From positions 1 through 64,000 of the forward strand of contig JADLAY010000007.1 in the NCBI GenBank assembly GCA_020849765.1: a stretch of DNA of 64,000 nucleotides. The letters are read 5' to 3'. The notes below the pieces were generated by a model. It was not told where the DNA came from, searched no databases, and worked only from the letters and a program-made list of their open reading frames with translations. This document shows positions 1 through 64,000 of the stretch, piece by piece. Each line of letters begins with the position of its first letter. Positions within the stretch are counted from its first letter, which is position 1. This DNA is from Anaerolineae bacterium. GTDB lineage: Bacteria; Chloroflexota; Anaerolineae; Aggregatilineales; Phototrophicaceae. Position numbers and translations under genes: made by a program.

Positions 1-446
1 ATCTTCTCGGCGCTGACGTTCTGGAAGGCGGAGACCAGCCGCACGCCCTCGCCGAGCAGCGCCGCCGCTTCCTGCGCCGCCGATTTGCCGGGCGGGATGT
101 GGACGGTGCGCACCTTGGGCGGCTGCATCGGCACGGTCACGTCGACGACGATCTTGCCCGCGAGCTGATCTTTGACGCCGTTGAGTGTGTCTTCATGCGC
201 GCTGTAGGGCACGCTGACGACGACAAACTGCGCTTCAGCCGCGGCGTCGGCGTTGGCCTTGCCGATCAGGTAATTGCCGCCCAGCTTCTCGTTGAATTCA
301 GCCGCTTTTTGTGCCGCGCGCTCGGCATCGCGCGAGCCGATGATGACCCGGTAGCCGTTGAGCGCCCAGCGCATCGCCAGGCCGCTGCCTTCTTTGCCGG
401 TGCCGCCCAATACGGCGACGGTGACGAGTGTGGGTGCGTCTGTCAT
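1..446 (-). CDS. NADPH-dependent F420 reductase-like protein (partial, C-terminus off window)
   Basis: The first 148 residues are visible, read leftward off the window edge. The N-terminus is a Rossmann fold with the glycine motif VLGGTGKEGSGLAMRWA, typical of the NpdG/Fno family, followed by GSRDAERAA, the stretch that usually contacts NADP phosphate. Later come VVVSVPYSAHEDTL and VRLVSAFQNVSAE, also family hallmarks. Such enzymes pass hydride between NADPH and the deazaflavin F420 in the cytoplasm. The start at 446 is preceded by AGGA about 7 nt upstream. The next gene upstream, at 1135-530, is on the same strand with an 83-bp gap, so cotranscription is possible. A PNPOx-like protein at 36199 could be an F420 user. 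An ordinary NADP reductase of another specificity cannot be excluded. Confidence 0.85.
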   Translation of the reverse strand, partial: MTDAPTLVTVAVLGGTGKEGSGLAMRWALNGYRVIIGSRDAERAAQKAAEFNEKLGGNYLIGKANADAAAEAQFVVVSVPYSAHEDTLNGVKDQLAGKIVVDVTVPMQPPKVRTVHIPPGKSAAQEAAALLGEGVRLVSAFQNVSAEK

Positions 447-529
447 GAGGTTGTCCTGTGTCGTTTCACCGCGTTGTGGGGAGGATTGTAACCGCAGAGC
501 CGCCGCGCAGACAGTGATAGTTTTGCGGA

Positions 530-1135
530 TCAGGTGCCAGCGCGGAGGACGACGTGCAGCGTATCATCGTCCATGAAGGTGAGATCGATGTTCTCGAAGC
601 ACAGGTCGTCGAGGCCGTGCACCTCCAACTGCGGCGGCAGCGTGCGCCGGATGATGTCGTTCGGGTCGCGCAGTTCGCGCAGGGCGATGGCGCGCACGTT
701 GAGCATCCGCAGCGCCGCCTTGGCCGCCAGGTCGAGCCGCCGCGTCGTCTCCGTCACCTTGATCGTGCCGCCCTTGAGGCGCAGTTGACCATCCTGGTGT
801 GGATCGTTTTCGAGCTGGTACTGGAACTGGATGAAGGCGATGATCGGCTCGTGGACGTGGACTTCGCACATCACGTCAGCGTACATGCGCTGGATGGTGA
901 CCTGCATGCGCGAGATGTTGTGCGTGATCGGTACGTCGATCCCGGCGAAGCGCTGGCTCGCCACCAGCGTGAAGACGACGTTGCTCAGGATCGGCTCCAA
1001 CTCGGTCGCCGTCAGCGCGCCCTTGAAGGTGCGGCTCGTGCGCAGGGCCGCCGCGATGCGTTCCTCGACCGAGCGGGTTTCTTGTTCGATGTGGGCCGCG
1101 ACCTGCTCGCGCACCGTGTGTTTTGGTTTGGGCAT
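530..1135 (-). CDS. Conserved hypothetical protein, 201 aa
   Basis: I do not recognise this family. The protein is soluble with no signal peptide or membrane segment. It opens with a charged helical stretch (residues 1-45, MPKPKHTVREQVAAHIEQ), then a mixed alpha/beta body with an acidic C-terminus around DLTFMDDDTLHVVL. An ATG at 1135 starts it; a TTG lies one codon upstream. The ribosome site is weak. It precedes the F420 reductase on the same strand and may share its transcript. Codon use and GC match the neighbours, so it is probably a native gene; the function is unknown. Confidence 0.7.
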   Translation of the reverse strand: MPKPKHTVREQVAAHIEQETRSVEERIAAALRTSRTFKGALTATELEPILSNVVFTLVASQRFAGIDVPITHNISRMQVTIQRMYADVMCEVHVHEPIIAFIQFQYQLENDPHQDGQLRLKGGTIKVTETTRRLDLAAKAALRMLNVRAIALRELRDPNDIIRRTLPPQLEVHGLDDLCFENIDLTFMDDDTLHVVLRAGT

Positions 1136-1344
1136 CAAAATCTAACTGCTTCTAAATAAGATAGTGCGGGCATACCGCTGCCCTTTTGATAGCGGCACAA
1201 GCGCTGCTCCGCAGACGAGTTGAGCCAAAATGCGAAATCGGCTCTGCTGGTCGCAATGTCAGAGCGCCAGAGTTTGAAACGATTTTATCATCCTCCAACG
1301 CGGCTACAAATATTGCGTTGTTCCCAGGTAGCCTTGGACACAAG
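1136..1344. other. Intergenic, AT-richer, no gene seen
   Basis: About 209 bp between two minus-strand genes. It is less GC-rich than its surroundings. I see no convincing reading frame, hairpin or promoter pair here. Confidence 0.5.
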
Positions 1345-1764
1345 CTAATCTTTCTCGCAGGGATATTCACCGATGCTCATGGCGAACAGACGATATTCGA
1401 CGCGAGTCTCTTCATTCATCTTCATCACGTCGATTGTGACCCGCCCTTCTGGTGTCTTCCCGCTCAGGGTGGCATCTGCATTGATCTGAAAGTGGTCATT
1501 CCACGTCTGTTGGCGAGGGTTGAACAAAAACTCCGCCTTCCCCGTTGCGGGGTCTGCCGCCGCCATATTCGGACCTTTGTAGGAGTTACACTGATAGCAG
1601 GACAAGCACAGATTGCCCAAGTCATCCGCGCCATGATGCTTGAGCGGGATGATATGGTCAACGTGGAAAGGGGAGGTTTCGTCGGTGTTCACTACACGGC
1701 AGTATTCACAACATCTGCCGGCGCGTTGAATGACAGCCTGCCGCTGTGCGGACGTGATGGTCAT
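1345..1764 (-). CDS. HNH endonuclease
   Basis: A 139-residue HNH nuclease. The zinc-binding and catalytic core is clear: CEYC near residue 19, HVDHIIPLKHHG near residue 34, and NLCLSCYQCNSYKG, which completes the treble clef. The tail (residues 75-139) is a beta-rich extension often found in stand-alone HNH proteins of cyanobacteria and Chloroflexi. Its ATG overlaps the stop of the 85-aa gene before it by four bases (ATGA), so the two are translationally coupled. HNH proteins of this type may act in restriction, mobile-element or repair roles, and the target cannot be read from sequence. The region has lower GC than the flanking core genes. Confidence 0.88.
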   Translation of the reverse strand: MTITSAQRQAVIQRAGRCCEYCRVVNTDETSPFHVDHIIPLKHHGADDLGNLCLSCYQCNSYKGPNMAAADPATGKAEFLFNPRQQTWNDHFQINADATLSGKTPEGRVTIDVMKMNEETRVEYRLFAMSIGEYPCEKD

Positions 1765-2018
1765 TCATTCGTCTTCTGGAGCTTGATACGCATCTTGATT
1801 TTGAGCAGGGACAACATCTGGTCGATGCGCACAAAATCCATCATTTCTTCGTGCTCTTCGGAGGTTAGCTCCCCTTCGCCATTCTTTTCCGCCAATTCGA
1901 CGGCGCGCGTCTGCAAGTATTCCGGCAGCATATAGGCGACAATCGCTTCCGGCGTCGGGTTGGTTGCCAGAAACTCCGTGATTTCGAGAATGGCGGAGCG
2001 TACAGGCGCATTTTGCAT
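1761..2018 (-). CDS. Small partner protein of the HNH nuclease
   Basis: An 85-residue, mostly helical acidic protein (for example NPTPEAIVAYMLPEYLQTRA, then an EEHEEMMDFVRIDQML helix). It has GGAGAG about 5 nt before its ATG and is joined to the HNH gene by an ATGA overlap. Small helical proteins coupled to HNH genes in this way recur in bacteria, and I infer a dedicated partner, either an inhibitor or a targeting subunit. No DNA-binding motif is evident. Confidence 0.72.
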   Translation of the reverse strand: MQNAPVRSAILEITEFLATNPTPEAIVAYMLPEYLQTRAVELAEKNGEGELTSEEHEEMMDFVRIDQMLSLLKIKMRIKLQKTNE

Positions 2019-2077
2019 AGCGCTCTCCGTTACTTTGCTGTCCTGATTCTACCATCATTCGCGCGATGGGATGCGCG

Positions 2078-2120
2078 GGCTGCGCATCCTCCGGCGGCAG
2101 CTTCAGCATTGTGATTTACT
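2078..2120 (-). repeat. Leader repeat copy A, before the HNH pair
   Basis: On the minus strand this reads CAGTAAATCAC, then CTGAAGCTGCCGCCGGAGGA. It matches copy B at about 3188-3224 at roughly three quarters of positions over 40 bp. Many of the differences fall at every third base, as if both were once coding (LKLPPED versus LNLPPEN). Each copy lies upstream of a two-gene unit. Confidence 0.6.
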
Positions 2121-2123
2121 GGT

Positions 2124-2807
2124 TCATTCAGCAATCACTCGTCTTACGAGGTCAAAGCCGCCATCTGATACATTGTTCCGTGTGATCCATACTCCCTGTG
2201 GCGATTTCAGCCCGAAGCAGGCATAGGACTTCAATTCCGGCACTGTGCTTTCCCACAAACGCCTCGCGCGCATAATGAGGATGACTTTTCGCTCAGCAAT
2301 AGCGCTTCGCACCAATGCAAAGCTATAGCGCTGTGATTCTAGAATCAGGTTCCCAGCCCCAAATTTCGGAGAATGATACGGAAAATACTCGATGCAGCAC
2401 AACTTCCTGGCGACTTGCTCCAAACTTGTTTCGGCAATGAGTTGTTTGAGTTTCGCGCGCCACCATTTCGGACCCGAGAACATCGCGTAGTCTGGGTTCA
2501 GCAGAAAGAATGGATACGCAGCTCGCCTGTGCTCCAGATTGTCCCGGCACGCGCGGCGGCGTGATGCATCAACATAGAACCTACAATCTTCTACGCTGTA
2601 GCCGGGATTGAGATTGAGCAGGATAACAGAGGCATTGAACGGATCGCCCAGATAGGGTTCAGGCATTAACTCCGCATGGATGTTGTGGGATTGGTCGGGT
2701 TGGCACACTTCAGCCGCACTGAACCTAGCGACAGCTTTTCGATCAACGTTCAGCACAAACGGTGGTTCCGTTGGCAATGCAAGCCAGGGATTGTCGCGTA
2801 ACTCCAT
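2124..2807 (-). CDS. Conserved hypothetical, possible uracil-DNA-glycosylase-like fold
   Basis: A 227-residue cytoplasmic protein. PYLGDPFNASVILLNLNPGY (about residues 66-85) resembles the motif-A strand-loop of uracil-DNA glycosylase-like proteins. IEYFPYHSPKF and VILIMRARRLWE follow in the positions of later conserved strands. I know this layout from uncharacterised bacterial proteins and am not aware of a demonstrated activity. The start at 2807 is chosen because the upstream gene's stop lies at 2827, leaving a 19-bp gap; a longer frame reaching 2987 would overlap that gene heavily. It is probably cotranscribed with 3135-2827 and perhaps with the HNH pair downstream. Confidence 0.7.
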   Translation of the reverse strand: MELRDNPWLALPTEPPFVLNVDRKAVARFSAAEVCQPDQSHNIHAELMPEPYLGDPFNASVILLNLNPGYSVEDCRFYVDASRRRACRDNLEHRRAAYPFFLLNPDYAMFSGPKWWRAKLKQLIAETSLEQVARKLCCIEYFPYHSPKFGAGNLILESQRYSFALVRSAIAERKVILIMRARRLWESTVPELKSYACFGLKSPQGVWITRNNVSDGGFDLVRRVIAE

Positions 2808-2826
2808 CACAGGGAAAAGTTTCCAA

Positions 2827-3135
2827 TTAGCGTCGATACGTAATCCTGAGCGTTTCTCTATCAAAGATACTGAGGTCTTTGCCGTCTTCAATACGCTCAT
2901 ACCCAGCGTCCTGTGCCATTTGTTTGAGGCGCTTGCCAACTTGCTGTTGCGCCGCATCAAATGGATCTTCCCGATGACGGTTGGCATAGAGAAGATCGAT
3001 ATAGGCGTGTTTTTGATGATCCATCAAGGCGCGCAGAAACTGATGATAAGTGAATTCGTTTCCTAGCGATGCCATGACAGTTGGAGCGGCTGCGAATAAC
3101 TCATCCAGAGCCTGTATGATCTTCGATTCTGTCAT
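2827..3135 (-). CDS. Small hypothetical protein, 102 aa
   Basis: A helical protein beginning MTESKIIQALDELFAAAP, with no membrane segment and no recognised domain. It reads through a QQQVGKRLKQMAQDAGYERI helix and ends in ITYRR. A GTG further upstream (3213) would add 26 residues of unconvincing composition, so the internal ATG at 3135 is preferred, with GAGAGGAAAC upstream. It leads the minus-strand block 3135-1345, ahead of the UDG-like protein and the HNH pair. Confidence 0.6.
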   Translation of the reverse strand: MTESKIIQALDELFAAAPTVMASLGNEFTYHQFLRALMDHQKHAYIDLLYANRHREDPFDAAQQQVGKRLKQMAQDAGYERIEDGKDLSIFDRETLRITYRR

Positions 3136-3187
3136 CTTATCAGTTTCCTCTCGCGCACATATTCGTGCTCCCTGTGCGCCACCCTGA

Positions 3188-3224
3188 CATTCTCTGGCGG
3201 CAGATTCAGCCACGTGACCTACTG
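3188..3224 (-). repeat. Leader repeat copy B, before the 102-aa/UDG-like pair
   Basis: The minus strand reads CAGTAGGTCAC, then CTGAATCTGCCGCCAGAGAA, homologous to copy A near 2078-2120. It lies about 55-90 bp before the start at 3135. It may be a fossil of a duplicated gene end or a shared leader. Confidence 0.55.
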
Positions 3225-3230
3225 ACTCAT

Positions 3231-3590
3231 ATCTGGCACGGCATACATCGCGTACTCACCCCTCGGTGTGGAGAGGCTGCCAGATTATCACGTAGGCCGA
3301 AGACATCCATCAAAACTTAACCTCAATGAATAGAGGCATGTAACAAGCATAGCAGGCAATCCGATATTTCCCACGCGAGTCACGGAGCGCAGCAGGCAAA
3401 CACACCGAGATCAAGACGGATCGTAAGAAATCGATTTGAACCACAAAAGGGCAAAATTTGCAGAGGAGGAGTTTCCAGATGGGTTTCTCTTTGCGTTCTT
3501 TGAGACTTTGCGGTTCACATTCCCAAAATCGGGGATGCGGCGAAGGTCAATCAAATTGACCCCCGCCGCATTTGGCGTTCTTGCTGCGTC
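3231..3590. other. Gene-free stretch with an imperfect inverted repeat
   Basis: About 360 bp without a credible gene. Around 3437-3449 (TGAACCACAAAAG) and 3513-3525 (CTTTGCGGTTCA) there is an inverted pair bordering about 65 bp. The right-hand words (TTTGCGTTC, CTTTGCGGTTC) recur at 22650-22675 and 29412-29430, so this is one copy of a dispersed intergenic repeat. Confidence 0.5.
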
Positions 3591-3881
3591 CTAATAATCG
3601 CGGTTGCGGCGGATGCGACCGCGATTCTGGTACGCGCCGCCGGACGTGCTGCCGATGTCGATCAGGAACGCGATCGCCAGCCACAGCCAGTCGGTGCCGC
3701 CGACGCCGCCGGGCGCGACCAGCACGTAGGCGAGTGTCGTCCACGGCACGACGATGATGCCGATGCAGGGCAGCAGCAGATTGTCGAACGTCACCTGCCA
3801 GCGCGCGGGATCAATCAGCGACCAGACGATCGCTGCGGCGCGCGGGCCAATCACGAGCAGGATGGTGATGATGCAACACAT
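3591..3881 (-). CDS. Small integral membrane protein, 96 aa
   Basis: It starts at the ATG at 3881 (MCCIITILLVIGPRAAAIVW), with a strong GGAGGG ribosome site 5 nt upstream. Three hydrophobic segments are visible: residues 2-20, about 32-52 and about 60-80. It ends in a basic Arg/Asn-rich tail (GRIRRNRDY). It looks like a small multi-pass membrane protein of unknown function. A much longer frame extending to 4364 runs antiphase into the carboxypeptidase gene and is rejected. It lies downstream of that gene on the same strand. Confidence 0.72.
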   Translation of the reverse strand: MCCIITILLVIGPRAAAIVWSLIDPARWQVTFDNLLLPCIGIIVVPWTTLAYVLVAPGGVGGTDWLWLAIAFLIDIGSTSGGAYQNRGRIRRNRDY

Positions 3882-4084
3882 GGTTCCCTCCGTGTTTTCT
3901 GTCGCCAGCCAGGATCCAGAGTGTTGTATCCACATCAACCTGGCTGGAGTTCTTAATTCACCCCTGCATGGATATACGTGCGATTGGCGCAAAAGTGTCA
4001 GGTTTTCGGGGATTTCGCCCCGGCGGCCAACCTGAATCGAGCTGGCCGCCGGTTGTGAGGGGACAGGTTCCATCGCTGGGGATG

Positions 4085-5557
4085 TTACGTCAGCGCCGCG
4101 CCCATGAAGCCCGTGATGTCCTCTTTGAGCTTGGCGAGCTGCGATATGTCGAGGTAGAGCATATGCCCGGCCTCGTACTTGGCCCAATGCAGGTGATCGC
4201 GCATGTCGGCGTCGAAATCCATGTGATCGAGCGTGTAGAAGGTGGCGAAGTGCGGCGTCGCCAGGTCGTAGAGGCCCATCGCCAGGAAGGCGTGCATGAA
4301 CGGATTGCGGGCGAAGGCGCTGCGCAGCGACTCGCTCGTATCCGGGTACTTGCCGCGATCCCACTCCCAGCCCCCGTTGACCTGGTAGCTGAGCGTTTCG
4401 TAGGCGACGTCGGTCTCGTAGCCGAGTTCGCCGCGCACGTAGTCGTTGATCATGGCCGTGTAGGGCGGCGTGATCGCCGTCATCGACGGGTCGAACTCCG
4501 GGAATTCGCCGACGGCCTGCGCATCGCGGCCCTTGAAGCGGCTGTCCAGGCGGCCCACCGTCCGGTGCTCATCACGCAGCAGCTCTTTGAAGAAACGGAA
4601 CGGTTGGATGCGCAGCTTGCTCTGCTCGACGTAATACGGTGTCAGTCCGGTGTAGAGCGCCAGCTTCTCGACGATTGACGTGCGGCCCTCGTCGGTCAGG
4701 CCATCGCCCTTGGCCAGCGCCGTCGTGTAGACATTCTCCGCCCATGCTTCGACCTCGGACAGCACTTCGTGCAGCGGGCGCTGCTGCAAGGTATCTGCCA
4801 GTTTGTGATGATACCAGGCGGTCGCAGCGTAGGTCGGCAGGAACAGCGCGTAGGGCAGATCGTTGCCGCGCTCGAATTCGATGGTCTGGAAGTTGAGCAC
4901 GGTCGAGATCAGGATCAGGCCGTTGAGGGCGATGCCCTTGTCGAACAGGTGCGCGGACAGCCCGGCGGCGCGCGTCGTGCCGTAGCTTTCGCCCGCTAAC
5001 ATCAGCGGCGACGACCAGCGCCCGTAGCGCGTCAGGTACAGGCGGATGAACTCGCCAACCGAGTCGAAATCAGATTTCAGGTTCCAGTACTTCTTGTTGT
5101 CGTCAGCTTTGACCGCGCGGCTGAAGCCGGTGCCGACCGGGTCGATGAAGACGAGATCGGTCAGGTCGAGCCAGGTGTATTCGTTGGGTACCAGCCGGTA
5201 GGGCGGCGCGGGCATCCAGCCCTCATCCTGCATCTTGACGCGATACGGCCCCAGCGCGCCCAGATGCAGCCAGACCGAGGCTGACCCCGGCCCGCCGTTG
5301 AAGACGAACGTCAGCGGGCGGCTGCCGACGGCCTGATCGTCGAGCGTGTAGGCGGTGAAGAAGATGTTGGCTTCCGTCTCGCCGCTGTCGGCGTTCTTGA
5401 GCGGCATCATGCCGGTGACGGCGGTGTATTGCAGCTTGCGGTCGGCCAGCACCAACTCGTGATGCGTCTCGACCGGGGGGACTTCCGGCTTAGCGGCAGG
5501 CTTGTCCGTGGGCGTCGATTCTCGGTTGGCGGGGGTCTTCTCAGGTTCGTCGGGCAT
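4085..5557 (-). CDS. S10 family serine carboxypeptidase-like protein
   Basis: A 490-residue alpha/beta hydrolase of the serine carboxypeptidase (S10) type. FVFNGGPGSASVWLHLG (about residue 100) forms the oxyanion region. LAGESYGTTRAAG (about residue 192) carries the nucleophilic Ser. GLYDLATPHFATFYTLDH supplies the Asp, and KYEAGHMLYLD near the end supplies the His, so the triad is intact. The N-terminal 35 residues are Pro/Lys/Glu-rich with no clear signal peptide, so it may be cytoplasmic. The ATG at 5557 is chosen for its GGGAG ribosome site; a longer frame upstream has low-complexity codons. Bacterial members are usually annotated peptidase S10 with unknown substrate. Confidence 0.9.
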   Translation of the reverse strand: MPDEPEKTPANRESTPTDKPAAKPEVPPVETHHELVLADRKLQYTAVTGMMPLKNADSGETEANIFFTAYTLDDQAVGSRPLTFVFNGGPGSASVWLHLGALGPYRVKMQDEGWMPAPPYRLVPNEYTWLDLTDLVFIDPVGTGFSRAVKADDNKKYWNLKSDFDSVGEFIRLYLTRYGRWSSPLMLAGESYGTTRAAGLSAHLFDKGIALNGLILISTVLNFQTIEFERGNDLPYALFLPTYAATAWYHHKLADTLQQRPLHEVLSEVEAWAENVYTTALAKGDGLTDEGRTSIVEKLALYTGLTPYYVEQSKLRIQPFRFFKELLRDEHRTVGRLDSRFKGRDAQAVGEFPEFDPSMTAITPPYTAMINDYVRGELGYETDVAYETLSYQVNGGWEWDRGKYPDTSESLRSAFARNPFMHAFLAMGLYDLATPHFATFYTLDHMDFDADMRDHLHWAKYEAGHMLYLDISQLAKLKEDITGFMGAALT

Positions 5558-5947
5558 GGCAATCTCCCTTTGCGGGTGCGCGATTGATCGTGAATTGCCG
5601 CCAATGATAACGCGTTTCCATCCCGCGCGTCGTGGCGCGGGACGATTCGTAGGGACGCGCACCGGCGCGTCCGTGGCATGTGATGAGGACGCAGAGAGAA
5701 TGAAAATATGAATGCCGGACAGGGCGCACCCTGTCTCTACGAAATACGAAGTGATTGTAGGGGCGCCATTGTTGGCGTCCGCCCCAAAATGCGGGCCGCG
5801 TTGGGGTTCGCCGCTGATGCCCGCCGGGTCTCATCTGCAAACGGGCGAGAACGACGGTATACTGTGAAGATCAGGGACCAGGGGCCTGCGATCCGCTGCC
5901 CGCGAGGAGCCTGATTTGCGCCGCACTTCGGATGGTAGACGCGAGTT
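5558..5947. other. Intergenic with three GTAG-bordered palindromes
   Basis: This 390-bp divergent spacer holds palindromes at 5649-5674 (stem GGACGCGC/GCGCGTCC), 5717-5740 (GGACAGGG/CCCTGTC) and 5757-5785 (GGGGCGCCA/TGGCGTCC). They end in CTAC or start with GTAG like the other members of the family in this window. A TATACT at about 5857 could be a -10 for the methylase gene, but no good -35 accompanies it. Confidence 0.55.
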
Positions 5948-6808
5948 ATGGATGGATTTGCGAGTCGGATGCACGCGCGCCCCGTGCTCAAATGGGCGGG
6001 GGGCAAGGGCAGGCTGCTGCCGGAACTGCTCGGACGCCTGCCGTCGGCGTTTGGAGCGTATCATGAGCCATTCGTCGGCGGAGGCGCGCTCTTCTTCAAG
6101 CTCGCCAGCCAGGAACGCCTGGACGACGCCTTCTTCTCGGACATCAACCCGGCACTGATCGAGGTCTACATCGCGCTGCGCGACTGCGTGCAGGATGTGA
6201 TCGACATCCTGGGGCAGCACTACTACGACGAGGATTACTACTACGAAATCCGCGCCCTCGACCCGGCGACCCTGAGCCTGGCCGAGCGCGCCGCCCGCAT
6301 CATCTTCCTGAACAAGACCTGCTACAACGGCCTCTATCGCGAAAACAGTTCCGGCCAGTTCAATGTGCCGTTCGGACGCTACAAGAACCCGAAGATCTGC
6401 GACGAGCCGAACCTGCGCGCGGCTTCGTCGGCGTTGCAGCGCGTCGATCTGGAGCGGCGCCACTTCTCGACCGTTCTGGACAGCGCGCAGCCCGGCGATT
6501 TCGTCTACTTTGACCCGCCATACCAACCGCTGTCGAGCACGTCCAACTTCACGGCGTACTCAAAGGATGGATTTAGCGAGCAGGATCAGGTAAAACTGCG
6601 GGATGTCTTCGCGGAACTGACCCGGCGCGGCGTTCGCGCAATGCTCTCGAATTCCAGCGCGCCGCTGATTTACGAGTTGTACAGCCCATATGCCGTGCAC
6701 ACGGTCTATGCGGCGCGAGCGATCAACTCCAGGGCGGCTGCGCGAGGGAAAATTGCCGAAGTGATCGTCTGTAATTATGACGAAAACGGTACGTTATTGT
6801 CCGACTGA
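5948..6808 (+). CDS. Dam-family DNA adenine methyltransferase (D12 class)
   Basis: A 286-residue N6-adenine methylase. PVLKWAGGKGRLLPEL (residue about 12) and HEPFVGGGALFF form the SAM-binding site. The catalytic motif is VYFDPPYQPLS (about residue 186), and FLNKTCYNGLYREN is the family's NKT.FNGL.R segment. An ATG at 5948 gives the full length; ATG 5969 would lose seven residues before the SAM motif and is an alternative. No restriction endonuclease lies next to it, so it is probably a solitary methylase used for epigenetic or phage-related marking. The metallophosphoesterase gene follows after 29 bp. Confidence 0.92.
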   Translation: MDGFASRMHARPVLKWAGGKGRLLPELLGRLPSAFGAYHEPFVGGGALFFKLASQERLDDAFFSDINPALIEVYIALRDCVQDVIDILGQHYYDEDYYYEIRALDPATLSLAERAARIIFLNKTCYNGLYRENSSGQFNVPFGRYKNPKICDEPNLRAASSALQRVDLERRHFSTVLDSAQPGDFVYFDPPYQPLSSTSNFTAYSKDGFSEQDQVKLRDVFAELTRRGVRAMLSNSSAPLIYELYSPYAVHTVYAARAINSRAAARGKIAEVIVCNYDENGTLLSD

Positions 6809-6837
6809 CGAGCGGCGGATGGCGAGTTCGCCGTCTG

Positions 6838-7467
6838 GTGGGCCTGAGTGTGGTCAAAATACTCTGTGTAAGCGATACGATCGTATCGCAGCTTGAAAAC
6901 GCGGCGAACCTGAGGCGGCGTTATAACGACATCGATCTCGTCGTGAGTTGTGGAGATCTCTCTGCTGCGTATCTCGAATTCATCACCAGCGTCCTGAATG
7001 TGCCCCTCTTTTACGTGCGCGGCAATCACGACCTGGGTTATGACGACCGCCCGCCCGGCGGCGAAAATCTGCACGGAAAGGTGCGCAAGTTCCGCGGGTT
7101 GACCTTCTTCGGGCTGGAAGGCTCGATGCGCTACAACAACGCGGACATCCAGTACAGCGATGGCGAGATGACGACCATGGTCATGCGCATGGCGCCGCGG
7201 CTTGGCTACCGGCGCTGGCGCTACGGGCACGCCATCGACATCTTCGTGGCCCATTCGCCGCCGTTCGGCATTCACGACGCCAAAGATCTACCGCATCACG
7301 GCTTCAAGTCGTTCCTGAATTTTCTCGACTGGTATCGTCCGCGCTACATGGTGCATGGGCATATCCATACCTATGACCGGCGCGTGACGACCGTGACGGA
7401 CTATCTCGATACCCGCATCATGAATATCAACCCGTATACGATCCTGGAGATCGAGCCGGAAGTCTGA
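6838..7467 (+). CDS. Calcineurin-like metallophosphoesterase
   Basis: A 209-residue phosphoesterase. Metal-ligand motifs are VVSCGDLSAAYLEF (GD), YVRGNHDLG (GNHD), IFVAHSPPFG (H) and MVHGHIHTYDRR (GHIH). The first motif is SDTI rather than the usual D-x-H, as in a recognised subgroup that has lost this histidine. A GTG at 6838 opens the frame; a second GTG at 6850 gives VKILCVSD directly and is also plausible. It closely follows the methylase gene on the same strand. The substrate is unknown; relatives act on cyclic nucleotides or nucleotide phosphates. Confidence 0.87.
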   Translation: MGLSVVKILCVSDTIVSQLENAANLRRRYNDIDLVVSCGDLSAAYLEFITSVLNVPLFYVRGNHDLGYDDRPPGGENLHGKVRKFRGLTFFGLEGSMRYNNADIQYSDGEMTTMVMRMAPRLGYRRWRYGHAIDIFVAHSPPFGIHDAKDLPHHGFKSFLNFLDWYRPRYMVHGHIHTYDRRVTTVTDYLDTRIMNINPYTILEIEPEV

Positions 7468-7471
7468 AGCG

Positions 7472-8635
7472 TCAGCCCGCTCGCTGCCCTGGCAGCGCGG
7501 CCAATCCCAGCCCGGCGGCCAGCACCGCCAGCCCGACGATCCAGATGACGAACAGCGGCGCCAGAGCCATCTGCGTATCGAGGAAGCCGACCGTCAGCAC
7601 GCGCTCGACGTAGACCTGGACGATACCCGCCAGCAGCGCCGCGACACCGGAGACGACCGCACCGACCGCCACCCAGACGAGCGCCGCCCCGGACGGCGGC
7701 GAGGCCGCCCACGCCAGCAGGACGACGCCGAGCGCCGTCAGGAAGATGACAAGTTCGCTCAGGCCGGTGCCCGCCATGGTGGCGCCGACCTGCGGGATGG
7801 CTGCCGCCGTGCTGAGGACTCCGCCCGCGGCGATCATGCCCAGCCCCAGCGTGATCCAGCCGGGGGCGCGCGCGCCGCGCAGGGCGATGACGACGAAGAA
7901 CGGATAGGCCGCCGCGCCGATCAACCCCAACAGCAGCCCTGCCGAGCCTTCGCCGACTGCCGCCAATGGGCTGATGGCCGCCAGCGCCCCGGCGACCGCC
8001 AGCCCTGCGGGCAGCGCGAGCGACGTGCGCGGGCGCAGCTTGCTCAGGACGGCGATGGCGATGGCGCTGCCCGCGACGGCGTAGGCGATGTGGAACTTTG
8101 CACCGACGGCCAAGGCGCGCAGCACACGATCCTGCGCCGGGTTCGCCGGCGGGATCATACCCGCGATCACGCACACGATCGCCAGCGCCATGCCCAGCCA
8201 CCAGACGCTGCCCGTGGTCGTGCGCGCGACCTCGACCGTCCCGGCCAGCGCCAGCGCCGCCAGCACGATCAGGACGAGGTCGAGGATGACCGGCAGTTCG
8301 AGCAGGTAGCGGCCTTCGAGCAAATCAAGTATGGCGGCTAACAGGCTGAGGACGAGCAGCGCCGTCCAACCGCGATAGACCCACGTCAGCAGCGGCGAGC
8401 GCGCGCTGCCCGCGGCCTCGCTCAGCAGCGTCAGGCCGCCCGCCAGCAGCCCGGTCCAGATGGCGAGGTCGAGCAGGACGTTGCGTACGCCCACGATCTG
8501 GTTGTAGGGCAGCGAAACCGCCAGCGCGTCGCCGGGCAGGAACTTGACGGCGGCGAACAGGGCCGCTGCGCCATAGAGCACGAGCAGGATCGTCATCTGG
8601 GCGAACAATCGGTTGGCAAGCTGTCGTGTCGTCAT
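7472..8635 (-). CDS. NorB/haem-copper oxidase subunit I-like membrane protein lacking haem ligands
   Basis: A 387-residue, very hydrophobic protein with about 11 predicted membrane helices. The N-terminal part (LPYNQIVGVRNVLLDLAIW, about residues 42-60, then GLLAGGLTLLSE) resembles helix II of quinol or cytochrome c nitric-oxide reductase NorB. At the place where the low-spin haem His normally sits it reads R-N-V. Only one His exists in the whole protein (KFHIAYA), whereas a working subunit I needs six. It follows a NorC-like dihaem cytochrome with a 3-bp gap. I infer a redox-inert structural or quinone-binding subunit that anchors the cytochrome. The NorB relationship is by eye; a generic membrane protein is the alternative. 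Confidence 0.7.
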   Translation of the reverse strand: MTTRQLANRLFAQMTILLVLYGAAALFAAVKFLPGDALAVSLPYNQIVGVRNVLLDLAIWTGLLAGGLTLLSEAAGSARSPLLTWVYRGWTALLVLSLLAAILDLLEGRYLLELPVILDLVLIVLAALALAGTVEVARTTTGSVWWLGMALAIVCVIAGMIPPANPAQDRVLRALAVGAKFHIAYAVAGSAIAIAVLSKLRPRTSLALPAGLAVAGALAAISPLAAVGEGSAGLLLGLIGAAAYPFFVVIALRGARAPGWITLGLGMIAAGGVLSTAAAIPQVGATMAGTGLSELVIFLTALGVVLLAWAASPPSGAALVWVAVGAVVSGVAALLAGIVQVYVERVLTVGFLDTQMALAPLFVIWIVGLAVLAAGLGLAALPGQRAG

Positions 8636-8638
8636 GAG

Positions 8639-9388
8639 CTAGCTACTCGCTTCCCCGAACTGCATCAGATAGGCGATCAAGGCGTCGATGTCCGAGCTGC
8701 TGAGCAGGTCTGCGAAGTTCTTCTGCATCACGTCGGCGAAGCCTTCGACGACGTAATCGCTCGGATGCAGGATCGAGTTGCGGATGTATTCCTGCGCGCC
8801 GAGGCCGATTACGCGGTGCCATGCGCGGTCGGCGATGCCCGCCAGCGATGGGCCGGTCAGGACGACGCCGGGCTCGATCGAGTGGCAACTGGCGCAGCGC
8901 TGGCCGAAGACGGCGCGCCCGCGCGTCAGCACCGGATCTTCACCGGGGACGGCCTGGGCGACACTGGTATTGAACAGCGCGCCGCCACCCGCGACCTGCA
9001 ACGGGCGCGGCGGCCAATCCGCGGCGAAGCGGGCGCTGCTCGTCCAATCGAGCAGGGCGATCAGTTGGTCGACTTCGGTTTCGGTCAGTGTGAAGCGCGG
9101 CATCTGGCGTTGATTGGGGTGGAAGGCGCCGGGGTTGACCATGAAGGCGCGCAGGTAATCCGCGCCGCGCTGGTGGATGATGCGCGTCAGATCGGGCGCG
9201 TAGCCGCCGCCCTGGCCGTAGAGTGTGTGGCAGCCCTCGCAGCCCTGCGTCCCCCAGACAGCGAACCCGGCGCTGACGTCCTCCGGCACGGGGTCGGCCG
9301 TGGCGTTCTGCCAGGCCGCGACGACATTGACGACCACCGCCGCCAGCCCCAGCAGCAGGACGATGACGAAGATCAGCCGTCCATTCAT
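8639..9388 (-). CDS. NorC-like dihaem cytochrome c, membrane-anchored
   Basis: A 249-residue protein with one N-terminal membrane helix (residues 5-26) and two c-type haem sites: CEGCH at 50-54 and CASCH at 165-169. The first haem domain (WGTQGCEGCHTLYGQGGGY, then APDLTRIIHQRG) closely follows the NorC pattern. The second domain has GPSLAGIADRA, and candidate Met ligands are present in QMPRF and DVMQKNF. The ATG at 9388 overlaps the stop of the 42-aa gene upstream (ATGA). It would face the outer side and carry electrons to or from the membrane partner at 8635-7472. The fusion of two haem domains is larger than standard single-haem NorC. Confidence 0.85.
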   Translation of the reverse strand: MNGRLIFVIVLLLGLAAVVVNVVAAWQNATADPVPEDVSAGFAVWGTQGCEGCHTLYGQGGGYAPDLTRIIHQRGADYLRAFMVNPGAFHPNQRQMPRFTLTETEVDQLIALLDWTSSARFAADWPPRPLQVAGGGALFNTSVAQAVPGEDPVLTRGRAVFGQRCASCHSIEPGVVLTGPSLAGIADRAWHRVIGLGAQEYIRNSILHPSDYVVEGFADVMQKNFADLLSSSDIDALIAYLMQFGEASS

Positions 9389-9513
9389 ACCGCGCCCGCC
9401 CCGATCAGGCTGAGGACGACCACGGCCACCGTGTAGACGAGGGCGATCAGCAGCAGCGCAAGCGCGATCCAAACCGCCAGACGCCAGTGCCAGCGGCGCA
9501 GAAATAAGTCCAT
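9385..9513 (-). CDS. 42-aa single-helix membrane protein of the cytochrome operon
   Basis: A short frame starting at ATG 9513: basic head MDLFLRRWHWR, then one hydrophobic helix (about residues 12-38), ending GAGAV. Its stop overlaps the ATG of the NorC-like gene by four bases, strongly implying translational coupling. An AAAAAGG stretch lies about 9-15 nt upstream of the ATG. Its size and position recall the tiny accessory subunits of haem-copper oxidases such as CcoQ; that analogy is inference. Confidence 0.7.
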   Translation of the reverse strand: MDLFLRRWHWRLAVWIALALLLIALVYTVAVVVLSLIGAGAV

Positions 9514-9903
9514 TCCACAAGCCTTTTTCGCAACAACCCTAAGCGCCGCAGATTATAGGGGATGGCCCGTCCATCGGCAAAAACGCGAGGGAGTGTGCTT
9601 GTGATCGACCGATGCATTCGCCCATTGCGATGGGGTGCATTTCAAAGTTACGGAAAGGCAGTTGATTCCCTGCCCGTTAACCTCACCCCCCAGCCCCCTC
9701 TCCGCGCGCGGAGGGGGAGTCACAGTTTGCGGTGTGCCAGGTCTGCGCGGGGGTGAGGTGAAAAGGCCCTGGTCGAATAAATGCCAAGAACTTGAAATGC
9801 ACCCATTACGATGTAGAACACTTGTGCAATTCGGCAATTCTAAGCTAGACTCGCTCAAGACGACTCAAGCCCGCTCTCGCAAATCCTCAATGTCAAGGGA
9901 GAC
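9514..9903. mobile_element. MITE-like element (9623-9813) in intergenic DNA
   Basis: The 390-bp spacer carries an inverted repeat of about 25 bp. The left arm at 9623-9649 contains GGGTGCATTTCAAAGTT and the right arm at 9789-9813 contains AACTTGAAATGCACCC, enclosing about 140 bp. Inside is a C-rich block (CCTCACCCCCCAGCCCCCTC) answered by GGGGGTGAGGTG, so the element is a nested palindrome of about 190 bp. There is no coding frame for a transposase. The structure suits a miniature inverted-repeat element or large hairpin repeat. Confidence 0.55.
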
Positions 9904-10407
9904 ATGCCCATGGATAGCCGGTTGAAGACCAGTGTCTGGCAGCAGTTCGGGGCCGCCATTGATACGCTCGACGACGCGATCAAGATGTGCCCCGATCATC
10001 TCTGGAGTGCTGTGCTGTGGGACGATGCCGAAGATGCGCGCTACGGACACTTCTGGTTCGTCGCCTATCACGCCGTCTTCTGGCTCGACCTGTTCCTGAC
10101 CGGCACCTCGGAAGGCTTTGCGCCGCCTGCCCCGTTTGTCCGCGGGCGGCTGCCGGATCAGCCGTACACCAAAGACGATGTGCTCGCCTACCTCAAGGCG
10201 TGCCGCCAGAAAGCGAAGGACACGATCTTCAATCTGACCGACGAGCAGGCCTACAAAGTCTGCGTGTTCGAGTGGATGGAGCCGATGTATCTGGAGCTGC
10301 AGCTCTACTGTATGCGCCATCTGCAGGAACATGCCGCCGAGTTGTCGCTGGTGCTGGGGCAGCATGGCATCACCGGCCAGGACTGGATTCCCAAGGCCAA
10401 GGATTAA
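9904..10407 (+). CDS. DinB-like four-helix protein
   Basis: A 167-residue member of the DinB/YfiT-like metal-binding four-helix fold. VAYHAVFWLDLFLTG (His near residue 60) and MRHLQEHAAELSLVLGQHG (two His near residues 142-146) give the expected three-His site, and WDDAEDARYGHFW lies between. The start at 9904 has GGGAG just upstream; a second ATG at 9910 is possible. Such proteins include thiol-transferases (bacillithiol or mycothiol S-transferases), but many have unknown function. It stands alone on the plus strand. Confidence 0.82.
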   Translation: MPMDSRLKTSVWQQFGAAIDTLDDAIKMCPDHLWSAVLWDDAEDARYGHFWFVAYHAVFWLDLFLTGTSEGFAPPAPFVRGRLPDQPYTKDDVLAYLKACRQKAKDTIFNLTDEQAYKVCVFEWMEPMYLELQLYCMRHLQEHAAELSLVLGQHGITGQDWIPKAKD

Positions 10408-10658
10408 ACCCGGCGAAGGCGGGACTGTTTTGCACTCGCCGGGGAATCAAATCCCCCGGCTCAACTTGCGCCTCCTGCGGAGGCTTATGGGCTAGCGGCG
10501 CTGGTGACTCAGTCCCCGTAGGGGACGCTTCCGTAGTCCGCCCCATTTCATGGGCGGGCGGTTCCCAAAACCGGAACACCCTCTTTCACTTATTGCTTGC
10601 TGGCGCGGGCGGGCGGTCGCTACAATACGCCGCCAAGATTGAATAGAGGTTCTTGCTC
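10408..10658. repeat. Cluster of short perfect hairpins
   Basis: Within 150 bp there are five stem-loops: 10409-10443 (CCCGGCGA/TCGCCGGG), 10441-10456 (GGGGA/TCCCC), 10470-10484 (GCCTCC/GGAGGC), 10512-10526 (GTCCCC/GGGGAC) and 10539-10556 (CGCCCcAT/ATgGGCG). They resemble the hairpin cluster at 51541-51726. One of them may terminate the DinB-like gene, though none has a T-run. Confidence 0.6.
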
Positions 10659-12938
10659 ATGCGTGACGAAAAGAAACGCCCGGCGCGCGGCTGTTTACGG
10701 ATTGCCGCCTGGGCTTTTGGCTTGCTCGGATTGCTGCTGTGCACGGTGGCGACGGCCTTCGCCTTCCTGCCCGTGCCGCAGGATACGCCGATCCCGGTGG
10801 CGGCGCAGGGCGGCGGCGCGCGCCAGGGCGACGCGGCCACGACCGGCCTGCAGCTTGAGTGGCCGCCGCTGCCGCCCGTCAATGCCGACCGGGCCGCGCT
10901 CGGACGGCTGCTGTTTTACGATCCGGCCCTGAGCGCGAACGACGACATGTCGTGCGCGACCTGCCATCATCCCGATCTCGGCTTCTCCGATGGGCGTCAG
11001 GTGGCGGTCGGCTCGCATGGCGATCTGCGCCGCAACGCGCCGTCGCTGTGGAACGTCGCCTACGCCACGTCGCTGTTCTGGGATGGGCGGGCGGCCTCGC
11101 TCGAAGAGCAGATGCTGACTCCGCTGACGGCAGAGAACGAGATGGCCGCCGATATGGCCGGTCTCGTCGCCGAGCTGGAAGACATCGACGAGTATCGCCA
11201 GCGCTTCGACGCCGCCTTCAGCGACGGCATCACCGAGCAAAACATCGCATCCGCCATCGCCGAATTCGAGCGCACGCTGATCAGCAAAAACTCGCCGTTC
11301 GACCGCTACGCCGCGGGCGATTTCAACGCGCTGACCCCGGCGCAGCGGCGCGGCTTCGACATCTTCCGCAGCGCCGAAACGCGCTGCTTCGAATGTCACG
11401 CCTGGCCGACCTTCACCCACAACACCTTCCACGCCCTCGGCGTGCCTGATCTCGACCCGGACAACCCCGACCTCGGCCAGATCGAAGTGCGCAACGCCGC
11501 CGATGCCGAGCGCGGCTTCCGCACGCCCGGCCTGCGCAACGTCGCGCTCAGCGGGCCGTACATGCACAACGGGCGCTTCGCCACGCTCGAAGATGTGATC
11601 GATTTCTATGCCGATGGTGGCGGCACCGCCTTTGGCCTGGATGCGGTGGACGTCGATGAGAAGGTCGCCGGGTTCGACATCACGCCGCAGGAAATCTCGG
11701 ATCTGATCGCGTATCTCTACGCGCTTACCGACGAGCCATCCGACCTGATCGCGATCCCGGACAGTGTGCCGTCGGGGCTGCCGATCGTCCAGCACATGGA
11801 AAACCCGGCGCGAGCGCAGGTCGAGCTGGCCGTCGCCGAGCCTTACAGCCCGGAGTCGCGCGAGCCACAGACGCTGACCGTCCACGCGGGCGAGTCGATT
11901 CAAGCGGTCGTCGATCAGGCTTTACCGGGCGATACGGTGCTGGTCGAGCCGGACGTCTACACCCAGTCGGTCTACATCGACACGCCGGGGCTGACTGTGC
12001 GCGGCATCGTCGATGGCGATGAGCGCCCGTGGCTCGACGGTGAGAACACCCGCAGCGACGGCTTCAACACCACGGGCGATGACTTTGTGCTCGAAGGCTT
12101 CGGCTTCCGCGGCTACATCGGCAACGCCGTGCTGACGACCGGCGCGGAGCGCGTCACCTACCGCGACCTGATCGTCGAGGGCACCTATGGCGACACCGAC
12201 AAGAACACGATCTATGGCATCTACCCGGTCGAGTGCACCGACGTGCTGGTCGAGAATTCGACGCTGACCGGCATCGCCGACGCGGCCATCTACGTCGGCC
12301 AGAGCCACGGGCCGATCGTCGTCCGCAGCAACACCGTCTACGGCAACGTGACCGGCATCGAGATCGAGAACAGTACCGACGCCGAGGTCTACGACAACCA
12401 CGTCTACGAGAACACGGGCGGCATCCTCGTCTTCCTACTGCCGAATAACCCGTCCAAGGTCGGCTACCGGACGCGCGTCTACAACAATCTGATCGAGAAC
12501 AACAACAATCCGAACTTCGCCAAGGAGGGCGCCATCGTCGGCCTCGTCCCGCCCGGCACCGGCATCATGATCATGACGGCGGATAACACCGAGGTCTTCG
12601 GCAACACCATTCGCGATAACCAGACGGTCGGCGTGGCGCTGACCAGCCTGTACATGGTCTACGACCGGGATACCGAGTTCGATCTCGGCCCACTGCCGGA
12701 GAACAACTACGTCTACGGCAACACCTGGGAGAATAACGGCTATGCTCCAGCGGGTGTGGTCGTAGACTTGGGCATCCCCGGCGCGGACATCCTGTGGACG
12801 GGCGAGGGCTGGAATAACGCCTTCGACGAGCCAAGTGCGAGCAAGTTCCCGCCGCTGCTGCCCGAACGAGGCTGGCCCGATCCACTCAAGCGCTTGACCT
12901 GGCGCGTCTACGACATTGTGATCGGCCTGCTGCTCTGA
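10659..12938 (+). CDS. Dihaem cytochrome c peroxidase (MauG-like) fused to right-handed beta-helix
   Basis: A 759-residue exported protein. A membrane or signal helix at about 17-37 is followed by a MauG/CcpA-type peroxidase (about 65-370). The first haem motif is CATCH at 99-103, and FSDGRQVAVG and LFWDGRAASLEEQM are family signatures. The second haem motif, CFECH, lies near residue 245, and RTPGLRNVALSGPYMHNGRF is the usual C-terminal segment. After about residue 405, HAGESIQAVVDQALPGDTVL opens a NosD-like parallel beta-helix whose coils repeat (VYDNHVYENTGG, VFGNTIRDNQ, VYGNTWENNG). The start is ATG 10659, with AGAGG about 9 nt upstream. A periplasmic or surface redox enzyme docked on a polymer- or copper-binding helix is plausible. 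It converges on the quinone reductase with no gap. Confidence 0.88.
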   Translation: MRDEKKRPARGCLRIAAWAFGLLGLLLCTVATAFAFLPVPQDTPIPVAAQGGGARQGDAATTGLQLEWPPLPPVNADRAALGRLLFYDPALSANDDMSCATCHHPDLGFSDGRQVAVGSHGDLRRNAPSLWNVAYATSLFWDGRAASLEEQMLTPLTAENEMAADMAGLVAELEDIDEYRQRFDAAFSDGITEQNIASAIAEFERTLISKNSPFDRYAAGDFNALTPAQRRGFDIFRSAETRCFECHAWPTFTHNTFHALGVPDLDPDNPDLGQIEVRNAADAERGFRTPGLRNVALSGPYMHNGRFATLEDVIDFYADGGGTAFGLDAVDVDEKVAGFDITPQEISDLIAYLYALTDEPSDLIAIPDSVPSGLPIVQHMENPARAQVELAVAEPYSPESREPQTLTVHAGESIQAVVDQALPGDTVLVEPDVYTQSVYIDTPGLTVRGIVDGDERPWLDGENTRSDGFNTTGDDFVLEGFGFRGYIGNAVLTTGAERVTYRDLIVEGTYGDTDKNTIYGIYPVECTDVLVENSTLTGIADAAIYVGQSHGPIVVRSNTVYGNVTGIEIENSTDAEVYDNHVYENTGGILVFLLPNNPSKVGYRTRVYNNLIENNNNPNFAKEGAIVGLVPPGTGIMIMTADNTEVFGNTIRDNQTVGVALTSLYMVYDRDTEFDLGPLPENNYVYGNTWENNGYAPAGVVVDLGIPGADILWTGEGWNNAFDEPSASKFPPLLPERGWPDPLKRLTWRVYDIVIGLLL

Positions 12939-13907
12939 TTACGGAATGAGCAGGACTTTGCCCTTGGTGGCGCCGGACTCGATGATCTGGTGCGCCTCGG
13001 CGGCCTCGCTCAGCGGCAGTTCGCGGTCGATGCGCACCTTGAGCTGTCCGCTGGCGGCCCAGCCGAGCACGGCATTGGCGCGGTAGAGCAGTTCTTCGCG
13101 CGTCTGCAGATAGCTCCCCAACGACGGGCGCGTCAGGAACAGCGAGCCTTTCGCGTTGAGCGTCTGTGGGTCGAGCGGGGCGACGGCGCCGCTCGACTGG
13201 CCGAACAAGACCAGATAACCGCGCTTGCGCAGGACGTTGAGACTCTTGTCAAAGGTGTTCTTGCCGACCGAGTCGTAGACGACGTCGACGCCTTTGCCGC
13301 CGGTCAGGCGCATGGTCTCCGCCTCGAAATCCTGATCGCTGTAGCGGATGACTTCGTCGGCGCCAGCCTCACGGGCGATGGCGACTTTCTCCTCAGTCGA
13401 TGCGGTGCCGATCACGCGGGCGCCGCGCAGCTTGGCGATCTGCACGACCAACTGGCCGGTGCCGCCCGCTGCCGCGTGGATCAGGCAGGTCTGGCCTGGC
13501 TGGAGCGGGAAGGTGTCGTGCGTCAGATATTGGGCGGTCATGCCCTGCAGCATCAGCGCCGCCGCCAGCTTCAGATCGAGCGCGTCCGGCACGGGGACGA
13601 GCTGGGCTTCCGGAACAATCGCGTACTCGGCATAGGCGCCCTGGGTGAAGCCATAGGCCACGCGCTCGCCCGGCTTGACCAGTGTCACGCCCTCGCCGAT
13701 CGCATCGACCGTGCCCGACGCTTCCTCGCCGGGGGTGAACGGCAGCGCTGGCTTGTAGACGCCCGCCCGTTTGTAGGTGTCGATCATGTTCAGCCCGGCG
13801 GCGGCCACCTTGACGCGCACCTGGCCTGCGCCCGGTTCCGGCAGCGGCCCGTCCTCGAGCTTCATCACGTCCGTATCGCCATATTCGCGAACCACAATGT
13901 GCTTCAT
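12939..13907 (-). CDS. NADPH:quinone oxidoreductase (zinc-independent MDR family)
   Basis: A 322-residue medium-chain reductase of the QOR type. The N-terminal GroES-like domain shows [20 protein letters not shown] and [15 protein letters not shown]. The Rossmann motif is [16 protein letters not shown] (about residue 145), and [16 protein letters not shown] with [11 protein letters not shown] are QOR signatures. No zinc-ligand cysteines occur, as expected for this class. It would reduce quinones or enones with NADPH in the cytoplasm. Its stop codon abuts, on the opposite strand, the stop of the peroxidase gene. Confidence 0.92.
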
Positions 13908-14021
13908 GTGATTACTCCTGTGTGGTATTCGCCGCGCAGAGTTTACCGCAAGACGGTGGCTGCAGGAGCGAGGAATGGACTGGTATGGGCTTGTTTGCGG
14001 GGGTGTCTCAGGGCGATATGT

Positions 14022-14092
14022 GTACGGGCGGGATTTATCCCGCCCGTACAGAATGATCGTTGTGTAGGGACGGCATTCTTGCCGTCCGCCCT
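14022..14092. repeat. Two GTAG/GTAC-bordered palindromes
   Basis: A near-perfect palindrome at 14022-14049 (stem GTACGGGCGGGAT/ATCCCGCCCGTAC) is followed at 14065-14092 by a second with stem GGACGGCA/TGCCGTCC. They lie between the quinone reductase start and the thiolase-like stop. Both belong to the palindrome family found throughout the window and could also end transcription. Confidence 0.7.
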
Positions 14093-14099
14093 CTAGATC

Positions 14100-15251
14100 C
14101 TACACCCGCAGCACGTGTGTGATCGCGGTGCTCGCCATGCCGCCCAGGTTCTGGATCAGCGCCGTGCGCGCGCCCGCCACCTGATTATTCGCCGCCTGGC
14201 CGCGCAGTTGCAGCGTCGCCTCGACCGCCTGATAGACGCCCGTCGCGCCGACCGGATTGCCGCGTGCCTTCAGCCCGCCAAACGTGCTGATCGGCGTCGC
14301 GCCCGCCAGCCCAATCTGCGCGTCGGTCGCCAGCTTCCAGCCCTGCCCACGCTCGGCGAAGCCCATCGCTTCGAGCGCCAGCGCGGTCAGCACGGTGAAG
14401 GCGTCGTGCAGTTCGTAGACGTTGGCCGCCTGCGCGCTGATGCCCGCCTGCTGGCAGGCTTTCTGCGCGGACAGGGCGACCGCCTTCAGATAGAGCAGGT
14501 CGTCGCGGTCATGAAGGGCCAGCGCATCGGTCGCCACGGCGCTCCCGGCAATCCTGACCGGCAGCGGGGCCATGTCCGGCGCACGCTCGCCGCTGACGAG
14601 GATGACCGCCGCTGCGCCGTCGCCATCCGGGGCGCTGTCGAACAGGTTGACCGGATCGGCCACCAGCGGCGCTTTGCCGAAGGCGCCCGGCTTGAGCAGA
14701 TTGCGATACATGGCGTTGGGATTCTTGGCGCCGTTGGCATGCGCATTCAGGCTGAAGCCCTCGAAGGCGCTTACGTCGAGGCCGTAGTCGTGCATGTAGC
14801 GGCGCATGAGCAGCGCGGCCTGCGCCGTCGCCGTCGCGCCCTGGATCGCTTCATAGTCGGCGTCAAGGCTGATGCTGCGCGCCAGGGTGCGTGGTTCCGC
14901 CACCATGTCGGTCGACTTCTCGACGCCGAGCACCATGGCCACGTCGACCGCACCGCTCGCCACCGCCAGATAACCCGTGCGCAGGGCCGCCGCGCCGCTC
15001 GCTTCCGCGGCTTCGACGGTGAATGCCTCCAGGTTGCCCATCCCGGCATAGTCGGCGATCAGCGCGCCGAGCTGGGACTGATTGCTGATCGACGCGGCGT
15101 AGGCGCTGCCGACGTAAAGCGCGTCGACCGTTTGCACGCCGGCGTCGTCGAGCGCTGCCTGAACGGCTTCCGCCCCCAGCGCGCGCAGGCCGGTCTCCCA
15201 GTGCTCGCCGACCTTGGTTTGTCCGATCCCGATAATGCTCACATCGCGCAT
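14100..15251 (-). CDS. Thiolase-like protein lacking catalytic Cys and GHP His
   Basis: A 383-residue protein of the archaeal/SCP2-type thiolase family, last gene after HMG-CoA synthase. The fold is complete (MRDVSIIGIGQTKVG, VYELHDAFTVL, QNLGGMASTAITH). However, the nucleophile segment reads VEAAEASGAAAL, placing Glu83 where thiolases have Cys. The second acid-base motif reads ARGNPVGATG, with Asn332 replacing the usual His. The HDAF histidine remains. It probably cannot perform Claisen condensation. It may be a structural partner of HMG-CoA synthase or of the intact paralogue at 20514-19357. The start at 15251 (MRDVSI) matches the family N-terminus; longer frames upstream run through repeat DNA. 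Confidence 0.88.
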   Translation of the reverse strand: MRDVSIIGIGQTKVGEHWETGLRALGAEAVQAALDDAGVQTVDALYVGSAYAASISNQSQLGALIADYAGMGNLEAFTVEAAEASGAAALRTGYLAVASGAVDVAMVLGVEKSTDMVAEPRTLARSISLDADYEAIQGATATAQAALLMRRYMHDYGLDVSAFEGFSLNAHANGAKNPNAMYRNLLKPGAFGKAPLVADPVNLFDSAPDGDGAAAVILVSGERAPDMAPLPVRIAGSAVATDALALHDRDDLLYLKAVALSAQKACQQAGISAQAANVYELHDAFTVLTALALEAMGFAERGQGWKLATDAQIGLAGATPISTFGGLKARGNPVGATGVYQAVEATLQLRGQAANNQVAGARTALIQNLGGMASTAITHVLRV

Positions 15252-15265
15252 ACGATGAACTCCAT

Positions 15266-15474
15266 TTAGTAGGTTAGCGGGGAAGCAAATTAGCGGATTA
15301 GCTTGTGGTATTCGGCAGTCGGTCGTCGGCCTGATGCGGTTGCAGGGTGATCGCGTCATACCCCTGACCGCCTGTAGGTACGGCATTCTTGCCGTCCGTC
15401 GTCCCGGACGCGAATAATCGCGTCTCTACGAACCGCCCCTAATCTGCTAACACGCTAATGTGCTTCTGCCTTCA
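15266..15474. repeat. 8-mer arrays and palindromes between thiolase-like and HMG-CoA synthase genes
   Basis: This spacer holds two octamer-phased runs, at 15266-15305 (complement of GCTAATCC GCTAATTT) and 15438-15466 (CTAATCT GCTAACAC). Between them lie palindromes of the GTAG family at 15373-15438 (GGCATTCTTGCC and GGACGCGAATAATCGCGTC). No coding potential is seen. Confidence 0.6.
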
Positions 15475-16566
<1,092 letters not shown>

Positions 16567-16641
16567 CTGGTTTCTTGCCTTCCGTATATTTCCGTGTTCC
16601 ACAGGGGCGCCACGGACGAGGCACGCCTCGTCCCTACAGCA
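16567..16641. repeat. GTAG-family palindrome between HMG-CoA reductase and synthase
   Basis: At 16613-16637 the stem CGGACGAGGC/GCCTCGTCC is followed by CTAC. It sits in the 75-bp gap between the reductase stop and the synthase start, so transcript from the reductase must read through it. Confidence 0.6.
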
Positions 16642-17940
16642 TCACGACCCTGCGGATTTCATTCCTTGCACGATTTGTTGGGCGCGTTCGAGGCGGATGT
16701 TGTCCTCGTCGATCATCTGCTGGACGACCTGCGCCACTTGCGCACCGCTCGCGCCCGCCGCCACGGCAAACTGGCGCGCGTGCATGCGCATGTGGCCGTG
16801 CTGGATGCCTTCGGTCGCCAGTGCGCGGATCGCGGCCAGATTCTGCGCCAGCCCGACCGCCGCCATGATCTCGCTCAGTTGGCGCGCGCTGCTGATGCCC
16901 ATGATCTTGAGCGCGATCTGCGCGGCGGGATGCACGCGCGTCGCCCCGCCGACGATGCCGACCGCCAGCGGCAGTTCGATGCTGCCGATCAGGTCGCCCG
17001 CCGGGGACATCGTCCAGTGCGTCAGGCTGCGATACATGCCGTCGCGGGCGGCGTAGGCATGCGCCCCGGCCTCGACCGCGCGCCAGTCATTGCCGGTCGC
17101 GATCACGACCGCGTCGATGCCGTTCATGATGCCTTTGTTGTGGGTCGTCGCACGGTAGGGATCGGCCTCGGCGAAGGCGCCCGCCTCGACGATGGCGCGC
17201 ACGGCATCCTCGCCGCTGATGTCCGCCGTCGCCAGTTCAGACGCCGGGATCATGCCCTCGGCGCGGGCTTTGCGGCGGTCGCTCAGATTGCTCAGGATGC
17301 GCAGGTTGACGCGCCCGCCCGTGATCTCCTCGATCATCGGCGCGAGATACTCGACCGTCGTGTTGATCGTGTTGGCGCCCATGGCGTCGCGTGTGTCGTA
17401 GAGCAGGTGGACGATCAGCATCGGGCCGACCGAGGTATCCGTCAGCGGGCGCACTTCGAGGCCGCGCGCGCCGCCGCCATATTGCAGGATGCTGCTGCTG
17501 ATCGCGTTGGCCTCCGCCAGCAGACGCTCGCGCTGGGCCATGACCGCGCCCGCCGCTACGTAGACATCCTGCAAATCGAGCACCTGAATCTGCCCGATCA
17601 TGATCGGGTCGTCGCTCGACGCCCGGAAGCCGCCGTTGGCCCGGAACAGCTTGGCGGCGTTGCTGATCGCCGCCACGACCGACGGTTCTTCGATCACCAT
17701 CGGGATCAGCACGTCGACGTCGTTGATGAGGAAATTGGTGGCTATGCCGATCGGCAGGCCGTAGACGCCGACCACGTTCTCGATCATGAGGTCGGCCTGG
17801 GTCGCGTTCAGCCCGGCCACGCCGAGCAGTGCGGCCTGCTCTTGCGGGTTCAGCCCTGCCCACTGCGCGACCAGCGCCGCGCGTTCAGTCAGCGGGCGCT
17901 TGTAAAAGCCGGGGATGCGTGATGTATGTTCTTGTGCCAT
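16642..17940 (-). CDS. mvaA: Hydroxymethylglutaryl-CoA reductase, class II
   Basis: A 432-residue class II HMG-CoA reductase (Pseudomonas mevalonii type), making or oxidising mevalonate. EEPSVVAAIS carries the catalytic Glu, SDRRKARAEG the Lys, HNKGIMNGIDAVVIATGND the Asp, and QHGHMRMHAR the C-terminal His. DTRDAMGAN is the cofactor-site signature. The start at 17940 (MAQEHTSRIPGF) suits the family; an upstream codon at 17970 adds ten doubtful residues. A long antisense frame across this gene is only a codon-bias shadow. Two copies of a 17-bp motif lie 68-116 bp upstream. With the synthase it supplies the committed steps of isoprenoid synthesis. Confidence 0.95.
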   Translation of the reverse strand: MAQEHTSRIPGFYKRPLTERAALVAQWAGLNPQEQAALLGVAGLNATQADLMIENVVGVYGLPIGIATNFLINDVDVLIPMVIEEPSVVAAISNAAKLFRANGGFRASSDDPIMIGQIQVLDLQDVYVAAGAVMAQRERLLAEANAISSSILQYGGGARGLEVRPLTDTSVGPMLIVHLLYDTRDAMGANTINTTVEYLAPMIEEITGGRVNLRILSNLSDRRKARAEGMIPASELATADISGEDAVRAIVEAGAFAEADPYRATTHNKGIMNGIDAVVIATGNDWRAVEAGAHAYAARDGMYRSLTHWTMSPAGDLIGSIELPLAVGIVGGATRVHPAAQIALKIMGISSARQLSEIMAAVGLAQNLAAIRALATEGIQHGHMRMHARQFAVAAGASGAQVAQVVQQMIDEDNIRLERAQQIVQGMKSAGS

Positions 17941-17976
17941 GCCTGCTCTGATGAAGCCTGATTCCAGCACGATCTA

Positions 17977-18004
17977 TGAATAACTGCCCCGAATCTAGTC
18001 GCAA
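17977..18004 (-). promoter_or_regulatory. Possible sigma70 promoter of HMG-CoA reductase
   Basis: On the minus strand TTGCGA (18004-17999) and TATTCA (17982-17977) are separated by 16 bp and end about 37 bp before the start codon. The match is moderate. It is supported by the adjacent 17-bp motif copies just upstream of the -35. Confidence 0.35.
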
Positions 18005-18007
18005 CTT

Positions 18008-18056
18008 GCTATCAAAACCTATCGTTTGTGAACATGGGAGCAATCAAAAGCTATCG
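18008..18056. promoter_or_regulatory. Two copies of a 17-bp motif upstream of mvaA
   Basis: GCTATCAAAACCTATCG at 18008-18024 and GCAATCAAAAGCTATCG at 18040-18056 agree at 15 of 17 positions. They are 32 bp apart, about three helical turns, so they lie on one face of the DNA. The first is repeated exactly, inverted, at 20603-20619 before the intact thiolase gene. I infer a binding site for a common regulator of acetoacetyl-CoA and mevalonate synthesis. Confidence 0.6.
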
Positions 18057-18164
18057 GGCGGGGCGTTTAACGAAACCCGCGCGATGTTCACCCAACACAG
18101 GAACATCGTCACTCACCGTTGGCCTGCAATCCGCAGGCAGCTGGTTTTTTTCGCCACCATATGC

Positions 18165-19082
18165 CTATGGCGGGGATGGCGCGTGACTCTGAAGGATGGA
18201 CCAGACTGCTTCCGCGTTGGCGGGCGACAGAGCGATGTCCGTTGCCTGCATCACGCCCCCGCAGCCATGCTGAAGTTTTAACCGGGATGCATCCTCTGTG
18301 ACTTCGACATCCATGTGTTGAATGTGAGCGAGAGGATAAAAACAACAAACCGTCGAGTAGTTTACTTCGACGGAAAATCGGTCTTTCCGATCTTCGACCA
18401 GGATGATCTGGCGCTCGGTGATCCCCACCGCCCGGTTCGGAGAAAGACACTGGCGCAGCACGCCAGTCCTCTGCCAGATCGCAGGTTGAAAGATGGCGGC
18501 GAGAAGCTGTTCATCGGGCAGCAGGCTGCCGCGTAAATAATTGTGGAATTTGAGCGGCAGTCGAGCCGGAGTCTTTTCTCGATCGTCGACCTGGGCCGCA
18601 GGTAAACACGGGGAATAGGCTGCACGGAGCCGGTCGATTCCTTGCAGAATTAACGCCTCACCAACGGTGTTGTACTCGAATTTTCTCGTTTCGATGGCGT
18701 TTCCGTCCACCCAGACCAGTTCGATGTAGGCATAGAGCAGTTCCACAAAGACGTGGATCTTGAGCAAAGCTGTGCGCAAAACCGTGGTGGTTGTCACCTG
18801 ACCCGCAGGATCGCTCTCGATGATCGTGATCGCATCCGGCTCAAAGACCATGATTCGCTCAGGCGTCCGACGCCAGCCAAACGGTAGTTCAAGCCGCCCC
18901 CACATGCGGCGAAATGGATAATATCCAGGTGGAATCCGGACGATGTGGGTTTCGCCAGAGCAGTACGGCTGCACTGCCTGCTGCAGCGAGGCGGATAATT
19001 TTCCAATGGACGTAACGAGTATCGGGAATCGGTCGCGGGGTTCTATCGTCGCCACTTTGCCTTGACGGAGATTCGGTTTCAT
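18165..19082 (-). CDS. Conserved hypothetical protein, 305 aa
   Basis: I do not recognise the family. The start at 19082 (MKPNLRQGKVATIEPRDRFP) is fixed by AGGTGG 8 nt upstream; a longer frame to 19187 has no ribosome site. The protein is soluble and beta-rich, with no signal peptide. Segments such as RTPERIMVFEPDAITIIESD and VGITERQIILVEDRKDRFSV look like two repeats of a PH-like or YokE-type strand-turn-strand module (phrase pattern: hydrophobic 'ITERQIILVED'). It lies between the mevalonate operon and the second thiolase on the same strand, but no functional link is visible. Confidence 0.7.
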   Translation of the reverse strand: MKPNLRQGKVATIEPRDRFPILVTSIGKLSASLQQAVQPYCSGETHIVRIPPGYYPFRRMWGRLELPFGWRRTPERIMVFEPDAITIIESDPAGQVTTTTVLRTALLKIHVFVELLYAYIELVWVDGNAIETRKFEYNTVGEALILQGIDRLRAAYSPCLPAAQVDDREKTPARLPLKFHNYLRGSLLPDEQLLAAIFQPAIWQRTGVLRQCLSPNRAVGITERQIILVEDRKDRFSVEVNYSTVCCFYPLAHIQHMDVEVTEDASRLKLQHGCGGVMQATDIALSPANAEAVWSILQSHAPSPP

Positions 19083-19356
19083 CGTTAACCACCTATCAGG
19101 CGCATATTTCCCAAATTTTTCCCAAGTATAGATCCGTGGTGCTAATTCAGACAGGTCAAGGAGAGCAGTCTTCTCATGAAAAGACACGACCGAGAATTTT
19201 CGCTCATGATGCTCTGCAAGTTCAGTCGATGGGCCTGGAGCATCTGGTGGCGCGACGAGCAGTTACGAGGCTTACGAACGAATTCGAGAGCAGTTGGCCC
19301 TCAAGCTCCCGGTTGAATAAAGTCGTGCGCCCTACTCATCACCCATTACTCATTAC
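19083..19356. other. Intergenic; heptamer run near the thiolase stop
   Basis: No gene is seen. At 19333-19361 a heptamer-phased run (ACTCATC ACCCATT) ends just at the thiolase stop. A similar run occurs at 62916-62960. Confidence 0.5.
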
Positions 19357-20514
19357 TCACACGCCCAAAATGTGCGTCACAATCGTCGAGCCGGTGCCAC
19401 CGATGTTCTGCGCCATGCCGATGGTCGCATCCCGCACCTGATTGGCGCCCGCCTCGCCGCGCAGCTGCGTGATCACGTCGATCAGCTCGTAGACGCCGGT
19501 CGCGCCGACCGGATGGCCGCGCCCCTTCAGCCCGCCCATCGTGCAGATCGGGATGCGCCCGCCGAGCGCAATGTCACCTGACCCCGCCAGATCGACGCCT
19601 TTGCCGTAGTCGGCGAAGCCCGCGGCTTCCAGGCTGAGCGCCGCCATGATCGAGAAGGCGTCGTGCAGCTCGAACACGTCGATGTCTTCTGGCGCGAGGC
19701 TCGCTTGAGCGTAGGCCTTCTGCGCACTCATGCGCCCGGCCTCCAGCGCCAGCAGATTGCGCCGGTCGGCGATGCCGATGGTGTCCGTCGCCGATGCGCT
19801 CGCCAGCACCCGGATCGGCGTACGGGGACTCAGATCCGCCGCCATCTCCAGCGGGCAGAGCAGGATCGCGCCCGCGCCGTCGCAGATCGGGGAGCTATCG
19901 AGCAGGTTGATCGGGTCGGCGATCATCGGCGCGCGGTTGTAGGATTCCTGCGTAACATTCGTCTTGAACATGGCGTTGGGGTTGTTGCGCGCGTTGGCGT
20001 GGGCATTGATGCTGAATGGCCCGAACGCCGCGTGCGGGATGCCGTACTCGTGCATGTAGCGGCGCATGACCAGCGCGTTGAGGGCGACAAACGTGGCGCC
20101 GTGGATGCCCTCGAACTCGGCATCAGCGGCGGTCGCCAGCGCGGCAGTCGTCACGTCCGGGGTGGCATCGGTCATCTTCTCGACGCCGCAAACGGCCACC
20201 AGGTCGACCATGCCGCTGGCGATGGCGCGCACGCCCGCCTGGAAGGCCGCGCCGCCGGAAGCGCAGGCCGCCTCGACCGTCGTCGCTTCGATGCCCGGCC
20301 AGCCCATGTAGTCCGCGATCAGCGCGCCCAGGTGCGCCTGGCTGCTCACGCGCGAGGCGAGCATGTTGGCGACGAACAGGGCGTCCGGCTGGCGGTCGAT
20401 GCCCGCGTCTGCGCAGGCGCTCTTCAGCGCCTGGCTGGCGAGCTCTCGGAGACCGAACTGCCACAACTCGCCAATCGACGTCTGCCCGATGCCAATCGCT
20501 GCTACCTGGCGCAT
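19357..20514 (-). CDS. Acetyl-CoA acetyltransferase, archaeal/SCP2-type thiolase (intact)
   Basis: A 385-residue thiolase with complete catalytic residues: Cys84 in VEAACASGGAAF, His in FELHDAFSIM, and His334 in GRGHPVGATG. The start at 20514 (MRQVAAIGIGQ) has a perfect AGGAGG six nt upstream. It would supply acetoacetyl-CoA to the HMG-CoA synthase at 16566-15475, although it is transcribed separately about 3 kb upstream of that operon. It is clearly homologous along its whole length to the substituted paralogue at 15251-14100. A copy of the 17-bp motif shared with mvaA lies 89 bp upstream of the start. Confidence 0.93.
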   Translation of the reverse strand: MRQVAAIGIGQTSIGELWQFGLRELASQALKSACADAGIDRQPDALFVANMLASRVSSQAHLGALIADYMGWPGIEATTVEAACASGGAAFQAGVRAIASGMVDLVAVCGVEKMTDATPDVTTAALATAADAEFEGIHGATFVALNALVMRRYMHEYGIPHAAFGPFSINAHANARNNPNAMFKTNVTQESYNRAPMIADPINLLDSSPICDGAGAILLCPLEMAADLSPRTPIRVLASASATDTIGIADRRNLLALEAGRMSAQKAYAQASLAPEDIDVFELHDAFSIMAALSLEAAGFADYGKGVDLAGSGDIALGGRIPICTMGGLKGRGHPVGATGVYELIDVITQLRGEAGANQVRDATIGMAQNIGGTGSTIVTHILGV

Positions 20515-20602
20515 GGTGCCTCCTGTTGTTCGTGCCATTCTTCACAAATACAGGTCGCATCTTAGCAGAGACGGACTCTCAATCTCTACCAGATTTACAG
20601 CG

Positions 20603-20619
20603 CGATAGGTTTTGATAGC
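20603..20619. promoter_or_regulatory. 17-bp motif shared with the mvaA upstream region
   Basis: CGATAGGTTTTGATAGC here is the exact reverse complement of 18008-18024. It lies in the spacer between the SGNH-like gene's stop and the thiolase start. Internally the complementary strand contains CTATC twice, 10 bp apart. Confidence 0.55.
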
Positions 20620-20632
20620 CGCGCCGGACGGA

Positions 20633-22432
20633 TCAGCCGCTGCTGCCGTCCGGGGTCGCGGTGCTGGTCGCCGTCGGCGTGGCGGTCGGCGTCTCGGTGG
20701 CTGCCGACGCCGGACGCTCGACGAGGAACGACTGCGGCAGCGTCCAGGCGCCGCCGACGCCGTACTCGTTGAGCGAGCGCACCCGCCAGACGTAGATGCC
20801 GCGCGCAATCGGGTCGGCCATCGTGAAGGTCGGCTCGTTCGACGAGAACATGAACGGCGCGTCGAACTCGAACGACTGGTCGATCTCGATCTCGTAGCTG
20901 GCAGCGCCGTCGACCGGTGCCCAGGCGAAGGTCGCGTCCAGTTCGCCGATCGTGCTGCCCGGCTCCGGCGCTTCGACACGATTCGGCGGTGGCGGCGGCG
21001 GCGGGCTGACGGCCAGCGTGCGATGGACGTTGGCAAACGGCGGATCGCCGAGCGGGAAGACGCGCCAGTAGTAGATGCCATACGGCAGCTCATCCGGCGC
21101 GGCGAAGGCGGTCGCCGGGCCGACGTTGGCGTCAATCACCAGGTCAGTGAAGTTGGTGTTGCGGCTCAACTGGAAGATGAACTCGCTCACGTTGGGCACG
21201 TATGCCCAGGTGAAGCGCGGCGTTTGATCCGGGGTGTAGCTCTCGTCGGCGGGGCGCTTGCCGATGAAGACCGTGAACGAGAGGACGTCCGTCCAGGCTT
21301 CGCTGCCCTCCGGGGCGACGCGCCAGAAGTAGATGCCCTGCGGCAGGCCGTCTTCGCGATTCGGGATCGTGTAAAGGCCGCCTTCGACCACGCGCTCGAT
21401 CACCGGCGACAGGAAAGTGCGGTCGTTATCGACTTGCAGGCGATAGGTACGCTCGCCGGTCGCCAGCCGCCATTCGAAAGTCGGGCGGATCGTGTCGACG
21501 ATGCTCTCGTCGGCGGGGCGCACGGCGCGCAAAGGCTGCGGCGTGCCGATCAGGACGGATTCCGGCACGGCCGTCTCGAATCTGAGCCGTGCATCAGGCG
21601 TCGCGGTCGCGGTCGGCGTGGGGGTGTTGGTCGGCAGCGGCGTGGCGGTGGGGCTGGGCGTGAGCGTCAGAGTCGGCGTCAGGAAGGGCGTCAACGTCGG
21701 CAGATCGGGTAATACAGTGGTGAGCGCATCGTACCAATTCACTGCCAGCCACGCTTCGCCGTAGTCATTCGGAAGCGTGCCGTCAAGCGTAAAACCGAGC
21801 GAGAAGCCAGTGGCCTGATCGACCAGGACGATGGGCGACTGCGCCGTCGTCTTGGTCACGGCCAGCGCGGCAATCGAAGCATTGAACGCATCCAACGTGG
21901 CGTCGTCGATTCCCTGCTTGGGGATGATCTGCGCCAGCAGGATCTTGACGTCCGGGCGCGCGACGCGCAAGGCGTCGATGATCTGGCTGATCTCGTTGAT
22001 GGTGCTGTCGACAGTTTCCCCGGCGGCCAGGTCAAGCGAGCCGATGTGGAGCAGCACGATATCCGGCTGCGCCGCGCTGGCCCAGGTCGGGATGCCCGCC
22101 AGGATGTCATTGGCTTTGGCGGTGAAGTGCCCCTCGTGATCGAGATCGAAATCCGGGTTGGGCGGTGGCAGCGTTTCCGGCGGCGGCGCGAGATTGTAGT
22201 TGCCATTCTGGCTGCCGACGAAATCGACCGCGTAGCCGTCATAGTCCAGCAGATACCAGAGCGTTCGCCGGTAGCTGTTTTGCTCCGTCGTGCCCTGCGT
22301 GATCAGGTCGCCGAGCGGCATGATCTTGATCGGCGTCTGCCCGGAGACGCCGCCGCTCAACGACAATAATATCACCAGGCACGCCAGCACGGCGGTGATG
22401 GGCAGGACGCGGCGAAAAGATGCAAAAGTCAT
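20633..22432 (-). CDS. Secreted SGNH-fold protein with degenerate active site and Fn3-like repeats
   Basis: A 599-residue exported protein: signal peptide about 1-31, SGNH/GDSL domain about 35-240, Pro/Thr linker around TPLPTNTPTPTATATP, then three or four beta-sandwich repeats that each carry a YxWRVxPxG-type strand (FYWRVAPEG, YYWRVFPLG, YVWRVRSLN), and a second Thr/Pro tail. The SGNH blocks are recognisable but altered: GDLITQG has Leu43 for the Ser nucleophile, HIGSLDL has Leu133 for the Asn, and DGTLPND has Leu220 for the catalytic His. It is therefore unlikely to be an esterase and may be a carbohydrate-binding or adhesion protein. An AAGGGA site precedes the ATG. Confidence 0.85.
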   Translation of the reverse strand: MTFASFRRVLPITAVLACLVILLSLSGGVSGQTPIKIMPLGDLITQGTTEQNSYRRTLWYLLDYDGYAVDFVGSQNGNYNLAPPPETLPPPNPDFDLDHEGHFTAKANDILAGIPTWASAAQPDIVLLHIGSLDLAAGETVDSTINEISQIIDALRVARPDVKILLAQIIPKQGIDDATLDAFNASIAALAVTKTTAQSPIVLVDQATGFSLGFTLDGTLPNDYGEAWLAVNWYDALTTVLPDLPTLTPFLTPTLTLTPSPTATPLPTNTPTPTATATPDARLRFETAVPESVLIGTPQPLRAVRPADESIVDTIRPTFEWRLATGERTYRLQVDNDRTFLSPVIERVVEGGLYTIPNREDGLPQGIYFWRVAPEGSEAWTDVLSFTVFIGKRPADESYTPDQTPRFTWAYVPNVSEFIFQLSRNTNFTDLVIDANVGPATAFAAPDELPYGIYYWRVFPLGDPPFANVHRTLAVSPPPPPPPNRVEAPEPGSTIGELDATFAWAPVDGAASYEIEIDQSFEFDAPFMFSSNEPTFTMADPIARGIYVWRVRSLNEYGVGGAWTLPQSFLVERPASAATETPTATPTATSTATPDGSSG

Positions 22433-22712
22433 GGCCGTTTTCCCTTCGCTCCGGTGCAGTCGGCGCGCCAGTCCGCGCAGCGTCGCGCCTTACGAGGCGC
22501 ATTGCGCGAGCAATCATATCGAATCTGATTATAGCGTGCGCCTCCGCCCACTAGCCTATAAGTTCCATTCGGCCTGTATTTGTGAACCGGAATACGAACC
22601 GTAAAGTCTCAAAGGACACCAAGAGGGATGGTGATAATTCGCTTTTCTTTGCGGACTTTGCGTCTTCGCGGTTCAAAACGAATGCTGCATTTCGACATCT
22701 TCTTTGCGGCGT
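22433..22712. other. Intergenic with a CTTTGCG-type dispersed repeat
   Basis: No gene is seen. Around 22645-22675 the words CTTTGCGGAC, TTTGCGTCTTCGCGGTTC recur from 3490-3525 and 29412-29430. Confidence 0.45.
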
Positions 22713-23348
22713 TTAGGTGTCCACCGCTCGCCCGTAGACGCGCAAATAGGTCCACTCCACGTTGGCAGCGCGGTAGAGCGCCGGGCCGCCGCCCGCGATC
22801 GTGGCGCCGGGGAAGCGGCCCGCCTCGACGATCTCGTCGTTCAGACGCAGCGTCAGGTCGCCGGTCTCGCCCAGGTGCGCGTAGACAGTGTTGTCGCCTG
22901 CGTTCGCATGGAGAAATGCGTGCAGCGCCAGCCCGTCCTGCCCCGGCGCGCGGATCGGCGTCGAGACCTCGCCCTCGTGGTTGACGATCAGGAGCACGTC
23001 CTGCGCCGTCCCGTCCGCCAGCGCCAGCGTCAGCCACAGGCCCCAGCCGGAGCCGCCCTCGCCATCGTTGCGGGCGCGCAGTTCCAGCGTCAGCGGCGGC
23101 TGATCCGGCAGCGGCAGGGCGAACAAGCGCGCGCCGTCGAGATCGCCCACCTGCGCCAGCCCGTCGGCATCCGTCCGTTCGAGCAGCAAATCGGGCGCGT
23201 GCGGCGGGTCGAACAGGCCGAGCGCGACGACGGCGATCACGGCCACGCCGCCGATCACGATCAGCCAGAAGACACCGACGACGGCCCGCCAGAGCCAGCG
23301 CGGGATCTCGGTTGACTCGGACGGCGAAGCTCCATATGCTGAGGACAT
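22713..23348 (-). CDS. Membrane-anchored extracytoplasmic protein, LamG-like (unknown)
   Basis: A 211-residue protein. A short cytoplasmic head is followed by a membrane helix (about 19-45, WRAVVGVFWLIVIGGVAV) and a beta-rich outer domain. The ending NVEWTYLRVYGRAVDT is typical of concanavalin-like or DUF1080-like jelly-roll domains, where an edge strand reads 'W..L.VYGR'. GGAG sits 6 nt before the ATG. It is transcribed divergently from the polysaccharide deacetylase with a 35-bp gap between start codons, suggesting a shared promoter region and an envelope role. The ligand is unknown. Confidence 0.72.
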   Translation of the reverse strand: MSSAYGASPSESTEIPRWLWRAVVGVFWLIVIGGVAVIAVVALGLFDPPHAPDLLLERTDADGLAQVGDLDGARLFALPLPDQPPLTLELRARNDGEGGSGWGLWLTLALADGTAQDVLLIVNHEGEVSTPIRAPGQDGLALHAFLHANAGDNTVYAHLGETGDLTLRLNDEIVEAGRFPGATIAGGGPALYRAANVEWTYLRVYGRAVDT

Positions 23349-23383
23349 GCGTCACTCCGCGTGAACCTGTGGTCACAGACGTT

Positions 23384-24193
23384 ATGCGCCCTATTGTATG
23401 CCTGTTCCTGATCGCCTGCGCGCTCGCCGTTGTTCCCGTCGCCGCGCAGACCGAGCCTTCGCCCGCAGCGCCGGCGGACTCGCCGCCCGCCTGGGATGGC
23501 ACGCTGCGCCGCATCCACGCGCCGATCCTGATGTATCACTACGTCGGCCAACTGCCGCCCGATTGGGACGCCACGCGCCAGGATCTGACGGTGCTGCCGG
23601 AACTCTTCAGCGCGCATCTGGAGTATCTCTTCTACGAGGGCTACACGCCGATCAGCCTCTACGACCTGAACGAGGCGCTGCTCGATGGCCGCCCGCTGCC
23701 CGCCAAGCCGGTCGTCCTCACCTTCGACGATGGCTACCAGGATCACTACGACAACGTCTTCCCACTGCTGCAGCAGTTCGGCTTCACTGGCACGTTCTTC
23801 ATCATCACCGGCGCTGCCGACGATAACCGCCCCGGCTACCTGAGCTGGGACGAGATCCGCGAGATGTCCGACGCCGGGATGAGCATGGAAGCGCACACCA
23901 AGAACCACGTCGAACTCGACGAGCGCACCTACGACGAACTGGTCTACGAGATGTTGGGCAGCATGGAGAGCCTGGGCCATTACACCGGGCGTCCGGCGCA
24001 CATGTTCAGCTTCCCGGTCGGGCGCTATGACGATCTGACCTTGCAAGTGGCGGCGCAGCTCCCGATCTGGCGCGCGGTGACGACTCAGCCGGGCACCCTG
24101 CAGACGACCGACAACGCTTACGAACTACCGCGTGTGCGAATTCATTGGGATACGGATGTCGACCAGTTGGCGGCGATCCTGCGCTCGCGCTAG
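23384..24193 (+). CDS. Polysaccharide deacetylase (NodB/CE4 family), secreted
   Basis: A 269-residue protein starting at ATG 23384 with a signal peptide (MRPIVCLFLIACALAVVPVA). NodB motifs are VVLTFDDGYQDHYDN (metal and base Asp), EAHTKNHVEL (the H-x-x-x-H metal site) and FSFPVGRYDD. The N-terminal ILMYHYVG is typical of exported members. It would remove N-acetyl groups from peptidoglycan or another amino-sugar polymer outside the membrane. Upstream codons to 23312 would overlap the divergent gene and lack a signal peptide. It overlaps the next gene's stop by four bases in a shared CTAG. Confidence 0.9.
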   Translation: MRPIVCLFLIACALAVVPVAAQTEPSPAAPADSPPAWDGTLRRIHAPILMYHYVGQLPPDWDATRQDLTVLPELFSAHLEYLFYEGYTPISLYDLNEALLDGRPLPAKPVVLTFDDGYQDHYDNVFPLLQQFGFTGTFFIITGAADDNRPGYLSWDEIREMSDAGMSMEAHTKNHVELDERTYDELVYEMLGSMESLGHYTGRPAHMFSFPVGRYDDLTLQVAAQLPIWRAVTTQPGTLQTTDNAYELPRVRIHWDTDVDQLAAILRSR

Positions 24194-24858
24194 CCGGGCA
24201 GTCGTCCGCTGCGTCCTAGCCGTGCGCGTGGGCGCATCCAGGCGAGATACGTCCCCACCAGCGCGCAGCCAACGATGATGCCGACGCCGAGGATGCGCGT
24301 CACCAGCGCGAACAGCCAGTCGTAATCGAGCAGGCCGGTCATGCTGAAGATGTTCCACCAGTCGTGGTGCGAACTGCTCATGCCGAACAGCAGCGGCAGG
24401 CTGCGCGCCTGCGCGTCGCCGATGTAGACGGCGGCGTTGAGCAGGCTGTGCCCGGCCAGCGCCCACAACAGCAGCGGCGACGTGATCCGGTGGCGACCGA
24501 AATACTCCCACGCGCCGACCAGCACCCAGATCAGCACCTGCCAGATCGTCCCGCCGAGGAACATGATCAGCGCCCCAAACGGGTTGCAGATGAAGTGGCC
24601 GAGTTCGTGGAAGCCAATCGTCATCATCCAGACGATGGTGCCGATGGTGCCGTTCGGGTCGTGCAGGTGATCGACAATCGTGAGCAGGATCAGCGCCCAG
24701 AGCGCGGTTTCGAGGATGCCATAGGCGGGCGCCGGATGCAGGCGAATGGCCGTCCGCAGCCGTTCGAGCGGGGAGGCAGTCGTTTCGTCGCCGACCAGCA
24801 TGTCGACGCTGGGCATCTCGTCGCCAGGGTAAAAGGACACGATCGCGCTTTCTCGCAC
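24190..24858 (-). CDS. Membrane protein with HELGH motif (M50-like intramembrane metalloprotease candidate)
   Basis: A 222-residue polytopic protein with about six hydrophobic segments. MMTIGFHELGHFICNPFGA places HExxH inside a membrane helix, as in site-2 protease relatives, and MFLGGTIWQVLIWVL follows. A second ligand could come from LAGHSLLNAAVYIGDAQA. The GTG at 24858 is the longest start; ATG 24816 is possible, and both have weak ribosome sites. It ends convergently on the deacetylase. Substrate and true protease activity are unproven. Confidence 0.68.
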   Translation of the reverse strand: MRESAIVSFYPGDEMPSVDMLVGDETTASPLERLRTAIRLHPAPAYGILETALWALILLTIVDHLHDPNGTIGTIVWMMTIGFHELGHFICNPFGALIMFLGGTIWQVLIWVLVGAWEYFGRHRITSPLLLWALAGHSLLNAAVYIGDAQARSLPLLFGMSSSHHDWWNIFSMTGLLDYDWLFALVTRILGVGIIVGCALVGTYLAWMRPRARLGRSGRLPG

Positions 24859-24933
24859 ACTGACTACATACGATCTATTGTGCCGGAGAACAGCGGGCCG
24901 AACGTGGGTGATTTTGCCGGTGCAAAGGGCCGG

Positions 24934-24974
24934 AAATAAAGGACGCCCAGTGGCAGGGGAACCACCGGGCGCCG
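24934..24974 (-). terminator. Rho-independent terminator after yugP-like gene
   Basis: Reading the minus strand downstream of the stop at 25000: stem GGCGCCCGGTGG pairs with CCACTGGGCGTCC across an 8-nt loop, then TTTATTT follows. One bulge is present. Confidence 0.65.
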
Positions 24975-24999
24975 TAAAGGGGATGGGAGATTTGCGATT

Positions 25000-25686
25000 T
25001 TAGCGGCGACGGTCGCCCAGGCTCATGAAGTAGAGCAGTTGGAGCACCGCGCCGATGGCGGCTGCGAAGTAGGTCAGCGCTGCCGCGGTCAGCATCTGTT
25101 TGGCACCGCTGGCATCCTGTTCGGATGCGAGCAGGCCGCTCTCGCGCAGCAGTCTCATGCCGCGCATGCTGGCGTCGATCTCGACCGGCAGGGTCAGGAT
25201 CATGAAGACGACCATCACACCGAAGAGCAGAATGCCGAGTTGGAACAGGCCCGTCAGATTCAACATCAGGCCCAGGATGATCATGAAGTAGCCGATGGTC
25301 GGGCTGAACTGCACCGCCGGGACGAGGAAGCCGCGCGCCTGGATCAGGAGCGAGCCTTCTTTGTACTGCTGGGCATGCCCAAGCTCGTGGGCGACGACGG
25401 CCATGCCCGCCACGGACGGCACGGTCGCGTTGCTCTGCGAGATGCGGATCGTGTTGTCGCGCGGATCATAGTGATCGGTCAGCTTGCCGGGAGTGCCCTC
25501 GACCTGCACGCCGTTGACGTTGGTCCGGCTCATGATTTGCCGGGCGACCTCGAGGCCAGTCAGACCCATGGCATTGCGGGTGTTGCCCCACTTGTTATAG
25601 GCGCTGCTCACGAACAATTGGGCCAGCCCCGATAAGACGAGCGAAGGGATGAGCACCCAGAGCAGATAACCCGTATTGAAGAACAT
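25000..25686 (-). CDS. YugP-type membrane zinc metallopeptidase
   Basis: A 228-residue protein of the PF04298 (YugP) family. An N-terminal membrane helix (5-27) is followed by a cytoplasm-proximal catalytic part with VVAHELGHAQQYKEG (zinc HExxH, about residue 98), and LPVEIDASMRGMRLL, the conserved glutamate/Asp region. Two further membrane hairpins (about 125-165) and a C-terminal helix complete the usual layout. The ATG at 25686 has AGGAG 11 nt upstream. The length is normal for the family; the physiological substrate is unknown. Confidence 0.93.
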   Translation of the reverse strand: MFFNTGYLLWVLIPSLVLSGLAQLFVSSAYNKWGNTRNAMGLTGLEVARQIMSRTNVNGVQVEGTPGKLTDHYDPRDNTIRISQSNATVPSVAGMAVVAHELGHAQQYKEGSLLIQARGFLVPAVQFSPTIGYFMIILGLMLNLTGLFQLGILLFGVMVVFMILTLPVEIDASMRGMRLLRESGLLASEQDASGAKQMLTAAALTYFAAAIGAVLQLLYFMSLGDRRR

Positions 25687-25805
25687 CGCGCTTACGACTC
25701 CTGCGAATTACGATGATTTACATCGTCCAAATGTACGGCGGGATCATTAGAATCAGAATAGAGCGAGGTTTGGATCTGCCCCCCAGTAAGTGGGGGTGAT
25801 CGCCA

Positions 25806-27278
25806 TCACGGCCCTGCGTGGTAGATGCCGATGCGGAAGACGTCCGCCTGCACGTCCTCGGCATGGGTAGCCTCCGAGTCGAGCGCGTGGCGCACGGTTT
25901 GATCCCAACTCGGCTGGTCGATCAGGTAGAGCGTAGCGTGCTCGCGGGCAAGTGCGGCGATCTCAGCGGGGATGTCGGCATCCGCGCGCGGCAGGACGAC
26001 GAAGGCGCCGTCGTAGTAATACTGGAAGGTCGGGTCGAAGCTGCCGTTGGTGTCGGCTGCGGTGACGATCAGCGCGTCGTCCGGGCCGACGTTCGCCTCC
26101 AGATAGGCCGCCAGCGCGCGCCAATCCGGCGCCTTGCGATAGTCACCGCCGAAGTATTCAAGCAGCGCGTCGGCGCTCAGGATCACGGTCACGATCAGGA
26201 GCAGCGCACCGGCCAGCCGTGCCGCCGGGGCCAGAATCCGCAGCGGGCCGGCATACTTCGATAATCGCCATGGCGCCAGCGACCAGGCCAGCGCCAGAGC
26301 AAGACCGGGTGTGATCGCCAGGATGTAGCGCGGGCGGAAGACGTCCAGCCGCGTCCCGGCCAGATAGAGCAGGATCGACGGCACGATCAACAGCAGGAGG
26401 ACGTTGCTCGCCGCTCGTCGCCGCGTCAACAGTCCCCAGAGCGTGGCGTAGATCAGCAGCCAGCCGGTCACGAAGGCGCCGGGCAGCGCCGCGGCCAGGC
26501 GGCTCAGGTCCTCGCCGAAGAGCAGTGTCGGGATGAAGACGGTCGCCATGACGACCAGATCGCTGCCTTCGCCGGTGCCGCCGTAACCGCTGCCCGCCAG
26601 CCGGAAGGCTTGGTACAGCCACGGGATCAGCAGCAGGCCGATGACGGCGAACGACGCCAGCACCTGCCCGCGCAGTCTGCGCCGTGCGATCAGGATGACG
26701 TAGAGCAGGTGGACGATCAGCATGAAGGCTTCGAGGAAGAAGGTGTAGAGCGCGATCGTCTCGACGACGACGTAGAGCCACCAGTCGATGCGCCGGTTCT
26801 TATCCGCCGCACGCATGAGCAGCCATAAGGCCAGCGCGCTCAGCCCGGCCCACGGCGCGTAATTGCGCACGTCCTGGCTGTGCCAGATCAGGTCGGGATT
26901 GATCGCCCACAAGAACGCGGCGACCAGGCCGATAACGCGCGCAGGCGTGCCGGGAGTGCGTCTCGCCAGCCGCCGCGCCAGCGCATAAATGGCCGCCGCG
27001 CCGACCAGATTGAGCAGCGCGGGCAGCAGGCGCATAGCGAACTCGGTCTGCCCGGCGAGCGACTTCCAGGCCCAGAAGCCGAAGAAGGCGCCGAACGGAT
27101 GTGGCTCGACCCAGGCCAGATGGCTGAGCACGTCCGCCGGGGGCGCGGCCCAATAGCGCACGGTGAAAGCTTCGTCGCCGCGCAGCGGTTGGGCATCCAG
27201 CGCATGGATGCGCAGCCAGAAGGCCAGCAGCAGCACCAGCAGTTGGATCGCGATCAGCAGGGAGGATGGGCGTCGCAC
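25806..27278 (-). CDS. GT-C family (GT39/ArnT-like) glycosyltransferase
   Basis: A 490-residue protein with about 11-12 membrane helices and a short C-terminal outer domain. LRGDEAFTVRYWA just after the first helix holds the Asp-Glu pair typical of GT-C enzymes that use polyprenyl-phosphate sugars. HSQDVRNYAPWAGLSAL and RPRYILAITPGLALALAW match the EpsG/ArnT/PMT-like pattern. The GTG start at 27278 has GAGGACG upstream. It probably adds sugars to lipid, glycan or protein on the outer face. The DPM1-like enzyme at 53335-52541 could make its donor. Confidence 0.85.
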   Translation of the reverse strand: MRRPSSLLIAIQLLVLLLAFWLRIHALDAQPLRGDEAFTVRYWAAPPADVLSHLAWVEPHPFGAFFGFWAWKSLAGQTEFAMRLLPALLNLVGAAAIYALARRLARRTPGTPARVIGLVAAFLWAINPDLIWHSQDVRNYAPWAGLSALALWLLMRAADKNRRIDWWLYVVVETIALYTFFLEAFMLIVHLLYVILIARRRLRGQVLASFAVIGLLLIPWLYQAFRLAGSGYGGTGEGSDLVVMATVFIPTLLFGEDLSRLAAALPGAFVTGWLLIYATLWGLLTRRRAASNVLLLLIVPSILLYLAGTRLDVFRPRYILAITPGLALALAWSLAPWRLSKYAGPLRILAPAARLAGALLLIVTVILSADALLEYFGGDYRKAPDWRALAAYLEANVGPDDALIVTAADTNGSFDPTFQYYYDGAFVVLPRADADIPAEIAALAREHATLYLIDQPSWDQTVRHALDSEATHAEDVQADVFRIGIYHAGP

Positions 27279-27324
27279 GGGGCGTCCTCGGTCAGGTGGC
27301 GTGTCCGCGGGTTGTTGTATGGCT

Positions 27325-27792
27325 TCAATACACCCACGGAATCAGCTTCTTGACGCGCGTCTGGTAGTCGGCGTAGTCGGGGTATTTGGCGGCCAGCATC
27401 TTCTCTTCGAAGGCGGATTTGCGATCGAAGAAGAAGGCCAGCAGGACGGTGAAAGCGATCGCCAGCCAGCTCCAGTTGACGATGCTGTAGCCAAGCGCGG
27501 TCAGGATGACGCCGGTGTAGATCGGGTGGCGCGCCAGGCCGTAGATACCATCGCGCTTGAGCTTGCCATTTTCGACCGGGCGCGGGAAGATGCTCAGGCT
27601 CGTGCCCAGGCCGAGCACGCCGAGCAGCGCGAACAGCAGGCCGACGGCGCCCACGACCAGGCCGAGCGGCACCGCCAGCAGCGTCGGCGGAATGCCGGGA
27701 TCGAAGAACGGCGCGACCAAAATCGCCAGGAAGAGCACCAACTGAGCGATCACCCAGCTGACGCCGAGCGGCTGCGGGTATTGCGTTTGCAT
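27325..27792 (-). CDS. Isoprenylcysteine carboxyl methyltransferase-like (ICMT/PEMT) membrane protein
   Basis: A 155-residue protein with four membrane helices. GIYGLARHPIYTGVIL (about residue 83) and the C-terminal SAFEEKMLAAKYPDYADYQ are the hallmark SAM-binding and membrane-rim motifs of the ICMT/PEMT superfamily. The ATG at 27792 is preceded by GGAGATG. In bacteria such proteins methylate phospholipids, isoprenoids or unknown substrates. It follows the divergent spacer before the AlkZ-like gene and lies upstream of the GT-C gene with a 46-bp gap, so the two may be cotranscribed. Confidence 0.88.
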   Translation of the reverse strand: MQTQYPQPLGVSWVIAQLVLFLAILVAPFFDPGIPPTLLAVPLGLVVGAVGLLFALLGVLGLGTSLSIFPRPVENGKLKRDGIYGLARHPIYTGVILTALGYSIVNWSWLAIAFTVLLAFFFDRKSAFEEKMLAAKYPDYADYQTRVKKLIPWVY

Positions 27793-27983
27793 GGGGCACA
27801 TCTCCGGCAAGCATCGTTACCGTTCACGCGCGGAATTGTACACGCGTCCCCGCCTCGCCTGCCAGTCGGGACGCGCCGCGGCCTGTCCGCCATCTGTGGC
27901 AATTATCAAGGTCGACATCGACGCGAAACTGGCGTAAAAAATCATAGAGCATATGTTTCCGTCCTCGCGGCAAAAGGACTCTC

Positions 27984-29237
27984 ATGGCGATAAATGCTTC
28001 CGGCACCATCTACCCCCTATCTGCTCTGCGCGCGCTGGTGCTGCATTGCCAGCGCCTGACGACGCCGAACGAGACGGCCGTCGCGCCCACGCCGGATGCC
28101 ATCGCCGATCTGGTGGCGACGCTCGGCTACGTGCAGATCGATACGCTGAACGTCGTCAACCGCGCGCATTACGTCACGCTGTGGGCGCGCTTTGGTGTCT
28201 ACGATCCCGCCGACTTCGACCGGTTGATCTATGCGCCCGGCCAGCGCAGGCTGTACGAGGGTTGGGGCCATGCCGCCAGCATCATCCCGCTGGAGCACTA
28301 TCGCTATCACCGTTGGCGGACGGACAAGACCTTCAGCTTCAACCCCGGTTTTCGCGACTGGTTGAGCAAAGGCGACAACCGCGCGCTGGTCGAGCAGACG
28401 CTGGCGCGCGTTCGCGCCGAGGGCGGGCTGCGCGTCGGCGATCTGGACTACGATGGCCCACAGCGCGGCGTCTGGTACGACTGGAAGCCGCCCAAGATGG
28501 CGCTCGAAGCCCTGTTCGCCTGGGGCGATCTGATGGTGGCGGATCGCGTCAACTTCCAGCGCGTCTACGACGTCAAGGAGCGCGTGCTGCCCGATTGGGT
28601 CGATACGACGCCGGTCGCCGACGAGGCCGCCCGCCGCTTCTGCCTGGAGCAGGCCGCCAGGGCGCTCGGCGTGTTCGACCTGCGCAATCTGACCTTCTAC
28701 GCCTACATGCGGGCGACGCCCGTCCGCGCCGAGGTCAAGGCGCTGGTGCAGGATGGCACGCTGATCGAGATTCGCGGCGAGTCGATGGACGGCGTCCGCA
28801 AGTGGCTGCTGCATCGCGATCATCTGCCGCTGCTCCAGCGCGCCGCCGACGGCGAGATCAGGGCAGCACGCACGACCTTCATCGCGCCGTTCGACTCGCT
28901 GTTGTGGGCGCCGAAGCGCGACGAGGTGTTGTGGGGCTTCAATCAACTGCTGGAGTGCTACAAGCCCGCCAAAGACCGGATCTACGGCTACTTCAGCTTC
29001 CCGATCCTGCACAAAGATCGGCTGGTAGGGCGCTTCGACCCGAAGCTGGATCGCAAATCGGGCGTCCTGACGCTGAATGCGCTCTATCTTGAGCCGGGCG
29101 TCGAGCCGGACGACGAACTGATCGCCGGAGTCGCCACCGCCATGCGCGATTTCCTCGCCTGGCACCGGGCGACCGGCCTCCGCATCGCGAAGAGCGATCC
29201 GCCCGCGTTTGGCGAAAAGCTGCTGCGCACGTTGTAG
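27984..29237 (+). CDS. AlkZ-like/YcaQ winged-helix DNA glycosylase
   Basis: A 417-residue member of the HTH_42 (YcaQ/AlkZ) family of three winged-helix domains that unhook interstrand crosslinks or remove alkylated bases. GYVQIDTLNVVNRAHY (about residue 48) contains the QxD catalytic signature of the AlkZ-like group, as opposed to QxQ of AlkZ proper. WARFGVYDP, YEGWGHAASIIPLEHY and FIAPFDSLLWAPKR are strong family landmarks. The length fits well. It stands alone after a divergent spacer. The substrate range is inferred from the family only. Confidence 0.92.
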   Translation: MAINASGTIYPLSALRALVLHCQRLTTPNETAVAPTPDAIADLVATLGYVQIDTLNVVNRAHYVTLWARFGVYDPADFDRLIYAPGQRRLYEGWGHAASIIPLEHYRYHRWRTDKTFSFNPGFRDWLSKGDNRALVEQTLARVRAEGGLRVGDLDYDGPQRGVWYDWKPPKMALEALFAWGDLMVADRVNFQRVYDVKERVLPDWVDTTPVADEAARRFCLEQAARALGVFDLRNLTFYAYMRATPVRAEVKALVQDGTLIEIRGESMDGVRKWLLHRDHLPLLQRAADGEIRAARTTFIAPFDSLLWAPKRDEVLWGFNQLLECYKPAKDRIYGYFSFPILHKDRLVGRFDPKLDRKSGVLTLNALYLEPGVEPDDELIAGVATAMRDFLAWHRATGLRIAKSDPPAFGEKLLRTL

Positions 29238-29538
29238 GCCGGTGCAGCAGAGAGCCTGCAACCACAATGGTGCAGAGACGGTGTCTTGGGTAGGGACGCG
29301 ATTATTCGCGTCCGGTATTTTTCGGACGGCAAGAATGCCGTCCCTACATAATCCTGTAATTTGTGATTGATTCGGATCGCATGATCCCAATTTGACCCTC
29401 TTCCCTTGGGCCCTTTGCGTCTTTGCGGTTCGAAATCCTCCCTCTGTGTCCTCCGTGACTCGGTGGTCTACACGAATTCCTCCCCTCGGACTGGTGGCAG
29501 GCGGGCGTGGCAAGTTTTACACTAGGGGGCGTTTCATC
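29238..29538. repeat. Intergenic with double palindrome and dispersed words
   Basis: At 29291-29347 two GTAG-family stems are fused head to head: GGACGCGATTATTCGCGTCC and GGACGGCAAGAATGCCGTCC, bordered by GTAGG and CCTAC. From 29412 the words CTTTGCGTCTTTGCGGTTC and a CCTCCGTGACTCGGTGG motif form another dispersed repeat. A GGGGGC ribosome site near 29524-29530 serves the next gene. Confidence 0.6.
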
Positions 29539-30966
29539 ATGGTGATAGGACTTGGCGGGATGTGGGAACGCTACTATAACGTCACAACGCTGCAAGAAGC
29601 GCTCGAACGGCTGGCAGAATATCGCGAACACGCGCGGATCATCGCCGGTGGTACAGACATCATCCTGGAGCTTGAACGCGGCGTGCGGCCCGGCGTCGAC
29701 ACGCTGATCGATCTGTCGCGTGTGCCGGGGCTGGATACGATCACGCGCTACGGCGACGAGGTGCGCATGGGCGCGCTGGTGACGCACAATCAGGTCGTCG
29801 CCAGCGATCTGCTCAAGGCGCGGGCGCTGCCGCTGGCCCAGGCCTGCTGGGAGGTCGGTGCGCCGCAGATCCGCAACCGCGCGACCGTCGCCGGCAACCT
29901 GATCACCGCCTCACCCGCCAACGACACGATTGCGCCGCTGATGGCGCTCGGCGCCTCCGTCACGCTGACGTCGCTCGAAGGCGAGCGTGACGTCGCCCTG
30001 GCCGATTTCTACACCGGCGTGCGTCGCACGGTCATGCGTCCCGACGAACTGCTGACGGCGATCCGCTTCCCGCTGCTGCGCGCCAATGAGCGAGGCATCT
30101 TCCTCAAGCTCGGTTTGCGCCGCGCCCAGGCAATCTCGGTCGTCAATGCGGCGGTTGTGCTGTCGTTCGACGGCGATGTCGTCACCGGTGCACGGATCAC
30201 GCTCGGCAGCGTCGCGCCGACGATCATCCGCACGCCGACCGCCGAGGCCTATCTGGCCGGGAAGTCGTTGACGCCGGACGTGATCGCCGAGGCCGCGCGG
30301 CTGGCCGCGGCGACGCCCTCGCCGATCGACGACGTACGCGGCACGGCCGCCTACCGCACCGAGATGGTGCGCGTGCTGGTCGCGCGTTCGCTGCGCGCGC
30401 TGGCCGCCGGGGCCGAGGGCGCGGGCTATCCCGAAGACCCGGCTATGCTCTGGGGCGATCAGCACGGCCACGCCGCGCTCGACCAGCACACCGAGCACCA
30501 GACGGGCGATCCGATTGTGACGACCATCAACGGCCAGCCGTACACCGTGGCGACCGGTCACGACAAGACGCTGCTGCGCTTCCTGCGCGAAGATTGCCAT
30601 CTGCCCGGTACGAAAGAGGGCTGCGCCGAGGGCGAATGCGGCGCCTGCACCGTCTTCCTCGACGGCGCGGCGGTCATGAGCTGCATGGTGCCTGCTCCAC
30701 GCGCCCATGGCGCGGACATCGTCACCGTCGAAGGGCTGGCCGAGAATGGCGATCTGCATCCGATCCAGTCGGCGTTTGTCGAGCACGGCGCGGTGCAGTG
30801 TGGTTACTGCACACCCGGCTTCCTGATGGCGGGTGCCAAGCTGATGGAGGAGCATCCGCAGCCGAGCGAAGCGCAGATCCAGCAGAGCATCACCGGCAAC
30901 CTGTGCCGCTGCACCGGCTATTACAAGATCGTCGAGGCGTTCAAGGCGGCGGGCGAGAAGTCGTAA
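29539..30966 (+). CDS. Molybdenum hydroxylase subunit: FAD domain fused to [2Fe-2S] domain
   Basis: A 475-residue fusion. The N-terminal half is the FAD subunit of xanthine dehydrogenase/CO dehydrogenase-type enzymes: [16 protein letters not shown] and [15 protein letters not shown] are the FAD loops, and [17 protein letters not shown] belongs to the C-terminal flavin domain. After about residue 330, a small subunit follows with the plant-type cluster [13 protein letters not shown] and the second cluster [13 protein letters not shown] ... [12 protein letters not shown]. The order FAD then FeS is the reverse of eukaryotic xanthine dehydrogenase. The molybdopterin partner is probably 39975-42206, 9 kb downstream. 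GGGGG lies about 9 nt before the ATG at 29539; ATG 29560 is an alternative. Confidence 0.93.
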
Positions 30967-31064
30967 GGCACAGTGTCGAAATCGCACACCTACGGGGCAG
31001 CGGATTGCGGTAAGCTGAAAACGACTGTCGATGGCGACCGTAAGCGGAAAAAGGAGCGATCAGC

Positions 31065-31475
31065 ATGAGCCAGGCACGCATAGCACAAAAGAGAACCCGG
31101 CGCGCATTGTGGCCCGTTATGGGGTTGATCCTGGCGATTGCCCTGGGCGCGATTGCCTGGTTGGCCAAGGACCCGGTCATGGCCGCCTTGCCCGCCAACG
31201 TGCGCACCCAGCTTGGCCGTCTGCCCGGCGTTCAGGGTGAAGTCGCCGTCGCGGCCTTTCTGTTTCTGATCATGCTCGGCATCGTCGCCATCGTCGTCGC
31301 GCTGGCCGCGCCGAGGAAGCGCATCAACGTCAAAGATCAGGACATGCTTAAAGAGCGCGACAATATGCTGCGCGACAAGGCAGCGCGTGAACGGCTGGCG
31401 AAGAAGATGGCCCAGGAAAACCGCAAGTCCATGCGCGAAGACGCCAAGCGCAAGTCCAACTTCGAAGATCGATAG
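31065..31475 (+). CDS. Two-helix membrane protein with basic coiled-coil tail
   Basis: A 136-residue protein with membrane helices at about 15-35 and 62-84 and a highly charged C-terminus (KERDNMLRDKAARERLAKKM) likely to be a cytoplasmic coiled coil. AAGGAG is well placed before the ATG. I do not recognise the family. It is followed by a strong bidirectional terminator at 31496-31551. Confidence 0.75.
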   Translation: MSQARIAQKRTRRALWPVMGLILAIALGAIAWLAKDPVMAALPANVRTQLGRLPGVQGEVAVAAFLFLIMLGIVAIVVALAAPRKRINVKDQDMLKERDNMLRDKAARERLAKKMAQENRKSMREDAKRKSNFEDR

Positions 31476-31495
31476 CTCAAACCCACCGGGAAACA

Positions 31496-31551
31496 AAAAT
31501 CGCTCGCGCAGATGCTGCCGTTGATGGCTTGACATCTGCACGAGCGATTTT
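31496..31551. terminator. Bidirectional terminator between convergent genes
   Basis: The arms AAAATCGCTCGCGCAGATG (31496-31514) and its complement at 31533-31551 pair at 18 of 19 positions around an 18-nt loop. A-run and T-run ends allow termination in both directions, for the genes ending at 31475 and 31575. Confidence 0.85.
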
Positions 31552-31574
31552 GCTCGAAGACGATGTGTGCGAGG

Positions 31575-31952
31575 CTAGCGCACGACCTCGATCACGATTT
31601 TGTGCTGGCCAACAGACGAGATGACCGGTTCGTCACCGCCCGACTGAAAGCGGTACTCCTGCCCCTGATTGAGGACGATGTCCTTGCCCTTCCAACTCAG
31701 CCAGGCGCGACCGGACAGGATGCGGATGCCGGGCGGCAGCGGGTTGAGCCGCCGCGCTTCGCCCGCTTCCAACGTGAGCTGCGTGCCCCAATCAATCAGA
31801 CGCTGCCCGACCGCGGCCAGGGCTCGGCTGACGATCCCAGTTTGCGTTTTGCGGTAGGCGATGCGCGCCTCTTGCAACAAGCGCAGGCGTTCCGCCTCGC
31901 GTGCCATGTCCTTCTGACGCTGTTCCACTAGCAGGGCGATTGGGTCGTACAT
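31575..31952 (-). CDS. DUF2917-like small protein
   Basis: A 125-residue cytoplasmic protein. A helical N-terminus (EQRQKDMAREAERLRLLQEA) precedes a small beta domain whose core GIRILSGRAWLSWKGKDIVL and LNQGQEYRF matches the DUF2917/cupin-like pattern ('V..G..WLT..G...D..L..G'). The start at 31952 has AAGGA upstream. It is divergent from the CGNR regulator at 32069 across interleaved promoters and may be its target. Confidence 0.72.
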   Translation of the reverse strand: MYDPIALLVEQRQKDMAREAERLRLLQEARIAYRKTQTGIVSRALAAVGQRLIDWGTQLTLEAGEARRLNPLPPGIRILSGRAWLSWKGKDIVLNQGQEYRFQSGGDEPVISSVGQHKIVIEVVR

Positions 31953-31963
31953 GTCTCGTGTCC

Positions 31964-32036
31964 TTTACAGCGCTCACATAACCTGCTATAGTCTTAATAC
32001 TGGTTATAGTGTAGCATAGTTCGCCTAACCTGTCAA
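31964..32036. promoter_or_regulatory. Interleaved opposing promoters between DUF2917-like gene and CGNR regulator
   Basis: Plus strand: TTTACA (31964-31969), 17 bp, TATAGT (31987-31992), aimed at the CGNR gene. Minus strand: TTGACA (32036-32031), 17 bp, TACACT (32013-32008), aimed at 31952. The predicted start points nearly coincide around 32000, where AGTCTTAATACT (31991-32002) is almost a palindrome. A repressor bound there would block both. Confidence 0.65.
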
Positions 32037-32068
32037 TCTCGTTTTAGGGGTTATAATGGAGGCTTAAC

Positions 32069-32698
32069 GTGATGTTCGACGCCTTCGACTTCAGCAGCAT
32101 CTCGCAGCTTCGCGAGCGCCTGTGTCTCGATTTCACCAACACCACGCCCTATCACTTCAGCCTGGATGAGGATCACATGCACGGCTACGCCGACCTGCTC
32201 GCGTGGGGCGTCGACGAGGCGCTCTTGAGCGCGGACGAGGCCGAACGCCTGTGGGCGATTGCCGAGCGTAAGCCTCAGGCAGCGTCGGCTATCTTCCGCA
32301 AGGCGATCACGCTGCGTGAGGCGTTATTCCGCATCTTCGCCAGCAGCGAGCACGACGAACAGCCGGACGCGCGCGACCTGGATACGTTCAACAGCGCACT
32401 CGCGGAAGCGATGACGCACATGCGCCTGATGCCACAGGACGGCGGTTACGGTTGGGAATGGATCGGTGACGCGGATGATCTGGCGCAGATGTTGTGGCCG
32501 GTCGCCTGGTCAGCGAGCGAGCTGCTCATGTCCGACGAGCGCGAGCGTGTGCGCGTCTGCGGCGGCGAGGACTGCGAGTGGCTGTTCGTCGATACGAGCC
32601 GCAATCACAGCCGCCGCTGGTGCGATATGACCGTTTGCGGCAACCGGGCCAAGGCCAAGCGCCACTATCACCGCAGCCGCAGCGACAGCGAGGCCTGA
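32069..32698 (+). CDS. CGNR zinc-finger/ABATE-domain regulator
   Basis: A protein of about 209 residues with the ABATE N-terminal domain (LCLDFTNTTPYHFS near residue 18, the LDFVNT-like motif) and the C-terminal CGNR finger: CGGEDCEWLFVDTSRNHSRR, then WCDMTVCGNRAKAKRHYHR. Proteins of this family are presumed stress-induced transcription regulators. GGAGG at 32058-32062 serves either GTG 32069 or ATG 32072. The overlapping promoter region suggests control of itself and of the divergent 31952-31575 gene. Confidence 0.9.
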   Translation: MMFDAFDFSSISQLRERLCLDFTNTTPYHFSLDEDHMHGYADLLAWGVDEALLSADEAERLWAIAERKPQAASAIFRKAITLREALFRIFASSEHDEQPDARDLDTFNSALAEAMTHMRLMPQDGGYGWEWIGDADDLAQMLWPVAWSASELLMSDERERVRVCGGEDCEWLFVDTSRNHSRRWCDMTVCGNRAKAKRHYHRSRSDSEA

Positions 32699-32800
32699 CG
32701 ACTTCCAAGCTGTTGACGCGCTTTCGGGCGAATCAGCCTACAATGATCATGACGCGCATGCCTCATGCAGCAAGCTCGTTTGCTCTTGAAGGAGGTCGCC

Positions 32801-34216
32801 ATGGAAGCGCCGGCCCATCTCGCCGTCCTGTCAGTCAATGCTCAGGATGCGCAACAAGCGGTAGAACCTCTGCGCCGCAGACAGGCGCTGGAGATGAAGC
32901 GGATGCAGATCGCTGCCGCCTGGAGTTTGATCGCATTCGCGTTCGCCTTCATCGTCTCGCTGATCTTCTTCCGCGGCGAGGCGAACATCCCCATGTTTGT
33001 CAGCTTCCCCGAATGGGAGCCGCTCACAACAGAGACGTCGGCGTTGGCGGTCGGCGTGCCAACCCAGGTCGGTATCTCGCTGGAGCGACTGCGCGACGCC
33101 TTCACCGCCTTCCTGCGCTCCGGCAGCAGCTACCAGATCGCGGCGGCGGCGCGCCTGCTCTCGTGCTTCGTGATCTTTGCGATCATCGTGATCACCTATC
33201 GCAAGCTGCTGCTCGAACACTACGAAGTCCACGAGCGCTACGCCCAGTACGACGAATTCAAGCGCGCCTCGCAGACGATGTTCCATCGCTTCAGTCGCTT
33301 CTTCGTCGCGCTGGCCTCGATGATCACGAATTACGTCCTTTTCTCGGTCATGTGGATCATCCTGTCGGTCATCTTCAAGGAGTTCACCGCGCTTTATTTC
33401 GCCGCGGCAGCCTTTTCGGCGCTGGCGGTCGCCGTCTCGACCTTCGTCTTCGTCTACTGGTCGCTGGTGGTGACGACGCGCCACCTGGTCGCGCTCGGCG
33501 TCTTCACGCTGATCATCGGCCTGGCGGCGACCTTCGCCCTCGCCAACCCGGAGAACGGCCAGCAGTGGTGGCAGGCCGCCATCAGCCGCGCGGGTGCCGA
33601 CCCACGCGTGAGCTGGCTGTTTACAGCCACGCTCGGCAGCGTCTTCGTTATCTTCGTCCTGCTCTGGGTCGACGTCGATAACTTCGTCCGCCTGATCACG
33701 GCACAGGCCGAGGCCTATCACGCGGAAGCGCTGGCGGCGGATTCTCGCACCGGCCTGTGGGCGCGCATCCAACGCTGGGCCAAAGGACACACGTATCACA
33801 TTTTCCGCGCGCTCTACTTCATCGCCCTGTTTGGCCTGCTCGGCACTGGTTTCGTGCGCACAGACCCGCGCAACATCGACACGATCATTGCGCACACGGG
33901 CGGCGCGACGTCAGCCATCATCATCTTCAACGTGGTCGGCCTCTTCTTCGCGTCGTGGTACCCCGACCCGATCCTGGGCCAGCCGTTCAAGCGCATCTCG
34001 CTGATCCTGGTCGGTACAGGCATCATTTCGGTCGTCCTGTTCGCCATCGGCGTCCTCAACCTGACCGGCATTGAGCTGATCTGTCTGCTGATCATCGGCT
34101 TCTGGTTGTATTTGGCGCTGGAGAATTTGTTGATCTATGTCAACACGCTGGCTGTGAGTGCCCGCGCCGCGGCGGCGCAGACCGTTGCAGGCGCGGAGGT
34201 CGCCGCAACACCTTAG
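32801..34216 (+). CDS. Polytopic membrane protein, unknown
   Basis: A 471-residue protein with about ten to eleven hydrophobic helices. The first loop (LTTETSALAVGVPTQVGISL) and a cytoplasmic charged stretch (YRKLLLEHYEVHERYAQYDE) are its clearest soluble parts. The ATG at 32801 is chosen for GGAGG five nt upstream; the frame could begin at 32765. There is no transporter or enzyme signature that I can name. It follows the CGNR gene by 102 bp on the same strand. Confidence 0.72.
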   Translation: MEAPAHLAVLSVNAQDAQQAVEPLRRRQALEMKRMQIAAAWSLIAFAFAFIVSLIFFRGEANIPMFVSFPEWEPLTTETSALAVGVPTQVGISLERLRDAFTAFLRSGSSYQIAAAARLLSCFVIFAIIVITYRKLLLEHYEVHERYAQYDEFKRASQTMFHRFSRFFVALASMITNYVLFSVMWIILSVIFKEFTALYFAAAAFSALAVAVSTFVFVYWSLVVTTRHLVALGVFTLIIGLAATFALANPENGQQWWQAAISRAGADPRVSWLFTATLGSVFVIFVLLWVDVDNFVRLITAQAEAYHAEALAADSRTGLWARIQRWAKGHTYHIFRALYFIALFGLLGTGFVRTDPRNIDTIIAHTGGATSAIIIFNVVGLFFASWYPDPILGQPFKRISLILVGTGIISVVLFAIGVLNLTGIELICLLIIGFWLYLALENLLIYVNTLAVSARAAAAQTVAGAEVAATP

Positions 34217-34450
34217 TTTGCGCTGCCATGCAGAAATAGGCCAACTGCCGCAAGCATTCAAAGGCACTTTTCGCTTAAGGTGATGCGGCATACTGCGCGC
34301 TGACCCTGCCACATGTCGACCTCGTCCGCGCAGAAGACCACACTTCGAAAATCGGTCTCGATGTATAATGTTCAGAGTTCGTTGTGGGATGTGGGGTCAG
34401 GTCTATTACCAGCACGGCCTATTTCAGGCAGCAGAGTTTCGGAGCACACT
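34217..34450. other. Intergenic, possible -10 element
   Basis: No gene is seen in this 234-bp stretch. TATAAT at 34364-34369 could be a -10 for the secreted protein at 34451, but the -35 region is weak. Confidence 0.3.
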
Positions 34451-35032
34451 ATGTCACGGCGGCGGTTTCTCCTTCTGCTCATCCTCAGTGCGATCTTCAT
34501 TCCGTTAGCAGTTGCCCCGGTTCAGGCTCAAGGCAACGTGCTGCGCTTCGGCGGACGTCTGGTGGCTCTGGAACACGGCAGGCCGCTACAAACGGGCGAC
34601 CAGTACATTGACCTGGTTACGGCGTATGACACGAGCTTCAAGCCGGGCGAAGATCCAACGGTTAACAGCCATTTTGCGCTACGGATGTTGGGGCCGGGTG
34701 GTGCAACCGATGGCGTCCTGATCGCCGAGAACTTCATACCCATGCCTGGCGATCCCGACTGGATCGCAGTCAGTGACGATCTTGGCTGGGCGGGCATTGA
34801 TACGACCGTGTCGCTGCTCGATCGCAACTCCGGTGAGATGGTCGACGTCGAGCTGCACATTTACTGGTGGGCCTACTCGTCGTATTTCGCACGGAACCCA
34901 TCCACACAGGCCCGTCAGGCCACTGTCGAAGGTTCGATCACGGTGCACGGGCCTCGCGGGTTCACGATTGAACTGCCTAACGCTTACGGCACGGTGGCGG
35001 ATGTGTTCACTTTTCGCCAATTTGAAGGATGA
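34451..35032 (+). CDS. Secreted hypothetical protein, 193 aa
   Basis: The start at ATG 34451 has GGAG 7 nt upstream and gives a clear signal peptide (MSRRRFLLLLILSAIFIPLA ... VQAQ). The mature part is beta-rich (NVLRFGGRLVALEHGRPLQT, TVSLLDRNSGEMVDVELHIY) without cysteines or a known catalytic motif. It is probably an extracytoplasmic protein of unknown role. Codons upstream to 34313 would hide the signal sequence and are rejected. Confidence 0.72.
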   Translation: MSRRRFLLLLILSAIFIPLAVAPVQAQGNVLRFGGRLVALEHGRPLQTGDQYIDLVTAYDTSFKPGEDPTVNSHFALRMLGPGGATDGVLIAENFIPMPGDPDWIAVSDDLGWAGIDTTVSLLDRNSGEMVDVELHIYWWAYSSYFARNPSTQARQATVEGSITVHGPRGFTIELPNAYGTVADVFTFRQFEG

Positions 35033-35078
35033 GCGACCTGCGAGCATATCTCAGCTCTTGCACGGAATAGGCGCATAT

Positions 35079-35106
35079 GGGGGCGAGGCAGCGCCTCGCC
35101 CCTACA
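35079..35106. repeat. GTAG-family palindrome
   Basis: The stem GGGGCGAGGC/GCCTCGCCCC is followed by CTAC. It lies in the 200-bp spacer after the secreted protein and may act as its terminator. Confidence 0.6.
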
Positions 35107-35232
35107 CTGGCACGTCCCATATCTTCTTCCGAGTCTTCTGTGGTTCAGATCCTGTCGCGTCACTTTTGTGCGTCATTCGGCGTCTGAAGGTGTATAACGA
35201 ACTGGATCGAACACACACCTCAGGATGAAGGC

Positions 35233-36057
35233 ATGAAACTTGCGCTGAACTACTCGCCGCCGGCCGCGGCCCTGCTTGATGCCGGGCAGATCGCCATCGA
35301 CGTCTACAAAACCACCGAGTGGCCGAGCATGATCGCCGATGCGCAGCGCCAGCGTCCCGCCTACGCACACTTCCCGTTCCTGGCCGGGCGCGACGACATC
35401 GGCAAGGTCGGCTTTGAGCGGGTTGAGGCGGCGCTGGCGGAGACGGGCACACCGTACGTCAACACCCATCTGGCACCGCGCGCGGCGGATTTCGGCGTCG
35501 ACATGTTCGCGGACGACGCGGCCCTGACCGGACGCTACACCGACGCGATGCTGCGCGACATCGCTGCCCTGACCGATCACTTCGGCGCGGACAAAGTCAT
35601 CCTCGAAAACGCCAACTACGACCCCAACTACGACATCCCGATCGCCGTCATTCGCCCGGCGCTGATCGCGCAGATGGTGCGCGAGACGGGCTGCGGCTTC
35701 CTGCTCGACCTCGGTCACGCCAAGATGTCCGCGACCTACTTCGGCATGGACGTGTTCGAGTATTTCGATCAGCTTCCGCTCGACATGCTGCGCGAGCTGC
35801 ACGTAGCGGGCACGCGATACAGCGAGGAAGAGCAGCGGCTGGTCGATCACTTCCCGATGACCGACCACGATTGGACGCTGGTCGAATGGGCATTGGGCAA
35901 GATCGCGGCGGGCGACATGCCGCAGCCGTGGGCGGTCGCGCTCGAATACGGCGGTGCGGGGCCGACGTTCGTCTGGCGCAGCGACCCGGTCGTGATCGAG
36001 CGGGATACCAACGGCCTGGCCGCGCTGCTCACCCAGGCGCATCTGGTGGATGCGTAG
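35233..36057 (+). CDS. DUF692-like (MNIO) TIM-barrel protein
   Basis: A 274-residue TIM barrel. The opening MKLALNYSPPAAALLDAGQI and the order of metal-type motifs YVNTHLAP, VILENANYDP, FLLDLGHAKMSA, LRELHVAGT, HDWTLVEW and VALEYGG match DUF692/multinuclear non-haem iron oxidases, a superfamily also related to xylose-isomerase-like barrels. Some members modify ribosomally made peptides and need a partner protein and a Cys-rich precursor. None is obvious next door, so an alternative is a generic sugar-phosphate isomerase-like enzyme. AGGATGAAGG precedes the ATG. Confidence 0.65.
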   Translation: MKLALNYSPPAAALLDAGQIAIDVYKTTEWPSMIADAQRQRPAYAHFPFLAGRDDIGKVGFERVEAALAETGTPYVNTHLAPRAADFGVDMFADDAALTGRYTDAMLRDIAALTDHFGADKVILENANYDPNYDIPIAVIRPALIAQMVRETGCGFLLDLGHAKMSATYFGMDVFEYFDQLPLDMLRELHVAGTRYSEEEQRLVDHFPMTDHDWTLVEWALGKIAAGDMPQPWAVALEYGGAGPTFVWRSDPVVIERDTNGLAALLTQAHLVDA

Positions 36058-36198
36058 GACGAGATACGGCATCCACTTCTTGACACATCGCACTTCCACA
36101 ATCTCGCCGATCCGGCACACTTTGCGCGCTTGCCCGCATCTTAGTGATGAGCACGTGCATCATCCACCGGAAGCCTGAACGAGTCATGGAGTGTACCC

Positions 36199-36690
36199 AT
36201 GTTAAGTGACCTGACGATCCCGCAGCCGACGCTGCCGCTGATCCCGCCGGAGTATCCGCAGCCAAAGACGGCGGATGTGCTTTTGCCGTGGGACTTCGTC
36301 GTCCAGCAGATGAGCGCCGCCGAGTATTACTGGTTGGCGACCTCCGGCGCGGACGGCGTCACCCACACGATGCCCGTCTGGGGCTACTGGTTCCGCGACC
36401 GGATTCACTTCGACGGCAGCCCGGACACGCGCTGGGCGCGCAACCTGCTGCAGAACCCGCAGATCGCCGTCCATCTGCCGAGCGCCGAGCAGGTCGTCAT
36501 CATCGAGGGGCGGGCGGCCATGCTCGACGAGGCAGACCTGGGCGCGGACGTGTGGGCGGCACTCGATGCAGCCTTCCAGCAGAAGTACCACGTCAAGCAG
36601 GGATCGCCGTTCTGGGTCGTGCATCCGCGCAAGGTGCTGGCCTGGGATACGCCCGGTCTCGAACGCATGACGCGCTGGGTGTTCGGGTAG
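36199..36690 (+). CDS. PNPOx-like split-barrel flavin/F420 oxidoreductase
   Basis: A 163-residue split-barrel protein of the pyridoxamine-phosphate-oxidase superfamily. YYWLATSGADGVTHTMPVWG is the strand pair that opens this fold, DRIHFDGSPDTRWARNLLQN is the cofactor-phosphate region, and the C-terminal FWVVHPRKVLAWDT is characteristic of F420-type or haem/FMN-type members. GGAG precedes the ATG. Together with the F420 reductase at 446-1 it suggests F420 use, but FMN cannot be ruled out. Confidence 0.82.
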   Translation: MLSDLTIPQPTLPLIPPEYPQPKTADVLLPWDFVVQQMSAAEYYWLATSGADGVTHTMPVWGYWFRDRIHFDGSPDTRWARNLLQNPQIAVHLPSAEQVVIIEGRAAMLDEADLGADVWAALDAAFQQKYHVKQGSPFWVVHPRKVLAWDTPGLERMTRWVFG

Positions 36691-36757
36691 GGGCGCAAAT
36701 TACAGGGCACGGGTGCATCTCCATGATGTGCCCGTTTGGTGGAGGTTGTGTGGCAGC

Positions 36758-37192
36758 CTAGGGTTGGTCGGTCGAGCGGAGGAACTGTATCAAATCGCCG
36801 GGGGTGCAAATCTTCAGACCGGATTTCTCGGCTACGATCGGCGGATCGAGAAGGTCAGCGCGGTCAAATGTCAGCAGATACTCGCAGCGGGCGGCGATAG
36901 CGCCTGCGACGACTGGCGCATCCTTCAACACGACATACTGTTCTGCCTCGTTGATCAGCGACGGGGCAACTTCCACAACTTCGAATGCCAGCAAATCCAG
37001 GGCGAGCACGAACGCATTCAGATGGGCAGATGCATCTTGCCGAATGTTTCGTTCGACTTCATCGATGACATAACTTGAGACGACAAGGGCAATTTGACCG
37101 CGTCGGTAACGCTTGAGCAGTTCGCGACCTGCTCCCGTTGGAGACACAACTGCAGAATACAGAGCGCTTGAGTCCAGAAACGCTCGTATCAT
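36758..37192 (-). CDS. PIN-domain ribonuclease toxin
   Basis: A 144-residue PIN domain: FLDSSALYSAVV (first Asp), SSYVIDEVERN (Glu), LKDAPVVAGAIAARC (Asp pair region) and YLLTFDRADLLD (last Asp). All four acidic positions of the VapC-type active site are present. Its ATG overlaps the antitoxin stop by four bases. It probably cleaves RNA when freed from the AbrB-type partner. It lies convergent to the PNPOx gene. Confidence 0.88.
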   Translation of the reverse strand: MIRAFLDSSALYSAVVSPTGAGRELLKRYRRGQIALVVSSYVIDEVERNIRQDASAHLNAFVLALDLLAFEVVEVAPSLINEAEQYVVLKDAPVVAGAIAARCEYLLTFDRADLLDPPIVAEKSGLKICTPGDLIQFLRSTDQP

Positions 37193-37473
37193 GCTTCCGG
37201 GTCGATGTCGTAATGATCTTTAAGCAGTTCTTTGCGGATCTCCGGGCTGCGCGCCATCATCACCTCTAGCGTAATGCCTTTGTCCAGCATTGCCGCGCCA
37301 ACCTGATCGAGCAGCTTGTCAATCAGATCGTCTTTCGAGCCGACCAGGAGGCCCGCTTCAGTCTCGACAATTGCGACTTCATCGCCTGCCTTGAGGCCAT
37401 ACTTCGCCAGGAGTTCTGGTGAGAGATTGACATCACCTGAAACAGAGATCGTTGCAGAGCGTGCACGTTCCAT
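37189..37473 (-). CDS. AbrB/MazE-type antitoxin
   Basis: A 94-residue protein with an N-terminal swapped-hairpin DNA-binding domain (SVSGDVNLSPELLAKYGLKA, then GDEVAIVETEAGLLV) and a helical C-terminus likely to bind the PIN toxin encoded downstream. The ATGA overlap and gene order are standard for a type II module, which usually represses its own promoter. Confidence 0.87.
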   Translation of the reverse strand: MERARSATISVSGDVNLSPELLAKYGLKAGDEVAIVETEAGLLVGSKDDLIDKLLDQVGAAMLDKGITLEVMMARSPEIRKELLKDHYDIDPEA

Positions 37474-37684
37474 GAGGGGAAAACCTCAACCATGTGATTG
37501 CGCCCTTAGTATACCAGAAAGAGATGCTACCCTCATCTCGTTCACCGGCATATCGGCATTGGCGTTGTAGCCAAAAGCTAATCCGCGAATTCGCTAACCT
37601 GCTGCAAGCCCCATCCCCATCCGCGCAAACGGCGTTATGCTTGACGGCACAATCCACTATGCACTCACGCTAAGGCAAGCGCGC
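37474..37684. repeat. Intergenic with octamer run
   Basis: At 37577-37606 the 8-bp-phased words GCTAATCC GCGAATTC GCT recur from 15266, 15438 and 39916. No gene is seen. The region is the shared upstream area of the antitoxin and the FAD oxidase. Confidence 0.5.
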
Positions 37685-38845
37685 ATGTCAAACACGGCAG
37701 ACGTCATCATTATCGGGGGTGGAGTCCAGGGCGCGAGCCTGGCCTTTCATCTGGCGCAACGCGGCCTGGATGTCATCACACTCGAAAAGCAGTTTGTCGG
37801 CGCCGGAGCGACGGGACGTTCCAGCGGCCTCGTGCGCATGCACTACGACAACGAGGTCAACTCACGCCTGGCGTGGGAGTCGTTCAAGTACTTCACCAAC
37901 TGGGAAGAGCGGGTCGGCGGCGACTGCGGATTCACGCGCACCGGCTTCATCCAGATCGTCGCCAGGGATCAGCAGGATAAGCTGCGCGCCAACGTCGCCA
38001 TGCACCAGCGGATCGGCATTCCGTCGCTCGTGATCGGGGCGGACGACGTCAAACGGCTGGCGCCCAGCTTCGCGACCGATGACTTCGACGTGGCCGCCTA
38101 CGAGCCGGAATCCGGCTACGCCATGCCGAGCGACACGGCGAGCGCGTTGATGACGGCGGCCCGCGAAAAAGGGGCACGGCTGGTGCAGGGCTGCGCCGTC
38201 ACCGGCATCAAGGTGGCGGGTGGCAAGGTCGAGGGCGTCGAGACGACGCAGGGCGACTTCTTCGCGCCGGTGGTGGTCAATGCAGCGGGCGCCTGGGCGG
38301 GGCAGATCAACAAGCTGGCGGACGTGGAGATTCCGTTCGACACCTGGCGTCACGACACCATGTTCGTCGTCCGCCCGCCGGAGATCGGCCCCTCGCACCC
38401 GACCGTCATCGACTTCCCGAAAGAACTCTATTTCCGCCCTGAAGGTGGGCTGACCCTGGTCGGCCTGGAAGATGGCAACCCGCTGGGCGAATCGCCGGAT
38501 AGCGACAGCGATCATGCGAAGAGCGGCTTCGTCGACCGCGCGATTGACCGCATCTGCCTGCGCGTGCCGGTGATGGATCAGGGCGGGCTGCACAGCGCGC
38601 ACGGAGGCTACGATGGCATCACGCCGGATCAGCATCCGCTGCTCGGCACTGCCGGGCCGGACGGCTTCTACCTGGACTGCGGCCACAGCGGAACCGGCTT
38701 CAAGACCGCTCCGGCAGTCGGGCGCTGCATGGCGGAACTGATCGTGGACGGCGCGGCGCAGACGGTCGACATCTCGTCGTTCGCGCCGGATCGGTTCGCC
38801 AGGGGCAAGGCCATCAAAGGCAACTACGAAACCATCTGGCATTGA
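37685..38845 (+). CDS. FAD-dependent amino-acid oxidase-type oxidoreductase (DAO family)
   Basis: A 386-residue DAO-family flavoprotein. ADVIIIGGGVQGASLAFHLA binds the ADP part of FAD. GATGRSSGLVRMHYDNE is the sarcosine/glycine-oxidase signature, VVNAAGAWAGQIN is the second FAD-contact strand, and PLLGTAGPDGFYLDCGHSG with GTGFKTAPAVG closes the site. It probably oxidises a secondary or primary amine (sarcosine, glycine or dimethylglycine type), producing iminium and peroxide or reduced carrier. The start MSNTADV at 37685 is selected by homology length. No partner subunit is adjacent. Confidence 0.88.
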   Translation: MSNTADVIIIGGGVQGASLAFHLAQRGLDVITLEKQFVGAGATGRSSGLVRMHYDNEVNSRLAWESFKYFTNWEERVGGDCGFTRTGFIQIVARDQQDKLRANVAMHQRIGIPSLVIGADDVKRLAPSFATDDFDVAAYEPESGYAMPSDTASALMTAAREKGARLVQGCAVTGIKVAGGKVEGVETTQGDFFAPVVVNAAGAWAGQINKLADVEIPFDTWRHDTMFVVRPPEIGPSHPTVIDFPKELYFRPEGGLTLVGLEDGNPLGESPDSDSDHAKSGFVDRAIDRICLRVPVMDQGGLHSAHGGYDGITPDQHPLLGTAGPDGFYLDCGHSGTGFKTAPAVGRCMAELIVDGAAQTVDISSFAPDRFARGKAIKGNYETIWH

Positions 38846-38885
38846 TCGTGCGCACTTCGGTTAAGTACACAGTGCGTATGCGAAT

Positions 38886-39569
38886 CTAGTTCTCGGTTTT
38901 CTTCTGCGCAATTTCTTGGCGGCGAAGTTCTGTTGCTTCGCGGATTTTCGCGCTGCGGATGAATAATTGGTAAAGGACGTCTTTCATAAGTTCTAGAAGG
39001 ATAACGGCGCGCTCTATGTTTACTTTTGGAAGATGAGGATGCGCTCCATCGTGCCCAGACAAGATAATTTGCTTCAACATTTGATACGTTTCTTCGTCAA
39101 TTCCCGCAGGTTCTTTTACCTCGTCCAGTTGTGCTTCTACACGGGTTTTGCCTTCTGCCCCGAGTTCAACAAACATGCTTTGTGCTGTCCGGCGGCACAT
39201 TGCGGCAAAGGCGTTGTAGCACTGATTGGAGTAACAGGTAAGTGCTTCGTCGAAAGCTTCTGCTACCTCCAGAGGGAGATAGTTGAGTTCGAAAGTTACT
39301 TTCGGGAGTTCGACTTCTTCAACAGTGTTTTCCACAATTTGAATGTTCGAGGGGTCTACTCTAGCTGCTTCGAATCGCAAGAAGACGGGCTCTTTACAAT
39401 TATTGCACATATAACAAACACCAACTTTTCGAAGTTCGAAACGAGATACTAGCTCGTAGCGCGGTATCGAAACTGCTGTGATGTTTGTAGAAGTTAGGCA
39501 ATGTGGACAAGTGATCTTGAAATGTCGATCGAAGACACTAGTGGGATGGTTGTCAGAGTTTATCCTCAT
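38886..39569 (-). CDS. DUF4145-domain protein, AT-rich
   Basis: A 227-residue protein. An N-terminal zinc ribbon (CPHCLTSTN and CYMCNNCKEP) precedes the DUF4145 helical domain: ALTCYSNQCYNAFAAMCRRT, ILSGHDGAHPHLPKVNIERA, VILLELMKDVLYQLF. DUF4145 often occurs in or near restriction and defence loci, sometimes fused to nucleases. The gene and its 5' flank are visibly lower in GC than every neighbour, suggesting recent acquisition. There is no companion nuclease here. Confidence 0.85.
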   Translation of the reverse strand: MRINSDNHPTSVFDRHFKITCPHCLTSTNITAVSIPRYELVSRFELRKVGVCYMCNNCKEPVFLRFEAARVDPSNIQIVENTVEEVELPKVTFELNYLPLEVAEAFDEALTCYSNQCYNAFAAMCRRTAQSMFVELGAEGKTRVEAQLDEVKEPAGIDEETYQMLKQIILSGHDGAHPHLPKVNIERAVILLELMKDVLYQLFIRSAKIREATELRRQEIAQKKTEN

Positions 39570-39974
39570 TCTGATTTGGGCCTTCTACACCAACACTCAA
39601 GTGAAGACATTGCTTGGTCAAATATCGCCGATCAAGGTATCTTAGCTGATTCTACCAGAAAACAATAAACAAAGTGGTCTTCTTTGTGTCACGAGGACCA
39701 TGTGGATCGCAAACAAACAATTGACGAGCCTGCTGAGATATGGGCATTTGGAGATCATCTTTTTAGCTTGATTGACAACGGTTGCCTATCGGGGGAAGGT
39801 CAAGTTACCACTATGAATTGATTGATGGGGAAGGTGTGCGGCGGTGTCCTCATCCCATTCACTGGCGCAGCGCCCTCGCACAGCGTTAAAATCCCGCACA
39901 TAGTGGTGCGAAAGAGCTAATCTGCTAATTCGCTAACCTGCTCATCTGCTAACCTGCTATCGAGGATCGTCATC
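39570..39974. other. AT-rich spacer ending in an octamer array
   Basis: 405 bp with no credible gene. The left 250 bp share the low GC of the DUF4145 gene and look like the rest of an acquired segment. At 39916-39960 five phased octamers (GCTAATCT GCTAATTC ...) lie directly before the ribosome site of the molybdenum subunit gene. Confidence 0.55.
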
Positions 39975-42206
39975 GTGGCTGAGGAAAAATCACGCAACAT
40001 CGCCATCGGGCAGAGCATGCTCCGCATCGACGCACAGGGGAAAGTCACAGGCGAAACGCCTTATCCGGGCGACTTCGACATGGACGGCCAGCTGTGGATG
40101 AAGATCCGCTTCAGCGACCGGCCGCACGCGCGCGTGCTCAGCATCGACACGACCCAGGCGAAAGCGCTGCGCGGCGTCCACGGTGTATTCACGGCGGCGG
40201 ATGTGCCGGTCAATGAGTATGGCCTCGTCTACAAGGATCAGCCGGTGCTGTGTGGCCCCGGCAGCTCAGTGGCGGGCGGTGATGTCGTCCGCTGCTACAT
40301 GGACATGGTCGCAGTCGTCGTCGCCGAGAGCGAGGCGATTGCCGCGCAGGCCGCCAGGCTGATCGAGATCGAGTATGAAGATCTGCCGCCGGTGTTCGAC
40401 GTGCACGAGGCGATGGCATCCTCCGCGCCGCAGATCCACCCGAAATACGAGCACAACACGCTGTGTCACTTCCGCATCCGCAAGGGGGATATGGACGCGG
40501 GCTGGGCCGATGCCGACGTGGTCGTCGAGGGTGAGTTCAGCACCGGCTACCAGGAGCATGCCTACTTACAGCCGGAGGCCGGGCTCGGCTATGTCGACGA
40601 GCAGGGCCGGGTGACGGTCGTCGTCGCCGGGCAGTGGACGCACGAGGATCAGGACTTGATCTGCCACGCGCTCGGTCTGCCGCCGGAGCAGGTGCGCGTG
40701 ATCTACCCGGCCATCGGCGGGGCGTTCGGCGGGCGCGAGGACATGAGCATCCAGATCGTGCTGGCACTGGCCGTGTGGAAGCTGGGCCGCCCGATCAAGA
40801 CGATCTGGAGCCGCGAGGAGTCGATCAAGTATCACCACAAGCGCCATCCGATCTACATCAAACTCAAGTGGGGCGCGCGCAAAGACGGCACGATCACGGC
40901 TATGCTCGGCGAGGTGATCGGCGACGCCGGGCCGTACAACTACACCTCGACCAAAGTGCTCGGCAACGCCAACCTGATGATCACCGGGCCGTACGAGTGC
41001 GAGAACGTCCACACGGATACCTACGGCGTGATCACGAACAACATCGCGACCGGCGCCTTCCGCGGTTTCGGCGCACCGCAGGCCTGCTTCGCCGCCGAAT
41101 CGATCATGAATCAACTGGCCGAGAAACTCGGCATCGACCCGATCGCGATCCGGCTCAAGAACTGCGTCCGCGAGGGCAGCTATATCTCGGTCGGGACGCC
41201 GCTGCCGCCCGGCGTGACGATGGATCGTGTGATCGAATCCGGGGCGCGTGAAAGCGGCTGGGTAGCGAACGGCTCACAATGGCAGCGGCCAGCCGTGCCG
41301 ACCGATCTACCGCCGCATCTGCGCCGGGGCATCGGCTTCGCCTGCGGCTTCAAGAACGTCGGCTACAGCTTCGGTTTCCCGGAGCAGAGCTGGGCCACGG
41401 TCGAGATCTACGGCGCGTCCGAGATCGAGCGCGTCGTCGTGCGCCACGGCGGCGCGGAGGTCGGCCAGGGCACGCATACGGTCATGGTGCAGATGGCCGC
41501 CGAGGGTGCGGGCGTGCCGGTCGAGAAAGTCCAGTTGATCGGCCACGACACCGCCGAGACGCAGAGCGCCGGGAGCGCCAGCGCCTCACGCCTGACCTTC
41601 ATGGCCGGGAATGCGATCAAGGGCGCGGCAGAGAAGGCGCTGGCGCAGTGGAAGAACGAGGAGCGCCCGGCCATCGCCACCTACCAGTATCGCCCGCCCA
41701 AGACGACGCCTTACGACCCGGAGACGGGCCGCGCCGATCCGAATTTCGCCTACGGCTACGTGGCGCAGGCGGTCGAAGTGCTGGTCGATATCGAGACGGG
41801 GCACGTCCAGGTGCTGCGCGTGATCAGCGCCAACGACGTCGGACGCGCGATCAACCCCAAGCTGGTGCAGGGCCAGATCGAGGGTGCGGTCGTCCAGGCG
41901 CTCGGCTACACGCTGATGGAACATCTCGTCTCGAAAGACGGGCGCATCGTCAACCCTTACCTGTCGACCTACCTGATCCCGACCGTGCTCGACGTGCCGC
42001 TGGAGGTCAAGTCCGTCATCCTCGAATATGCCGACCCGATTGGGCCGTGGGGCGCGCGCGGCATGGCGGAGATGCCGTTCATCCCGCTGGCGCCCGCGAT
42101 TGCCGCCGCCATTCACGACGCGACCGGCGTCTGGCTGCACGACCTGCCGCTGATCCCGGAGCGGATCGTCGCCGGGCTGCGCGCGGAAGGCATCGGCGTG
42201 CTATGA
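39975..42206 (+). CDS. Molybdopterin-binding large subunit of a xanthine-dehydrogenase-type hydroxylase
   Basis: A 743-residue protein, with the usual shape for a separate Mo subunit. GQWTHEDQDLICHALGLPP and IGGAFGGREDMSIQ are pterin-contact motifs, GAFRGFGAPQACF (about residue 362) is the XDH-type loop, and GSASASRLTFMAGNA and GARGMAEMPFIP give the active-site Glu at about 699. The RGFG loop, not the cysteine-bearing loop of CO dehydrogenase, argues for a purine or N-heterocycle hydroxylase. A GTG start has GAGGAT nine nt upstream. The FAD/FeS partner lies at 29539; YqeB follows. The RNA would read two palindromes next. Confidence 0.93.
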   Translation: MAEEKSRNIAIGQSMLRIDAQGKVTGETPYPGDFDMDGQLWMKIRFSDRPHARVLSIDTTQAKALRGVHGVFTAADVPVNEYGLVYKDQPVLCGPGSSVAGGDVVRCYMDMVAVVVAESEAIAAQAARLIEIEYEDLPPVFDVHEAMASSAPQIHPKYEHNTLCHFRIRKGDMDAGWADADVVVEGEFSTGYQEHAYLQPEAGLGYVDEQGRVTVVVAGQWTHEDQDLICHALGLPPEQVRVIYPAIGGAFGGREDMSIQIVLALAVWKLGRPIKTIWSREESIKYHHKRHPIYIKLKWGARKDGTITAMLGEVIGDAGPYNYTSTKVLGNANLMITGPYECENVHTDTYGVITNNIATGAFRGFGAPQACFAAESIMNQLAEKLGIDPIAIRLKNCVREGSYISVGTPLPPGVTMDRVIESGARESGWVANGSQWQRPAVPTDLPPHLRRGIGFACGFKNVGYSFGFPEQSWATVEIYGASEIERVVVRHGGAEVGQGTHTVMVQMAAEGAGVPVEKVQLIGHDTAETQSAGSASASRLTFMAGNAIKGAAEKALAQWKNEERPAIATYQYRPPKTTPYDPETGRADPNFAYGYVAQAVEVLVDIETGHVQVLRVISANDVGRAINPKLVQGQIEGAVVQALGYTLMEHLVSKDGRIVNPYLSTYLIPTVLDVPLEVKSVILEYADPIGPWGARGMAEMPFIPLAPAIAAAIHDATGVWLHDLPLIPERIVAGLRAEGIGVL

Positions 42207-42235
42207 GGGGCTGTCGGCGCGTGTTATCATGCGGG

Positions 42236-42310
42236 TTATGGGCGGACGCCAAGAATGGCGTCCCTACAGGTTTCAACGGATCTGTAGGGACGCGCAACGG
42301 CGCGTCCGCT
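42236..42310. repeat. Two GTAG-family palindromes
   Basis: Stems GGACGCCA/TGGCGTCC (about 42243-42265, ending CCTAC) and GGACGCGC/GCGCGTCC (about 42285-42308, beginning GTAG) lie between the Mo subunit and YqeB genes. Confidence 0.65.
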
Positions 42311-42342
42311 GATATCTGTCAATTGATCAGACCAGCGCATAA

Positions 42343-43167
42343 ATGCCGTATCCATTCTTCGACCAAATCCTGATCTTCGTCCGTGGGGGCGGCGACCTGG
42401 GCAGCGGTGTGATTTACCGGCTGCACAAGGCGGGCTTCCCGGTCGTGCTGCTCGAACAGCCGACGCCGACCTTCGTGCGGCGGACGGTCAGCTTCGGCGA
42501 GGCGGTCTATAGCGATGCGATCGCCATCGAGGGCGTCACGTCGCGGCTCGTCCGCGGGCTGGATGGCATCAGCATGGCGATGCATGCGGGCGAGGTGCCC
42601 GTGGTGGTCGATCCTGAAGGCGAGACGCTGCAAATGCTGACGGCGACGGTCGTGATCGACGCGCGGATGGAGAAGCGCAACGCCGGCACCACGCTCGACG
42701 ACGCGCCGCTCGTGATCGCGCTCGGCCCCGGTTACACGGCGGGCGTCGACTGCCACGCCGTGATTGAGACGAATCGCGGCCACGACCTGGGCCGTGTCAT
42801 CTGGCAGGGCACCGCCGCCGCCGATACGGGCGAGCCGGGCACGATGGCCGGTCAGACGCATTCGCGCGTGCTGCGGGCGCCCGCAGCCGGGCACGTGCGC
42901 GCCCACGCCGCCATTGGCGACACGATCCAGGAAGGCCATGCCATCGCCGAGGTCGCCGGTCAACCGGTGCGCGCGGCTTTCACCGGCGTGCTCCGTGGGC
43001 TGATCCACCGCCAGGTGACCGTCACGCCCGGCATGAAGATCGGCGATCTCGACCCGCGCTGTGAACGGCGCGCCTGCTTCACCATCTCGGATAAGTCGCT
43101 CGCCATCGGCGGCGGCGCGCTGGAGGCGGTGCTCAGCGCGGAGGCCGTTCGGAGGCAGTTGGGGTGA
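42343..43167 (+). CDS. yqeB: YqeB/EF2563-type selenium-dependent molybdenum hydroxylase system protein
   Basis: A 274-residue protein. VRGGGDLGSGVIYRLHKAGF, then VVLLEQPTPTFVRRTVSFGE, is the opening that defines the YqeB family (TIGR03309), known from genomes that mature selenium-dependent molybdenum hydroxylases. The rest includes LGPGYTAGVDCHAVIETNRG, RVLRAPAAGHVRAHAAIGD (a lipoyl-like sandwich) and a C-terminal SLAIGGGALEAVLS. It follows the Mo subunit gene after 136 bp, consistent with cofactor maturation. Its exact chemistry is not established. Confidence 0.88.
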   Translation: MPYPFFDQILIFVRGGGDLGSGVIYRLHKAGFPVVLLEQPTPTFVRRTVSFGEAVYSDAIAIEGVTSRLVRGLDGISMAMHAGEVPVVVDPEGETLQMLTATVVIDARMEKRNAGTTLDDAPLVIALGPGYTAGVDCHAVIETNRGHDLGRVIWQGTAAADTGEPGTMAGQTHSRVLRAPAAGHVRAHAAIGDTIQEGHAIAEVAGQPVRAAFTGVLRGLIHRQVTVTPGMKIGDLDPRCERRACFTISDKSLAIGGGALEAVLSAEAVRRQLG

Positions 43168-43170
43168 CGC

Positions 43171-43198
43171 CAGCGGGCGGCAAGAATGCCGCCCCTAC
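43171..43198. repeat. GTAG-family palindrome after yqeB
   Basis: The stem GGGCGGCA/TGCCGCCC ends in CTAC. It may terminate the yqeB transcript. Confidence 0.6.
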
Positions 43199-43260
43199 AC
43201 ACTCTTGCTTACGCACCTCGCAGTCGGCATAATCCCCGGCATTCCACGAAATGAGGCGGC

Positions 43261-44529
43261 ATGATCGACGCGTCTTCGCAGGTGTTGGCGCCGACTGATC
43301 GCGAACCCATCTACCGGCGTAACTTCCTCGCCTTCTTGATCGACGGCATTCTGTTCACCGTGGCGATGAACATCATTGGCCCGACGACGGTAATTCCCGA
43401 TTTCGTCCGGCGTCTGACCAGCTCCGAGATCCTGATCGGCCTGTCCGGCAGCCTGTTCGAGGTCGGCTGGACGCTGCCGCAGTTGTTCATCGCGCGTTAC
43501 ATCGTCCACTTCGAGCGCAAAAAGTGGTGGTTCGTCGGGCCGAGCATCCCCGTGCGCTTCGTCATGCTGATCTTCGCCGGGATCACCGTGCTGCTCGGCA
43601 AAGATCAGCCGGGCGCCATCCTGGTCGCCTTCTTGATCAGCTATGGGATCGCAGGCGTCGGCGATGGCATCGTTGGCGTGCCGTGGGCGGATCTGACCGG
43701 CACCAGCCTGGACGAGCGCTGGCGTGCGCGCATGTTCGGCTTCATGACGGCCCTGGTCGGCGTGATCATGCTCCTGATTGCGCCCATCATCGGCGTCATC
43801 CTGAGCGATGCCGGGCCGGACTTTCCGAACAACTACGCACTGCTGTTCGCGGTGGCTGGGGTTTGTTTCGCCACGTCGATCTTCTCGATCATGTTCATTC
43901 ACGAGCTGCCGGGCGGCAAGCGGGTCGACAAGATCCCGTCGTTTGGCGAGTATCTGCCGCAGTTGGGGCACGTTTTGCGGACGGATATCTCGTTCCGCTC
44001 AGTCATCGTCGTGCGCATGTTGACCAGCCTGTTTGCGATGGCCGGGCCGTTCTACATCGGCTTCGCGACGGTCGAGCTGGGTCTATCGAGCGAGGTCGCC
44101 GTGCCGACGCTGCTGGCGATGCAAACGATCGGCAGCGTGAGCGGCGCGCTCGTCTATACCTGGCTGGGTGCGCGCAGCAATCTGCTTTTCATCCGGCTGG
44201 CGCTGGCCGGGGCCGCCCTGGTGCCGATCAGCGCGCTGCTGGCAGGCGTGATCGGGCCGCTGCCGCTCTACATCGGCTTCCTCATCTCCGGGCTGACGGT
44301 CAGCAACCTTTTCGTCAGCTACCAGAACTGGGTCGTGACCTACGCCAGCCCCGATCAGCGCCCGATTTATGCCGGGCTGTTCAACACGATCGCGGCGGTC
44401 ATCTCGCTGCTGTCGCCGATCATCGGCGGCACGGTCGTCCAGCGCCTGGGCTACCAGCCGTTGTTCGCGCTGTCTGTAACGATGGCGCTGGCCGCGCTGT
44501 TCGTCATGGTGCGTTACGTCCGACGCTAG
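43261..44529 (+). CDS. MFS transporter
   Basis: A 422-residue major-facilitator protein with about 12 membrane helices. The family landmarks are LTSSEILIGLSGSLFEVGW in the first half and GLSSEVAVPTLLAMQTIGS plus VVTYASPDQRPIYAGLFNTI in the second. GAGGCGGC precedes the ATG. The substrate is unknown; its position after the Mo-hydroxylase genes allows, but does not show, a purine or related substrate. Convergent with the small gene at 44904-44590. Confidence 0.88.
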   Translation: MIDASSQVLAPTDREPIYRRNFLAFLIDGILFTVAMNIIGPTTVIPDFVRRLTSSEILIGLSGSLFEVGWTLPQLFIARYIVHFERKKWWFVGPSIPVRFVMLIFAGITVLLGKDQPGAILVAFLISYGIAGVGDGIVGVPWADLTGTSLDERWRARMFGFMTALVGVIMLLIAPIIGVILSDAGPDFPNNYALLFAVAGVCFATSIFSIMFIHELPGGKRVDKIPSFGEYLPQLGHVLRTDISFRSVIVVRMLTSLFAMAGPFYIGFATVELGLSSEVAVPTLLAMQTIGSVSGALVYTWLGARSNLLFIRLALAGAALVPISALLAGVIGPLPLYIGFLISGLTVSNLFVSYQNWVVTYASPDQRPIYAGLFNTIAAVISLLSPIIGGTVVQRLGYQPLFALSVTMALAALFVMVRYVRR

Positions 44530-44589
44530 GGTATTCGATTGTGGCTGCGATGTCAGGCTCGGGCTGAGTGCCCCTTGAGAACGATGGGA

Positions 44590-44904
44590 CTACGAAGGCG
44601 TGGATTCGACGACGGTGAAGACATCCAGATCGGTGACCACGCCATACGGTTCAACCAGGCCGCTGATATACGGCACGTGCCCGGCGAAGCCGTAGGGCAC
44701 TTCCGTGACCAGATCGACGCTCACCTGCAAGACATAATGCGGATTGAAGCTGTCGTCCGCGACTTTGAGCAGGCGATGGTCGATGGCGCGGGTGATACGG
44801 GTCGAAAAGCCGACGGTCGAGAATTCTTTGGCGACGTGCCCGGCAAAATCGGCTTCGCTCGCCTCCGGCATGAGGACAATGTGATAGTTCCCATCCATCT
44901 TCAT
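44590..44904 (-). CDS. Small hypothetical protein, 104 aa
   Basis: The start at 44904 (MKMDGNYHIVLMPEASEADF) is fixed by a strong AAGGAGG about 9 nt upstream. The composition and strand-helix pattern (YHIVLMPEA, then helix, then HYVLQVSVDLV) suggest a small alpha/beta ferredoxin-like protein of the kind that includes Dabb domains. The identity is not certain. A frame extending to 45174 contains the OsmC gene's antisense and is rejected. Confidence 0.7.
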   Translation of the reverse strand: MKMDGNYHIVLMPEASEADFAGHVAKEFSTVGFSTRITRAIDHRLLKVADDSFNPHYVLQVSVDLVTEVPYGFAGHVPYISGLVEPYGVVTDLDVFTVVESTPS

Positions 44905-44944
44905 CGAAATATCCTCCTTCAAGAATTTCGATGCGCATAATATC

Positions 44945-44974
44945 AGGGTACTTTGATTGCGACTCCCTGTCAAA
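44945..44974 (-). promoter_or_regulatory. Predicted sigma70 promoter for 44904-44590
   Basis: Minus strand TTGACA (44974-44969), 18-bp spacer, TACCCT (44950-44945). The expected start lies about 30 bp before the ribosome site. Confidence 0.5.
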
Positions 44975-45052
44975 ACTGGCACATTATGCAATCGGTACGA
45001 AAGAGCAAAGTCATCGCAACCATTTTGCGCGAAGCGAAAAGGAGCACTCATC

Positions 45053-45478
45053 ATGCACATCAGCGCAGAAGTCAGGAACGAGCAGGGCAAGCACGACGTG
45101 ACGCTGAGCACCAACCAGCGCGCGCACAGCATCACGATTCCGCCGAAGAGCGAAGGCTCCGGCTCCAGCGCCAATGGCGGCGAACTGCTGTTCCTGGCGC
45201 TTGCGACCTGCTATTGCAACGACATCTATCGTGAGGCGGCGCGCGCGGGCATCACCGTCTACAGCGTGCAGGTCGAGGTCAGCGGCGAGTTTGATTCTGC
45301 CCCCGGCAGCGTCGCGACGAATGTCGTCTACAACGCTACAGTCGAGGCGGACGCCGACGAAGAGGCTATCCAGGCGTTGATGCGGCATACGGACACCGTC
45401 GCCGAGATTCAGAACACGCTGCGCCAGGGAATGCCGGTCGCACTGGGCGAAACAATAGCCGTCACTCGCAATGGGTGA
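45053..45478 (+). CDS. OsmC family protein (1)
   Basis: A 141-residue OsmC-fold protein. GGELLFLALATCYCNDIYRE contains the reactive Cys of the central helix, and the usual strand before it reads HSITIPPKSEGSG. A second Cys lies two residues on (CYC), but the distal resolving Cys of Ohr/OsmC is not seen, so peroxidase activity is uncertain. AAGGAG lies about 9 nt before ATG 45053. Confidence 0.85.
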   Translation: MHISAEVRNEQGKHDVTLSTNQRAHSITIPPKSEGSGSSANGGELLFLALATCYCNDIYREAARAGITVYSVQVEVSGEFDSAPGSVATNVVYNATVEADADEEAIQALMRHTDTVAEIQNTLRQGMPVALGETIAVTRNG

Positions 45479-45488
45479 CGGCTATTGT
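45452..45488 (+). terminator. Hairpin across the OsmC stop codon
   Basis: ACAATAGCCGTCAC (45452-45465) pairs perfectly with 45475-45488 around a 9-nt loop. The stem contains the last codons and the stop. There is no T-run, so it may stabilise or attenuate the transcript rather than act as a classical terminator. Confidence 0.55.
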
Positions 45489-45532
45489 GGGGTAACGTGG
45501 CGGGGAGGACCAATCCTCCCCATTGAAGATCG

Positions 45533-46993
45533 CTACTCGCCGAGCACTTCGATCATCAGGCCGTAGTGGCCGGGGAATGACGAGGTGCTGCTCATCGTGC
45601 TGTTGGCGACGCGGAACAGGTAGATGCCGCTGGTCGGCAGCACCATCTCGAAGGTGGCCGTGCCGGACACGCTGCTGTTGATGTTCATGTTGTAGTTGCC
45701 CGGATTCGGCTGGCCCGGTGCGCTCGGCTCGACCGCCGGGCCGTTGACGTAGAGGCCAGGCGAGTACTGGTTATCCAGTGAGCGCAGGGTGATGCGTACG
45801 CGCTGGCCCTGGACGCCGTCGAAGCGGTAGACCTGCTCATAGACGTTGTTCGGCAGCGGCACCTCACCGGTGACTTCCTGGCCAGAGACGAGCGTCGCCG
45901 TCCCGGAGACATCGAGCGTGAAGCTGTAGCTGCCGCTCGTGCCATCGACCGGTGTCTGGCCGTTGTCGGAGCGGCGCGCAACCACCACATAACGCCCATC
46001 GAGCGTGATCTGCATCGGATCGAACTGGAAGGCGTCATTGGTCGTCGTGTTGTACAGGATCTGAATGCCGTTCGGGTCGTAGAGCAGCGCATCAAAAGGC
46101 GCACTGCCCGCCTCTGTGCTGCCGCTCAGGCTCAGCAGTTGATCCTTCGTCGCGTCGAACGTGTAGACGTCGAACGGCTGGCTGTCGTCGAGCGTGCCGC
46201 TCACGGTGTCGCCGATCGCCATCGGCATCGTGGGCAGTTCAACAGCGCTGAGCGTGCCGCTGATCGACGGGGCTGGCGGCGTTGGGTCTTCAAATGAAGC
46301 TGCCTGAATGCGCACCGTGATCAGATAGCTGCCCGGCTGGCTGAAGTAGACCGGTGCAGGCTGCGGCGCTGGCGGCTGCACGTCCATCATCCGGCTGTCG
46401 TAGAGCACGATGTCGCCGTTCAGATTGAGCACGTTGAGGATGACCTGGCCGACGCCTGCCAGATCCGACAGGTGGATCCAGGCGACGAGCGGCTCCGTCA
46501 CCGCGTAGGTGTAGATCAGAGTCTGCTGTGCATCGACCAGGTCGAAGGTAATCGGTTGGTCAGTCGTCAGTGGCTGGGCCGTCGTCTGCTCGAGCGTGAC
46601 GACGAAGCTGCCTTCGCCCGTGTTCGGGGCACTGCCGGGGCAGCAGCGCGTCGCCACCAGCGTGTAGGTGCCATCGACGGGCAGCGCGAACGGGCCGACC
46701 ATCGAGTTGAGGCTGCCGCCGTCGTCGTCGTCGTAGGCGACCTGCGTGCCGGATGGATCGCGCAGGATCAGGTAGCTATCGAGCGGCGAGGTGTTCGCGG
46801 TCATGCGCGCGACGATCAGGTCGCCCGCACTGCCGGTGAAGGTGTACAGCACCTCCGTAACGCCGTCGGTGAACTGGCCCTCGGCGCTGCCGCCGTAGGC
46901 CAGCTCGGTGCCCCCCTGCGCGAGCGCCGTCATCGGGACGATCAACAGCAAGCAGAGGCTCGCCAGCAACATCAAGAGTTTGGTTGAACGCAT
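45533..46993 (-). CDS. Secreted protein with PPC (pre-peptidase C-terminal) domains
   Basis: A 486-residue exported protein with signal peptide MRSTKLLMLLASLCLLLIVP. It contains three to four beta-sandwich PPC-like modules: LYTFTGSAGDLIVARM with LDSYLILRDPSGTQVAYDDD; IYTYAVTEPLVAWIHLS; VYTFDATKDQLLSLSG with FDALLYDPNGIQILYN; and YRFDGVQGQRVRITL. PPC domains are usually attached to secreted peptidases; here no peptidase domain exists, so it may be a stand-alone adhesion or matrix protein. GGAG precedes the ATG. It is divergent from ftsY. Confidence 0.88.
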   Translation of the reverse strand: MRSTKLLMLLASLCLLLIVPMTALAQGGTELAYGGSAEGQFTDGVTEVLYTFTGSAGDLIVARMTANTSPLDSYLILRDPSGTQVAYDDDDGGSLNSMVGPFALPVDGTYTLVATRCCPGSAPNTGEGSFVVTLEQTTAQPLTTDQPITFDLVDAQQTLIYTYAVTEPLVAWIHLSDLAGVGQVILNVLNLNGDIVLYDSRMMDVQPPAPQPAPVYFSQPGSYLITVRIQAASFEDPTPPAPSISGTLSAVELPTMPMAIGDTVSGTLDDSQPFDVYTFDATKDQLLSLSGSTEAGSAPFDALLYDPNGIQILYNTTTNDAFQFDPMQITLDGRYVVVARRSDNGQTPVDGTSGSYSFTLDVSGTATLVSGQEVTGEVPLPNNVYEQVYRFDGVQGQRVRITLRSLDNQYSPGLYVNGPAVEPSAPGQPNPGNYNMNINSSVSGTATFEMVLPTSGIYLFRVANSTMSSTSSFPGHYGLMIEVLGE

Positions 46994-47287
46994 ATGGCTA
47001 TGGCTCCATGTGGGGTAATGTGGCTGTTCCCTGGCGCGAGGCTGCGCCTAATATCAGCCTCAAGTGTCACTATATCATAATACGCTTGTTCATAATCTCT
47101 CGTTGCAGACTGCCGCCCTACGCCCGCCCGACGTGAGGCCAACGGCGAACCCGGTGCTGGGATGTTCACCAATCATAACCAGTAGGGTATAACGTCCCAT
47201 GTCCCCACGCTTGTGTCGATGTGTCCCCGGTTGTATACTGCCCACTGGGGGATCGAACGTAAATTTCACCTTCCCGGAGCAGATTCA
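46994..47287. other. Divergent spacer between PPC protein and ftsY
   Basis: 294 bp, moderately AT-rich around 47060-47100. No gene, and no promoter pair that I would assert. Confidence 0.4.
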
Positions 47288-48193
47288 TTGGGCATTTTTC
47301 GCAGCGGAATGACGAAAACCCGCACTTCCTTCTTCGGCCGCATCGCCCAGATGTTGGGCGGCACGGACATCGACGAAGAGACGTGGGATGACATCGAAGC
47401 ACTGCTGATTCAGGCCGATGTGGGCGTCGAAACGACCCAGGTCGTGCTCGAAGATATGAAGCAGCGCGTGCGCAAAGAGGGCATCACGCGCACGGATCAG
47501 ATCAACACGGCGCTCAAGGCCTCCCTGGCGAGTTTGCTCGTCCCACCGCCACAGCCGAACATCAGCGGGCGCCCGCTCTCGATCATCCTGATCGTCGGCG
47601 TCAACGGCAGTGGCAAGACGACGACCATCGGCAAGCTGGCGCATCGCCTGAACAACATCAACAGCCGCAAGGTGATCCTGGCGGCGGGCGATACCTTCCG
47701 CGCGGCGGCCATCGAGCAGCTCCAGAAGTGGGGCGAGCGCGCCAACGTGCCCGTGATCGCCGGGCGGCCCGGCGGAGATGCGGCGGCAGTCGTCTATGAC
47801 GCGACCGAGGCCGCTAAGGCCCGTGGCCGCGACATCCTGATCGTGGACACGGCGGGACGGCTGCACACCAACTACAACCTGATGGAAGAACTGGCGAAGA
47901 TCAAGTCCGTGTCGGCCAAGGTGGTGCCGGATGCGCCGCACGAAGTCTGGCTGGTGCTCGACGGCACGACCGGGCAGAACGCCTTGCAGCAGGCGGACAA
48001 GTTCCGCGAAATGGTCGACGTGACCGGGCTGATCGTGACCAAGCTCGATGGCACGGCCAAGGGCGGCATGATCTTCGCGATTCAGCAGACACTGGGGCTG
48101 CCGGTGCATTACGTGGGGCTGGGTGAACGCATCGACGACCTGGTGCCGTTCCGCCCGGATTTCTTCGTCGACAGCTTGTTTGAGGAGGCATAA
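47288..48193 (+). CDS. ftsY: Signal recognition particle receptor FtsY
   Basis: A 301-residue SRP GTPase that docks ribosome-SRP complexes to the membrane. The N helix bundle begins GIFRSGMTKTRTSFFGRI. G motifs follow: GVNGSGKTTTIGKLA (G1), DTFRAAAIEQLQKW (G2), VDTAGRLHTNYNL (G3), TKLDGTAKGG (G4) and GLGERIDDLVPF (G5). A TTG at 47288 is chosen: GGAG lies 8-9 nt upstream, and the first residues match the normal FtsY start. The ATG at 47309 would cut into the N domain. The acidic A domain is missing, as in many short FtsY proteins. The prfB gene follows by 41 bp. Confidence 0.96.
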   Translation: MGIFRSGMTKTRTSFFGRIAQMLGGTDIDEETWDDIEALLIQADVGVETTQVVLEDMKQRVRKEGITRTDQINTALKASLASLLVPPPQPNISGRPLSIILIVGVNGSGKTTTIGKLAHRLNNINSRKVILAAGDTFRAAAIEQLQKWGERANVPVIAGRPGGDAAAVVYDATEAAKARGRDILIVDTAGRLHTNYNLMEELAKIKSVSAKVVPDAPHEVWLVLDGTTGQNALQQADKFREMVDVTGLIVTKLDGTAKGGMIFAIQQTLGLPVHYVGLGERIDDLVPFRPDFFVDSLFEEA

Positions 48194-48234
48194 GGTTTCG
48201 CCGCCGGCCCACGCCGGACGCAAACCGTTGGACT

Positions 48235-49353
48235 ATGGAAACACACGTCATCGCCCTGCGCGACATGAAGAAACGTCTCGATACGCTGATGCAGCAGCTC
48301 GATATCGCAGGTAAGGCCGAGCGGATTGCCGCGCTGGAGCAAGAATCGAGCGCGACCGAATTCTGGTCGAATGCCGAGGCTGCGCAGAAGACGATGCAGG
48401 AGATGTCGTCGCTGCGCGCGGAAGTCGATCGCTGGCGCTCCGCGGCGCAGCGTATCGACGAAACGATCGAACTGGCGCAGATCGACGACGACAGCCTCGA
48501 TAGCGAGCTGAACGACGAAGTCCAGATCCTGGAAGAGCTGGTCGAGCGCCTGTCACTGGAAGCGATGCTCTCCGGCCCGTACGACCGCGACAACGCCATC
48601 CTCGCCATTCATGCGGGCGCGGGCGGCACCGATTCGCAGGATTGGGGCCAGATGCTTGAGCGCATGTATCTGCGCTGGGCGGAACAGAACGGCTACAAGG
48701 TCGAGGTGCTGGAGCGGAGCGAAGGCGAAGAAGCGGGCATCAAGAGCGTCCTGATGAGCATCAAGGGCGAGTTCGCCTACGGCTACCTGCAGAGCGAGGC
48801 GGGCGTTCACCGGCTGGTGCGCATCAGCCCGTTCGATGCGGCGGCGCGGCGGCATACCTCGTTCGTCAAGGTCGAGGTCTGGCCGGACATCCAGGGCAAC
48901 ATCGACATCGACATCAACGAAAAAGACCTCAGGGTCGAAACCTACCGCTCGAGCGGCGCAGGCGGCCAGAACGTGCAGAAGAACGAGACGGCCATCCGCA
49001 TCACCCACATCCCGACCAGCGTCGTCGTCGCCGTGCAGGATCAGCGCAGCCAGGCGCAGAATCGTGAGCGCGCCATGCAGGTGCTGCGTTCGCGCCTGTT
49101 CGAATTAGAGCGGCGCAAGCGCGAGGCGGAACTGGCCTCGCTCAAGGGCGAGAACATCGACGCCGCCTGGGGCAACCAGATCCGCTCCTACGTGCTGCAT
49201 CCCTACCAGATGGTCAAAGATCACCGCACTGATTACGAGGTCGGCAACCCGCAGGCCGTTCTCGATGGGCGGCTGAACGATTTTATGGAACATTATTTGC
49301 GCGGCAAAATCAACGGATTCAGTCCATCGCCGCAGGGTATCGCCGAGGCATAA
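48235..49353 (+). CDS. prfB: Peptide chain release factor 2
   Basis: A 372-residue class I release factor. RISPFDAAARRHTSF contains the SPF tripeptide for UGA/UAA reading, and SGAGGQNVQKNE contains the catalytic GGQ. LERMYLRWAEQNGYKVE and SEGEEAGIKSV are typical RF2 landmarks. The gene is read in one frame from ATG 48235: the programmed +1 frameshift with an in-frame UGA near codon 25, present in most bacterial prfB genes, is absent. It lies between ftsY and the CHAT gene, probably in one operon. Confidence 0.96.
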   Translation: METHVIALRDMKKRLDTLMQQLDIAGKAERIAALEQESSATEFWSNAEAAQKTMQEMSSLRAEVDRWRSAAQRIDETIELAQIDDDSLDSELNDEVQILEELVERLSLEAMLSGPYDRDNAILAIHAGAGGTDSQDWGQMLERMYLRWAEQNGYKVEVLERSEGEEAGIKSVLMSIKGEFAYGYLQSEAGVHRLVRISPFDAAARRHTSFVKVEVWPDIQGNIDIDINEKDLRVETYRSSGAGGQNVQKNETAIRITHIPTSVVVAVQDQRSQAQNRERAMQVLRSRLFELERRKREAELASLKGENIDAAWGNQIRSYVLHPYQMVKDHRTDYEVGNPQAVLDGRLNDFMEHYLRGKINGFSPSPQGIAEA

Positions 49354-49369
49354 CAAGGCAGGGCGGCTT

Positions 49370-51496
49370 ATGGCGTTTTTGAATCTCATACTGGAGATCA
49401 CTGCGCTGCCGGAGGATCGCTACCGGATCAGTATGAACTCGCCGGTAGGCAGTGTCAGCGCCGAAGCGCCCGCCCCTTTTTCCGCCGCCGAACTGCTCGA
49501 CTTCACCGCCATCTTCAGCCGCCAGCGTGAGGGCATCACGCGCGCGCAGGAAGCCCAGGCGGCGCGCATCTTCGGCACGCGCCTGTTCGACTTCCTCATC
49601 CGCAAGAATCAAGATCTGAACGCCGCCTATTTCGCCAGCCTGGAACGCGCCGGGCTGGATGGCCTGCGCATCCGGCTTGTGCTGCAGAATGCTGGGCCGC
49701 TGGCGGATTTGCCGTGGGAGTTCATGCGCGACCCGGCGCGGGATTTTCTCGCCCTGTCGCGCCTGACGCCGGTCGTGCGCTATTCGCCGCTGCTGAGCGT
49801 GCGCCCGCCGGTGCCGGTCACGCTGCCGATGCGCGCGCTGGTCGTCATCGCTACGCCGGAGGGCTACGCGCCGCTCGACACCGAGGGCGAATGGAACCGG
49901 CTGCAAGAGGCGACCGCCGACCTGCAGAAGCGTGGGCTGCTCGTGCTCGAACGGATGGAAGACGCCACGCTGATCAGCTTGCAGCGGCGGCTGCGCGCGC
50001 GCGACTTCCACATCTTCCACTACATCGGCCACAGCGTTTTCGACGAGCCAACCTCGCAGGGCCTGCTCGTCTTCGAGCAGGAGCAAACCAACCGTGCGCA
50101 GTTGGTCAGCGCGGCCTCGCTGGCACTCGAACTGGGCGACGAGAGCAGCATCCGGCTGGTCGTGCTCAATTCTTGCCGCAGCGCCGAGGGATCGCCGAGC
50201 GATGCTTTTTCCGGCGTCGCCAGCAGCCTGGTGCAGCGCGGCCTGCCGGCGGTCGTCGCCATGCAGCAGGAGATCACGGACGCGGCGGCCAAGGCGTTTG
50301 CCGAGGAGTTCTACCGCGCCATCGCTGAGCAGCTCCCGATTGACAGCGCGCTCAGCGAGGGGCGGCGCGCCATCGCCAACCGCGTGCAGAACATCGAATG
50401 GGCGACGCCCGTGCTCTACATGCGCACGGATGACGGCGTGCTCTTCCGCGTCGAATCGCCGAAGACGACGCGCACGTCGCGCCCGGTCGTGCCGGACTCG
50501 GCCGCGCAGCCGCGACCGAAGCCTGCTCCTAAGCGCAATCGGACCGGGCTGTGGGTGCTGGCCGGGTTGCTCGCGTTGGCGCTGCTGGTCGTCTTCGTCG
50601 TGGCATTGGTCAATCCACCGACGCCGCCCGTGACCCCGACGCCGACGATCACACTATCGCCATTTCCGATCGCGCTGCCCGATCTCGAAGTGACGACCTT
50701 CCGCATCTTCCCGCAGCGTCCGGGGCCGGGGCAGATCTTCCGCCTGAGCATCGGCATCCTCAACAGCGGCGAGAGCGATTCCGGCGCCTTCGAATACGCC
50801 TGGGATGCCAGCCCGCGGCTGCTCAACGCCATCAATGGGCGCGTCGACAACGTGCCGCCCGGCGCATCACGTAACTTCACCGTCACCTACGCCTATGGCT
50901 GGTGGGGCGATTACGACTCGCTGATCACAGTCGACGACGTCAACAGCGTCGAAGAGGTGGACGACCGCAACAACCGGCGCAGCTTCACGATCGAGGTCGA
51001 CGAGAGCTCGCCGTTCATCATCGACTTCTCACTGCTGCCGACGCTCGACTTCACCGAGCCGGACATGCTGCTGGCCGCTGATTCCTACGTGCCGTGGAAT
51101 ATGTCGTTTGGCGTGAGCAGGCGCGAACGAAGCGACTGCGCCGACACGCCGATCCTGTTCCGCCAGTTGAGCGGCGGCGACATGGCGCTGGAGGCCAACG
51201 CGTCCGGCGTGGCTGCGGACTGCCCGTTCCAGCCGCTGACGATCGAGCTGGCGCAGCCGGTCGGCAACGCCTTCGTGACGATTGTCCCCGCCAGCAGCAC
51301 GTCTGCGGAGATCGTGCTCTTCAGCGACCGCGCAGGCTCTCAGGAGTTGTTCCGCTTCGCCGCGCCGCTGGTCGCCGGGCAGCCGGTCGAACTGGGCGAG
51401 CCGGTCGGTGCGGGCGCGCGCATCCGCCGCATCGAGATCCGCGCCGAGGGCCAGCCCGTCACGCTGACGACGCTGCGCCTGCTGCCACCGGAGTAG
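49370..51496 (+). CDS. Membrane-anchored CHAT (caspase-like) protein with extracytoplasmic CARDB-type domain
   Basis: A 708-residue protein. An N-terminal beta/alpha region (1-130) leads to a CHAT protease domain: FHIFHYIGHSVFDE carries the probable catalytic His221 and LVVLNSCRSAEG the Cys269, and SLVQRGLPAVVAMQQEITD is also typical. After a Pro/Arg linker comes one membrane helix (about 392-414), a Thr/Pro stretch, a CARDB-like beta domain (PDLEVTTFRIFPQRPGPGQI ... VDDRNNRRSFTIEVD), and a second beta domain to the end. The protease thus faces the cytoplasm and the sensor-like part faces out. It is 16 bp after prfB, so likely cotranscribed. The substrate is unknown. Confidence 0.87.
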   Translation: MAFLNLILEITALPEDRYRISMNSPVGSVSAEAPAPFSAAELLDFTAIFSRQREGITRAQEAQAARIFGTRLFDFLIRKNQDLNAAYFASLERAGLDGLRIRLVLQNAGPLADLPWEFMRDPARDFLALSRLTPVVRYSPLLSVRPPVPVTLPMRALVVIATPEGYAPLDTEGEWNRLQEATADLQKRGLLVLERMEDATLISLQRRLRARDFHIFHYIGHSVFDEPTSQGLLVFEQEQTNRAQLVSAASLALELGDESSIRLVVLNSCRSAEGSPSDAFSGVASSLVQRGLPAVVAMQQEITDAAAKAFAEEFYRAIAEQLPIDSALSEGRRAIANRVQNIEWATPVLYMRTDDGVLFRVESPKTTRTSRPVVPDSAAQPRPKPAPKRNRTGLWVLAGLLALALLVVFVVALVNPPTPPVTPTPTITLSPFPIALPDLEVTTFRIFPQRPGPGQIFRLSIGILNSGESDSGAFEYAWDASPRLLNAINGRVDNVPPGASRNFTVTYAYGWWGDYDSLITVDDVNSVEEVDDRNNRRSFTIEVDESSPFIIDFSLLPTLDFTEPDMLLAADSYVPWNMSFGVSRRERSDCADTPILFRQLSGGDMALEANASGVAADCPFQPLTIELAQPVGNAFVTIVPASSTSAEIVLFSDRAGSQELFRFAAPLVAGQPVELGEPVGAGARIRRIEIRAEGQPVTLTTLRLLPPE

Positions 51497-51802
51497 ACGG
51501 GCCTGCGATGTGTAGGGGGCGATATGGGATGCCACTCATCGCACGAGGCTCAAAGCCTCGTGCTGGCTGTAAGGGTAAGCCCCATGGAATGGGGCTGGGT
51601 CATCTGTACCAACGTATCTGAAGAATCTCAATAACAGCCATCTTCCAGATGGCTTCCAAGACTGCCAGCCCGACCGTTCGACGGTCGGGCGTAGATGCGG
51701 GCAGCTCGACACCCATGAGCTTGCCCCATTTATGGCACCGCATGGCGTTTCGGGGCAGAATTAGATCCTTAGTGACTTGGGATCAGATTAAGGATCTGGG
51801 TT
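51497..51802. repeat. Array of five perfect short hairpins
   Basis: Stems at 51541-51563 (GCACGAGGCT/AGCCTCGTGC), 51578-51596 (AGCCCCAT/ATGGGGCT), 51636-51654 (AGCCATCT/AGATGGCT), 51669-51689 (CCCGACCG/CGGTCGGG) and 51699-51726 (GGGCA.GCTC/GAGC.TTGCCC), all with tiny loops. No gene. Compare the cluster at 10408-10556. Confidence 0.7.
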
Positions 51803-52216
51803 ATGGCTTCAACTGATGCGCCAGTAACGCGCCCTGACATTGACATCCTGGATGAAATCCACCTGTGGATGACCGGCTATCCGCCGCTCGTCAACGACCG
51901 GAATCACATCAGCGTGGAAGTGGAGGACGGTCTTGTCCGCCTGCGCGGCAACGTCAAGACGCCGATCACACGCGGGTATCTGCTCAGCAATATCAAGAAG
52001 TTTGACGGCGTACAGGCGGTGGACGACAGCGCGCTCTACGACGACGAGACGATCCGGCTGCACGTGGGCCGCGTCCTGACCGAGGGCGCTATCGGACAGG
52101 TGGAGTGGGGCATCGTCATCCTGGCCGGGAAGCTGCCCGAAGGCGACGCGCTTGAGGCGCTGGTCGCGGCCATCGGCAAAATCCCCGGCGTGACGCGGGT
52201 GTTGATCCCCGGCTAG
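51803..52216 (+). CDS. BON-like domain protein, 137 aa
   Basis: A small cytoplasmic protein whose core ISVEVEDGLVRLRGNVKTPI, then GYLLSNIKKFDGVQAVDD, follows the BON (OsmY) pattern of strand-helix-strand with 'V..G.V.L.G.V'. A second half-copy (VEWGIVILAGKLPEGDALEA, then KIPGVTRVLIPG) suggests two BON-like modules. There is no signal peptide. AAGGAT precedes the ATG. Confidence 0.78.
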   Translation: MASTDAPVTRPDIDILDEIHLWMTGYPPLVNDRNHISVEVEDGLVRLRGNVKTPITRGYLLSNIKKFDGVQAVDDSALYDDETIRLHVGRVLTEGAIGQVEWGIVILAGKLPEGDALEALVAAIGKIPGVTRVLIPG

Positions 52217-52540
52217 GACAGGAACGACAGAAATTAGTGCCTTAGGGATCGTTGTACGAGATGGCGTGATTGGATACAGGGTGCACTGGTGGTCGCCGGA
52301 TTATTGAAAAGCCCGGCAGCAGGTCACCAGGGGGCACAAACGGCGTATCGTAATTGGTCTTGTTGTTGAACCCCTCGCCGTGCAGTTTGATCGCCATCGC
52401 CAGCCATGCAAAGTGAATCGACACCACGTGCCGGTCAGTCCGTGTTGCGCGCCTGATGTGGGCTGTCAGCCGACGACGACAAAGCCTGCATCCACCAGGG
52501 CCGGATGCCTCAGCGCCTCTATGCTCGTGTGATGGTCAAT
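52217..52540. pseudogene. Possible gene remnants, minus strand
   Basis: Between the BON-like and glycosyltransferase stops, the minus strand shows two protein-like but disconnected stretches: one ending ALRHPALVDAGFVVVG and stop (about 52540-52460), and one containing SIHFAWLAMAIKLHGEGFNN (about 52420-52320) in a different context. No intact start or full domain exists. I cannot name the parent genes; this is a weak call. Confidence 0.25.
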
Positions 52541-53335
52541 CTAGACGTGCTTGACGACGGCCTTGCGCTCCTCGGCAAAGCTGTACATTTCCGTACGACG
52601 TTTGCGCGGGTTGAGGCCGCGATGGCGTACGATCATCTGCCAGACGCGGATGGCCGCCTCCAGCGGGATGCGCACGTCCATCTTCGATTCGCCATGTTCG
52701 CGATCCGGGAAGTAGATCGGGATCTCGGTCACTTTGAAGCCGAGGCGGCAGGCGACGTAGGCCATTTCGACCTGGAAGGCGTAGCCGTTCGAGCGGATGC
52801 GGTCAAGGTTGAGGCCGATCAACGTCTGGCGCCGCCAGATGCGATAACCGGCGGTCGCATCATTGACCGGGATGCCGAGCAAGAAGCGGACGTAGATGCG
52901 ATTGGCGAACCAGCTCAGCAGCTTGCGCCGCCAACTCCAGTTTTCGTCGACGCTGCCGCCCGCCGTGAAGCGCGAGGCGATCACCAGGTCGAACCCCTCT
53001 TCGAGCCGTGCGATCAGCTGCGGGATGTACGACGGCTGGTGCGAGAAATCCGCATCCATCTGGATGATATAATCCGCATTCAGGCGCAGGGCCTGTTTGA
53101 ATCCGGCAATGTAGGCGGGGCCAAGACCGGCTTTTTCTGTGCGGTCGATCACGTCGATGCGGCCTGGGTAGCCTTCCGCGAGCGCGTGAGCGATTTTGCC
53201 GGTGCCATCGGGCGAGTTATCGTCAACGATCAGCAGGTTCAGCGAGAGGTTAGGGAGCGCGAACAAGGCTTCAACCAGGCGAGGCAGGTTCTCGGCTTCG
53301 TTATACGTAGGGATGACGACTGTGGTTTTGAACAT
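52541..53335 (-). CDS. DPM1-like family 2 glycosyltransferase (polyprenol monophosphomannose synthase type)
   Basis: A 264-residue GT2 enzyme. TTVVIPTYNEAENLPRLVEA, LLIVDDNSPDGTGKIA and YIIQMDADFSHQPSYIPQL contain the acidic nucleotide-sugar and metal sites. GLGPAYIAGFKQAL and DATAGYRIWRRQTL are characteristic of dolichyl-phosphate mannose/glucose synthases, and FPDREHGESKMD closes the domain. There is no membrane tail. AGGA precedes the ATG at 53335. It may charge polyprenyl phosphate for GT-C enzymes such as 27278-25806. Confidence 0.93.
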   Translation of the reverse strand: MFKTTVVIPTYNEAENLPRLVEALFALPNLSLNLLIVDDNSPDGTGKIAHALAEGYPGRIDVIDRTEKAGLGPAYIAGFKQALRLNADYIIQMDADFSHQPSYIPQLIARLEEGFDLVIASRFTAGGSVDENWSWRRKLLSWFANRIYVRFLLGIPVNDATAGYRIWRRQTLIGLNLDRIRSNGYAFQVEMAYVACRLGFKVTEIPIYFPDREHGESKMDVRIPLEAAIRVWQMIVRHRGLNPRKRRTEMYSFAEERKAVVKHV

Positions 53336-53556
53336 CACGTATGTTCCTGCACACCTCAGCGGGCGCACTTGTTGTCGAGATAGATCATCGATCTTAGGGT
53401 AACCCGATCTGCAGCGCAAGATGAAAAAGATTTAAGGGCGTCCATGACCCCGAACATAAGTTTAATATGCCAAGATCACCTACAAAGTTGCATCTTTATG
53501 ACGAACAAGTTACGATTGTGTAAGGGTTACGACAGAATAAGCGATACTATTACAAA

Positions 53557-54231
53557 ATGCACCCAGAAGACCGAGTCCTCGTAGGTGTGATCAACCGCGT
53601 GCGCGACCTGCACTACGCGCAAGACGAGCATTGGTATCGTCTGCCGCAGGCGCGTTTGCCGCATGGCGTTCACGCCGAATACATCGCTTTCTTCCTGAGC
53701 CGTGCGTTCAAAGAGCGCAACGGCGCCATCCACTATTTTGCCACGCGCGGGGGTGTCGAGCTGCTCTATCGTCGCGACATCCTGCCGGACGAGGCGGATC
53801 ACAAGCGGGCGAACGACGCCTACTACAAGGTGACGCTGCAAGACTGGCGCGAGAAGAACCCGCCCGTCCTCAACCCGACGCACCGCCCGATCTCGTTCAT
53901 CTACACGACCTGGGATCGCTTTGTCGGCGCGACGTCGATCGTCGACCTGTACAGCACGGCGGATTATTACGTCGACCGCATCTACCACGCCCTGCGCGAC
54001 CGCAAGATCTACGCCGAGCGCTACTGGGAAGCCGAGCGCCCGGCGACGCAGCACGCGGCGGGCGTCCGCGTCCTCTGCGATAGCGGCGTGGTCAGCGCGA
54101 ACATCGACCCGGAAGGCGACGACCTGGGGCTCGATCTGGAGCAGCCGACTGACGCCATCCTGCAGCAGATCTTACAGCGGATTGCCAACAACGGGGGGCC
54201 GGTCGCCGTCGCCCCACCCTACGACCTTTGA
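53557..54231 (+). CDS. Conserved hypothetical protein, 224 aa
   Basis: A soluble protein: MHPEDRVLVGVINRVRDLHY, HWYRLPQARLPHGVHAEYIA and IHYFATRGGVELLYRRDILP, with an acidic middle and the ending VAVAPPYDL. The pattern 'AEYIAFFLSRAF' followed by strands recurs in a Chloroflexi protein group that I cannot assign to a function. It may be a small nuclease-like fold, but no catalytic set is evident. No strong ribosome site. Confidence 0.65.
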   Translation: MHPEDRVLVGVINRVRDLHYAQDEHWYRLPQARLPHGVHAEYIAFFLSRAFKERNGAIHYFATRGGVELLYRRDILPDEADHKRANDAYYKVTLQDWREKNPPVLNPTHRPISFIYTTWDRFVGATSIVDLYSTADYYVDRIYHALRDRKIYAERYWEAERPATQHAAGVRVLCDSGVVSANIDPEGDDLGLDLEQPTDAILQQILQRIANNGGPVAVAPPYDL

Positions 54232-54277
54232 AGCGTTCTAAGCCCCGAATTCCGGTCTCAGAATTCACAATTACGGT

Positions 54278-55546
54278 TCACGAGGCGTGGTTCAGCGTGC
54301 GCAATGCCTCTGAGCGCGGTGACTCTGGCGTGCGAGTCGGGGCGGCGTCCGGCGCGGGTGACTGCCGTTCGAACAGCGCCAGCGCCAGCCACAGGCCGAT
54401 GAATGACGGCAGATTCGTCAGCAAGCCAAACAGTAGGCCATAAACGACGTTATCGAGCGGGTTGGCTGCGCGGAAGAAGTGCGGCTCGACCACGAGATCC
54501 AGCAGCGGCAGCAGCAGACTGACGATCGCGAGCAGCGCCGCCCACGAGCGCAGCAGACCGCGCTTCTTCTGGAGCCAATCCGGCGCGAACAACAGCCACG
54601 CCGGGCCAATCACGAGCGGGATCAGGTAGGCGAGCGCCAGCGTGATCTGGCCGTAGGGCGTCTTGCCCTGCGCCACATCCGCCGAGAGCAGCACCAGCGC
54701 ATTGACGCTGCCGAGCGCGACGATCACGGCCAGCAGCGCCGCGAGCCCCATGCGCCAGGCCAGCGCGCGCCCAAGGACGACGACACCCAGGATCGCGGCT
54801 GTGTAGCTCAGCGTCCACTGGGCGCTATCCAGCAGCGTCGCCTGCCCGCTTCGTCCGCCGTAGACGAACAGCGCGAGCGCAGCACTGCCGAGGACGATCC
54901 CGGCGACGCCCAGCGCAAGCCAACGCGCGGGCAGCCCGCGACCCAGCGCGCCGATCAGCACGACGCAGATCGCCAGGGCGGCGACGACGCGGACGATCGG
55001 CCACAGCCCTGCCCGCAAAGCCGGGAAGAGGCCGTCGATCAGCGGCGACAGCGGCACGATCAGGCACAGGCCGAGGCCGACACCGAGCGCGAACGATTGC
55101 CACATGCGCAGGCGGCGCAGTGGTTTGATCAGGCCGAGGGCAAAGCCGACGCCGCCGACGAGCGCGGCCACGCCATAGCCCGTGCCCTCGCCGTTGTCGA
55201 TCGTGATCAGATAGAACAGGCTCAGGAGGATGCCGGGCAGCAGGAAGAGCAGACCCGCGAGCCGATCCGGTTGATTCTTGAACAGCACGGTTTGCATTAT
55301 GCGCACCTTTCGTGAGGCAGAGGCGAGGTGTTCGATGGCGAGCGTGAGCGCCAGGTCGTTGACCGTGCGCCACCAGAGGCCGACCCAGGCGGTGTTCCCC
55401 TGTGCGGCGGTCGCCCGGCATTGATCGCCGAAGGCCTGGGCCATCAGCGCGCCATAGTCGTCCCGGTGCGCCGCCGGGTAGAGCGCCAGCAGCACGCGGT
55501 AGATGGTCAGGCTGAGCATGGCGAGCCGGGTACTTTCCATCGTCAT
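54278..55546 (-). CDS. PadR-associated polytopic membrane protein
   Basis: A 422-residue protein. An N-terminal cytoplasmic segment (LALYPAAHRDDYGALMAQAF, then GDQCRATAAQG) typical of proteins encoded after PadR regulators is followed by about ten membrane helices. Its start overlaps the PadR stop by four bases (55543-55546). ATG 55540 is an alternative start. The function is unknown; membership in a PadR operon suggests an envelope-stress or drug-response role. Confidence 0.82.
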   Translation of the reverse strand: MTMESTRLAMLSLTIYRVLLALYPAAHRDDYGALMAQAFGDQCRATAAQGNTAWVGLWWRTVNDLALTLAIEHLASASRKVRIMQTVLFKNQPDRLAGLLFLLPGILLSLFYLITIDNGEGTGYGVAALVGGVGFALGLIKPLRRLRMWQSFALGVGLGLCLIVPLSPLIDGLFPALRAGLWPIVRVVAALAICVVLIGALGRGLPARWLALGVAGIVLGSAALALFVYGGRSGQATLLDSAQWTLSYTAAILGVVVLGRALAWRMGLAALLAVIVALGSVNALVLLSADVAQGKTPYGQITLALAYLIPLVIGPAWLLFAPDWLQKKRGLLRSWAALLAIVSLLLPLLDLVVEPHFFRAANPLDNVVYGLLFGLLTNLPSFIGLWLALALFERQSPAPDAAPTRTPESPRSEALRTLNHAS

Positions 55547-55896
55547 GTGCTCCCCAGGACGTTCTTGCGCTGTGCGGCATTGAGCAGCAGCGCCAGCCGG
55601 GCGGCTTCAGCGCGCATCACGCGGCTGCCAAAGTCGGTCAGCCGGTAGTAGCGGCGGCGCTGATCGTCCATCTCCGGGTCGGGGCGTTCGTCGCTTTCCT
55701 CGATCAGCCCGGCGTCCAACATGCGTTTGATCGTGCCGTAGAGCGTGCCCGGCCCCATCCTGGTCGCGCCGTCGGTGATGTGCTCGATCTCCTGCATGAT
55801 GCTGTAGCCATGCCGTTCGCCATCCGCCAGCGCGAGCAGGATGTGCAGCACGGCCGGGGTCAGCGGCAGCAGGTCGTGAGGATCGGGCTGGGTCAT
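55543..55896 (-). CDS. PadR family transcriptional regulator
   Basis: A 117-residue winged-helix repressor. LTPAVLHILLALADGERHGY, then SIMQEIEHITDG, and MGPGTLYGTIKRMLDAGLIE form the PadR recognition domain, and RRRYYRLTDFGSRVMRAEA the wing and dimer helix. It is the first gene of the operon with the membrane protein, and its own promoter overlaps a dyad that could be its operator. Confidence 0.95.
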   Translation of the reverse strand: MTQPDPHDLLPLTPAVLHILLALADGERHGYSIMQEIEHITDGATRMGPGTLYGTIKRMLDAGLIEESDERPDPEMDDQRRRYYRLTDFGSRVMRAEAARLALLLNAAQRKNVLGST

Positions 55897-55912
55897 GGCA
55901 CTCCGTCCGGGA

Positions 55913-55976
55913 ATACTATAGCGTGAGCGGATATATCTATTACGGATATAGTATGCGATTTGGAGGCGCTTGTCAA
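55913..55976 (-). promoter_or_regulatory. PadR promoter with overlapping operator dyad
   Basis: Minus strand TTGACA (55976-55971), 17 bp, TACTAT (55953-55948): a near-consensus promoter. The half-sites ATACTATA (55913-55920) and TATAGTAT (55947-55954) form an inverted repeat across the start site, and GATATATC lies between. This is the expected arrangement for autorepression. Confidence 0.72.
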
Positions 55977-56056
55977 GTCACCTGCCGCCTGTCGGGCTGG
56001 CTGAAAATGCGTTAAGCTGATGGCCTTTTCGGGACGCGGAAGCCAGAGGCACACTT

Positions 56057-57397
56057 ATGCTCATCACCAACGCAACACTGATCACGTGGGACGACCCCAA
56101 CGCGATCGTCACCGGCGGCGCGCTCTACGTCGAGGACGGCGCCATCGTCGAACTCGGCAGCGCGAGCGCCCTGGAGGCGAAATATCCGGACGCCGAACGG
56201 ATTGATGCGCGCGGCCAGCTCGTCATGCCGGGTTTGATCTGCGCGCACACGCATTTCTACGGCGCCTACGCCCGCGGCATGGCCATCCCCGGCGACCCGC
56301 CGCGCGACTTCCCGGAGATCCTGCACCGGCTGTGGTGGAACCTCGACAAAGCGCTCGACATGGACGCCGTGCGTGCGAGCGCGCTCGTCTGCCTGGTCGA
56401 CGCGATCAAGCATGGCACGACGACGCTGTTCGATCACCACGCCAGCCCGAACGCGATCGAGGGCAGCCTGGACGCAATCGCGGGCGAGGTCGAACGTGCA
56501 GGCCTGCGCGCCGTCCTCTGCTACGAAGTCTCGGATCGTGATGGGCTGGACAAGGCGCGGGCAGGCATCGACGAGAACGTCCGTTTCCTGAATGCGCACA
56601 CGGATCACCCGACCGTGCGCGCGACCTTCGGCCTACACGCCAGCCTGAGCCTGAGCACGGAGACGCTGCGCGAGTGCGCGTCGAGCGTCGGGCGCGAGAC
56701 CGGCTTTCACATCCACGTCGCCGAGCACGAGGCCGACGAGGAAGACAGCCTTAAGCAGCATGGCAAGCGCGTCATCCACCGCCTGAACGACCTGGACATC
56801 CTGCGCCCGAAAACGATTGTCGCGCACTGTGTTCACATCGACGACGCCGAACGCGCGGTGCTGCACCACAACCGCACGTGGGTGACGCATCAGCCGCGCT
56901 CGAACATGAACAACGCCGTCGGTGCGATGGCGTTCGACACGATGATGGCCGAAGGGCTGCCTGTCCTGCTGGGCAACGACGGCTTCAGCAATGCGATGTG
57001 GCAGGAATGGAAGGCGGCCTATCTGCTGCACAAGGTCGCGCATCGCGATCCGCGGCTGGCGAACGGGGCGGACATCGCGCAGATGGCGATCACGAACAAT
57101 TCGGCGCTGGCCACGCAGTTCTTCGGGGCGCCGGTGGGTATGCTCAGGCCGGGCGCGCGGGCGGACATCATCTTCGTCGATTACCAGCCGTTCACGCCGC
57201 TGACGGCGGGCAATCTACCGTGGCACATCCTGTTCGGTTTTGAGCCGTCGATGGTGACGACGACCATCGTCGAGGGGCGCGTGCTCATGCGCGACCGGCA
57301 GTTGACGACGCTCGACGAGGCGCAGATCGCGCGCGATGCACTGGCGCTGGCGCCCGGCGTCTGGGAGCGCTACGAGCGTTACGCGACAGGGCGTTAG
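56057..57397 (+). CDS. ssnA: SsnA-type putative aminohydrolase
   Basis: A 446-residue amidohydrolase. MPGLICAHTHFYGAYARGM carries the first metal HxH. FHIHVAEHEADEEDS, VAHCVHIDDAE and LLGNDGFSNAMW carry the remaining His, Glu and Asp ligands. LWWNLDKALDMD, TTTLFDHHASPNAIEGSLDA and CYEVSDRDGLDKA are specific to the SsnA subgroup (TIGR03314), reported from genomes with selenium-dependent molybdenum hydroxylases. It may deaminate a purine-like compound. AGAGG precedes the ATG. It lies 13 kb from yqeB, not in its operon. Confidence 0.9.
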   Translation: MLITNATLITWDDPNAIVTGGALYVEDGAIVELGSASALEAKYPDAERIDARGQLVMPGLICAHTHFYGAYARGMAIPGDPPRDFPEILHRLWWNLDKALDMDAVRASALVCLVDAIKHGTTTLFDHHASPNAIEGSLDAIAGEVERAGLRAVLCYEVSDRDGLDKARAGIDENVRFLNAHTDHPTVRATFGLHASLSLSTETLRECASSVGRETGFHIHVAEHEADEEDSLKQHGKRVIHRLNDLDILRPKTIVAHCVHIDDAERAVLHHNRTWVTHQPRSNMNNAVGAMAFDTMMAEGLPVLLGNDGFSNAMWQEWKAAYLLHKVAHRDPRLANGADIAQMAITNNSALATQFFGAPVGMLRPGARADIIFVDYQPFTPLTAGNLPWHILFGFEPSMVTTTIVEGRVLMRDRQLTTLDEAQIARDALALAPGVWERYERYATGR

Positions 57398-57403
57398 GGC
57401 TTT

Positions 57404-57508
57404 CGGCGGTCGGCTATCGGCTTTGGGTAGAGAATCAACGAGGCGCATCGCATGATGCGCCTCATCAGTAGTTGTCTTGTAGCGACGTGCCATGGCGCGT
57501 CCGCATCA
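57404..57508. repeat. Heptamer run and palindrome after ssnA
   Basis: Phased words TCGGCGG TCGGCTA (57410-57435) match the array at 58051-58127. A degenerate GTAG-family palindrome follows near 57478-57503. Confidence 0.5.
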
Positions 57509-57523
57509 GATGAGTGCGTTGTG

Positions 57524-57949
57524 CTAGGCCAGGCTGGAATTGACCGTCATCTCGATGTCCGGGCTGAGCGCGCGGCTGATGATGCAGGTCTTCTTGGTCT
57601 CCTCGGCCTCGGCGTTGAAGGTCTCGGCATCGACGCCCTCGACATCGCCGACGATGTTGAGCACGATGCGCGTGATCGCCAGCCCATCACCGACCTTGTC
57701 CAGGTAGACCTCGGCGTTGGTCGTGATGTCGTTGACCGTGTAGCCCGCTTTGCCCAGGCGTGAGCCGAGCGCCATCGTGAAGCAGCCCGCGTGCGCCGCG
57801 CCGAGCAGTTCTTCCGGGTTCGTCCCCGCGCCATCTTCGAAGCGCGACGACCAGGTGTAGGGGCCTTCGTAGCCGCTCGCCATCTTGAGCGTGCCGCTGC
57901 CTTCTTTTAACGTCCCGCGCCAGATGGCCGTCACCTTACGTACAGGCAT
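57524..57949 (-). CDS. OsmC family peroxiredoxin (2)
   Basis: A 141-residue OsmC with both family cysteines: AAHAGCFTMALGSRL and ETKKTCIISRALSPDIE. FEDGAGTNPEELLGAAHAG holds the conserved Glu and Arg contacts, so thiol-dependent hydroperoxide reduction is likely. AGGAGG stands about 6 nt before the ATG. It is more canonical than the paralogue at 45053. Confidence 0.93.
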   Translation of the reverse strand: MPVRKVTAIWRGTLKEGSGTLKMASGYEGPYTWSSRFEDGAGTNPEELLGAAHAGCFTMALGSRLGKAGYTVNDITTNAEVYLDKVGDGLAITRIVLNIVGDVEGVDAETFNAEAEETKKTCIISRALSPDIEMTVNSSLA

Positions 57950-58276
57950 GTGTACCTCCTCCTAGGGGATTGCAGACTGTATGCCAGTGTGATTCTAGCA
58001 CGGCTGACCGCGGGGCTGGCGCGCGCTCATCGGTTACTCATGAGGGGGTGTTGGCGGTTGGGTATTGGCCTTTGGCTTTTAGCGGTTAGCCATCAGCTAA
58101 CTGCGGTTGGCATTCAGCTTTCGGCTTCATCACTTAATCACCCATTGTGCACGACTGATTTCCGTACTGTGAACCGGGCACGGTGAACCCCAACTGAGCA
58201 CTGAGCACCGAGTACTGAGCACCGAGCACCAAATCCCAGAACTCAGCACTCGGTACCCAGCACTCCCTGTTCCGCC
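57950..58276. repeat. Phased heptamer array and left copy of the inverted repeat
   Basis: 58051-58127 is eleven uninterrupted heptamers of the type TTGGCTT/TTAGCGG/TCAGCTT. 58169-58222 is the left arm of an inverted repeat bordering the HEAT gene, itself made of heptamers (ACTGAGC, ACCGAGT). No gene. Confidence 0.7.
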
Positions 58277-59107
58277 CTAATTCTCCCAACTCCAGCCCGC
58301 GCCCAGATCGTAATCGTCGCGGTCGGCGACAGCATCGTCGTCGTAGGCGGCGGTCAGCCAGATCATGGCCTTGTAAGCGCCGCGGCGCAGTCCCGCATTC
58401 GTGTCGTGCAGATACTCCAGGATGCGCAGAAAGCCCGGCTCTTCGAGCGTCCACAGCGCTTCGGCGGTCGCATGCCAGACGTGTGTGTTATGCGTATGCA
58501 GCGCCCACAGCAGCGACGGAATCGCGTCCAGATCGGCGATCTCGCCAAGTGCGCGGGCGGCCGCGTAACGGACGTAGGCGTTCTCGTCGTAGAGCAGCGC
58601 TTCTTCGAGCGCGTCGAGTGCGGTGGCGTCGCCCAGTTCGCCGAGCGTCTCCGCAGCGGCGTAACGGACATAGCTATTCTCGTCGGCGATCAGCGCCTCC
58701 ACCAGCGCTGGCAAGGCGCGCGTATCGCCCAAAAGCTGCAATGCGCGGGCGGCCTCCCAACGGACGAAACTGTCGCTATCCCCCAGCAGCGTGCCCACCA
58801 GCGGCGGCAGCGCTGCCGACCCGCCGACGCGCCCCAAAGCCAGGGCGGCGGCGCGGCGGACGTCGCGCGTCGAGTCGTCGAGCGCGCTGAGGAGATGAGG
58901 GATGGTATCGTCGTCACCGACGCTGCCGAGTGCCTGCACCGCCAGCGCGCGAATGCTCTTATCCGGGTCGTGGAGCTTCTCCACGATGGCCGGGAGCGCG
59001 CGCGAATCTTTGATCTGCGCCAGTTTCTGCAGCGCCATGCGCTGTTTGAATCGGTCTGTCCCGCGCAGGTCATCAATCAAGCGCGACACCAGCGGATGAT
59101 CGTTCAT
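58277..59107 (-). CDS. HEAT-repeat (PBS-lyase type) scaffold protein
   Basis: A 276-residue protein made almost wholly of 31-residue HEAT repeats: AVQALGSVGDDDTIPHLLSA, AALALGRVGGSAALPPLV, AARALQLLGDTRALPALVEA, AAETLGELGDATALDALEEA and AARALGEIADLDAIPSLLWA. Such solenoids bind proteins, and no catalytic site is seen. AGGAG precedes the ATG. The gene is bracketed by inverted copies of a 55-bp repeat at 58169-58222 and 59201-59257. Confidence 0.9.
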   Translation of the reverse strand: MNDHPLVSRLIDDLRGTDRFKQRMALQKLAQIKDSRALPAIVEKLHDPDKSIRALAVQALGSVGDDDTIPHLLSALDDSTRDVRRAAALALGRVGGSAALPPLVGTLLGDSDSFVRWEAARALQLLGDTRALPALVEALIADENSYVRYAAAETLGELGDATALDALEEALLYDENAYVRYAAARALGEIADLDAIPSLLWALHTHNTHVWHATAEALWTLEEPGFLRILEYLHDTNAGLRRGAYKAMIWLTAAYDDDAVADRDDYDLGAGWSWEN

Positions 59108-59470
59108 GGCCTGCTCCTGATCTTTACTTTCAATTCTAGAGTGTACGTCTGTTCGCCTTTATGAGCAATGGGTGGAAAGGTAAAAATAGGGGTTCCGGAG
59201 AGTGCTCAGTGCTCGATACTCGGTGCTCAGTTTTGGGGTTAACGGTGCCCGGTTCACGGAGCAAAGATGGGTTCGAAGTTCTGAGTTCTGGGTTCAGGAG
59301 GAGGGCAATTCAGCGTTCTCTGAGGTGTTTCGAGGTGCCGGTTTTTTGAGTGCCTTCAGTGCACTTGATTTCGTCTAGACGGGCGTTTCAACGTCCAGCG
59401 GGCGCCCGTGTCATACATGTCGATGTGCTTTCTCGCTAACCCTCGTTCCTCGCTCCTCGCCACTCCTCCC
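59108..59470. repeat. Right copy of the inverted repeat and low-complexity DNA
   Basis: 59201-59257 (AGTGCTCAGTGCTCGATACT ... GTGCCCGGTTCAC) is the inverted partner of 58169-58222. TTCTGAGTTCTGGGTTC follows at about 59278-59295. No gene. Confidence 0.65.
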
Positions 59471-60070
59471 TCACACCCGCTTCGCCATGAAGATGTCCGG
59501 CTTGCCGTCGCCGTTCGCGTCCGGGAGCACGCCGACGATCTGGTAGCCGAGGCGCTGGTAGAACGCGAACGGATGGCGTTTGAGATCGCGGATCGCCTGA
59601 ATCTGTGCCCACGGATCGCGCCACAGATCCGCGCCCGCCAGCGTCGTCATGCCGTCCTCGTCGTCCGTGCCCAGGTAGACGACCGATCCACCGCGTGCGC
59701 GCACCTGCGCCTCGAGATCGGCGACCAGCGCACGCCCGATGCCGCGCCCCTGCTGCGCCGGATCGACCGCCAGCGGGTGCAGTTCCCAGACGCGCCCGTC
59801 GTAGCCCAGCTCGATGCCGCCGATCCAGCCGAGCACGCGGCCCTTGTCATCGAGCGCGGCGCGGCAGATGCGATCCGGCGTGCCCATGGCGCGGACTTCC
59901 TCGCGCGCGTCGTCGAGCGTCGGCCAGGCGTCCGGCCAATGGTCGCGGAAGGCCTCGGTCAGGATGCGCGCGGCGCCCTCGCAGGCGGCCTCCTGATCGA
60001 GCGTCAGATCGATCATGCGGAATGGTTGTTGGTCTGGCGCTGCGGATGTGGACATCGGCGTCTCACTCAT
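59471..60070 (-). CDS. GNAT acetyltransferase, AAC(6')-like
   Basis: A 199-residue N-acetyltransferase. HPLAVDPAQQGRGIGRALVA is the acetyl-CoA pyrophosphate loop, and FYQRLGYQIVGVLPDANGDG, then KPDIFMAKRV, is the C-terminal part typical of aminoglycoside 6'-acetyltransferase-like enzymes. AFRDHWPDAWPTLDDAREEV is also a family marker. Several ATGs (60070, 60055, 60016) could start it. The substrate is not proven. Confidence 0.87.
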   Translation of the reverse strand: MSETPMSTSAAPDQQPFRMIDLTLDQEAACEGAARILTEAFRDHWPDAWPTLDDAREEVRAMGTPDRICRAALDDKGRVLGWIGGIELGYDGRVWELHPLAVDPAQQGRGIGRALVADLEAQVRARGGSVVYLGTDDEDGMTTLAGADLWRDPWAQIQAIRDLKRHPFAFYQRLGYQIVGVLPDANGDGKPDIFMAKRV

Positions 60071-60116
60071 CACTCTATGGACGAACGGCCCGCACCCGCA
60101 GCGCCGTTGAGCCGCC

Positions 60117-61604
60117 TCAGGGGTGGGCGAAGATCATCGGTAGCAGACGGTCGATGCAGCTCGCATCCGGCGCTTTCGACGGGTCAGCCAGGAAGTGATC
60201 GTACATGTTCAGCGTGCACGGCGTGGAATAGACGCCGTGTGCATCGAGCGGGAACGTGTAGTTGTAACCGTGCGACAGCGTTTCCGCCGCCAGCGCACCC
60301 CAGACCGCCGGTGTCACCGGGTCGTACGCGCCGTTCATGATCAGCGTCGGGATGTCGCTGGTGACCGGCGTGTTCTCGACCGGGTCGAGCTGGCGCGCGC
60401 CCCAGTTCGGGCACAGCGCTGCCCATTGTACGATATCGCTGCGAAAAGCCGCTTGCAAGGCCGGATTGATGCTGCTCACGGCGGCTTCCCAGGTCGCCTC
60501 GGTCGTCGTCATGACGTCGTCCATGCAGCGCATGGCGTAGAGTGCACCGTCGGTGCCGCTCGACGCACTGCGCAGATACTCGACCAGCATCTGCTCCAGC
60601 GCGCTGTAGTCCCCGGCGTAGGTGACCGCGACGACGAGCGGGAACTGCGGCAGGAAGCCGGAACTGTAGATGGCGCTCTGCATGCCGCGGATGAAGGTGT
60701 CGCCGTCGATGATGAAGCGGGTCGGCGCGTTGCTGAGCGGATTGTCGATGGTGAGGTGCAGCGGTTCCTGCTTGAAGCGGTCGACCACGGCGTAGAACAT
60801 CGACTCCAACTGCGGGAATGCTTCGTTGCAGGTCTCGTCACCGGCGCAGGCCTCGAACAGCATGTTCAGAGAGTGCTCGTAGTCCGGCGCGAACGAGGCC
60901 ATCAGATCGACCTGCGGCGGCGTGATGCCCTGGAGCATGACGCTGCGCACGATCGCGCCATGATTGCGCATGACCGTCATCGCCAGCGTCGAGCCATAGG
61001 AACCGCCGTAGATGTTGATCTGCTCGTAGCCGAGCGCGGCGGCGACATCAGCGACGTCCGCCGCGCTTTCAACTGTGTTGAAGGCGGCCAGATTGACGCC
61101 GTCTGCGGTCAGCCGTTCGAAGCAGCGCTGCGCCGCATCGAGGCTGAGGCTAACGTCCTCGCTCATCGGGCCGATCACCGCACGGGTATACAACTCGTCG
61201 ACTTCGGGGCAGTTGAGCGATGGCTCGGAGAAGCCCATGCCGCGCTGATCGAGCAGGATGACGTCGCGATCCGGCAGCGCGCGATCCAGGTAGCCGCCGA
61301 GGCCGGTGGCGAAAACTTGCAGCGTATAGCTCCCTGGCCCTCCGGCGAGGTAGATGACCGGGTCAGGCTGGCGATCGTGTTCGCCGGTGTGAAAGATCGC
61401 CACCATGACGCGGAGGGTGTCGCCGTCGGGGTTGGCGTGCTCTTCCGGCACGATCACGTAGCCGCACGAGACGTCATAGCGCGCCGGATAGCTGACCGGG
61501 CATGGCGCTGGCTCGAAACGGGGCACGACCCCACCTTGCGCCTGGGCGCTCGCGATGCCAAGGCTCGACAGCAGGACGAGGGCAAACGCGGATAAGATCT
61601 TCAT
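60117..61604 (-). CDS. Secreted S33-type alpha/beta hydrolase (TAP-like)
   Basis: A 495-residue exported hydrolase with signal peptide MKILSAFALVLLSSLGIASA. VIYLAGGPGSYTLQ and DQRGMGFSEPSLNCPE mark the proline-iminopeptidase/TAP family. The triad is Ser in NIYGGSYGSTLAMTV, Asp in LIMNGAYDPVTPAVWG, and His in FPLDAHGVYSTPC. Start 61604 is chosen because it begins the signal peptide. It probably cleaves peptides outside the membrane. Confidence 0.92.
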   Translation of the reverse strand: MKILSAFALVLLSSLGIASAQAQGGVVPRFEPAPCPVSYPARYDVSCGYVIVPEEHANPDGDTLRVMVAIFHTGEHDRQPDPVIYLAGGPGSYTLQVFATGLGGYLDRALPDRDVILLDQRGMGFSEPSLNCPEVDELYTRAVIGPMSEDVSLSLDAAQRCFERLTADGVNLAAFNTVESAADVADVAAALGYEQINIYGGSYGSTLAMTVMRNHGAIVRSVMLQGITPPQVDLMASFAPDYEHSLNMLFEACAGDETCNEAFPQLESMFYAVVDRFKQEPLHLTIDNPLSNAPTRFIIDGDTFIRGMQSAIYSSGFLPQFPLVVAVTYAGDYSALEQMLVEYLRSASSGTDGALYAMRCMDDVMTTTEATWEAAVSSINPALQAAFRSDIVQWAALCPNWGARQLDPVENTPVTSDIPTLIMNGAYDPVTPAVWGALAAETLSHGYNYTFPLDAHGVYSTPCTLNMYDHFLADPSKAPDASCIDRLLPMIFAHP

Positions 61605-61858
61605 GCATTCGTCTTTCGGATGCGGGTGAAATGTTATGGCCACATAGTAACGAAAAGAATTGCGCAGGGTGCATGTCGTTCATCATGAAAAGTTCATGAT
61701 GGGCATTATCGAAGCATGCGGCGCGCCGGAATCACCACAATGGAGGCTCACGTAAATAAGCCTGACGACGGTCACATAATAAACCTTTCGCCTGATTGAT
61801 CCGTTTTCGGGATCGCCGTAGGCTGGATTCTGTTCGCGACGCATGGCCAGGGAGTGGA

Positions 61859-62347
61859 ATGAAACGTCGTCAACTGCATCGTTTCGTCGTCCTCGGCGGG
61901 CTGCTGTTCGCACTGAGCGCCTGCACGTTGACGATGGCGACACCGGCGGCGACGCTCGCGCCCGATCTGGCGGGCGAGCCGACACTGGCGGGCGACACCT
62001 CCGCCTTCGACCCGGCAGGCTGCGTCAGCGACAACCCCGGCCCGAACGTGGTCGGTGTCAGCCCTGTGCTCGGTGGCGATGGCACCTGCTACCGCTTGCC
62101 GATGGAGACCGAGGTTGCCGTATTGGCACCGGCGGATATGCCGTTCATGCCGGTGATGGTCGAGTTCTACTACCTGGGCGTTGGTCTGGAGCCGGACGTG
62201 ATCGGCGTCGATCATGACGCGACGGATGGCATCGCCATCACATGGCGGACGCCACCCACGCCATTTCAGGGTCAGCTTTACGCCATCGTCTACAGTGACG
62301 ACAAAGGCGAGACCAACGTCAATACGCTGGGCGTCTACGGCGAGTGA
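61859..62347 (+). CDS. Lipoprotein, unknown function
   Basis: A 162-residue protein with a lipobox FALSAC near residue 22 following a basic head (MKRRQLHRF). The mature part has two cysteines in CVSDNPGPNVVGVSP and TCYRLPM and is otherwise beta-rich (VMVEFYYLGVGLEPDVIG). AGGGAG lies just before ATG 61859. It is followed after 12 bp by an acetyltransferase gene. Confidence 0.82.
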   Translation: MKRRQLHRFVVLGGLLFALSACTLTMATPAATLAPDLAGEPTLAGDTSAFDPAGCVSDNPGPNVVGVSPVLGGDGTCYRLPMETEVAVLAPADMPFMPVMVEFYYLGVGLEPDVIGVDHDATDGIAITWRTPPTPFQGQLYAIVYSDDKGETNVNTLGVYGE

Positions 62348-62359
62348 AAGGGACTTCTT

Positions 62360-62908
62360 ATGTTGGATATTCTTCCTGAACCGGCGACCCGCGTCTGGAC
62401 GATCCGCGCGGCGGAGGTCGAGGACGCGCCGCGCCTGGTCGCCTATTACGAAGCGCTCGCCAACGAGCCGTTCAACAACACGAGCGTGCGCCAGGGCTAT
62501 ACCTCACTTGAAGTGGCCGATACCCAGCGCATGATCGCCCATCACCGCGACGATCCGCAGTCGTGCATTCTGGTGGCCGAGGTCGACGAGGAGATCGTCG
62601 GCTACGTCCGCTGCACGGGCGGCAGCAATCCGTTCAATCGCCACACGGCCGACCTGAGCATCAACGTGCGCGTCGATTTTCGCGGCATCGGCATTGGCAG
62701 CGCCTTGATGAGCGCAGCGTTGGCCTGGGCGCGTGCGCACGAGACGATCAGCCGCGTGCAGCTCACCGTGCTGGCGCGCAACACGGGCGCGATCAAACTC
62801 TACGAGCGCATGGGCTTCGAGATGGAGGGTCGCCTGCGCAATGCCTATCGCCTGCCTGACGAGGGCGACATCTTCGTCGACATGATGGCGATGGCGTATC
62901 ACTGCTGA
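62360..62908 (+). CDS. GNAT family N-acetyltransferase
   Basis: A 182-residue GNAT protein: RAAEVEDAPRLVAYYEAL, LVAEVDEEIVGYVRCTGG, LSINVRVDFRGIGIGSALM (acetyl-CoA loop), NTGAIKLYERMGFEMEGRLR. The resemblance is to RimJ/L or PhnO-like small-molecule acetyltransferases. It is 12 bp after the lipoprotein gene, so probably cotranscribed. Confidence 0.9.
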   Translation: MLDILPEPATRVWTIRAAEVEDAPRLVAYYEALANEPFNNTSVRQGYTSLEVADTQRMIAHHRDDPQSCILVAEVDEEIVGYVRCTGGSNPFNRHTADLSINVRVDFRGIGIGSALMSAALAWARAHETISRVQLTVLARNTGAIKLYERMGFEMEGRLRNAYRLPDEGDIFVDMMAMAYHC

Positions 62909-63453
62909 AAACAGGTGATGAGTGACGAGGGATGAGTGATGAGTCTTAGGCTCATCACTCCGCAGATTATCTCACGAACGCACGCATCGACATCATTTTC
63001 GCGGGCCGTAGGGGCGCATCACGATGCGCCCATGAATTCCACGATTGCGCCCAAAGAGCATTGGATCATTTTCAATGGCCGTAGTACGGGCGGGATATAT
63101 CCCGCCCCTACGGGCACGCCGTTGGTTATCCCGCGAACGAACACATCTACATCATCTTTGCGGGCCGTAGGGGCGCATCACGATGCGCCCAAAAACGTCA
63201 TGAGTAGACTCCGCTGTACGGGCGGGATATATCCCGCCCCTACGGACACGCCGTTGGTTATCCCGCGAACGAACACTGCTGCATCATCTTCGCGGACTGT
63301 AGGGGCGCATCACGATGCGCCCAAAAACGTCATGAGTAGACTCCGCTGTACGGGCGGGATATATCCCGCCCCTACGGACACCTCGCATGAATTGCCGATT
63401 ACTCTCATGAACAGCAAAGCGCGGACGGGCATATCGTCCCCATCAGCGATGGG
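62909..63453. repeat. Tandem palindrome array, about 2.5 units, with a heptamer run
   Basis: 62916-62960 is a GATGAGT-type heptamer run. From 63008 a composite unit repeats at 63008, 63167 and 63299: palindrome 1 (GTAGGGGCGCAT/ATGCGCCC), a spacer with CATGAGTAGACTCCGCTGTA, palindrome 2 (GGGCGGGATATATCCCGCCC, CTAC), and GTTGGTTATCCCGCGAACGA. The second and third units are almost identical. An open frame across it is repeat-driven and not a gene. Confidence 0.8.
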
Positions 63454-64000
63454 TCACGAGCTTTTGGCCGTCGCCGCGCGCAGATCCGGCAACGCGAACA
63501 GCACGCAAGTGCAGGCCACGATCAGGAAGATGACGCTGGCGGCGTAGGGCATCGTCGCGCCAAACTGGGCATAGGCGTAGCCACCGAGGGTCGGGCCGAT
63601 GACGCGCGCGAACGCCTGGACTGACTGGCTGCCGCCCTGAACGCGCCCCTGCTCGCGCGGGCCGACGGCCTGCGACGTCAGGCTGGCGATCGTCGGCGTG
63701 ATCAGCGCGTTGCCGACCGGGAAGATCAGCGTCGCCAGCAGCAGCGTGCCGTTGCTGCGCGTGGTCGGAACGAGCGCATAGAAGAAGAAACCGATCGCGA
63801 ACAGCACCATGCCGATCAGCGTCAGCCGCGACTCGCTGAAGATACGCAGCAGCGGGCGGATCAAGCCGCCCTGCACGATGACGATGATCAAGCCGATGAT
63901 GGCGAAGACGAGCGAGATATCCTGCTCGCGTGCGCCCAGCCAATCGCTGCCGAGCACGGCGAGATTCGATTGCATCATGGCGAACGGCGTCATCCACAGG
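63454..64000 (-). CDS. MFS transporter (partial, N-terminus off window)
   Basis: The C-terminal 181 residues of a major-facilitator drug/metabolite transporter. Six membrane helices are visible, with LGAREQDISLVFAIIGLIIV, RPLLRIFSESRLTLIG and the motif AVGPREQGRVQGGSQSVQAF typical of the TetA-like subfamily. The reading frame continues past base 64000 on the minus strand. Confidence 0.9.
   Translation of the reverse strand, partial: LWMTPFAMMQSNLAVLGSDWLGAREQDISLVFAIIGLIIVIVQGGLIRPLLRIFSESRLTLIGMVLFAIGFFFYALVPTTRSNGTLLLATLIFPVGNALITPTIASLTSQAVGPREQGRVQGGSQSVQAFARVIGPTLGGYAYAQFGATMPYAASVIFLIVACTCVLFALPDLRAATAKSS

Follow-up and report, generated by a model that had tools for sequence, protein, structure and literature searches.

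The window, a 64,000-nucleotide stretch of an Anaerolineae genome, encodes a dihaem NorC-like cytochrome next to a NorB homologue whose haem and FeB ligands are all replaced. Ancestry and fold place this 'hollow NorB' (P1) in the NorB lineage, and it is not a nitric oxide (NO) reductase. In a group of Chloroflexota, an old NO reductase appears to have been put to new use as a scaffold in the membrane, serving a different redox task. The explanation that we favour, and hold to be probable by a slim balance, is that P1 is a metal-free scaffold docking the cytochrome (P2), which exchanges electrons with a MauG/MbnH-like peroxidase (P3). The genes concerned are the following:

7472–8635, minus strand: P1, a 387-aa, 12-helix NorB homologue ('hollow NorB') without haem/FeB ligands (profile search, ligand columns, AlphaFold2/Foldseek)
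8639–9388, minus strand: P2, a 249-aa NorC-like dihaem cytochrome c (PDB matches, two CxxCH motifs)
9385–9513, minus strand: P0, a 42-aa single-helix protein (conserved ORF, dN/dS 0.32)
10653–12938, plus strand: P3, a 761-aa protein with a MauG/MbnH-like dihaem peroxidase domain and a TIGR03805 right-handed beta-helix (domain matches, co-occurrence)

The three minus-strand genes form the operon described in an earlier note on this DNA, and its coordinates, the 4-bp ATGA overlap at the P0/P2 junction and the 3-bp gap between P2 and P1 were all recovered. The closest relative (genome G032, locus L055) possesses all three genes, with identities of 69% for P0, 80% for P2 and 74% for P1; the corresponding dN/dS values (NG86) are about 0.32, 0.24 and 0.28. 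The gene order is kept in about 20 genomes, and an alignable P0-like ORF of 42–44 aa with the same P2 overlap is found at five other loci (L045, L048, L049, L055 and L056), the last of which has P0 and P2 with no P1 adjacent. At library cut-offs, neither Pfam nor NCBIfam contains a match to P0. The identity to the closest relative, the dN/dS values, the kept order and the conservation of the P0 ORF show that P0, P2 and P1 are real genes, with a negligible chance of artefact. In the same region of the window, a gene for a D12-class adenine-specific DNA methyltransferase (5948–6808) adjoins a metallophosphoesterase gene (6838–7467).

Searched alone, P1 retrieves nothing in Pfam and NCBIfam scans or in phmmer against the PDB. 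A profile of its family (28 homologues) matches cNOR NorB of Roseobacter (4xyd_A, E = 1e-20) over the full length and, over the same length, that of Pseudomonas (3o0r_B, 1.9e-15); no qNOR chain is among the PDB matches of this profile with E up to 10. Profile–profile comparison with intact Chloroflexota NorB aligned 416 columns at 98.2% probability. PF00115 is matched by 0/28 family members, and the P1 of the window (P0001) is likewise without a match. An AlphaFold2 model of P1 built from 18 sequences (pLDDT 86.8, pTM 0.88) possesses 12 transmembrane helices, as does NorB, correcting the 11 counted in the earlier note. Foldseek ranked 4xyd_A on top (TMq 0.85), then 3o0r_B and cbb3 subunit I, all within 0.83–0.86. 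The 12-helix fold of haem-copper oxidase subunit I is present in P1 according to both programs, so the comparison with NorB/CcoN that had been proposed as a check places P1 among relatives of haem-copper oxidases. The NorB scaffold suggested from the sequence is thereby confirmed by three agreeing approaches: profile search, profile–profile comparison with intact NorB and predicted fold. P2 and P1 together form a NorC–NorB gene pair resembling both cNOR subunits by sequence.

Ligand columns were compared in an alignment with intact NorB P0004 and over 53 homologues, and all seven positions are replaced. The seven positions that we take to be the ligands in Pseudomonas NorB numbering (H60, H207, E211, H258, H259, H347 and H349) are occupied by R, G, H, S, P, V and F in the P1 of the window. 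At most one of the seven haem/FeB ligands is kept in any of the 53 homologues; three proteins have such a single match, by chance, and none of the 53 has a pair of histidines in the membrane core that could act as a replacement. The six histidines serving low-spin haem, high-spin haem and the second metal are thus not present in the P1 family (53 proteins), and the FeB site (three His and Glu) is absent from P1. Relatives commonly (42/53) have two histidines that align close to the cytoplasmic loop joining helices 8 and 9; the P1 of the window lacks both and has a single His in 387 residues, as had been noticed earlier. The accompanying claim that the three metal centres cannot be bound also stands: because all seven ligand positions are lost, P1, as judged from its sequence, is unable to coordinate haem b, haem b3 or FeB as NorB does. 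With these sites missing, NO reductase activity of P1–P2 would be excluded in practice.

P2 proved to be the dihaem NorC-like cytochrome that its two CxxCH motifs had suggested. Residues 6–126, a domain carrying one transmembrane helix, match NorC (3o0r_C, 7.8e-22), and residues 153–246 form a second, C-terminal cytochrome c domain, similar by eye to the cytochrome domain of caa3 subunit II encoded in the same genome. The haem sites are C50-C53-H54/M96 and C165-C168-H169/M221; the two CxxCH motifs, like the Met in either domain, do not vary among P2 sequences, and M96 and M221 presumably act as axial ligands, as is usual in the family. The AlphaFold2 model of P2 is of moderate quality (pLDDT 70.7, pTM 0.52) and was left out of the conclusions.

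The gene for P3 is divergent from P0 and lies about 1.1 kb away, with a DinB-like gene between them. Its product possesses the two CxxCH motifs and the CCP_MauG domain (2.4e-56) of MauG/MbnH proteins, fused to a TIGR03805 beta-helix (1.9e-72), and matches MbnH in the PDB (6e1c_A, 1e-46). It remains under the NCBIfam equivalog cut-offs for TIGR03791 MauG (232 of 443.85 bits) and TIGR04039 (237 of 362.85). The Tyr of its 'DFYADGG' segment aligns with MbnH 'DIYSEGG' and with a Met of CcP; we assume that in MauG/MbnH this Tyr takes the axial position that Met would otherwise occupy on the six-coordinate haem. Across nine neighbourhoods, the common two-CxxCH gene downstream of P1 encodes an MbnH/MauG-like protein with TIGR03805. 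Counting full P2 and full or nearly full P3 from score tables (25 genomes each of 98), both are present in 24 genomes, either one alone in 1 and 1, and neither in 72 (Fisher 1.3e-20, kinship uncorrected), and common ancestry confounds such co-occurrence inside one family. P1 and P3 are no more than 5 kb apart in 15/23 genomes; in G032, the nearest relative, P3 is on a contig other than that of P1. P3 is a probable functional partner of P1–P2. The 'electron-transfer module' postulated earlier is supported for P2, and also by how nearly P2 and the MauG-like peroxidase coincide across genomes; the role of the NorB shell itself is putative.

The genome collection of relatives was scanned with P2; the named relatives are Anaerolineae, several of them labelled Aggregatilineales. 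One GTDB family (Anaerolineae) is represented by 98 genomes, of which 67 encode hollow P1. A class-wide search with the P1 profile detected the hollow proteins in this single family and one genuine NorB in a different family; a phylum sample added three further genuine NorBs. The hollow proteins form one clade (support 100/100) apart from intact NorBs. Their ORF is intact in most of the 67 genomes, and dN/dS of 0.09–0.38, including P1 genes without P2, indicates purifying selection. The 98 family genomes yielded no catalytic cNOR; their few weak P0004 matches are hollow proteins or oxidase fragments. Whether a true oxidase always shares the genome, as had been asked, can be answered in the affirmative: a haem-copper oxidase is present in 98/98, and this is uninformative because it is universal.

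Intact dihaem NorCB is encoded by G186, G479, G482 and G491, Chloroflexota outside the family of the window (loci L157–L159 and L145). All four genuine NorBs are preceded by a NorC bearing two haem motifs. The hollow module is therefore not alone in having a dihaem NorC, and the intact dihaem cNOR of other Chloroflexota is likely the ancestral type of P1–P2. Contigs C49 and C83 of the same genome as the window carry tandem pairs of short membrane proteins (137–153 aa). Such tandems are located at L003 (1486–1902 and 1860–2318) and L005 (1071–1487 and 1492–1905); three of these L003/L005 proteins match separate parts of PF00115 (COX1), hemerythrin genes adjoin the short COX1-like pair in L003, and similar short COX1 matches are seen in many relatives.

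Many genomes, including about 30 species of genus g22, encode P1 without adjacent P2 or full-length P3, and some P1 forms are shorter or truncated (341–360 aa). These orphans are under selection as well (dN/dS 0.27–0.38). In the tree they are scattered between forms that have P2, some occupy the same Trm112-side locus as complete operons, and in L144 a syntenic one-haem NorC remnant adjoins P1; together this suggests that P2 and P3 were lost repeatedly while P1 was retained under selection. As orphans exist, P1 must also do something without the cytochrome. In g22 (L126–L131) the orphan gene is a few bases from, or overlaps, a gene for a PMT_2-like membrane glycosyltransferase; this enzyme was rejected as the orphan partner, given that no homologue adjoins P1 in L140. 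The reverse situation is seen in G051 (L141), where P2 and P3 are present and P1 is either absent or survives as a fragment of 41 residues with a stop; P2/P3 therefore do not strictly depend on P1.

Conservation differs between the two faces of P1, assigned by combining the helices of the model with the topology of NorB, both termini of which are cytoplasmic. The 40 most conserved columns comprise 21 periplasmic and 19 cytoplasmic ones where P2 is adjacent, versus 6 and 34 in orphans (Fisher 7.6e-4). Because of this difference, docking of P2 seems to take place on the periplasmic face, and the cytoplasmic face seems to have a further role, lost in the lineage of the window; in the P1 of the window and close relatives the cytoplasmic loops are shortened.

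Under the scaffold explanation, P1 would be a cofactor-free descendant of cNOR NorB that arose once, probably from a dihaem cNOR, and would no longer reduce NO. It would serve as a 12-helix membrane scaffold docking P2 via the old periplasmic NorB–NorC interface, with P0 as a putative accessory helix in some lineages. P2 would relay electrons periplasmically, most likely between the respiratory chain and P3. The analysis shows homology, fold, ligand loss, gene coupling, co-occurrence, selection and the conservation of particular faces; from these we infer the physical complex, the direction of electron flow and the part of P3 as redox partner. Besides the orphans, G051, the separate contigs of G032 and the confounding by ancestry, two more points speak against this proposal: NorC has its own membrane helix, making an anchor unneeded, and MauG-type enzymes can use H2O2 without an electron donor. 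The broader idea, that a stable and wholly cofactor-free subunit I family has been reused as the core, within the membrane, of a new redox complex on the periplasmic side comprising the NorB shell, dihaem NorC and MauG-type peroxidase–beta-helix protein, is put forward tentatively, as we lean slightly against it.

A dihaem cytochrome requires an electron source, and P1 could itself provide one as a haem-free quinol-oxidising subunit of the NrfD/ActC kind, with quinol near the periplasmic face and electrons passing to the P2 haem and on to P3. qNOR relatives bind quinol, and periplasmic-side Q46, R109, Q340, E344 and R345 are conserved together with P2, E113 being nearly invariant; however, the former five residues suit NorC docking equally, and most of them are lost in orphans. 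We regard quinol oxidation as rather unlikely. It is also unlikely, in our estimate slightly more so, that the shared ancestral job of P1 is cytoplasmic or within the bilayer, such as partner docking or handling of lipid or glycosyl carriers, the cytochrome being an add-on in some lineages. The orphans do keep the cytoplasmic face (34/40 top columns, with RFS, H-x-Y-R-A-L, A-H-W and R-V-T-G motifs), and P1 adjoins the PMT_2-type glycosyltransferase in g22. On the other hand, that neighbourhood is common by descent, the P1 of the window and its close relatives keep P2 despite shortened cytoplasmic loops, the one-haem NorC remnant of L144 suggests later P2 loss, and NorC came first, since the ancestor was a cNOR.

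Fast divergence, the short or truncated versions of 341–360 aa and the lost or fragmentary P1 of G051 would fit a slowly decaying, functionless relic of a lost NO reductase, a reading that we hold to be improbable given one deep clade, ORFs intact in most of 67 genomes and dN/dS of 0.09–0.38 even with orphans counted. The fold, shared with cNOR and cbb3 subunit I, could be used to argue that P1–P2 truly reduces NO or oxygen by means of unusual metal ligands; the loss of ligand positions across 53 proteins, with no substitute His pair in the membrane core and one His in the P1 of the window, makes this extremely improbable.

Buried metal centres are what defines haem-copper oxidases and NO reductases. 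A conserved family from which every one of these centres has gone, with the fold, the cytochrome and purifying selection kept, indicates that the scaffold is reusable without its chemistry; no description of a ligand-free NorB was found in the open-access literature. Hollow NorB offers a natural test of which NorB parts serve NorC docking and which serve catalysis, and through it a MauG-like peroxidase–beta-helix fusion (TIGR03805) is tied to a specific partner in electron transfer. Annotation may mistake such genes for NO reductase or overlook them.

Compared with cNOR (3o0r, 4xyd), the P2–P1 pair shares the NorC–NorB order, the 12-helix fold, full-length similarity, the N-terminal NorC domain and the periplasmic 'GR..LE.P' and 'AGV.Q' segments of P1. 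It differs in that P1 lacks the ligands of haem b, haem b3 and FeB as well as any Pfam match, and P2 adds a second haem domain to NorC. The intact dihaem cNOR (P0004/P0005 of G186; L157–L159) likewise has a two-haem NorC followed by NorB; unlike P1, it keeps every ligand, and P0004 matches PF00115 (3.2e-68). P3 resembles MauG/MbnH and TIGR03805 proteins in being an MbnH/MauG-like domain fused to TIGR03805, and departs from MauG/MbnH in its linkage to a P1–P2 pair. NrfD/ActC-type subunits are multi-helix, cofactor-free membrane proteins adjoining a periplasmic cytochrome, an arrangement that recurs in P1–P2 with an unrelated fold.
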